32,233 bases of DNA from Synergistaceae bacterium (GTDB taxonomy: Bacteria; Synergistota; Synergistia; Synergistales; Synergistaceae), in contig JAISLO010000139.1 in NCBI GenBank assembly GCA_031290815.1, positions 1 to 32,233 of the forward strand. The letters are read 5' to 3'. A program made the translations under genes and the position numbers. Of the stretch, positions 1-32,233 are shown one piece after another. Each line of letters opens with the position of its first letter. Positions within the stretch are counted from its first letter, which is position 1. The notes under the pieces are model-generated. The model searched no databases, was not told the origin of the DNA, and worked only from the letters and a program-made list of their open reading frames with translations.

Positions 1-355
1 CTATCAGCGACATGACGTGACATTCGTCCGTTCCGGGTTTGATGCCAAGGATATTGATGGCGCCCATCGTGACCGGCATCCGCAGGTTCGTCACATTTCC
101 CGTGATGTACGACATATAAAGTGAACCGGGCCCCATGACCGGCATGTAGCTGATGAGTTCGGCCGGCCAATACGGCGCCAATATGATCGTTAAAGTGACG
201 ACGCCGGGAAGAAGCGCCTTCACTGGCGGCCACAGGTCATACGTGAGGCTGACCGCGAGAGGAAAGGCAATCATCATGACGCATAGCGCGAAATTAGACG
301 TGATGCCGAAGAAATGCACCCATTTATTGAAATCAGCTCTCGGCTGCAATGACAT
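1..355 (-). CDS. Membrane protein, partial (runs off left edge)
   Basis: This reading frame is not in the ORF track because it runs off the window; I translated it from the reverse strand. It starts at an ATG (353-355) and stays open for 118 codons. The Shine-Dalgarno GAGAGGTGA lies just upstream, and the DUF5058 stop codon is 12 bases before it. The protein starts MSLQPRADFNKW. It then shows hydrophobic segments around residues 17-36 (CVMMIAFPLAVSL) and 50-62 (LLPGVVTLTIIL), so it is an integral membrane protein. I do not recognise a named family. Because it directly follows a DUF5058 membrane protein and an amidohydrolase in one operon, I infer that the two membrane proteins form a small-solute transporter for the hydrolase's substrate or product. 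The C-terminus is missing from the window. Confidence 0.75.
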   Translation of the reverse strand, partial: MSLQPRADFNKWVHFFGITSNFALCVMMIAFPLAVSLTYDLWPPVKALLPGVVTLTIILAPYWPAELISYMPVMGPGSLYMSYITGNVTNLRMPVTMGAINILGIKPGTDECHVMSLI

Positions 356-367
356 GTTTTTCACCTC

Positions 368-1078
368 TCATATCAAAAATACGCAAGCGATGATCATGCC
401 GAAAATCATGCTGAACGCCATATTGAAGTCGCCAAGCCATTTTTGGCCCGGCATCTTTTTTTGTATCTGCATGATCAGTGCGCTGACGATGAAGCTTGCT
501 CCGAATACTGTCAATTCCGATTTTCCCTTAAACCCGTAACTCGTTGTCGCATAGCCCATGATACCAGCCATACAGCCTGTTCCTACAGCTAAGACGAGAC
601 TTGGGTCGAACTTCTCTACCTGGTCGTAAACCATGGAAATCGGTTTCGTGGCAAAAATGGACCACAGAACGCAAGTACATGCCCCCAAGGACATAGTCCA
701 TGCGGCCGCCGTCCAGGCATAAGCGCTGTAGCCGTTTACGGCAAACTCTTCGCTCACGGCCTTGACGCCTATGTCAGCGGCGAGCATCTCATACATGGCG
801 GAGCCGATCACGGAAAGTCTCAGCCAAGGCAACGGAACGCCCATTAGTTTTATCAGAGAAATGAACACGATCAAAACCGGCAGCGTCGGAACGATACTGA
901 TAGTGACACCGGTCATCAACCCTTTTTTGATCTGTTCGTCCGTCATTCCGAGATCGTTCGCGCGCAGCCACGCTCGTCTCATGTAAACCAAACTCTGAGC
1001 GATCACGCCAATGAGAATGACAGATGTTAAGACGTACATCCAGGTACTGTTCGCGATCTCGGCGTATTGCATATCCAC
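368..1078 (-). CDS. DUF5058 family membrane protein (putative transporter subunit)
   Basis: A polytopic membrane protein of about 236 residues with roughly six hydrophobic segments, for example YVLTSVILIGVIAQSLVYM near the N-terminus and FSMIFGMIIACVFLI at the end. Sequence and length fit the DUF5058 family as I remember it; its function is not established. The ORF track starts at a GTG (1085-1087) that overlaps the upstream stop as GTGA. The Shine-Dalgarno AGAGAGGTGA would overlap that codon, whereas a GTG three codons later (1076-1078) sits five bases after it, so I prefer the later start; an ATG at 1070-1072 is also possible. It is translationally coupled to the amidohydrolase and followed 12 bases later by another membrane protein. 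The pair looks like a two-part permease. Family assignment is moderately sure; transport role is inferred. Confidence 0.75.
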   Translation of the reverse strand: MDMQYAEIANSTWMYVLTSVILIGVIAQSLVYMRRAWLRANDLGMTDEQIKKGLMTGVTISIVPTLPVLIVFISLIKLMGVPLPWLRLSVIGSAMYEMLAADIGVKAVSEEFAVNGYSAYAWTAAAWTMSLGACTCVLWSIFATKPISMVYDQVEKFDPSLVLAVGTGCMAGIMGYATTSYGFKGKSELTVFGASFIVSALIMQIQKKMPGQKWLGDFNMAFSMIFGMIIACVFLI

Positions 1079-1083
1079 TGTGT

Positions 1084-2355
1084 TCACCTCTCTTCGTTTT
1101 CGTTCGGTTTATATGTCTCGTAGACCACGCCGTTTTTCATGACAAAATCGCATTCGCGCAGTGCGTCCTCGTCGCTCAGCAAATCCCTGCGCCATCCGGC
1201 GATATCCGCGAGTTTGCCCGGCTCTATAGTTCCTATTTTGTCGTCCATCTCCAATATTCCGGCGTTGACGCTCGTAGCGGCTTTCAATGTACGGAACGGA
1301 TCCATCCCGGCGCGCATCCAGCTCTGATACTCATACCAGCTCTCGTAGCATTCATGCACAGCGACGAAGTCCGTGCCGTACCCCAGACGTATCTTGCTCT
1401 TCACGATGATCTCCCGCCCAGACTTCAAGCGGTCGGCGTAATAGCGCAGCTTCTCCTGGAAAAATAAAGGTTTCTTCACCAAATTCGCTTCGTCGAGGTC
1501 AATGATCTCGTTGTACGGGCAGAATGTCGGGACGAGATAGGTATCAGTCTCCTCGAACATGGCGGCGGTTTCTTCGTCCATCATCGCGCCGTGTTCCATG
1601 CCGGTGATCCCCATCTTGATGAGTTTTTGCATCAAAGGGGGCGCGTAGACGTGTGCGGTCGTGCTCTTCCGCAGCTGTTTCGCGGTAGTGATGATCGCTT
1701 CCACTTCTTCGTCGCAAAGCTGCTGATCCTCCGGCCCGTCATTGGGGGTCGAGAATCCCCCGGACATGAATAGCTTGATAAAATCTCCGCCAAATTTGAC
1801 CTCCCTTCGAACGGCTTCCCGGAAAAAATCCGCGCCGGTCCCTATTCCAGGCCCCTGACACGAATCCGACAAAGTGGGGTTTCCAGCGACGAACTGGCTG
1901 AAATCAGCGTGACTCCCGACCGTCCCCAACATGTGACACGCCGCCACTATGCGAGCGCCATGAAAATAACCTTTCTCAATCGCCTTTTTGACTGCGACAA
2001 TGCCATATCCCGGGTCTCCCAGCGCATGACAACGAATAGTCGTAAAACCTCTCTCCAGAGAGCGCTGCGACGTATGCAGATGCCCCAAGAGGCACCACGG
2101 AACCGATTGAACGGCAATCCCGGAGGCATTTTCAGAGGACAAAGAGATGAAATCCGAATGGATATGCGCGTCGATCATACCTGGGGTAACCGTCAAGTAA
2201 GAGAGGTCGGTCACAACCGTCTGGGCGGATCTGCTCAAATTTTTTCCGACCTCGACAATTAAGTTGTCCTCTATCGCGATTTCAACATTTTCGAATAACT
2301 CGTCGCTTATACCGTCGAACAGCTTACCGCAGACAATTACAGTCCTCTGTTTCAT
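1084..2355 (-). CDS. Metal-dependent amidohydrolase (imidazolonepropionase / prolidase-like)
   Basis: A 423-residue amidohydrolase-superfamily enzyme, a cytoplasmic TIM-barrel metallohydrolase that cleaves an amide or cyclic amide bond. Metal-site motifs are in the expected order: DAHIHSD near residues 62-68, a candidate carbamylated lysine in FIKLFMSGG (~195), HVYAPP (~236) and MEHGA (~255) for the other histidines, and YGTDF (~327) for the catalytic aspartate. The N-terminal beta-sandwich ends in LTVTPGMIDAH and the C-terminus has the usual GTIEPGKLADI segment. The ATG at 2353-2355 is supported by the Shine-Dalgarno GGAGGCGA six bases upstream. It is first gene of an operon with two membrane proteins, preceded by a strong promoter and a perfect palindrome. 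The substrate cannot be read from sequence; a cyclic or acylated amino-acid derivative or dipeptide is a reasonable guess. Confidence 0.85.
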   Translation of the reverse strand: MKQRTVIVCGKLFDGISDELFENVEIAIEDNLIVEVGKNLSRSAQTVVTDLSYLTVTPGMIDAHIHSDFISLSSENASGIAVQSVPWCLLGHLHTSQRSLERGFTTIRCHALGDPGYGIVAVKKAIEKGYFHGARIVAACHMLGTVGSHADFSQFVAGNPTLSDSCQGPGIGTGADFFREAVRREVKFGGDFIKLFMSGGFSTPNDGPEDQQLCDEEVEAIITTAKQLRKSTTAHVYAPPLMQKLIKMGITGMEHGAMMDEETAAMFEETDTYLVPTFCPYNEIIDLDEANLVKKPLFFQEKLRYYADRLKSGREIIVKSKIRLGYGTDFVAVHECYESWYEYQSWMRAGMDPFRTLKAATSVNAGILEMDDKIGTIEPGKLADIAGWRRDLLSDEDALRECDFVMKNGVVYETYKPNENEER

Positions 2356-2429
2356 CGCGTATCGCCTCCATGCGACAAAAACATTCTAACTCGCGCAAAT
2401 GATGAACGAGTTCAGCGTCAAGCATATTG

Positions 2430-2459
2430 ATTAGAACAAGTTCTAGAACTTGTTCTAAT
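2430..2459. promoter_or_regulatory. Perfect 30-bp palindromic operator
   Basis: The half ATTAGAACAAGTTCT is followed directly by its exact reverse complement, giving 30 bp without a mismatch. It is built from overlapping GAACnnGTTC units; a further copy, GAACGAGTTC, lies at 2404-2413. The palindrome starts at the -10 box of the minus-strand promoter and covers the predicted transcription start, the classic position for a repressor. The TTAGAAC...GTTCTAA ends resemble MarR-type operators, but the regulator is not encoded in the window, so its identity is unknown. Confidence 0.85.
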
Positions 2460-2487
2460 TATTACAAACGGCAGGAGTATTTGTCAA
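2459..2487 (-). promoter_or_regulatory. Sigma-70-type promoter of the amidohydrolase operon
   Basis: On the reverse strand a perfect -35 box TTGACA (2482-2487) is separated by exactly 17 bases from a -10 box TAATAA (2459-2464). Transcription would start near 2452 and give a leader of roughly 100 nt before the amidohydrolase ATG at 2355. The -10 box touches the 30-bp palindrome, so repressor binding should block polymerase. Confidence 0.8.
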
Positions 2488-2518
2488 GTTTTTTTGAAAT
2501 TTTTCCTCATATGAAAGT

Positions 2519-2536
2519 TACTGTACGGTTACAGTA
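2519..2536. promoter_or_regulatory. Inverted repeat TACTGTA-N4-TACAGTA
   Basis: A 7-bp perfect dyad, TACTGTA / TACAGTA, separated by CGGT. Its centre lies about 75 bp upstream of the predicted start of the amidohydrolase transcript, a position compatible with an activator or second regulator site. It is not the LexA consensus (CTGT-N8-ACAG) because the spacing differs. It could also be a relic of the decayed PstS-like locus beside it. No regulator can be named. Confidence 0.4.
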
Positions 2537-2627
2537 CAGCCATCCACGATGGCAAGCCATAACCAAACACCCAAAACCTCAGGGTGATGAATTTGAATCA
2601 CGTTTAGATTAGGAATGTCATTTGACC

Positions 2628-2860
2628 CTAACGTATCCGGTTTTTTCTATCAGCTTTGGTAATTTTTTTGAGATAGATATTCTGAATTTGCTCGATAGAA
2701 AGATTCAATACAGGGTTTCGTTCGCTTACGAAGAATACGAACGCCTCTTTCGCTATCGGAGTTGGTCGAAGCTCCGCTCCGGCGTCGCGGGCCGTTTGCA
2801 GTTGACTGTCCGAGGGCTGGAGGACAAAGATGATGTCCGTTTCGCCGCATGTATACACTG
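2628..2860 (-). pseudogene. Decayed fragment of a PstS-like phosphate-binding protein
   Basis: One reverse-strand frame encodes about 75 residues that match the middle of PstS-type phosphate ABC transporter binding proteins as I recall them. It reads ETDIIFVLQPSDSQL, then TPIAKEAFVFFVSERNP, then LSIEQIQNIYLKKIT. In intact proteins the last motif continues ITNWREVGG; here it turns into KADRKNRIR and a stop. No signal peptide, no upstream half and no ribosome binding site are present. The open frame continues upstream to 2939, but that part has no resemblance and overlaps the terminator. I read it as a remnant of a lost gene, not a functional small protein. Confidence 0.6.
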
Positions 2861-2902
2861 CTAATGTAAGTTGTACGACCGGCCCCTTGGCGGGCGGGCA
2901 CG

Positions 2903-2936
2903 AAAAAAGCCCCCCGTAATCAGGCGGGGGGCTTTT
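2903..2936 (-). terminator. Rho-independent terminator after the fumarase operon
   Basis: A 12-bp perfect stem, AAAAGCCCCCCG / CGGGGGGCTTTT, encloses an 8-nt loop. Read on the minus strand it ends in six T residues and lies 18 bases past the fumarase beta stop codon. It ends the long mdh-hdr-flx-frd-fum operon. Being flanked by A and T runs it could work in both directions. Confidence 0.9.
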
Positions 2937-2953
2937 CATGGATCAAGCGTGGA

Positions 2954-3511
2954 TCAGGCTGATTTCGTGTACTCTTTAACTCCTATTTCATACAGGTTGT
3001 TCCCCTGGGAGTCGATGATCACCGTCGCGGGGAAATCCTTGACAGTCAGCCTGCGGATCGCCTCCGATCCGAGGTCTTCGTAGCAGACCATCTCGCACCC
3101 CACTATGGTTTTGGCGATGAGCGCGGCGGCTCCGCCTATGGCCCCGAAGTACACAGCTCCGTATTTCTTCATGCTGTCTATGACTTCCTGCGAGCGCTTG
3201 CCCTTGCCTATCATACCTCTCAGGCCGAGCTCTATGAGCCGCGGCGCGTAGGCGTCCATGCGATAACTCGTGGTCGGGCCGGCGGATCCTATGACCTGTC
3301 CCGGCTTTGCCGGGGTAGGCCCGACGTAGTAGATGACCGCGTCGCGGATGTCGATGGGAAGTTCCTTTCCCTGATCGAGCAGATCGACGAGCCTGGAGTG
3401 AGCTGCGTCCCGCGCCGTGTACACGATACCGGAGAGCAGGACGGTGTCCCCAGCCCGCAGCGATGCGGCTGTCTCCTTGCTTATTGGCGTTGTGATCTTT
3501 TGATCGGACAT
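2954..3511 (-). CDS. Class I fumarate hydratase, beta subunit
   Basis: A 185-residue C-terminal-domain subunit of the two-subunit iron-sulfur fumarase (malate = fumarate + water); the related L(+)-tartrate dehydratase beta subunit is the alternative. Family motifs are visible: IVYTARDAAHSR near residues 30-41, GSAGPTTSYRMD near 75-86, and a GMIGKGKRS segment near 99-107. The ATG at 3509-3511 follows an AGAGGGGGGG ribosome site. It is encoded 15 bases after the alpha subunit and is the last gene before the terminator. Fumarase rather than tartrate dehydratase is favoured by the co-transcribed malate dehydrogenase and fumarate-reductase-like genes. Confidence 0.93.
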   Translation of the reverse strand: MSDQKITTPISKETAASLRAGDTVLLSGIVYTARDAAHSRLVDLLDQGKELPIDIRDAVIYYVGPTPAKPGQVIGSAGPTTSYRMDAYAPRLIELGLRGMIGKGKRSQEVIDSMKKYGAVYFGAIGGAAALIAKTIVGCEMVCYEDLGSEAIRRLTVKDFPATVIIDSQGNNLYEIGVKEYTKSA

Positions 3512-3526
3512 TGTCTGGCCCCCCCT

Positions 3527-4369
3527 CTACAGCGTCGCCTTCATGTGGCGCGTGACATGACAGTTGATGTTGACGGCTACCGGCAGTCCGGCGATGTGGG
3601 TGGGGTGCGTCTCGATATTGAGTCCCAGCGCTGTCGTCTTTCCGCCGAAACCCTGCGGTCCTATGCCGAGCGCGTTGACCCTCTCCAGCAGTTCAATCTC
3701 CATGTCGCTGTAGTACTTGTCCGGATGCCGGCGGTTTACCGGCCGCATCAGCGCCTTTTTGGCCAGAAGCGCGACCCGGTCGAACGTGCCGCCGATGCCG
3801 ACTCCGATAACGATTGGAGGACAGGGGTTGGGGCCGGCGAGACGCACGGTCTCGACGACGAAGTCCTTCACTCCCTTTTCGCCTGCGGCCGGAGGGAACA
3901 TGTTGAGGCGGCTCATGTTCTCGGAGCCGAAGCCCTTTGGCGCGACGGTGACGGTCAGGGCGTCTCCTGGGACTATGTCAACCGTTATGACGGCCGGCGT
4001 GTTGTCCCCGGTGTTCTTGCGGCGCAGAGGATCCTCAACGACCGACTTGCGCAAAAAACCTTCGGAGTATCCCTGACGCACTCCCTCGTGCACGGCTTTG
4101 TTCAGATCGCCGCCCGTGATGTGAACATCCTGGCCGAGCTCCAGGAACACGCAGGTCAGCCCGGTGTCCTGACAGAGCGGCATCTTTTCGTTCTTGGCGA
4201 TATCAATGTTCTCTATCAGCCTGCCGAGGGTGTCTCGCGCCGGCGCCCACGGCTCCGTCTTATGGCAGGAGCGAATGCGGTCCGACACGTCGTCCGGCAG
4301 CAAGCAGTTCGCCTCGATACACATGTCGCGTACTTTTTCTGTAATGCTCGCGGCGGTTATCTCCCTCAA
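3527..4369 (-). CDS. Class I fumarate hydratase, alpha subunit
   Basis: The N-terminal-domain subunit (280 residues) of the iron-sulfur fumarase, carrying the oxygen-sensitive [4Fe-4S] cluster. The three expected cluster cysteines are seen in KMPLCQDTG, GPNPCPP and NINCHVTRH. The ORF track starts at a GTG (4391-4393), but a strong Shine-Dalgarno AAGGAGGA lies inside that reading. It is followed eight bases later by a TTG at 4367-4369, giving MREITAASITEKVRDM, which matches the usual family N-terminus. I therefore choose the TTG. The gene lies 44 bases after the FrdA-like gene and 15 before the beta subunit. It links malate to fumarate in the C4-dicarboxylic branch. Confidence 0.93.
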   Translation of the reverse strand: MREITAASITEKVRDMCIEANCLLPDDVSDRIRSCHKTEPWAPARDTLGRLIENIDIAKNEKMPLCQDTGLTCVFLELGQDVHITGGDLNKAVHEGVRQGYSEGFLRKSVVEDPLRRKNTGDNTPAVITVDIVPGDALTVTVAPKGFGSENMSRLNMFPPAAGEKGVKDFVVETVRLAGPNPCPPIVIGVGIGGTFDRVALLAKKALMRPVNRRHPDKYYSDMEIELLERVNALGIGPQGFGGKTTALGLNIETHPTHIAGLPVAVNINCHVTRHMKATL

Positions 4370-4413
4370 TGCAAAGTCCTCCTTGTCAGTCACTTAAGGC
4401 AGCAAAACAGCGG

Positions 4414-6018
4414 CTATCTTCCCTTGCGCGTATATTCAGGCAGCAGTTTCGGGGAGAAGATGTCGCTCGTGATTCCGGCCTCGGCTCTCTCCTTGTCGTA
4501 GCGCTCCACGTGCTTGAGGCTCAGTTTGCCAGGCGTCGGAATGCTCTTGACAGCCTCCGCCGTGCTCCTGCCTGCGTTGCGCCCGAACACTATTATGTCG
4601 AGGAGAGAGTTGCCCATGAGGCGGTTTCTCCCGTGGATTCCGCCCACAGCCTCGCCGGCGACGTAGAGGTTGTTCACGTTCGTGGTACGCCCGTCGGCCC
4701 TTATCTGAAGACCTCCGTTCTGGTAGTGCAGCGTCGGGTAGATGAGCATCGGCACCTCCCTGATGTCGATGCCGTACTTGCCGTACATGCGGAGCATGGC
4801 CGGTATGCGCCTCTCTATCGCGCCCTTGCCGAGGATGACCTCGATCATCGGCGAGTCGAGCCATACCCCCCAGCCCTCGGGGGTCTTTACGCCCTTGCCG
4901 CGTGTGCTGCACTCGCGAATTACGGAGGAAGCGGACACGTCGCGGGTCTCCAGCGGGTTCATGAACGCAACGCCGTCCACGTTGACGAGCTGCGCGCCGA
5001 GCGACCGCACCTTCTCCGTCACGAGGGCGCCGAATATCTGCGCCGGATACGCGACTCCCGTCGGGTGGTACTGGAGCGTATCCTGATAGAGCAGCTTGGC
5101 TCCGGCGCGATAGCCGAGTATCAGCCCGTCCGCGGTCGCCCCGTAGTGGTTGGAGGTCGGGAACCCCTGGTAGTGCATGCGTCCCGCGCCGCCCGTCGCT
5201 ATGACGACGGCCTTGGCCCTGGCCACGAAATGCTCTCCCGTCTCCATGTTCTGGAGGATGGCTCCGGCCGCATTGCCCTTTTCATCCAGCAGCAACTCTA
5301 TGGCTGCCGTGAAATCAATCACAGGGATCTCGCGGTTGAATACCTCGTCCCTCAGCGTCCGCATTATGTCAGCGCCGGAGTAGTCGGCGGCCGCGTGCAT
5401 GCGCTTGCGGGATGTGCCTCCGCCGTGCTCCGTTATCATGGTGCCGTCCGGCTTCTTGTCGAACATGACCCCGAGCTCGTTGAGCCACTTGACGGCTACC
5501 GGGCCGTCCATGACGAGCTTGCGGAGCAGGTCCGGCTGAGCGGCGAAGTGTCCGCCGCCGTAAGCGTCCAGATAGTGGATCAGCGGCGAGTCGTTCGGCT
5601 TGTCAGCCGCCTGGATGCCGCCCTCCGCCATCATGGTGTTCGCGTCACCTATGCGCAGCTTCGTGACCATGATGACCTTGGCCCCGTTTTCGTGAGCCAT
5701 GATCGCGGTTGACGATCCGGAGCCGCCGCCGCCTATTACGAGGACATCGGTGTCGTAGTCTATCTGGTCGAGATCTATGTCCAGATCCTTCACCCGGCTG
5801 TTGGCTTCAAGCAGTGCCGCCAGCTCGACCGGAGCCTTCTCGCCCTTGTTGGGCCCTATCCTCAGCGTGGTAAATCCAGCCGCTTTATAGTCAGGATGGT
5901 ACTCGTTGAGCAGATTCGTCTTCTCTTCAGCAGTCATCCTGCGCAGATCGGCGCCTATGCGTGATTCTCTCGTCGCCTCGACCTTCTTGATCGACTCGAA
6001 CATCTCGGGTGTATACAT
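4414..6018 (-). CDS. Soluble fumarate reductase / succinate dehydrogenase flavoprotein (FrdA/TfrA-like)
   Basis: A 534-residue FAD flavoprotein of the FrdA/SdhA/TfrA/L-aspartate oxidase family, probably interconverting fumarate and succinate in the cytoplasm. The FAD-binding motif VIGGGGSGS is at residues ~94-102, behind an unusual N-terminal extension of about 85 residues. Substrate-site motifs are present: QYHPTG (~317), LHYQNGG (~430) and GRNRLMGNSL (~463). At the position where FrdA/SdhA carry the histidine for covalent FAD (SHT.AAEGG), this protein reads ANTMMAEGG, so flavin is probably non-covalent. There is no Tat signal and no membrane anchor gene nearby. The ATG at 6016-6018 has GGAGG eight bases upstream and lies 13 bases after the iron-sulfur gene. 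Substrate is assigned from context (fumarase, malate dehydrogenase); another enoate reductase activity is not excluded. Confidence 0.85.
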   Translation of the reverse strand: MYTPEMFESIKKVEATRESRIGADLRRMTAEEKTNLLNEYHPDYKAAGFTTLRIGPNKGEKAPVELAALLEANSRVKDLDIDLDQIDYDTDVLVIGGGGSGSSTAIMAHENGAKVIMVTKLRIGDANTMMAEGGIQAADKPNDSPLIHYLDAYGGGHFAAQPDLLRKLVMDGPVAVKWLNELGVMFDKKPDGTMITEHGGGTSRKRMHAAADYSGADIMRTLRDEVFNREIPVIDFTAAIELLLDEKGNAAGAILQNMETGEHFVARAKAVVIATGGAGRMHYQGFPTSNHYGATADGLILGYRAGAKLLYQDTLQYHPTGVAYPAQIFGALVTEKVRSLGAQLVNVDGVAFMNPLETRDVSASSVIRECSTRGKGVKTPEGWGVWLDSPMIEVILGKGAIERRIPAMLRMYGKYGIDIREVPMLIYPTLHYQNGGLQIRADGRTTNVNNLYVAGEAVGGIHGRNRLMGNSLLDIIVFGRNAGRSTAEAVKSIPTPGKLSLKHVERYDKERAEAGITSDIFSPKLLPEYTRKGR

Positions 6019-6031
6019 CGCAGCCGCCTCC

Positions 6032-6706
6032 TCACGCCTCAATTTCCCTGTGGTTGTAGAGATCCTTCAATTCTTCCACAGGTTTTTGCATAAATTCATC
6101 GATCAGCTTGTCATATTCCCCGTTCTCGATCTCCCTAACTCTCTTGATCAGATGTTCGGCCGGAGACGCGATGTATTTGCCGGTCAGCCTGCGGGCGAGC
6201 ACTCCGACCTGCGGGTGTGATATTCCCGCCGGACAGCGCGACGAGCAGACGCCGCACATGATGCAGTCGAACGACTCCTCGGCGCACTTCTCATACTCGC
6301 CGCGCTGAGCGAAGGCGATATACTGCATGACCTTGAGCTCCTGGGTGCAGGCCTTCGTGCAGGCGTTGCAGCCGACGCACTTGTAGACCTCGGGGTAAAG
6401 CTGCATCATGATCTGCTCGGTCGGCTTTATCTTCTCGATATCGTAGATCTCCTTGATCAGCGGGAAAAACGGCAGGGTCGCGACGTACATCTTGTCCGCC
6501 ACAGTCGTCTGACACGCGAGACAGGCCTTCAACTCACGATCTCCCTCGATGCGGTAGATCGTGGCGCAGGCGCCGCAGAAACCGTTGCGGCAGCCGCAGC
6601 CGCGCACGAGCTTGTAACCGGCGTATTCCAGCGCCTCCATGATCGTGAGCCCGGCCGGCACATCGTACTTCTTGCCATACAAAAACACTCTCACCATATC
6701 TTCCAT
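6032..6706 (-). CDS. Fumarate reductase iron-sulfur subunit (FrdB/SdhB-like, all-4Fe type)
   Basis: A 224-residue electron-transfer subunit. The N-terminal plant-type ferredoxin domain has the [2Fe-2S] pattern GCGCRNGFCGAC followed by CLACQ. The C-terminal domain has CVGCNACTKAC and CIMCGVCSSRCP, so it should hold two [4Fe-4S] clusters. Classical FrdB/SdhB replace one cysteine of the last motif and carry a [3Fe-4S] cluster for quinone; here all four are present, consistent with a non-quinone partner. Methanogen TfrB fuses such a module to a CCG domain; that domain is absent here, but HdrB in the same operon supplies one. The ORF track starts at a TTG (6731-6733); I prefer the ATG at 6704-6706 with GAGAGGG upstream, or the ATG at 6695-6697. 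It lies 23 bases after flxA. Confidence 0.85.
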   Translation of the reverse strand: MEDMVRVFLYGKKYDVPAGLTIMEALEYAGYKLVRGCGCRNGFCGACATIYRIEGDRELKACLACQTTVADKMYVATLPFFPLIKEIYDIEKIKPTEQIMMQLYPEVYKCVGCNACTKACTQELKVMQYIAFAQRGEYEKCAEESFDCIMCGVCSSRCPAGISHPQVGVLARRLTGKYIASPAEHLIKRVREIENGEYDKLIDEFMQKPVEELKDLYNHREIEA

Positions 6707-6729
6707 CTTTTTAAGCGCCCTCTCTTCCC

Positions 6730-7572
6730 TCAATACTCGTCAGGCAGTTCTTCCATCGTGTCACAGCGGAACACAGGGCCGTCCTTGCAGACGTACTTGG
6801 AACCTATGTTGCACCTTCCGCATTTCCCGATGCCGCACTTCATCCGAAGCTCAAACGTGGTATAAACCTGGCTCTTGTCGAAGCCCAATGTTTGAAGCGC
6901 GGCCAGGACGAACTTGATCATGATGGGCGGTCCGCAGATGAGCGCCGTCTTCGTGGTCGGAAATTTAAGTTCCTTGACATAGTCCGGCACGAAGCCAACA
7001 TGCCCGTTCCACCCCTCCTGCTGGCGATCTATTGTGAGATGTACGTTCACATTGTCATGGCCTATCCACTCGTTGCGGATCTCGTCGATGTCGACGAGAT
7101 CGTCCGTGGACCGCGCTCCATAGACGATATCGACCAGGCCGTACCTGTCCCTGTAGTGCCTCACGTAATTTATCACCGAGCGCAGCGGCGCGAGTCCGAT
7201 TCCCCCCGCGATGAAAAGCAAGTCCTTGCCCCTGAGTTCGGTATCGACGGGAAACGCGTTCCCGTACGGACCTCTGACTGTCACCTGCTGCCCGACATCC
7301 ATCTGATGCAGCCACTCGGTGAGGTAGCCCGCCCTCTTTATGCTGAACTCCATGAACTCCGTATTCGTCGGCGACGAGGTGATGGAGAACATGGCCTCGC
7401 CAATGCCGGGGATGGAGACCATGGCGCACTGTCCCGGCATATGAGGGAAGATCACCCCTCCGCTCGGGGCTTCGACGCGAAACGTCTTCACGTCCGGAGT
7501 GTCGGTCCTGATGTTCTTCACGATCCCCAGCTGCGGGATCAACATATCGGCTATTCCGGCTGAATTAGACAC
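6730..7572 (-). CDS. flxA: FAD/NAD(P)H-binding oxidoreductase, FlxA-like (AsrB/PyrK family)
   Basis: A 280-residue ferredoxin-reductase-fold protein and the likely NADH entry or exit point of the complex. It has an FAD-binding barrel (MPGQCAMVSIP, EAMFSITSSPT around residues 45-68). A Rossmann NAD(P) domain (LFIAGGIGLAPLRSV ~115-130) follows. A C-terminal [2Fe-2S] loop reads CGIGKCGRCNIG...VC (~251-270). This is the architecture of the FlxA subunit of the FlxABCD-HdrABC complex and of AsrB and PyrK. The start is a GTG at 7570-7572 with GGGGGTGA six bases upstream, overlapping the end of flxB by 8 bases. Its fixed place after the flxD-flxC-flxB string supports FlxA rather than sulfite reductase AsrB; no asrC or sulfite reductase is nearby. 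Confidence 0.85.
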   Translation of the reverse strand: MSNSAGIADMLIPQLGIVKNIRTDTPDVKTFRVEAPSGGVIFPHMPGQCAMVSIPGIGEAMFSITSSPTNTEFMEFSIKRAGYLTEWLHQMDVGQQVTVRGPYGNAFPVDTELRGKDLLFIAGGIGLAPLRSVINYVRHYRDRYGLVDIVYGARSTDDLVDIDEIRNEWIGHDNVNVHLTIDRQQEGWNGHVGFVPDYVKELKFPTTKTALICGPPIMIKFVLAALQTLGFDKSQVYTTFELRMKCGIGKCGRCNIGSKYVCKDGPVFRCDTMEELPDEY

Positions 7573-8605
7573 TGACGCTCACCCCCAATGCCCTTATCAC
7601 CTTTGCTATGTTCATTGAAATCGGACACTTCGCCACGCACCTTCCGCAGCCAACGCAGGAGTATACTCCGTCGTTGTTGGCCGGGTAGTATATGAGCTTA
7701 TGCATGAATCGCTGTCTGAATCGTTCCATCTGGCTCTTTCGGCTGTTGCCGTGAGCCATGAGGGTAAAGTCAGAGTACATGCAGGAGTCCCAGCACCTGA
7801 ACCGCTGTATCCCGTGCCCGGTGTCGAAATCCTGAATGTCGTAACACTGACACGTCGGGCAGACGTATGTGCAGGTCCCGCAGCCGACGCACGCCTGACT
7901 CAGTTCCTTCCAGAGCGGCGAGTTGAACTTTTCGAGAAGAGCGCTTTCTTCAAAGCCGTCGAGACTCAGGTCGCCAAGCGGCAGCATGCTCAAAATTTCC
8001 CTCGAACGCTCGTCCTGTTTTTTGATTATCTCCAAATCCTGCCCAGTCGCCTGAACGAGGAGGTCCTTCACGGATTCTCCGAGTGCCTTGCCCTTCTCGG
8101 TCTTGCCGTCCCAATACAGATTGTCGCCTATTATGCGGATTGTCACGTCGCCCTGCGGTTCCGCGGCGTCGATGCCGAATACGCCGCAGAAACACGTCTC
8201 CTCGGGCTCGGCGCAGGCCATCGAGACGATAACACCGTTCTCCCTGCGAGCTTTGTAGAACGAATCAACCGGGTCGCAGAGGAATACCTTGTCCAGGATA
8301 TCCAGGCTGCGGGCGTCGCATCCGCGCACTCCGAACACGACAAACGGCTCGTTTTGATCACGGTTTTCGATGATCGAGATGTCCTTGCCCTGCCTCTTGA
8401 ACGCGACGATGTTCTCCGTCTGCGGAAAGAAGAAATCCTTGGCGGATTTCACGGTCTTGAGCTGATCAAGGCGAACGACCGCATCCGGCGTCCATTGGCC
8501 GAAATTTACCTGCCCGTTGTTGTCAATTGGCAGATAGAGCGTCCTGCTCGACGCTAGCTTCTGGAACAATTCGCCTATTTTATCCTTGGAAAGTTTCAGC
8601 ATCAT
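7565..8605 (-). CDS. flxB: 4Fe-4S dicluster protein, FlxB-like (AsrA / HydB family)
   Basis: A 346-residue iron-sulfur protein of the AsrA-like family that carries electrons between the flavin subunit and the Hdr module. The N-terminal domain contains the family segment FGVRGCDARSLDILDKVFL (~90-110) and a cysteine cluster CAEPEETCFCG (~150). The C-terminal half has two ferredoxin motifs, CVGCGTCTYVCP (~239) and CVGCGRCVAKCP (~317). The tool's start is a TTG; the ATG at 8603-8605 has GGAGG six bases upstream and shares one base with the flxC stop (TGATG). Paralogy with the next subunit makes the flxB/flxC naming less certain than the complex assignment. Confidence 0.8.
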   Translation of the reverse strand: MMLKLSKDKIGELFQKLASSRTLYLPIDNNGQVNFGQWTPDAVVRLDQLKTVKSAKDFFFPQTENIVAFKRQGKDISIIENRDQNEPFVVFGVRGCDARSLDILDKVFLCDPVDSFYKARRENGVIVSMACAEPEETCFCGVFGIDAAEPQGDVTIRIIGDNLYWDGKTEKGKALGESVKDLLVQATGQDLEIIKKQDERSREILSMLPLGDLSLDGFEESALLEKFNSPLWKELSQACVGCGTCTYVCPTCQCYDIQDFDTGHGIQRFRCWDSCMYSDFTLMAHGNSRKSQMERFRQRFMHKLIYYPANNDGVYSCVGCGRCVAKCPISMNIAKVIRALGVSVSV

Positions 8606-9588
8606 CAAGCTCCTCCTCTCTCATACACAACGCTTGGCTCAACGTCGCCAGTTTTGTACTCGGTCAGAGGAGATTTGCCTTCCACATCCGCGCCGGCCTG
8701 ATATTCGCCGTAAAAGGCGTTGATGTCCTTGATGAACTTGCGGTTTAAGAGGTGAAGAGGTATGTTCTGCGGGCAGACCCTGCTGCATTCCCCGCAGTCG
8801 GTACAGCGTCCCGCGACGTGGAAAGCCCGTATTATGTGGAACATGTTTTCCTCGAAACTGTCCGCGTTGGACTTGGCCTGAACTCCGGATCTCGGGTTGT
8901 CGAACACGCATTTGAGACACGAACAGACCGGACACGCGTTGCGGCAAGCGTTACAGCGAATACACCTCGACAGCTCCCCTCTCCAGAACGCGAACCGCTC
9001 GTCAGGGGTCATGCCCTCCAACTCGCCGACCTTCGCAAATCGATCGAGGGTATCCCATTGCCAGGGATCGTCAACCACCGCTAACTCGTCGTACACCTTG
9101 TGCTCACTGCCCTTGCAGGACAGGCACTTCTCCAGAAGGATGTCCCTCCTGGCAAGTGTCTTGTCGCCGTAGAGCGTGTGCGCGACCAGATCGTCGCCGT
9201 TCTCATCTAGCGATTTGATGCCCTTTACGCCAAGCGTCCTCAGCTTTTCGATGTCCAGCATTCCGTCGCATCCGACGCCTATCACGTAAGTGTTCTCCCT
9301 GTTTACCTTGTGCTCCCTCAAGAGGTGATTGAAGCTGTAGGTGTCGCAGGGCTTGAGGAAGACCAGAATCCGGCCCTCCTTCTTTGTGGCGTCTATGAGG
9401 TACTTGCTGAGCATGGCGGCGGAAAACCCGTTGTAAACTAGTCCGTCGAGAGATTCCTCGGTCTCGAAGACGGCGGGGTTGGGATCATAGTAAAATTCGC
9501 CGTTCTTCCAGCCCAGCACCCTGTTTACGGTTCCCTCACGCAATAATTCGCCCGCTCTGCTACGCATCATATCTCTGATTCTACGCAT
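8605..9588 (-). CDS. flxC: 4Fe-4S protein, FlxC-like (FrhB/FdhB-type)
   Basis: A 327-residue iron-sulfur electron-transfer protein. The N-terminal region has the FrhB/FdhB-like segment VFLKPCDTYSFNHLL and GVGCDGMLD. A middle CLSCKG is followed by CIRCNACRNACPVCSCLKC and by CTDCGECSRVCP, so at least two [4Fe-4S] clusters are expected. The ORF track begins much further upstream; the ATG at 9586-9588 (MRRIRDMM) is chosen because GGAGG lies seven bases before it. This start overlaps flxD by 22 bases; an ATG at 9568-9570 with ATGA coupling is the alternative. Together with FlxB and FlxA it makes the NADH-oxidising arm of the Hdr complex. Confidence 0.78.
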   Translation of the reverse strand: MRRIRDMMRSRAGELLREGTVNRVLGWKNGEFYYDPNPAVFETEESLDGLVYNGFSAAMLSKYLIDATKKEGRILVFLKPCDTYSFNHLLREHKVNRENTYVIGVGCDGMLDIEKLRTLGVKGIKSLDENGDDLVAHTLYGDKTLARRDILLEKCLSCKGSEHKVYDELAVVDDPWQWDTLDRFAKVGELEGMTPDERFAFWRGELSRCIRCNACRNACPVCSCLKCVFDNPRSGVQAKSNADSFEENMFHIIRAFHVAGRCTDCGECSRVCPQNIPLHLLNRKFIKDINAFYGEYQAGADVEGKSPLTEYKTGDVEPSVVYERGGA

Positions 9589-10022
9589 CGGATATCCTCC
9601 AGCCTCTTGCACTCTCCCAACGCGCTGATTGTCTCCGCGAATTGATTCATCGTGTTGGCAAACTTCGCGCCCTCCGCTGCGGAAACCCACTCTACCCTCG
9701 TGCGCCCCTTCTCTATGCCGAGAAAGTCAAGCATACTGAAGAGAAGGGCGGTTCTTCTGCGGGCGAAGTAGTTGCCCGAGGTGTAGTGGCAGTCTCCGGG
9801 GTGGCAGCCGCACATAATCACTCCATCCGCGCCCCTCTGAAAGGCTCGCAGGATAAAGAGCGGATTGACGCGGCATGAGCACGGCACGCGAATGACCTTG
9901 ACGTTGACCGGATAATTCAGCCGGCTAGATCCCGCGAGATCCGCGCCAGCGTAGCTGCGCCAGTTGCAGCAGAAGGCCACTATCAAGGGATTGAATGCGC
10001 CGCCTTTCTCGTTTATCGGCAT
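9567..10022 (-). CDS. flxD: MvhD-like [2Fe-2S] adaptor subunit (FlxD)
   Basis: A 151-residue MvhD-family protein, the small iron-sulfur adaptor that links an electron donor module to HdrA. Recognisable blocks are VAFCCNWRSYAGADLAG near the N-terminus, IRVPCSCRVNP (~45-55) and MCGCHPGDCHYTSGN (~70-84). The conserved CCNWC block has arginine (CGC) at its third cysteine, while the next block, usually CSG or CTG, reads CSC. The change could shift the metal ligand or be a real loss. The ATG at 10020-10022 follows GGAGGTGG and overlaps the end of hdrA by 10 bases; the longer ORF-track start is a shadow of hdrA. Confidence 0.88.
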   Translation of the reverse strand: MPINEKGGAFNPLIVAFCCNWRSYAGADLAGSSRLNYPVNVKVIRVPCSCRVNPLFILRAFQRGADGVIMCGCHPGDCHYTSGNYFARRRTALLFSMLDFLGIEKGRTRVEWVSAAEGAKFANTMNQFAETISALGECKRLEDIRCVESEI

Positions 10023-11998
10023 ATCGCGTCCACCTCCGCCATGATTTGCAGGTTTGTAAATCCTTTGAGGTCCATCGCTCCGGACGGGCATGTTACGGTG
10101 CAGGCGCCGCAGCCCTGACAGACCGCCTCGTTGACGCATGCCACCCTGCGCGTCTCCCTGACCCCGTGATCGATGACCATCTTATCCTCATAGGTGATCG
10201 CGCCGTAGGGACATACGAGCTCGCAGGAAGAGCAGCCGTTGCAGAGCGGCTCGCTGCAGCCCGCCACGCACGGGTTGCCCATCAGCTTGTCCTTCGACAG
10301 CAGCCCTATCACCTTCGATGCCGCAGCCCCGGCTTGCGCCACAGTGTCCGGAATGTCCTTGGGCCCCTGGCACAGGCCGGAGAGGAATATTCCGGCGGTC
10401 GGGCTCTCGACAGGACGCAGCTTGGGGTGCGCCTCCGTGAAGAAGTCGTTGGTATCCATGCTCGCCGTAAACATCGTGCCCAGACTTCGCGCCGTCGGAT
10501 CCGGCTCTATCGCTGCCGCCAGGACGACCATGTCGGCCTTGATCACGACCTGTTTATCGGCGATCAGGTCCGATCCCTGCACGATCAGATGCCCGTCCTC
10601 CTCGGCGACCTTGCCGACCATGCCCTTTATGTAGTGAACTCCGTACTCCTCGACGGCCCTGCGATAGAACTCGTCGAAGCTCTTGCCGGGTGTGCGGACG
10701 TCTATGTAGAACACATAGGCCTCCGTGTCGGGATACTTCTCCCGCAGCAGCATGGCGTGCTTCGCCGTGTACATGCAGCAGATCTTCGAACAGTACGTCT
10801 TGCCGCAGTCGACGGTGGCGCGCGAACCAACGCACTGCACGAAGACGACCGTCTTCGGCGGTTCGTGGTCGGACGGCCTGAGCACCTTGCCCTTCGTGGG
10901 TCCGGCGGCGTTGCATATGCGCTCGAACTCGAGCGACGTTATGACGTCGGGACACTGGGCGTACTGAAACTCGTCGTACCTCTCCATCGAGATGGGCTTG
11001 AAGCCAGTCGCCAACACGACGGCGCCGTACTGTTTCGTGATTATCTCGTCTTCCTGGTCGTAATCGATGGCCTTGGCGGTGCAAACCTTCTCGCATATTC
11101 CGCACTTGCCGGTCTTGAACTTGATGCAGGCATCCCTGTCGATTACAGGCACGTTGGGTATGGCCTGGGCGAACGGAATGTAAATGGCGCTGCGATTGCA
11201 GAGCCCCTGGTTGAACTCGCTCTTCGCGCTCTTCGACGGGCACTTTTCAACGCATACGCCGCAGCCCGTACACAGATCGGAGTTGACCGCGCGCGCGCGT
11301 TTTCTGATGTTTACGGTAAAGTTGCCGACGAACCCCGAAACGCTCTCGACTTCGCTGTATGTATACAAATTGATCTTCTCGTGAGCCGAAGCGTCCACCA
11401 TCTTCGGTGTGAGAATGCACGCCGCGCAGTCCAGCGTGGGGAACGTCTTGTCGAGCATCGCCATCTTGCCGCCTATGGTGGGGGTCTTCTCGACTATGTC
11501 GACCTCGTATCCAGCGTCCGCCACGTCGAGCGCGGTCTGAATGCCGGCGATCCCTCCGCCTATTACCAGAGCCCTCTTTATGACCGGGCTCTCGCCGGCA
11601 AAGAGCGGCACGTTGCGGTTCAGTTTGGCGACGGCCGCCCTTGCCAGAATTATCGCCTTTTCGGTACCCTCGCTCTTTTCTTTGTGAATCCATGAACACT
11701 GTTCGCGTATGTTGGCAATCTCGACCATGTACGGATTCAATCCGGCAACCGCCGCAGCCTTGCGGAAGGTGGCCTCGTGCATCCTAGGTGAACACGCGCA
11801 GACTACGATACCGGTCAACCCATGTTCTGCGATAGCGTTTCTGATCGCGGACTGTCCGCCCTCAGAGCACATATACTGGTAGTTTGTGGAGAACACGACG
11901 TTCGGCTCGGTCTTTACCGCCTCCGCGACGGCTTCGACATCGACCGTTGCCGCTATGTTGCTCCCGCACCAGCAGATAAACACGCCAATTTTTTGCAA
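10013..11998 (-). CDS. hdrA: Heterodisulfide reductase subunit A-like, FAD bifurcation subunit
   Basis: A 661-residue HdrA, the FAD protein at the centre of flavin-based electron bifurcation. The N-terminal domain (IGVFICWCGSNIAATVD) is followed by an FAD Rossmann motif VIGGGIAGIQTALDVADAG (~145). A ferredoxin-like insert carries CTGCGVCVEKCP and CIKFKTGKCGICEKVC, and the C-terminus has CSSCELVCP and CQGCGACTVTCP. Full-length compared with methanogen and bacterial HdrA. The tool uses a GTG at 12005-12007 that sits inside the ribosome site GAGGAAGTGA; a TTG at 11996-11998 is five bases after it and is my choice. It lies 42 bases after hdrC and overlaps flxD by 10. Confidence 0.93.
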   Translation of the reverse strand: MQKIGVFICWCGSNIAATVDVEAVAEAVKTEPNVVFSTNYQYMCSEGGQSAIRNAIAEHGLTGIVVCACSPRMHEATFRKAAAVAGLNPYMVEIANIREQCSWIHKEKSEGTEKAIILARAAVAKLNRNVPLFAGESPVIKRALVIGGGIAGIQTALDVADAGYEVDIVEKTPTIGGKMAMLDKTFPTLDCAACILTPKMVDASAHEKINLYTYSEVESVSGFVGNFTVNIRKRARAVNSDLCTGCGVCVEKCPSKSAKSEFNQGLCNRSAIYIPFAQAIPNVPVIDRDACIKFKTGKCGICEKVCTAKAIDYDQEDEIITKQYGAVVLATGFKPISMERYDEFQYAQCPDVITSLEFERICNAAGPTKGKVLRPSDHEPPKTVVFVQCVGSRATVDCGKTYCSKICCMYTAKHAMLLREKYPDTEAYVFYIDVRTPGKSFDEFYRRAVEEYGVHYIKGMVGKVAEEDGHLIVQGSDLIADKQVVIKADMVVLAAAIEPDPTARSLGTMFTASMDTNDFFTEAHPKLRPVESPTAGIFLSGLCQGPKDIPDTVAQAGAAASKVIGLLSKDKLMGNPCVAGCSEPLCNGCSSCELVCPYGAITYEDKMVIDHGVRETRRVACVNEAVCQGCGACTVTCPSGAMDLKGFTNLQIMAEVDAICR

Positions 11999-12040
11999 TA
12001 AACTCACTTCCTCATATCGGTTTGTTTCGATCCTCTGAGT

Positions 12041-12433
12041 CTACTTGCTGTACTTTCTGAAGGCGCTTACGATTAACTGTTGGGGTATACTCTCGTCCAG
12101 CAGGGCCGGAATCGCCTCCGGCCTCAGCCTGTTGCCTCCCTGCGGACGGACTACCTCCATCCTTACGGCCTCGATCAGGTGCGCCGGTTCCACGCCCCTG
12201 GGACAACGTTCGACGCACGCGAAACAGGACAGGCATCTCCACAGCGATTTGGATTGCAAGAGCGCCGCGATGTCGCCTTCCTCCACCATGGAGACGAAAC
12301 GGTGCGGGCGGATGTCCATCTCCGCGAAGTTGGGACACGTCGCCGAACACTTTCCGCACTTCATGCACTTCCTGACGTTCACTCCGCTGGTGCGGATTAT
12401 GATCTCCGTCAGCCTCTTCTCGTCAGCATGCAT
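12041..12433 (-). CDS. hdrC: Heterodisulfide reductase subunit C-like
   Basis: A 130-residue HdrC-type ferredoxin with two [4Fe-4S] motifs, CMKCGKCSATCP (~23-34) and CLSCFACVERCP (~67-78), which wires HdrA to HdrB. The ORF track starts at a TTG; the ATG at 12431-12433 (MHADEKRL) has GGGAGGG seven bases upstream and overlaps the hdrB end by 11 bases, indicating translational coupling. Length and motif spacing are typical. No transmembrane segment is present, so this is the soluble HdrABC type rather than HdrDE. Confidence 0.92.
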   Translation of the reverse strand: MHADEKRLTEIIIRTSGVNVRKCMKCGKCSATCPNFAEMDIRPHRFVSMVEEGDIAALLQSKSLWRCLSCFACVERCPRGVEPAHLIEAVRMEVVRPQGGNRLRPEAIPALLDESIPQQLIVSAFRKYSK

Positions 12434-13232
12434 GCACAAGCCCTCCCTCGCGCGCCTTCACGCCAAGCGCCTCCGCCAGGAGCTCAGTGAAATAAACCAC
12501 TGGGATCTCTCCGGTTCCATTCTCATTCAGGTTGTAAAGACAGAGCGGACACGCGGTGACGATCGTGTCGGCGCCGCGCCGCGCGGCCGAACTCATCACC
12601 TTTTTTGACATCTCGCGCGATATATTCTTTGCCTCGATTGAAACGTACCCGCCGCAGCACTCGTTGCGGTACGGATACCTAACGGGCAGCGCGCCGATGG
12701 AGGATATGAAATCCTCTATGATCGACGGATTTTCGGGATTGTCGAACTTCATCACGCCGCTCGGGCGCAGCAGCATACATCCGTAGTAGGCCGCGATCTT
12801 CCTGTCCTTCAGCGGATTGGTCACCCGCTCTTTGATCTTGTCAAATCCGACGGCGTCCCGCAGCATCTCTAGATAATGGACCACCGTGGTCTCTCCCGAG
12901 TACGGGGATTCGAGCTCCAGATAGTCGTTTACCTTCGCGCGCATGTCCGCGTCGGTCTGCATATCGTTGTTGACCCGTTTTATGACGTGATGACATGCCG
13001 AGCACAGCGTCAAAAGCTGCTGATTGCTCTGTTTGGCGCTGTCGAGCGCCCTCACTGCCGACAGCCTGGTCGCGAGCTCATCCCTTGCCAAAGGATAGAC
13101 CGCCCCGCAACACTGCCATTCCGGCAGTTCTTCCATGACGACTCCGAGCGCCTCCGCCGCTGCTCTTGCAGCCCAGTCGAGCTCGGAGGCTCTTGTTTTA
13201 AGCGTGCATCCTGGATAGTAACTGAACTTCAT
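12423..13232 (-). CDS. hdrB: Heterodisulfide reductase subunit B-like (two CCG domains)
   Basis: A 269-residue HdrB, the subunit with two cysteine-rich CCG domains that hold non-cubane [4Fe-4S] clusters where disulfide reduction takes place in methanogens. Domain 1 shows YYPGCTL, QCCGAVYPL and CSACHH; domain 2 shows YYGCMLLRP, ECCGGY and CPLCLYNL. The start is the ATG at 13230-13232 (MKFSYYPG) with GGAGAAG upstream. In a bacterium without coenzymes M and B its partner must differ; here the co-encoded FrdB-like subunit, or an unknown thiol, is the likely electron acceptor (inference). A 178-base gap separates it from mdh; I see no terminator or convincing promoter there. Confidence 0.92.
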   Translation of the reverse strand: MKFSYYPGCTLKTRASELDWAARAAAEALGVVMEELPEWQCCGAVYPLARDELATRLSAVRALDSAKQSNQQLLTLCSACHHVIKRVNNDMQTDADMRAKVNDYLELESPYSGETTVVHYLEMLRDAVGFDKIKERVTNPLKDRKIAAYYGCMLLRPSGVMKFDNPENPSIIEDFISSIGALPVRYPYRNECCGGYVSIEAKNISREMSKKVMSSAARRGADTIVTACPLCLYNLNENGTGEIPVVYFTELLAEALGVKAREGGLVHAC

Positions 13233-13410
13233 AACTTCTTCTCCAATCACGTTTAGTATTGGAATGACACCTCCCTCTCCTCGAGTAAAGGAGCGTTCTT
13301 CCCTTTTGCCTCCGCTGCCTTCAAATGTGTTCTAAGTTGCGCCGCGCCACAAACTCACACACACCTCCTCGCCGTCTCGTCAAATTGCGAAGGAATTGCC
13401 TGTCCTCCGC

Positions 13411-14352
13411 CTATATACCCTCAAAGAAGGGCTTGATCGCCTCGGCGCTCTTATGGAGCGCAGCTTCTTCATCGGGGGCGAGTTTTGGCAGCAGTCCGCC
13501 GGAGATTCCCTTCGCTCCCACCGCGAACGGGAGGCTCACGCATACTCCGCTGATCCCGTACTGGCCGTCGAGCACTTTGCCCACCGGCAGTATCTTGTTC
13601 GTGTCGTTCAGGATGTTCTTGCATATCTCGCAGACGGACAGCGCTATGGCGAAGAACGTTGCCCTCTTGTTCTTTATGACCCTGGCCCCTGCCTCTCGGA
13701 CGTCCGTGAGAACCTCGTCCTTCCAGTTCGGGTTCTTCTCGCCGGCGAACTGCTCGACGTATGTTGCCGCGTTCACGCCAAAGATGGATGACAGCGACCA
13801 CGGGATGAACGACGTGTCCCCGTGTTCGCCCAGAACGTACGCGTCTATGTTGGCGCAGCTTACACCGATCCGCTTGGACAGGATCGCGCGCAGGCGGGAC
13901 GTATCGAGCAGCGTCCCAGAGCCCACAACCCTGCCGGCCGGCAGGCCCGAGAGCTTCGTGACGGCGTATGTGAGTATGTCCACTGGGTTGCTCACCACGA
14001 CGTAGACGGCGTCGGGCGCGTTCTTGACTATCGGGGGCACGACGTCCTCTTTGAAGAGGGCGACGTTGGTATTTACGAGGTCGATGCGGGTCATCCCGGG
14101 CTGACGCGGCTTGCCCAGAGTGAAGACGACGATGTCCGAACCGGCCGCGTCGTCATAATCGCCCGCGTAAATCTTGAACGGTGCGACGAACGGGGCTCCC
14201 TGAATGATATCGTCCGCCTCTCCTATCGCCTTCTCCTTGAAGATGTCCACCAGGACTATCTCCGAGGCGACTCCCTGAACGGCGAGCGCGTACGCTGTGG
14301 TGGCGCCCACGTTTCCAGCGCCGAGAATGGTGATCTTTCTGCCCTTTGCCAT
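13411..14352 (-). CDS. mdh: Malate dehydrogenase (LDH/MDH superfamily)
   Basis: A 313-residue NAD-dependent 2-hydroxyacid dehydrogenase, catalysing malate = oxaloacetate. It has the nucleotide fold ILGAGNVGATTAYAL, the SNPVD segment and the catalytic histidine in GEHGDTS (~H177). Overall it looks like lactate dehydrogenase. In the specificity loop, however, it reads GKPRQPGMTR, with arginine (R83) where lactate dehydrogenases have glutamine (GANQKPGETR); arginine at this place selects dicarboxylates. The ATG at 14350-14352 has GAGGAGG seven bases upstream. It is the first gene of the long minus-strand operon and is preceded by an unusually long leader of about 240 nt from the predicted LysR-controlled start. 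Confidence 0.88.
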   Translation of the reverse strand: MAKGRKITILGAGNVGATTAYALAVQGVASEIVLVDIFKEKAIGEADDIIQGAPFVAPFKIYAGDYDDAAGSDIVVFTLGKPRQPGMTRIDLVNTNVALFKEDVVPPIVKNAPDAVYVVVSNPVDILTYAVTKLSGLPAGRVVGSGTLLDTSRLRAILSKRIGVSCANIDAYVLGEHGDTSFIPWSLSSIFGVNAATYVEQFAGEKNPNWKDEVLTDVREAGARVIKNKRATFFAIALSVCEICKNILNDTNKILPVGKVLDGQYGISGVCVSLPFAVGAKGISGGLLPKLAPDEEAALHKSAEAIKPFFEGI

Positions 14353-14494
14353 TAAAATTCCTCCTCAGTACAATTCAAACGCATGATCGAAGCGCTTGTT
14401 CCAGACATCTGCGGAGAGCGTCAGATTTGACGTCTCCGACAACACCGTTGATTCCTCACAACCCTTTCTTTATGACTAGCTGAAGACTTGACAC

Positions 14495-14524
14495 ATAATA
14501 ACAGACTGCGGCGCAATTATCCAA
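14495..14524 (-). promoter_or_regulatory. Possible second mdh promoter
   Basis: On the reverse strand TTGGAT (14519-14524) is followed after 18 bases by TATTAT (14495-14500). It would start transcription inside the long mdh leader, about 130 nt before the mdh ATG and independently of the LysR operator. Boxes are imperfect, so this is only a candidate. I see nothing else with clear structure in the 14353-14590 leader. Confidence 0.3.
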
Positions 14525-14596
14525 CGCAACGCACGGTATTTGAAATTTCTAGAAAGAGCTGATTCTCAAATAAAATAATGTCCCTTATCATAGATT

Positions 14597-14602
14597 GTTA
14601 TA
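14597..14602 (-). promoter_or_regulatory. -10 box of the LysR-controlled mdh operon promoter
   Basis: The reverse strand reads TATAAC at 14602-14597, with no good -35 box, as expected for an activator-dependent promoter. Its first base is 54.5 bp from the centre of the 24-bp operator at 14645-14668. That is exactly the same distance as in the nifJ promoter. The start of transcription would be near 14590, placing the operator centre at about -66, the usual LysR recognition-site position. Confidence 0.6.
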
Positions 14603-14644
14603 AGTTTAACTAATCTTTCCTCAGGGAAGAAATGTTTTTTTGGA

Positions 14645-14668
14645 ATATCGATATATCTATATCGATAT
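14645..14668. promoter_or_regulatory. LysR operator, copy 1
   Basis: A perfect dyad: the 11-bp arm ATATCGATATA, a TC spacer, and its reverse complement TATATCGATAT. It contains the LysR-type T-N11-A pattern. It lies between the divergent mdh operon and lysR, and 21 of its 24 bases recur in the second copy at 15777-15800 upstream of nifJ. It also sits just upstream of the lysR -35 box, so it could serve autoregulation as well. Confidence 0.8.
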
Positions 14669-14684
14669 AGCAATCTCATTATGA

Positions 14685-14714
14685 TTGACCAAATCGCTTG
14701 TGAAAAGATATACT
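14685..14714 (+). promoter_or_regulatory. lysR promoter
   Basis: TTGACC (14685-14690) and TATACT (14709-14714) are separated by 18 bases, a good sigma-70-type promoter. It would start lysR transcription near 14721, about 113 nt ahead of the chosen start codon. The LysR operator copy 1 is centred about 64 bp upstream of this start. Confidence 0.6.
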
Positions 14715-14833
14715 AAAGGTGTCTCACATATAACAGTAAGTTATGCTATCCGCAAGAGTACGGGCGTTCGCGGCGCTCAATTCAGTTCGTCTGCTGCGTG
14801 TCGTTGTTGAGGAATCGAGGAAGGTGGTACGTC

Positions 14834-15745
14834 TTGAACACGATGCATCTCAAGTACGCGGTCGAGGTAGAAAAAACCGGCTCCATAACAAAGGCTGCAA
14901 AACGGCTGTACATCAACCAACCCAACCTGAGCAAGACGATACGGGAACTCGAGGAGACCCTGGGGTTCATGATCTTCAAGCGAACCCCCAAGGGCATCGT
15001 GCCAACTAAAAAGGGCACGGAGTTTCTGGCGTGCGCGAAGAGCATTCTGTTTCAGATCGGCCGCATGGAGAACATGGCCGAGGGATCGCCCAGGACATAT
15101 CTGAACATATCGGCGCCGAGGGCTAGTTATATCTCCTGCGCGCTGGCCGAATTCATAGGCGGCCTCCCCGAGGACAGGGTCGTGGATATCGACTACAGGG
15201 AGACCAGCTCCCTCCAGGCGATAGAAAACGTCTCCGACGGAGAGAGCGACATCGGCATAATCCGCTGCAGGGGAGAGGACGAGCGGTACTTCCTGGAGTT
15301 GTTCCGAGAGAGAAACCTGCACTACGAACTGGTCAATCACTTCGAATATCTGGTCCTGCTTTCCGAAAGGCACGAACTGGCCGCCTGCGACGTGATATGC
15401 TGCCGTGATCTTGAAAGATATATAGAGATCACTCACGGGGACGCTAACTCGCCGTCGAAACGAATCCAGTGCGGCAGCAGGATCGGCGGAAGGATATCTG
15501 TTTACGAGAGGGGAAGCCGGCTCGAACTGCTGGACAAGATCCCCAGGGCCTATATGTGGACATCACCCGTGCCAACGAGCGTAACGAAAACGTTCTCCCT
15601 GGTTCAGCGCAGGAGCGACATGCCGTATAATAATCACAACAAGGATTTCCTCGTGTACAGGAGCGACTACAGATTCATCGACGAGGACAACTTCTTCGTC
15701 GAAAAGCTGCTCGAGACGGCGGAGATCACGTCATCGATAGTTTAG
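14834..15745 (+). CDS. LysR-family transcriptional regulator
   Basis: A 303-residue LysR-type regulator with an N-terminal winged helix-turn-helix (HLKYAVEVEKTGSITKAAKRL, INQPNLSKTIRELE, LGFMIFKRTPKGIVPTKKG). A co-inducer-binding domain of normal length follows. The ORF track starts at 14798; I choose the TTG at 14834-14836 (MNTMHLKYAVE) because GAGGAAGGTGG lies six bases before it. It sits alone between two divergent metabolic operons, both of which have the same 24-bp operator at the same distance from their -10 box. It is therefore the probable activator of the complete C4-dicarboxylate/methylmalonyl-CoA pathway. The effector cannot be deduced from sequence. Confidence 0.9.
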   Translation: MNTMHLKYAVEVEKTGSITKAAKRLYINQPNLSKTIRELEETLGFMIFKRTPKGIVPTKKGTEFLACAKSILFQIGRMENMAEGSPRTYLNISAPRASYISCALAEFIGGLPEDRVVDIDYRETSSLQAIENVSDGESDIGIIRCRGEDERYFLELFRERNLHYELVNHFEYLVLLSERHELAACDVICCRDLERYIEITHGDANSPSKRIQCGSRIGGRISVYERGSRLELLDKIPRAYMWTSPVPTSVTKTFSLVQRRSDMPYNNHNKDFLVYRSDYRFIDEDNFFVEKLLETAEITSSIV

Positions 15746-15776
15746 GGAGGGTTTGGTGCGAGACATCAATATGGAC

Positions 15777-15800
15777 ATATCGATATATAAATATCGACAT
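15777..15800. promoter_or_regulatory. LysR operator, copy 2
   Basis: The sequence ATATCGATATAT-AA-ATATCGACAT matches copy 1 at 21 of 24 positions, differing at the two central bases and one arm base. It lies 31 bases after the lysR stop codon and upstream of nifJ. Its centre is 54.5 bp before the first base of a TATAAT box. Confidence 0.8.
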
Positions 15801-15842
15801 TCTAATTTTATACCTGTTCATCTATGTATATTTATCCTAGCA

Positions 15843-15848
15843 TATAAT
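15843..15848 (+). promoter_or_regulatory. -10 box of the nifJ operon promoter
   Basis: A perfect TATAAT without a recognisable -35 box. The predicted start near 15855 puts the upstream LysR operator at about -66, as expected for LysR activation. The resulting leader of about 245 nt contains a small GCGGCT-GGAC-AGCCGC hairpin at 16003-16018 and an alternative TATAAT-like box near 15932. Otherwise I see nothing clear in 15849-16099. Confidence 0.6.
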
Positions 15849-16099
15849 TAGCACGTTTCCGTAATATGCATCGTGTGAGGTGTGCGGCTTATATTCGCCG
15901 TTTCTACCGAATATCTTTCCTGAAAAACAGAGTTATAATCCTTGCGGATTACGCAAAAATGCGGAAAACGCACTGAGGAGGGGAATCGAACACTGCAACC
16001 CCGCGGCTGGACAGCCGCATGTCACGGAGCATGGGGAAGGAGCTTTGGCCGGCGTCACATGGCATATCAAAGCACAGTATTAAGGGAGGTATAGACATT

Positions 16100-19000
16100 A
16101 TGTCATCGCGGTCCAACGTAACTCTCGACGGCAACGAAGCAGCGGCTTACGTTGCCCACGCAACAAACGAGGTAATTTCCATATATCCGATAACCCCATC
16201 GTCGAACATGGGCGAGTGGGCCGATCAGTGGAGCTCGGAGGAGCGGCCAAACATCTGGGGGACGGTTCCAAGCGTCGTCGAGATGCAGAGCGAGGCGGGA
16301 GCGGCAGGGGCTTATCACGGCGCGCTGCAGAGCGGGGCCCTCGGGACGACGTTCACAGCGTCCCAGGGACTGCTTCTCATGATACCAAACATGTTCAAGA
16401 TCGCCGGCGAGCTGACCAGCACCGTAATGCACGTCTCGGCCCGCACCGTGGCGACCCACGCGCTCTCGATATTCGGCGATCACTCGGACGTCATGGCGAC
16501 GCGCTCCACCGGCTGGGCGATGCTCTGCTCGAGCTCGGTGCAGGAGGTAATGGACATGGCGCTCATATCGCAGATGGCGACGCTCGAGGGCCGGGTTCCG
16601 ATCCTTCACTTCTTCGACGGATTCCGCACCAGCCATGAGGTCATGAAGGTCGAGCAGATAACATACGACGACATGAAGGCCCTGATCGACAACGATCTCG
16701 TTCACAAACACCGCGCGCGCAGGCTCACCCCGGACAGCCCCGAGCTCAGGGGATCGGCGCAGAATCCGGACACGTTCTTCCAGTCCCGCGAGGCTTGCTC
16801 CCCATACTTCGACAGGATGCCCGGCATAGTTCAGAGGGCGATGGACCGTTTCGCCGAGAGGGTTGGCCGCAAATATCACCTGTTCGACTATTTCGGAGCG
16901 CCGGATGCCGAGCGCGTCATCGTGATAATGGGAAGCGGGGGCTACGTCGCCCGCGAGGCGGCGGATCACCTGTCCGCTAAAGGCGAGAAGGTCGGGCTGC
17001 TGCTGATTCGGCTCTACCGGCCATTCGACGTCGAAGCGTTCAAAAAAGCTCTGCCCAAAACCGTGCGCAGCATAGCCGTGCTCGACCGCTGCAAAGACCC
17101 GGCGGCCCCAGGCGAGCCCCTTTATATGGATGTAGTAGAGGCCTTGTCTGACAGGCACGACATCACCATCGTCGGAGGGCGTTACGGCCTGTCGTCCAAG
17201 GACTTCACCCCGGCCATGGTAAAGGCCGTCTACGACGAACTTGGCCGCGGCGAGCCGAAGAACGGGTTCACGGTCGGAATCGACGACGATGTCGCGCACA
17301 GCAGCCTGAAGTTCGATCCAGGCTTCTCCACCGAGGACGCGAAGTGCGTGCGCTGTCTCTTCTACGGGCTCGGCGCGGATGGAACGGTCGGGGCAAACAA
17401 AAATTCCATCAAGATAATAGGAGAGGACACCGACTTCCACGCCCAGGGCTATTTCGAATACGACTCCAAGAAATCCGGAGGAATCACCACCAGCCATCTT
17501 CGCTTCGGCCCCAACCCCATATACGCGTCATACTTCATAAGCAGGGCAAACTTCGTCGCATGTCACCAGTTCTCCTTCCTCGAACGCTACGACATGCTGA
17601 GGAACGCGGTGGACGGCGCGACGTTCCTCCTGAACAGCCCCTATGACAAGGGTGAAGTGTGGAACAGGCTGCCGCTCAAGGTTCAAAAACAGATAATCGC
17701 CAAGAAGATAAAACTGTACACGATAGACGCCATCAAGATAGCGAAGGAGACGGGCATGGGCGGGCGCATCAACACCATCATGCAGACGTGCTTCTTCGCG
17801 ATAAGCGGCGTCCTGCCCAAAGATGTGGCGATAGACGCCATAAAGAAGTCCATCAAGAAGACATACAGCCGCAAGGGCGACGAGGTCGTGAAGCAGAACG
17901 TGAGCGCCGTGGACTCTACGCTGGCCAATCTCTTCGAGGTCGCCATTCCAAGCGCGGCGTCGAGCTCGTTCGACGTCAGGGACGCCGTGGCGTCAGACTC
18001 CCCTGAATTTGTCCGCACTGTGCTGGCCCCGATGATGATAAACGAAGGCGACTCCCTGAAGGTCTCGCACATGCCGGTGGACGGCAGTTACCCGACCGGC
18101 ACCACTCAGTACGAGAAGCGCAACGTTGCTATAGACATCCCCGTTTGGGACCCGTCGGTCTGCATCCAGTGCGGCAAGTGCGCTCTCGTCTGTCCGCACG
18201 CCACAATACGGGCCAAGGTGTACGACGCGGCGATCCTGAACAGCGCGCCGGCAACGTTCAAGTCCGTCAACGCGAACTGGAAGAACTTCGCCGGTAAGAA
18301 GTACACGGTTCAGGTGGCGCCTGAGGACTGCATAGGATGCGGGCTCTGCGTCCAGAACTGTCCTGCTAAGAACAAGCAGTCCGAGGGAAAGAAGGCCATC
18401 AACATGGCCCCGCAGCTTGACCTGCGCGAGACTGAGCGCGCCAACTGGGAGTTCTTCATGGGGATACCGGACGTCGACCGCAACGAGCTCAACCACTCAT
18501 CGGTCAAGGACGTTCAGCTCCTGCACCCGCTGTTCGAGTTCTCCGGCGCGTGCGGCGGATGCGGCGAGACCCCGTATCTCAAGCTCTTGTCGTCCCTGTT
18601 CGGCGACAGGGCCCTCATCGCAAACGCGACCGGATGCAGCTCCATATACGGAGGCAACCTGCCGACCACGCCGTGGACGAACAACAGCGAAGGGCGAGGC
18701 CCGGCATGGTCGAACTCGCTGTTCGAGGACTGCGCGGAGTTCGGACTCGGATTCCGCCTCACTCTCGACAAACACCTCGAGTTCGCCTCTGAGCTCTTGA
18801 AAAAACTATCGGGCGAGGTGGGGACCGACCTGGCGGAACAGATCCTGAACGCGAGCCAGGCGACCGAGAAAGAAATACTGGAACAGCGAAAGAGGGTGAG
18901 CATCCTCAAGGAAAAGTTGAGCAAACTGAGCAGTCCCGAAGCCGTCGAGCTCGCGACCGTTGCCGACACGCTCACCAAAAAGTGCGTATGGGCGATAGGC

Positions 19001-19636
19001 GGCGACGGATGGGCATACGATATCGGCTACGGAGGGCTGGACCACGTGCTGGCGTCCGGCCGCAACATCAATGTCCTCGTGCTCGACACCGAGGTCTACT
19101 CCAACACCGGCGGCCAGATGTCGAAATCCACCCCGCGCGGCGCCATTGCGAAGTTCGCGGCGGCCGGCAAGAGACAGGGCAAGAAGGATCTGGCGCTGAT
19201 GGCCATGGCCTACGGTACGGTGTACGTCGGGCGGGTCGCGATGGGCGCGAACGACGCTCACACGGTGAAGACCTTCCTGGAGGCGGAAGCCTACGAGGGC
19301 ACGTCGATAATCATAGCCTACAGCCACTGCATAGCCCACGGCATAGAGATGCACAAGGGCCTCGAACAGCAGAAAAAAGCCGTCGATTCAGGACACTGGA
19401 TCCTCATGCGGTACAATCCGGCTCTGGCGCTCGAAGGAAAGAATCCGCTCACAATAGACAGCAAGGCTCCGACGATTCCTCTCTCGGATTACATTTACGA
19501 GGAGGTCCGATACAAGGCGCTCCAGATGTCGAGGCCCAAGGAGGCGGCTCTGCTCCTGGCCGAGGAGGAGCGGGACCTGAGGGCGAAGTGGCGTTATTAT
19601 CAGCACCTCGCAGCTATGGATTACTCAGAAAAGTAG
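16100..19636 (+). CDS. nifJ: Pyruvate:ferredoxin (flavodoxin) oxidoreductase, single-chain
   Basis: A full-length 1178-residue homodimeric-type PFOR: pyruvate + CoA + oxidised ferredoxin = acetyl-CoA + CO2 + reduced ferredoxin. Domain order is typical. The N-terminal pyrimidine-binding domain has NVTLDGNEAAAYVAHATNEV and YPITPSS. A gamma domain and the linker follow, then two [4Fe-4S] motifs CIQCGKCALVCP (~690) and CIGCGLCVQNCP (~747). The TPP domain has CGGCGETPY, CSSIYGGNLPTTP and GDGWAYDIGYGGLDH with NTGGQ. The start is the ATG at 16100-16102 after GGGAGG; the track start at 16019 lacks a ribosome site and adds 27 unrelated residues. It opens the plus-strand operon and would produce or use the reduced ferredoxin exchanged with the Hdr/Flx complex. 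Confidence 0.97.
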   Translation: MSSRSNVTLDGNEAAAYVAHATNEVISIYPITPSSNMGEWADQWSSEERPNIWGTVPSVVEMQSEAGAAGAYHGALQSGALGTTFTASQGLLLMIPNMFKIAGELTSTVMHVSARTVATHALSIFGDHSDVMATRSTGWAMLCSSSVQEVMDMALISQMATLEGRVPILHFFDGFRTSHEVMKVEQITYDDMKALIDNDLVHKHRARRLTPDSPELRGSAQNPDTFFQSREACSPYFDRMPGIVQRAMDRFAERVGRKYHLFDYFGAPDAERVIVIMGSGGYVAREAADHLSAKGEKVGLLLIRLYRPFDVEAFKKALPKTVRSIAVLDRCKDPAAPGEPLYMDVVEALSDRHDITIVGGRYGLSSKDFTPAMVKAVYDELGRGEPKNGFTVGIDDDVAHSSLKFDPGFSTEDAKCVRCLFYGLGADGTVGANKNSIKIIGEDTDFHAQGYFEYDSKKSGGITTSHLRFGPNPIYASYFISRANFVACHQFSFLERYDMLRNAVDGATFLLNSPYDKGEVWNRLPLKVQKQIIAKKIKLYTIDAIKIAKETGMGGRINTIMQTCFFAISGVLPKDVAIDAIKKSIKKTYSRKGDEVVKQNVSAVDSTLANLFEVAIPSAASSSFDVRDAVASDSPEFVRTVLAPMMINEGDSLKVSHMPVDGSYPTGTTQYEKRNVAIDIPVWDPSVCIQCGKCALVCPHATIRAKVYDAAILNSAPATFKSVNANWKNFAGKKYTVQVAPEDCIGCGLCVQNCPAKNKQSEGKKAINMAPQLDLRETERANWEFFMGIPDVDRNELNHSSVKDVQLLHPLFEFSGACGGCGETPYLKLLSSLFGDRALIANATGCSSIYGGNLPTTPWTNNSEGRGPAWSNSLFEDCAEFGLGFRLTLDKHLEFASELLKKLSGEVGTDLAEQILNASQATEKEILEQRKRVSILKEKLSKLSSPEAVELATVADTLTKKCVWAIGGDGWAYDIGYGGLDHVLASGRNINVLVLDTEVYSNTGGQMSKSTPRGAIAKFAAAGKRQGKKDLALMAMAYGTVYVGRVAMGANDAHTVKTFLEAEAYEGTSIIIAYSHCIAHGIEMHKGLEQQKKAVDSGHWILMRYNPALALEGKNPLTIDSKAPTIPLSDYIYEEVRYKALQMSRPKEAALLLAEEERDLRAKWRYYQHLAAMDYSEK

Positions 19637-19642
19637 TATTAT

Positions 19643-19683
19643 TTATCCGCCGCCGGCAGACGCTTCGACCCGGCGGCGGATAA
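19643..19683 (+). other. GC-rich stem-loop between nifJ and the 5S gene
   Basis: A perfect 14-bp stem, TTATCCGCCGCCGG / CCGGCGGCGGATAA, with a 13-nt loop lies just after the nifJ stop. No T-run follows, so it is probably not a full terminator. An mRNA-stabilising or partial attenuating hairpin that sets a higher level of nifJ than of the genes behind it is plausible. Confidence 0.7.
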
Positions 19684-19731
19684 TTGATATCCGCAAAATA
19701 AATTTTACTTAGGGAAGTGACCGAATCAATT

Positions 19732-21231
19732 ATGGAAGAGAAGGCGCAGAAATCAACCAACACAGGCAAGACGAGAGGCCCCGAGGAAAAACGCGCTGAA
19801 CCTCAGGCTGCATCAGCGCCCAGCGGCGCGGAGACGAAAAAGAGGAAGATCGGCATAACCGAGACTGGGTTCAGAGACGCCCACCAGTCGATAATGGCGA
19901 CGCGCCTGCGCACATCTGACATGCTTCCGATATGCGAGGCCATTGACGAGGTCGGCTACCATTCAATCGAGATGTGGGGAGGGGCGACGTTTGACTCGGC
20001 AATGAGATTTCTCGACGAGGATCCATGGGAGCGCCTCCGCGAGATAAGAAAGCGGGTCAAGAAGACCAAACTCCAGATGCTCCTGCGCGGACAGAACCTC
20101 CTTGGCTACCGCCACTATGCAGACGACGTGGTCCGCGAGTTCGTAAAGCGCATGATCGGCAACGGCATCGACATAGTCAGGATTTTCGACGCGCTGAACG
20201 ATCTGAGAAACACCGAGATAGCGGCGGATCAGGTGAAACGCGAGGGCGGTCATCTTCAGCTGGCCATATCGTACACGATCTCGCCCGTTCACACGCTCGA
20301 CCTATTCGCCAAACAGGCCAGGGACATGGCGGACATGGGCGCCGATTCGATATGCATCAAGGACATGGCCGGACTGCTCACTCCGGTAGCGGCGCACTCC
20401 CTCGTAAAGGCGATAAAGGAGAAGGTCGATCTGCCGGTGCAGCTTCACAGCCACTACACTACCGGCCTGGCGGCGATGGCGTATCTGGACGGGCTCGAGG
20501 CGGGGGCTGACGTCTGCGACTGCGCCATATCCCCATTTGCTATGGGGACAAGCCAGCCCGCTACCGAGACTATAGTCGCGGCGCTCGCCAACGGCCCGCT
20601 CGACACCGGGTTGTCCTTGGAAAAGCTGCTTCCCGTGGCGAACCACTTCGAAACGCTCAAGAAGAAGTACAGCAGCATAATAATGGGAGTGTCGGGAGTC
20701 GATATAAACATACTGCTGTATCAAATACCGGGCGGCATGTACTCCAACCTCCAGAGCCAGCTCAAGGAGGGCAACGCCCTTCACAAGCTGAAGGATGTGC
20801 TGGAGGAGGTTCCCCGCGTCCGCAAGGAGATGGGATATCCCCCGCTCGTTACGCCGACAAGCCAGATCGTCGGAACACAGGCCGCGATGAACGTATTGGT
20901 GGGCGAGCGATGGAAGGTGATACCCAAGGAGGTCAGGCAGTATTTATTGGGCCATTACGGCCGCACGCCGGCGCCGGTGGACCCCGAGATACAAAAGAAG
21001 GCGACAGAGGGCGAGGAACCCATCACATGCAGGCCGGGCGAGAAGATAAAGGCAGAGATGGACAAACTTCGCGAGGAGGCCAGCAGTTGGTGCCTGCAGC
21101 CCGAGGATGTCCTCTCCTATGCCATGTTCCCGCAGGTTGCCGCCGAGTTCCTCAAGAAAAAATTCGCCAGGGTGACAATGGTGAACGTCGGATTGGACAG
21201 CCCTATAGAGGATGGATCATATCCTGTTTAA
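19732..21231 (+). CDS. Biotin-dependent carboxyltransferase, transcarboxylase 5S / oxaloacetate decarboxylase alpha type
   Basis: A 499-residue PycB/5S-type subunit that moves a carboxyl group between biotin and pyruvate/oxaloacetate. Motifs: TGFRDAHQSIMATR (~45), WGGATFDSAMRFL (~82), LLRGQNLLGYRHY (~115), a candidate carbamylated lysine in SICIKDMAGL (~200) and metal ligands in QLHSHYTTG (~233). A conserved C-terminal PYC-like domain follows. There is no C-terminal biotinyl domain (no AMKM), so a separate carrier protein is needed. The first ~40 residues are a charged, Pro/Ala/Lys-rich tail of unknown use. The chosen ATG (19732-19734) follows AGGGAAGTGA at a rather long distance; the track start is a GTG at 19717. 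Grouping with a 12S-type gene favours a transcarboxylase. Confidence 0.88.
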   Translation: MEEKAQKSTNTGKTRGPEEKRAEPQAASAPSGAETKKRKIGITETGFRDAHQSIMATRLRTSDMLPICEAIDEVGYHSIEMWGGATFDSAMRFLDEDPWERLREIRKRVKKTKLQMLLRGQNLLGYRHYADDVVREFVKRMIGNGIDIVRIFDALNDLRNTEIAADQVKREGGHLQLAISYTISPVHTLDLFAKQARDMADMGADSICIKDMAGLLTPVAAHSLVKAIKEKVDLPVQLHSHYTTGLAAMAYLDGLEAGADVCDCAISPFAMGTSQPATETIVAALANGPLDTGLSLEKLLPVANHFETLKKKYSSIIMGVSGVDINILLYQIPGGMYSNLQSQLKEGNALHKLKDVLEEVPRVRKEMGYPPLVTPTSQIVGTQAAMNVLVGERWKVIPKEVRQYLLGHYGRTPAPVDPEIQKKATEGEEPITCRPGEKIKAEMDKLREEASSWCLQPEDVLSYAMFPQVAAEFLKKKFARVTMVNVGLDSPIEDGSYPV

Positions 21232-21301
21232 CCTAAAACGCGGGGAATGGTATAAAATGAGATAAGGTGCAAGTAACTACTAAAATAAGGAGTTGGTTGC
21301 G

Positions 21302-22801
21302 GTGAGTGATATCAAGGAACTCATTGGGGACAAAAAACTGCATGGCAAGATAACATCGGCCGAGGAAGCGGCGCGCATCATCAAAAAGGATATGACACTG
21401 GGATGCAGCGGATTTACTCCGTCGGGGTACCCAAAGGTCGTTCCTACGGCTCTCGCGAAGAGGGCGGAGGCTGAGGGACCGATACCGGTTGGAATATGGA
21501 CTGGCGCGTCGACCGGGCCGGAGCTTGACGGTGTGCTCGCCAGCACCGGGTGCATAAAAAAAAGATTCCCCTACCAGACTAACGATGCCATACGCAAGGG
21601 GATCAACGAGGGTGACATCCAGTTCGCGGATGTCCATCTCTCTCACTGCGCCCAGAACATCAGGTACGGTTTCTACGGAAAGATCGACGTCGCCATCATA
21701 GAGGCCATCCGCATCACCCCTGAGGGCGGCATAATCCCGACGTCATCGGTCGGAAACTCCAACGCGTTCGTAGAGGTCGCGGACAAGGTGATCGTCGAGA
21801 TAAACACCGTCCAGCCGCAGGGGCTCGACGGCATTCACGACATATACTCGCCGGAGAACCCCCCGCACAGAAAACCGATTCCGATAACCAACGTTCACGA
21901 CAGGATAGGCACGACCTATATCCCGTGCGACCCGGCGAAGATCGTAGCGATAGTGGCCTCCGACGTCAAGGATTCTCAGAGACCTCTGGCCCCGGCCGAC
22001 GAGATAAGCAGCAAGATGGCGGCCAACCTCATAGACTTCCTCAGCGTCGAGGCAAACGCCGGCAAATTGCCAAAGGGGCTCCTTCCGCTCCAGTCCGGCG
22101 TGGGCAATATCGCCAACGCAGTGCTGGAGGGGCTGGTCGCGTGGCCGACAGACGGCCTTACGGTCTACACCGAGGTCATCCAGGACTCCGTCTTCGAGCT
22201 GCTGGACACGGGCAAGATCGCGTTTGCGTCGAGCACGGCGCTGACACCCAGCCCGGACGGCGCGGCGAAGTATTATCCGCGCATCAACGAGTTCAAGGAT
22301 CGCATTGTCCTGCGCCCGCAGGAGATAAGCAACAATCCAGAAGTCATCAGGCGTCTCGGGCTGATAGCCATGAACACGGCTGTGGAGGTCGACATATACG
22401 GACACGTTAATTCGACGATGGCCGGCGGAACGAGAATGCTGAACGGCATAGGCGGTTCCGGGGACTTCGCGAGGAACGCGTATCTGACCGTGTTCCTGTG
22501 CCCGTCGACATCGGGTGGCGGAAAGATATCCAAGGTCGTTCCGTTCTGCTCCCACGTGGATCACACCGAGCACGACGTGGACCTGATAGTGACCGAGTAT
22601 GGCGTAGCCGACCTGCGCGGGCTCTCCCCCAGGGAGAGGTCCCGCGAGATAATCGAACGCTGCGCTCACCCAGATTATAAAGAGCCTCTCCGCGACTACA
22701 AGCGCCGCGCGGAGGAGGGCAAGGGACACGAGCCTCACCTGCTTGGCGAGGCCTTTTCATGGCACGAGAGGCTGAGAACCAACGGCACGATGAAGAAGTA
22801 A
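21302..22801 (+). CDS. Acetyl-CoA hydrolase/transferase family: succinate-type CoA-transferase
   Basis: A 499-residue class I CoA-transferase of the Cat1/AarC/ScpC group, moving CoA between acetyl-, propionyl- or succinyl-CoA and an acid. The catalytic glutamate is in TEVIQDS (~291), and the CoA-site glycine motif NGIGGSGDFARNAY lies near 396-409. The N-terminal half reads GCSGFTPSGYPKVVP. The start is the GTG at 21302-21304, nine bases after AAGGAG; the track TTG is too close to the ribosome site. In this operon it most likely activates succinate at the expense of propionyl-CoA or acetyl-CoA. It replaces an ATP-dependent succinyl-CoA synthetase, which is absent from the window. Exact acyl-CoA preference is not readable. 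Confidence 0.9.
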   Translation: MSDIKELIGDKKLHGKITSAEEAARIIKKDMTLGCSGFTPSGYPKVVPTALAKRAEAEGPIPVGIWTGASTGPELDGVLASTGCIKKRFPYQTNDAIRKGINEGDIQFADVHLSHCAQNIRYGFYGKIDVAIIEAIRITPEGGIIPTSSVGNSNAFVEVADKVIVEINTVQPQGLDGIHDIYSPENPPHRKPIPITNVHDRIGTTYIPCDPAKIVAIVASDVKDSQRPLAPADEISSKMAANLIDFLSVEANAGKLPKGLLPLQSGVGNIANAVLEGLVAWPTDGLTVYTEVIQDSVFELLDTGKIAFASSTALTPSPDGAAKYYPRINEFKDRIVLRPQEISNNPEVIRRLGLIAMNTAVEVDIYGHVNSTMAGGTRMLNGIGGSGDFARNAYLTVFLCPSTSGGGKISKVVPFCSHVDHTEHDVDLIVTEYGVADLRGLSPRERSREIIERCAHPDYKEPLRDYKRRAEEGKGHEPHLLGEAFSWHERLRTNGTMKK

Positions 22802-22831
22802 CTCTTTTTGCATAACGAGGGGGGTATTGGA

Positions 22832-23233
22832 GTGAAGACGACTGTCATCGATCACATAGGAATCGCGGTTAACAGCATCGAGGAATCGCTCAAGTTCTGG
22901 GAGGGCACGCTCGGCGTAAAGTGCGCCGGAGTAGAGACCGTGGAGGACCAGAAGGTTAAGACGGCATTCCTCCCCATAAAGGAGTCCGAGCTGGAGCTTC
23001 TCGAGGCGACGTCGCCCGAAAGCCCGGTCGCGAAATTCATAGAGAAGAAGGGCGAGGGAATCCATCACGTCGCGATACGAGTGGACAACCTCGAGGAAGC
23101 GCTCTCCGAACTGAAGAAGAAGGGCGTAAAACTGATAGACGAGACCCCGCGCAAGGGAGCCGGCGGAGCTATGATCGCCTTCCTCCATCCAAAGGCGACA
23201 GGCGGTATTCTGCTTGAACTGAGCCAAAGATAG
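22832..23233 (+). CDS. mce: Methylmalonyl-CoA epimerase
   Basis: A 133-residue glyoxalase-fold protein that interconverts (R)- and (S)-methylmalonyl-CoA. Family signatures are the N-terminal DHIGIAV (first metal histidine), [19 protein letters not shown] (second metal histidine) and the C-terminal GILLELSQ with the last glutamate ligand. The chosen start is the GTG at 22832-22834, seven bases after GAGGGGGG; the tool's longer start is unsupported. It lies between the CoA-transferase and the 12S-type carboxyltransferase, which confirms the methylmalonyl-CoA pathway assignment. Confidence 0.95.
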
Positions 23234-23280
23234 GAAGACCGATTTGACATTAGAGGTCTGATTAAGGAGGTTTATCTGGT

Positions 23281-24840
23281 ATGGCGGAACGCACTATCGA
23301 ACAACTCTGCGGCAATCTGCTCGCAAAACGGGAGAAGGCATCGCAGGGCGGCGGGGAAAAAGCTATCGCCAAGCAGCACGAGAAGGGCAAGCTGACCGCC
23401 AGGGAGAGAATAGCCAAAATCCTCGACCCGGGCAGTTTTGTGGAGTTGGATGAGTTGGTGGAACATCGCTGCTCAAATTTTGGCATGGAGAAGACCGTGT
23501 TCGAGGGCGACGGGGTCGTCACGGGCTATGGGACCGTCGACGGCCGCATAGTGTACGTGTTCAGCCAGGACTTCACCGTCATAGGCGGCTCGCTCGGAGA
23601 GGCTCATGCGAAGAAGATCTGCAAGGTCCTGGACCTCGCCGTTCAGAACGGCGCTCCGTGCGTCGGCATCAACGACTCCGGCGGCGCTCGCATACAAGAA
23701 GCGGTCGACGCCCTGTCTGGGTATGGCAACATATTCTTTCGCAACGTAAAGGCCTCGGGCGTAGTCCCTCAGCTCTCCGTCATCGCCGGCCCGTGCGCCG
23801 GAGGAGCGGTCTACAGCCCGGCCCTGACCGACTTTGTTTACATGGTTGACAAGGTCGGCATCATGCACATAACGGGCCCGCAGGTGATAAAGGCCGTTAC
23901 GGGCGAGGACGTCACGTCGGAGCAGATCGGCGGAGCCACAGCACACAACAGGACATCCGGCGTCGCCCATTTCTTCGCGAAGGACGAGGCGGAGTGTTAC
24001 GACCAGGTTCGCAAGACACTCTCGTTCCTGCCTAGCAACAATCTGGAGGAGCCTCCCTTCAAGGAGACCGGTGACGATCCGGCGAGGGCCGACCTCTCTC
24101 TGCGCGAGGTGGTGCCGACCAATCCGAATAAGGCGTACGACGTGCGCGACGTCATAAAAAAGGTGGTTGACGACGCCGATTTCTTCGAGGTCCAGCCGAT
24201 GTTCGCCATGAACATAGTCACAGGTTTCGCGAGGGTCGGAGGCCGCGTGATAGGGATCATAGCCAACCAGGCAAGGGTCATGGCCGGCTGTCTCGACATC
24301 GACGCTTCATGCAAAGCGGCGCGCCATATCAGAATCTGCGACTCCTTCAACATTCCCATAATCACCTTCGAGGACGTGCCCGGCTATCTCCCCGGCCTCA
24401 ATCAGGAGATGGGCGGCATCATAAAGCACGGCGCGAAACTGCTGTACGCGTACAGCGAGGCGACATCCCCCAAGATAACCGTCGTGCTGCGCAAGGCGTA
24501 CGGCGGGTCCTATCTCGGAATGTGCAGCAAGGACCTCGGCGCGGACGTGGTCCTCGCGTGGCCGCAGGCCGAGATCGCCGTTATGGGAGCCGAGGGCGCC
24601 GCGAACATCATATTCCGCAAGGAGATAGACGCCGCGAGCGACAAGGCGGCGACAAGGGCCGAGAAGATCGAGGAATACCGCAATGCCTTCGCCAACCCGT
24701 ACGTGGCCGCGGCCCGAGGCTTCGTCGACAGGGTCATCATGCCGGAGGAGACGAGGCTCGCCATTCATCAGGCGCTGACCATGACGGAGGACAAGAAAGA
24801 ACTCCGTCCGAAGAGAAAACACGGGGTAATGCCGGCTTAG
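23281..24840 (+). CDS. Methylmalonyl-CoA carboxyltransferase 12S / decarboxylase alpha subunit (PccB-type)
   Basis: A 519-residue acyl-CoA carboxyltransferase that moves the carboxyl group of methylmalonyl-CoA to biotin, yielding propionyl-CoA. It has two crotonase-like halves. The N-half contains GKLTARERI (~38), INDSGGARIQEAV (~129) and GPCAGGAVYSPALTDF (~171). The C-half contains NIVTGFARVGG, FEDVPGYLPG (~363), KAYGGSYLGM (~401) and GAEGAANI (~431). The ATG has AAGGAGG ten bases upstream. No decarboxylase beta (sodium pump) subunit, biotin carboxylase or biotin carrier is next to it. With the 5S-type gene four positions earlier in the operon, this suits a methylmalonyl-CoA:pyruvate transcarboxylase, with the carrier encoded elsewhere. 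It is the last gene before a strong terminator. Confidence 0.93.
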   Translation: MAERTIEQLCGNLLAKREKASQGGGEKAIAKQHEKGKLTARERIAKILDPGSFVELDELVEHRCSNFGMEKTVFEGDGVVTGYGTVDGRIVYVFSQDFTVIGGSLGEAHAKKICKVLDLAVQNGAPCVGINDSGGARIQEAVDALSGYGNIFFRNVKASGVVPQLSVIAGPCAGGAVYSPALTDFVYMVDKVGIMHITGPQVIKAVTGEDVTSEQIGGATAHNRTSGVAHFFAKDEAECYDQVRKTLSFLPSNNLEEPPFKETGDDPARADLSLREVVPTNPNKAYDVRDVIKKVVDDADFFEVQPMFAMNIVTGFARVGGRVIGIIANQARVMAGCLDIDASCKAARHIRICDSFNIPIITFEDVPGYLPGLNQEMGGIIKHGAKLLYAYSEATSPKITVVLRKAYGGSYLGMCSKDLGADVVLAWPQAEIAVMGAEGAANIIFRKEIDAASDKAATRAEKIEEYRNAFANPYVAAARGFVDRVIMPEETRLAIHQALTMTEDKKELRPKRKHGVMPA

Positions 24841-24901
24841 GCTTGTCCTGGCAGATTTGCTCGCGTAAGCATTCTCAAGATTTGCTTGAACCTCATACCA
24901 G

Positions 24902-24945
24902 TCCGGCTTGAGGCGACGACAGACGCCTCGGGCCGGATTTTTTTT
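24902..24945 (+). terminator. Rho-independent terminator of the nifJ-12S operon
   Basis: The stem TCCGGC-TT-GAGGCG pairs with CGCCTC-GG-GCCGGA around an 8-nt loop and is followed by eight T residues. It begins 61 bases after the 12S stop codon and separates this operon from pncB. Confidence 0.93.
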
Positions 24946-24985
24946 AAGAAAAACTTTACCATTGATTTGATGATACCAAGCTGTG

Positions 24986-25063
24986 CCCGGCGACAAGGCA
25001 TTTTATGAGGTGAGGTAAGGCCGGGTTGCTCCTGGATTTTAACGCTCCGCCTTGTACGGCCTT
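24986..25063 (+). other. Possible structured leader upstream of pncB
   Basis: Three sets of complementary segments interlock. CCCGGC (24986-24991) pairs with GCCGGG (25020-25025). ACAAGGC (24993-24999) pairs with GCCTTGT (25049-25055). AAGGCCG (25017-25023) pairs with CGGCCTT (25057-25063). The first and third compete for the same bases and the second crosses both, so alternative folds or a pseudoknot are possible. The region ends 54 bases before the pncB start. Short pairings of this kind also arise by chance in GC-rich DNA, so this is only a candidate regulatory RNA. Confidence 0.3.
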
Positions 25064-25117
25064 TACTTGGAGATGAACTGAAAAATATCCCTTGATTATG
25101 AAGGGGGCAACAATATA

Positions 25118-26353
25118 ATGAGCTACACTGCAGACGACACGGAAATTCACGGCGGACCCGTCGTGAAGAGTCTCCTCGAAAACGACCTTTATAAATTCAG
25201 CATGTGGCAGGCGCTTATGCACAGCCACCCGGGAGCCAGGGCGGAATACACGTTCTTCTGCCGAAACAAGCCCGAGTTTCCGCTCGCTATGCTCGCCGAC
25301 GACGTCAGGAAGGAAATAGATCACCTGTGTACCATGTATTTTTCTCAGGATGAACTTGACTATCTGGGCAATTTGAACTATATCAAGGACGACTTCGTCA
25401 ACTACATGACGATCTTTCGCTTTCAGAAGAGGTTCATCGATATCGAAACGGATGGGGATGACCTGGTAATTCATTCCGCCGGCCCTCTGGTCCATGTGAT
25501 GGGATTTGAGATCTACGTCCTCTATGTGGTCAGCGAACTCTACTACAGGAGGCTGAAGAGAGAGGGGATTCTGGAGGAAGGGAGGCGAAGGCTCACCGAG
25601 AAGATAGAACTCCTCAAGAGAGAATTGAAGGGTTCGGATCCATCGACTCCTTTTGTCATGTTTGACTTCGGGCTGCGTCGGCGCTATTCCGGTTCATGGC
25701 AGAGGGAGGTCATCGGCACCCTCGTCAACGAACTGCCCGAGAACTTCAAGGGGACTTCGAATGTCTTTCTGGCTCGTGAGCTTGGCATCGCTCCCATCGG
25801 CACGATGGCGCACGAGTACATGCAGGCCTTTCAGGCCTTCGGCATCAGGCTGAGGGACTTTCAGAAAGCCTCCCTGGAGGCCTGGGTTCAAGAGTTTCGG
25901 GGCGACCTGGGCACCGCCCTGACGGACATCATCGGCATAGACGCCTTCCTCGCGGACTTCGACCTCTACTTCGCGAAGCTCTTCGACGGACTGCGTCACG
26001 ACTCGGGCAACCCATACGAGTGGGGGGAGAAGGTCATCGCCCACTACAAAAAACTGGGTATCGATCCCAAGACGAAGCGGCTCGTGTTCTCCGACGGCCT
26101 CGACATCCCGCGGGCAATCGCCATATACAGGCACTTCCGCGGACGAATTCAGACCTCGTTCGGTATCGGCACGAACCTCACGAACGACACGCCGATACCG
26201 GCGCTGAATATAGTGATGAAGATGATAAAATGCAACGGGCAGCCAGTGGCTAAGATCTCCGACTCGGCCGGCAAGACGACTTGCGTGGACCCCACGTTCA
26301 TGGCCTATCTGAGGCAGGTATTTGACAAGCACGAACGGCCGGATCAGGCATAG
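25118..26353 (+). CDS. pncB: Nicotinate phosphoribosyltransferase
   Basis: A 411-residue PncB: nicotinate + PRPP + ATP to nicotinate mononucleotide, the first step of NAD salvage. It resembles the E. coli-type enzyme. The N-terminal NDLYKFSMWQALMH is present, as are FDFGLRRRYS (~178) and GTMAHEYMQAFQAFG (~225), whose histidine is the phosphorylated residue in the family. LRHDSGNPYEWGEK (~292) and FGIGTNLTND (~349) complete the phosphoribosyl-binding elements. The ATG is preceded by GAAGGGGG. It is a single-gene unit after a terminator, and codon use is like its neighbours. NAD salvage fits a cell relying on NADH-linked redox balance, but there is no direct functional tie to the adjacent operons. 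Confidence 0.95.
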   Translation: MSYTADDTEIHGGPVVKSLLENDLYKFSMWQALMHSHPGARAEYTFFCRNKPEFPLAMLADDVRKEIDHLCTMYFSQDELDYLGNLNYIKDDFVNYMTIFRFQKRFIDIETDGDDLVIHSAGPLVHVMGFEIYVLYVVSELYYRRLKREGILEEGRRRLTEKIELLKRELKGSDPSTPFVMFDFGLRRRYSGSWQREVIGTLVNELPENFKGTSNVFLARELGIAPIGTMAHEYMQAFQAFGIRLRDFQKASLEAWVQEFRGDLGTALTDIIGIDAFLADFDLYFAKLFDGLRHDSGNPYEWGEKVIAHYKKLGIDPKTKRLVFSDGLDIPRAIAIYRHFRGRIQTSFGIGTNLTNDTPIPALNIVMKMIKCNGQPVAKISDSAGKTTCVDPTFMAYLRQVFDKHERPDQA

Positions 26354-26457
26354 TCACAGCACTCCCCCGTCGGAGAGGAGCCCCGTGCTGAACACTGCCG
26401 AATGCCGAATCCGGTATTCGACGCGCAACGGTATGAATCAGAAAAGGGGTGACCGCA

Positions 26458-28527
26458 ATGAAAATTCGCACTAAACTCTTCTTGCTGGCGGCTTTTGTAG
26501 TAGTCGTCCTGGTCGTTCTGGTGTCCACGATGTATGTGAGATCGTCGAGTGTATTGATCGATATATCGAACATCGAGGGGGCCTCTAAGGTGGAGGATGA
26601 GGCTTACGCCATAAACCTCTATTTCAGCGGGCTGAGAAACATCTGCGAGAAAGCGGCGCCCGGCGCGTTGAGGTTCTTCAACGAGGATGGGAGCATGCAC
26701 GCGGACTCGATGAAATCACTGATGTCGCAGCTCTTCGAAGAACATAAGGAGAACAACGTGCTTGAGATCTACGTGGCGAGCGACACCTCCGGCGAATTCG
26801 TCTCCAGCGGCGGGTGGGTGCCCGACGAGAAGTACGATCCAAAGACCCGCCCCTGGTACATGGGCGCGAAGGCGGCAATGGATACGATAGTCACCGATCC
26901 TTATATCGACACTCAAACAAAAGACCTTGTCGTCACGGTTGCGACCCCCGTTTACGACGAAGAATCCGGCAAATTTTTCGGGGTGGTCGCGTCGGACATT
27001 TCCCTCTCTACGCTGTCCAAGAGAATTACCGATGTGCACGTAATGGGCGTCGGGTTTGGCATCCTGGTTGCCAAGGACGGAACCATTCTCGAACATCCAA
27101 ACAAGGAATACATATTGACGGAAAACATTGCCAAGTCGAGCTCCAACATCACTCCCGAGCTGGCGGAAGTCGGGAAAAAGATGATTTCCGGAAGCGGCGG
27201 CTCCGGCGATTATGTGATGCGCGGCGACAGGCAGCACATGTTCTTCTATCCCACCGCCGCCGGCTACATCCCCGGAATAGTTGTCTCGCACAAACAGATC
27301 TCGGCCATAGTCGGCAGGATAACGCTCATCCTGATAGTGGCCGGCTCTTGCGCCCTGGTGCTGCTCGTGGTGGTTATGCTGCTCATGATACCGGCAATAG
27401 TCAATCCTATCCGCATGGTGGAAAACTCGCTCGGCCGGATCGCGTCCCTGGACCTAACCATAGACGAAGAGACCGCCATGCTTGAAAAGGGCGCGAGCAT
27501 AGACACAGAAATAGGCTCGATGGTCACGTCTCTCAAGAACCTCCGGAAATCCTTCAACGATGTGATTACCAGCATGCAGCAAGACGTAACGAGGCTCACG
27601 CTGGCATCCGGCGACCTCGACGGTCTTGCCCGCAAGGCCACTTTAGAGGTCACGAGCGCTAAGGAGGCGATCCGCAACGTCGAAAATCTGTCCGGCAATG
27701 CGCTAGGGGCGATAAAGACGGCCGCCAAGTCCATAGACGAAGTGACTCAGGCCGCTACGATGACCGCCGCCTCCGCTACAAACGGCGCAGAGGCGTCCTT
27801 TAACACGTCCAAATTGAGCAGCGGCGTCGCCGGCATGGTGAACGAGTTCGTAAACGAACTTCAGAACATAGGCGGCGAAATCGTAAGGAACAACGAGGAG
27901 ATGACATTGGTCGGCACGTCGGTGGAGTCGATCTCGGCGTTCATAACGACAATCGCGAACATAGCGAGCCAGACAAACCTTCTGGCCCTCAACGCCGCGA
28001 TAGAGGCGGCCAGGGCGGGCGACGCAGGCCGCGGTTTTGCGGTCGTAGCCGAAGAGGTGCGAAAACTCGCGGAGGAGTCCAACATCGCGTCACGTCAGGT
28101 CAAGGAGCTCATTGAAAAGCTGCAGGCGGGAACGTCAAAGGCGATCCTCTCGGCGCACGAGTCCGCGAGCGGTATTTTAAAGATCGTCGAAAAGGCCGAG
28201 GAGTCACGAAAGAACTTGAAGGATACCCTTTTTGAGATCGACAAGGTCAACGAATCGGTACAGGCGATAGCGGCCGCCGCTCAACAGCAGGCCGCCTCCA
28301 GCAATGAAATCTCTGAAGCCGCCAATATCACGCGGAACAGCATCAGCGACCTGGCGGACGAAATATCGGCCGTAGGCAAGGCGGCCGCCGAGACCCTGGG
28401 CGTAGTCGAGAGCGTATCCATGGAGTCGAGCAACCTCTCAGACGTGGCCGTCGACATCGAAACGCTGATCAACAACTTCAAGGTGGACGGCGCACTTACG
28501 CAAAAGAGGCTCCACGCTCGCAGCTGA
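26458..28527 (+). CDS. Methyl-accepting chemotaxis protein with dCache sensor
   Basis: A 689-residue transmembrane chemoreceptor. TM1 ([21 protein letters not shown]) is at residues ~6-26. An extracytoplasmic dCache_1 domain follows to ~280, then TM2 ([22 protein letters not shown], ~288-310), a HAMP-like segment and the signalling domain. The tip reads [37 protein letters not shown]. The sensor contains [18 protein letters not shown] and GVVASDIS, which resemble the amino-acid-binding dCache motif (R..WY..Y..D), so an amino acid ligand is plausible. No C-terminal CheR-tethering pentapeptide is visible. The ATG at 26458-26460 has AAAGGGGTGA five bases upstream. It is monocistronic, followed by a hairpin and convergent genes. 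Confidence 0.95.
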
Positions 28528-28579
28528 CGTCTGAGTTCTCGTCCGTTCAAAACACTGATAAACGCCATAAGATCACTTG

Positions 28580-28606
28580 CGGGGCAGAGATTTTTTCGCT
28601 GCCCCG
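28580..28606 (+). terminator. Hairpin after the chemoreceptor gene
   Basis: CGGGGCAG and CTGCCCCG form a perfect 8-bp stem around an 11-nt loop, followed by TGTGTTTG, a weak U-tract. It lies 52 bases past the stop codon, before the convergent minus-strand genes, so a terminator is the natural reading. The rest of the 28607-28743 gap shows nothing clear apart from a 14-bp palindrome at 28708-28721. Confidence 0.55.
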
Positions 28607-28743
28607 TGTGTTTGCTCATTTCGCCGTCAGCGTTTTGCGCGCGCAAAGGATTACGGGCGCGGGAAGTGACATATGAAACCATGTTCAAGGATTCCGACGT
28701 AACTCTAATAGTTCGAACTATGACACTCGATGCCTGCAAATCC

Positions 28744-29274
28744 TCACCTTACCTTATCCCTGTCTTCCGCTACTCCCTGCTCCACCCGGACGATGCAGCA
28801 ATCGTCGCCGTCTAGGACGTTTTTGTCGTGAAAACAACGGTATCCCTTGCCATAAGCCTTGTATTTCATCTGGTCAATCCAGCAATATAACCTGCCGATG
28901 CGTCTGCCGTCCTCTCCCAGCTTCTGCCATGCAACAGCAAGCGGACATGATACTATCTTGCTGATCTTTCCATCGGGCTTATCCTCGGGCATCTCGATCG
29001 GAACGGCCTTCCAGCCTACAGACGGCAGGTCCTTTCCATACCTGTAGTTTGCGAGCGTGAGATCAAGTCCTTGTGCCTCAATCTTTTCTGTCGCGCTGTT
29101 TGCCGTCAATCTGCCGTATTCGTCGATAGCCTTCAGCGTTAAGCGCTTCGCCTCCTCTTCAGAGAACTCATCTTCCAGAGTCTTCACAAAGGAGTAATGA
29201 AGAAACGCAATCCGCTCTGCCATGATTAGAACGTTTTCAAGAGCTAGATCTCCGGATACCATCTCTTTATCCAT
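28744..29274 (-). CDS. L-2-amino-thiazoline-4-carboxylate hydrolase-like protein
   Basis: A 176-residue protein resembling the ATC-hydrolase family as I recall it, enzymes opening the thiazoline ring of L-2-amino-thiazoline-4-carboxylate on the way to cysteine. An N-terminal helical part (LIMAERIAFLHYSFVKTL, EDEFSEEEAKRLTLKAIDEYG) precedes CPLAVAWQKLGE, RLYCWIDQMKYKAYGKGYRCFH and a cysteine pair in DGDDCCIVRV, the cysteine-rich end typical of the family. The long track frame has an unsupported start; the ATG at 29272-29274 follows a G-rich ribosome site. It is last in an operon with an M20 peptidase. The true substrate may be another cyclic amino acid derivative; family assignment is from memory. 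Confidence 0.65.
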   Translation of the reverse strand: MDKEMVSGDLALENVLIMAERIAFLHYSFVKTLEDEFSEEEAKRLTLKAIDEYGRLTANSATEKIEAQGLDLTLANYRYGKDLPSVGWKAVPIEMPEDKPDGKISKIVSCPLAVAWQKLGEDGRRIGRLYCWIDQMKYKAYGKGYRCFHDKNVLDGDDCCIVRVEQGVAEDRDKVR

Positions 29275-29308
29275 TTTCTCATCCCCCCCAAAACTGGATT
29301 GTCTATTG

Positions 29309-30709
29309 TCATAACGATCTCCCGCCAAACGTCTTCGCGATCTTGTCAAAGAGGACACAGAGGCTGCGTGTAGCTCTTTTAAAATCTTCAACGTAGAAAC
29401 GCTCGTTCGGAGAGTGAGATCTATTTTCGGGCCGACCCCATCCAAGGATCAGCATTGATGGAATCTTCAGGGAGTCCTTGATTTCGCTGATAATGTGAAT
29501 TGTTCCACCGGAGCGGATGAAGACCGGTGACACGCCAAAACCCTCCTTTATGGCCTCCGCAGCAAGGCGGATATTTGGATCGTCGGTATCCGTAACGACC
29601 GGCGCAGCGCCGAACTGATACCGAATGTCGGCCCTCGCTCCGAACGGTAGATTTGCCGCAAAAAAATCTTCGAAGCACTTGAAGATCGCCTCGGGACGTT
29701 GATCCGGAACCAATCGTGCGCTGATCTTGGCAAATGCCTTTGCAGGGATCACGGTCTTTGAACCCTCTCCAGTGAAGCCTCCCCACATTCCGTTTATGTC
29801 GAGCGTCGGTCGCGCGCTCTTTCTAACGATCGCCGTATAACCGCGTTCTCCGACGAGCGAAGGCATGCCGAGATCTTCGGCAACGGCCGCTTCGTCGTAC
29901 GGAATCTGTGCCATTAGCGTACGCTCGCACTCACCGAGAGGGCGCACGTCGTCGTAAAACCCAGGGACTGTGATTTTCCCGTCGGAATCCTTCATCTTTG
30001 CAAGCAGCTTAGACAGAACCTCCGCAGCGTTCATGGCGACACCTCCGAAGAGGCCGGAGTGCAGATCGTGAGCCATCGTCTGCAGATCGACTTCGAATGA
30101 CGCGATACCACGAAACCCACAGGTTATAGCTGGGATGTCCTTCGATAACATGGAGCTGTCCGAGACGAAAAAGATGTCGCTGTGCAGGAGATCTTTATTC
30201 TCTCTGATAAAGCGTAACAAACTCTTGCTACCGATCTCTTCTTCTCCCTCGACCAAAAAGGTGATGTTCAACGGGATCGACCCGGTCACGCGCCTGTAGG
30301 TCTCCAGGGCTTTTACGTAGGTATATAACTGTCCCTTGTCGTCGTTGGCGCCTCTGGCAAATACAGCTCCGTCTCGAAACGTCGGTTCGAACGGAGAGCT
30401 CAACCACTCCTCCAACGGCGCCTCTGGCTGAACGTCATAATGACCGTAGATCAAAAGATTGGGAGCCGACACACTGTACTTGTGCCTAGCCACGACGATG
30501 GGCCAGCCCTCAGTGGGCAGTATATACCCGGTGAAACCAAGATCTCGCACCCTGCCCAAGAACCACTCCGCCGAGCGCGCCATTGCCTTTTCGCTGCCAG
30601 AATAGGCGCTGACGGCAGGAATACGGAGGAAATCGCACAACTCTTGTATATACCGGTCAAGAGAGCGGTCAATGTCCTTAAAATAATCTGTGTACGCTGA
30701 AACACCCAT
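29309..30709 (-). CDS. M20 family metallopeptidase (dipeptidase-like)
   Basis: A 466-residue M20/M28-type di-zinc peptidase, probably cleaving dipeptides or N-acyl amino acids in the cytoplasm. Zinc and catalytic motifs occur in order: YGHYDVQPE (~89), GANDDKGQ (~120), VEGEEEIGS (~152, general-base glutamate), FVSDSSM (~181) and the C-terminal HSPNERF (~437). A dimerisation insert starts near LQTMAHDLHSGLFGG (~211). The closest look is the carnosinase/CndP-like subgroup. The ATG at 30707-30709 follows AGGAAGGTGAG. It lies 85 bases after the flavin reductase gene and 34 bases ahead of the ATC-hydrolase-like gene. Confidence 0.92.
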   Translation of the reverse strand: MGVSAYTDYFKDIDRSLDRYIQELCDFLRIPAVSAYSGSEKAMARSAEWFLGRVRDLGFTGYILPTEGWPIVVARHKYSVSAPNLLIYGHYDVQPEAPLEEWLSSPFEPTFRDGAVFARGANDDKGQLYTYVKALETYRRVTGSIPLNITFLVEGEEEIGSKSLLRFIRENKDLLHSDIFFVSDSSMLSKDIPAITCGFRGIASFEVDLQTMAHDLHSGLFGGVAMNAAEVLSKLLAKMKDSDGKITVPGFYDDVRPLGECERTLMAQIPYDEAAVAEDLGMPSLVGERGYTAIVRKSARPTLDINGMWGGFTGEGSKTVIPAKAFAKISARLVPDQRPEAIFKCFEDFFAANLPFGARADIRYQFGAAPVVTDTDDPNIRLAAEAIKEGFGVSPVFIRSGGTIHIISEIKDSLKIPSMLILGWGRPENRSHSPNERFYVEDFKRATRSLCVLFDKIAKTFGGRSL

Positions 30710-30794
30710 GCGCTCACCTTCCTAATTCGCACAAAACGCGAAATTGCGGCATTTGGAAAGGCTTGCCGTCCCGCGCTTTGTCCCTAGCGTACGT

Positions 30795-31370
30795 TCACCG
30801 TTTCGCCTCTTTTGCCGCCCATCCGTAGTGCCCGATCAACCTGTTCAGCGTCCAGTACTCCTGCGCGTTGTAGCAGAACGCGAAAGGCTTGAACTTATCG
30901 ATCATGACCTTGTTCTCATCGTTCAGCACATCTTCGTCTGCATGGGTTGCAACGACTTCTGCGATGAAAATATCGTGGGAGCCAAGGGCGATGATATGCT
31001 TGGTGACGCATTCGATATTAACTGGGCACTCCTCGATCATGGGAACTTTGACGATCGATGCGGGGATCTTCGTCAGATTGCTAGCCTCCCACTTGTCAAG
31101 CTTGCTCGCGCTTATGATACCGCAGAGATCCGTCTCCTCCGTCAGATTCTCGCCAGGAATGTTGATGACAAACTCTCCTGTCTCTTTCAACATGGGATAG
31201 GAGTAGCGCGTATCGCGCACCGACATGTAGACCATCGGCGGTACGGCGTTAACGATGCCGCCATAAGAAATCGTGATAAGATTCGAATTACCCGCCTTGT
31301 CTGCGACTGTCGCAATAAAAGCCGGAATCGGGGAAACTGCAGCAATGGCACCAATATTCTTCTTAGCCAT
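30795..31370 (-). CDS. Flavin reductase-like domain protein
   Basis: A 191-residue FMN-binding split-barrel protein of the flavin reductase-like family. Typical features are the N-terminal PIPAFIATVADKAGNSNLITISYGG, PPMVYMSVRDTRYSYPMLKETGEFVINIPGE, and a late VATHADEDVLNDENK. Such proteins bind FMN and act as NAD(P)H:flavin reductases or, in anaerobes, as flavoredoxin-like electron carriers. No rubredoxin extension is present. The ATG at 31368-31370 has GGAGG eight bases upstream. It is second in the operon behind the MIF-like gene. Confidence 0.9.
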   Translation of the reverse strand: MAKKNIGAIAAVSPIPAFIATVADKAGNSNLITISYGGIVNAVPPMVYMSVRDTRYSYPMLKETGEFVINIPGENLTEETDLCGIISASKLDKWEASNLTKIPASIVKVPMIEECPVNIECVTKHIIALGSHDIFIAEVVATHADEDVLNDENKVMIDKFKPFAFCYNAQEYWTLNRLIGHYGWAAKEAKR

Positions 31371-31399
31371 GACAACTACCTCCAGTATATACGTTTCTC

Positions 31400-31795
31400 T
31401 TACTTACACGGTACGTCATTGACAACCCACATGCGCGTTTTGGCCTGCCAGATCGCTATGCCTCCCATAAGTCCCCAACATGTCTCAGGGATACGCAGAA
31501 ATGTGAAATACGCGCGATGTGGGGGTACTCCGAGCGCTTCCGTCAACAGCGGCGTAAGCGTGGCAGAAATGTCGTTGTTCGTCTTGTGCTCGATACCCAC
31601 CATGCTTCGAATATCGACGAACACCATCGGGTCGGTCGAATTCCCCATCACGCCGTCAACGTGCTGCAACGTGACCATAACGGCATCTTCATTCTTGTGG
31701 GCCTGCTCGACCATCACTCTGGTCGCTCCGCTCAAGATCTTGTCTCTGGCGCTTTCGGAATATGATACATTTGTCTGAATGAGTACTATGGGCAT
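31400..31795 (-). CDS. MIF / phenylpyruvate tautomerase-like protein
   Basis: A 131-residue tautomerase-superfamily protein. The mature protein would start with the catalytic Pro-1 (MPIVLIQTNV), and SESARDKILSGATRVMVEQ and a VDGVMGNSTDPMVFVDIRS stretch fit the beta-alpha-beta fold. MIF relatives tautomerise phenylpyruvate and similar keto acids; at 131 residues it is slightly longer than the usual ~115. The ATG at 31793-31795 has GAGGAGAT upstream. It is the first gene of an operon with a flavin reductase, an M20 peptidase and an ATC-hydrolase-like protein, which suggests handling of an aromatic or cyclic amino-acid-derived compound (inference). Confidence 0.75.
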   Translation of the reverse strand: MPIVLIQTNVSYSESARDKILSGATRVMVEQAHKNEDAVMVTLQHVDGVMGNSTDPMVFVDIRSMVGIEHKTNNDISATLTPLLTEALGVPPHRAYFTFLRIPETCWGLMGGIAIWQAKTRMWVVNDVPCK

Positions 31796-31822
31796 TCTGG
31801 CATCTCCTCTTTATATTATATT

Positions 31823-31853
31823 TTATTACAAATACATTTGAATGGATTCAAAT
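31823..31853 (-). promoter_or_regulatory. Promoter and overlapping palindrome of the MIF-M20 operon
   Basis: On the reverse strand TTGAAT (31846-31851) and TAATAA (31823-31828) are spaced by 17 bases. The -35 box is embedded in the palindrome ATTTGAAT-GG-ATTCAAAT (31836-31853), a likely operator. It lies in the 71-base gap between the M32 carboxypeptidase stop and the MIF-like start. Confidence 0.55.
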
Positions 31854-31866
31854 CCACGTTATACCT

Positions 31867-32233
31867 TTACAGTCCGTAAAGTGGTTCGAATTTCCGCCTG
31901 AGGTAATCAATGTAATGGCTTGCAGAGAGCGTCTCGCCTGAGAATTTGCGAAGGATTTCTGAAGCGGAGTAGAGCGCGCCGTATCTACGGATATTCTCGT
32001 TGTGCCACGCGTTGATCTCTCCAAATTCGCCGCAAGCTACCAGTTTCCAGAAATCAGTAACGGACTCTTGCAACGAGGCGAGGAAGTGTCCGTCATAGCA
32101 GTTTGCAAGCACGTAGTTCTGGTAATACCCAATCCATCCGCTGAACCACTGTACATCCTGCAATATACCTTCGGCATAATTTTGGGGACGAACTCCTAAA
32201 TATTCATCATACTTGTCCGCCCACAAGCTCGGC
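31867..32233 (-). CDS. M32 family carboxypeptidase, C-terminal part (partial)
   Basis: About 122 residues of the C-terminus of a thermostable carboxypeptidase Taq-type (M32) zinc peptidase, reading into the window from the right edge. The segment LWADKYDEYLGV, then AEGILQDVQWFSGWIGYYQNYVLANCYDG, matches the family's conserved C-terminal block (usually AEGVLQDxHWsgGsfGYFPxYxLGN). The zinc-binding HEXXH lies in the missing part. The end EPLYGL is in frame with a normal stop. The ORF track gives a false TTG start at 32226; the frame is open to the window edge. It adds to the peptide-degrading character of this region. Confidence 0.88.
   Translation of the reverse strand, partial: PSLWADKYDEYLGVRPQNYAEGILQDVQWFSGWIGYYQNYVLANCYDGHFLASLQESVTDFWKLVACGEFGEINAWHNENIRRYGALYSASEILRKFSGETLSASHYIDYLRRKFEPLYGL

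Follow-up and report, generated by a model that had tools for sequence, protein, structure and literature searches.

In mycobacteria, the kstR/fadE34 promoter contains the motif TAGAAC(N2)GTTCTA, which has been assigned to KstR, a repressor of the TetR family (PMC1995591). TetR proteins that bind DNA as two dimers use operators of 22-32 bp (PMC4150764). The DNA analyzed here (the window, 32,233 nt) is an entire contig (C139) of a Synergistaceae genome (G000), which ends inside the third gene of an operon for an amidohydrolase and a putative transporter. Upstream of this operon, a promoter is followed by a 30-bp palindrome, and the features that bear on its function are as follows:

1..358, minus strand: N-terminal half of a second transporter gene, whose C-terminal part begins another contig of the same genome (G000:C241)
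368..1087, minus strand: DUF5058 membrane protein (PF16481), putative transporter half
1084..2355, minus strand: amidohydrolase (Amidohydro_1), nearest solved relatives Xaa-Pro dipeptidase/prolidase-like enzymes
2365..2369, minus strand: Shine-Dalgarno sequence GGAGG of the amidohydrolase gene, from sequence
2404..2413: third GAACnnGTTC dyad, GAACGAGTTC, centered 30 bp from the nearest unit and without TA flanks
2430..2459, no strand: perfect 30-bp palindrome formed by two overlapping operator dyads, from sequence
2432..2445: promoter-distal operator unit TAGAACnnGTTCTA, with the TA at 2444-2445 common to both units
2444..2457: promoter-proximal operator unit TAGAACnnGTTCTA, invariant outside the nn in four genomes
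2459..2464, minus strand: -10 box TAATAA, with a 17-bp spacer to the -35 box, from sequence; TAATAT in relatives G003 and G156
2482..2487, minus strand: -35 box TTGACA, from sequence; TTGACA in G003 and TTTACA in G156 at equal distance
C241:335-949, minus strand: TetR-family gene, convergent to the 3' end of the operon

The promoter TTGACA-N17-TAATAA occupies positions 2487-2459 of the minus strand (-35 at 2487-2482, -10 at 2464-2459). The palindrome, ATTAGAACAAGTTCTAGAACTTGTTCTAAT, runs from 2459 to 2430 on the same strand, has 15+15 bp with zero mismatches, and overlaps the -10 box by one base. The original prediction of a strong promoter followed by a mismatch-free 30-bp palindrome is therefore borne out by the sequence from 2487 to 2430. 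Transcription would begin near position 2452, inside the palindrome, and the operator extends from the edge of the -10 box to about +22. The palindrome resolves into a tandem pair of TAGAACnnGTTCTA dyads that share a central TA and have their centers 12 bp apart. Both units match the KstR operator (TAGAAC(N2)GTTCTA, or TnnAACnnGTTnnA): the unit is letter-identical, palindromic, and overlaps the -10 region, as in mycobacteria (PMC1995591). The arrangement differs, however, since the window has two tandem units sharing TA, placed downstream of the -10 box, and the genes behind them encode an amidohydrolase and a transporter rather than sterol catabolism. A literature search for the core GTTCTAGAAC together with TetR returned nothing relevant. 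A further dyad, TACTGTAACCGTACAGTA, at 2521-2538, precedes the -35 box by about 35-50 bp; no counterpart was seen ahead of the G003 promoter.

A palindrome of this length could in principle be a chance product or the trace of a mobile element with no regulatory role, and its single occurrence in the genome would fit such an origin. Yet the next longest perfect palindromes in the window have 8-bp arms, and the 15-bp arms lie far beyond anything in shuffled sequence, where arms reached at most 11 in 100 dinucleotide shuffles of the whole window and at most 9 in 3000 dinucleotide shuffles of the local 210 bp. From composition, a 15-bp arm is expected 6e-5 times per window and 0.004 times per genome. 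The position of the site relative to the -10 box is also kept in three divergent operons, and we consider a functionless palindrome extremely unlikely; that it is improbable by chance, as first proposed, holds up. We searched the window's own genome by pattern and by protein. The pattern search found no second copy of the palindrome in G000 (87.5% complete); the other single-dyad look-alikes have at least 2 mismatches in TTAGAACNNGTTCTAA, and the two inspected (C39 and C115) fall inside coding sequence or straddle the junction of two genes. The genome search suggested with the original prediction thus came up empty in G000 itself, but copies do exist at orthologous operons of other genomes, so that taking the lack of a second copy as a refutation would have misled.

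Conservation was assessed among 249 relatives. Two of them carry amidohydrolases with 79% amino acid identity to that of the window: G003, from the same genus (Synergistaceae MAG Gsp477_bin120, JAIRWR010000106), and G156, from another family of the same order (MAG Nc350_bin149, JAISWV010000088). Ahead of the amidohydrolase, these genomes share the consensus TTKACA-N17-TAATAT-TAGAACnnGTTCTAGARCnnGTTY, while the stretch ahead of the -35 box and the leader past the operator have diverged beyond alignment. In G003 the nn dinucleotides are TC/AT instead of AA/TT, which removes the 15+15 symmetry and leaves both dyads in place, one with a single change. As far as these alignments go, the conserved object is the pair of tandem dyads and not the perfection of the palindrome. 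The third GAACnnGTTC dyad, also part of the original prediction, is present at 2404-2413 but absent in both G003 and G156, and hence is no part of the conserved operator; it is possibly an auxiliary site, or chance. One of the more distant operons described below (G031) likewise has a dyad 30 bp past its last unit. The orthologous operons known number only three, all in metagenome assemblies.

Alternatively, the palindrome might act at the RNA level, with the transcript's 5' end serving as a hairpin, an attenuator or a processing site. The strand could form a hairpin, and the majority of its pairs persist in all four genomes compared (86.5% of cells), as would be the case for any conserved palindrome. 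However, with the predicted +1 inside the palindrome, the transcript would include it only in part; in G003, pairing is lost at the nn dinucleotides; the leader shows no better folding than shuffled sequences do (z = 0.24); no T-run follows the palindrome; and Rfam gave no match above chance. An RNA element is unsupported by Rfam, folding and pair counts alike, and we regard it as highly improbable.

The original prediction held that the regulator is not encoded in the window, which is literally so, but only since the contig ends inside the operon: the start of C241 continues the truncated transporter gene, and a candidate TetR gene lies about 0.3 kb beyond the left edge of the window. Measured against the G003 protein, the window's part of the gene extends to residue 127 and the part on C241 begins at residue 137, so that ~26 nt (about 9 codons) are missing between them. 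In G003 the TetR gene lies 43 bp past the end of the operon and is convergent to it; in G156 it is the last gene of the run, on contigs that share the split transporter gene and a 13-nt overlap. Among the 249 relatives, TetR orthologs (59-63%) and a 79% amidohydrolase occur in exactly G000, G003 and G156, and these are the three with the tandem operator before this amidohydrolase. The site also resembles a TetR-type operator in that it overlaps the promoter of the linked operon and is conserved along with its putative cognate regulator in other genomes.

The C241 protein has the expected features of the family. Its TetR_N helix-turn-helix domain (PF00440) scores 47.3 bits against a cut-off of 24, and the predicted model is all-helical with a C-terminal ligand domain (pLDDT 85.6). 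In a Foldseek search with this model, 345 PDB chains were matched at E<=0.001, and the named chains among the top 50 listed are TetR-type regulators. Among the matches listed, the closest folds are Bacillus FadR and mycobacterial KstR2 (E about 4e-6 to 1e-5), which share 18-24% identity with the C241 TetR, a level from which acyl-CoA ligand binding cannot be inferred. Nor is the protein KstR itself, as it scores 27 bits against a cut-off of 280 for the KstR equivalog NF033703. Autoregulation of the TetR gene was rejected, with no operator motif upstream of it in G000 or G156; since these genes are without an operator of their own, autoregulation could not be used as a test.

The tandem site could alternatively be read by another regulator, for which there are two candidates. 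With up to 3 mismatches, the site was found in G000, G003, G156 and G179, plus one 3-mismatch match in an unrelated genome (G198) that we take as chance. In G179 (an assembly with 9% contamination), the tandem operator precedes an operon (L083:7025-9685, G179:C154) for a sodium:solute symporter (Pfam), an aldehyde dehydrogenase-like protein, a short-chain-dehydrogenase-like protein, a TetR (Pfam) and an alcohol-dehydrogenase-like protein, the three dehydrogenase-type genes being named from translations only. This linked TetR has only 26-27% identity to the others, including the TetR of the G003 operon, and a GntR/FCD gene lies in divergent orientation to the promoter that carries the operator. 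Orthologs of this GntR/FCD protein exist at 59-60% in G000 and G003, but in those genomes they are found on different contigs, as neighbors of a 2-hydroxyacid dehydrogenase-like gene without the motif, and G156 has no ortholog (best 28%). A LysR gene stands directly upstream of the operon in G156 only, and is co-directional rather than divergent. The phyletic pattern and the missing motif led us to discard both as the regulator, and that either reads the operator is unlikely. The MarR or GntR type originally proposed is not supported either, although a GntR gene accompanies one of the four operators; the linked candidate gene belongs to the TetR family. Most likely, judging from gene content and linkage, the regulator is the local TetR-family protein and not a MarR or GntR protein.

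The TetR assignment could be examined in five more distant operons (G017, G023, G028, G029 and G031), in which TetRs of 25-32% identity adjoin amidohydrolases of 53-54% identity, together with a DUF5058-like transporter or a symporter (types named from translations). GAAYnnRTTC is present in all five operon promoters, with a chance of 1.4-3.1% each, and in G017 there are three units, 13 bp apart. Because the motif had been loosened from GAAC to GAAY after these five promoters were inspected, we scanned the whole pattern space as a control. Of 10,752 dyad patterns, the only ones to match 5/5 promoters were GAAY-N2-RTTC, its phase-shifted readings (RTTC-N3-GAAY, WGAA-N4-TTCW) and T-rich strings; twelve shuffled promoter sets gave 0-2 patterns each that matched all five. 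What the five operons and that of the window have in common is the TetR beside the amidohydrolase, and neither GntR nor LysR accounts for GAAYnnRTTC in these TetR-linked promoters. More broadly, an undescribed TetR subfamily in relatives of the Synergistaceae may accompany amidohydrolase-transporter modules and recognize GAAYnnRTTC units arrayed in tandem, with a period that changes between 12 and 13 bp. The match of the GAAC form to the KstR site of mycobacteria would then be convergent. We hold this proposal with as much doubt as belief.

Based upon the architecture of the site, its conservation in orthologous operons, the linkage and co-occurrence of the TetR gene, the fold prediction and the identity of the unit to a TetR-family operator, we propose that the palindrome very probably serves the amidohydrolase-DUF5058 operon as its operator, with the C241 TetR as the protein that reads it. 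The TetR from the 3' end of the operon would bind two TAGAACnnGTTCTA sites 12 bp apart, probably with one dimer per unit. Since the site spans from the -10 edge to about +22, bound TetR over the start site would exclude RNA polymerase. Release of the repressor by a ligand, most likely the substrate taken up by the cell or a product of the amidohydrolase, would then switch on uptake and hydrolysis together. Repression of the operon, as originally predicted, is well supported as far as the operator goes, by its position over the start site and its conservation, and "probably multimeric" binding is plausible given the two dyads. Like the dimer-of-dimers operators of QacR and CprB, the 30-bp site is predicted to have room for two TetR dimers; there, however, the dimers sit on roughly opposite faces, whereas dyad centers 12 bp apart would place them about 50 degrees apart on the helix. 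In some relatives the centers are 13 bp apart.

Mechanistically, this is an ordinary kind of bacterial control element. It assigns a candidate regulator and operator to an uncharacterized uptake-and-hydrolysis module of uncultured Synergistaceae, and the same TetR-type site now appears in a phylum far from Actinobacteria. The operon presumably imports and breaks down a small nitrogen compound; for DUF5058, no paper was found in the literature searched. The motif can guide a search for the regulon, and the ligand of the TetR offers a route to the substrate of the module.

Several further observations concern the surroundings and relatives of the operon. Between the operon and the fumarase genes, a 103-aa ORF (2628-2939, minus strand) has a weak, below-cut-off match to PBP_like_2 and is probably a decayed binding-protein fragment. 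A terminator-like 12-bp inverted repeat (AAAAGCCCCCCG/CGGGGGGCTTTT, 2905-2936) lies immediately beyond the 3' end of the fumarase genes. The amidohydrolase of G156 (L084, L123) is as similar across GTDB families (79% identity) as the enzyme is within the genus, and the transporter differs; the G156 operon and operator may have moved horizontally. Finally, G015:C3 (L141:7533-7562) contains another perfect 30-bp palindrome, ATAGCGTATATCATATATGATATACGCTAT, shortly after a TATAATA box. It precedes a distant amidohydrolase (29%) and a transporter-like gene, and the 3' end of this run holds a GntR-like gene (both the transporter and the GntR were named from translations only). The layout is the same, but the sequence is different and the regulator family probably is as well.
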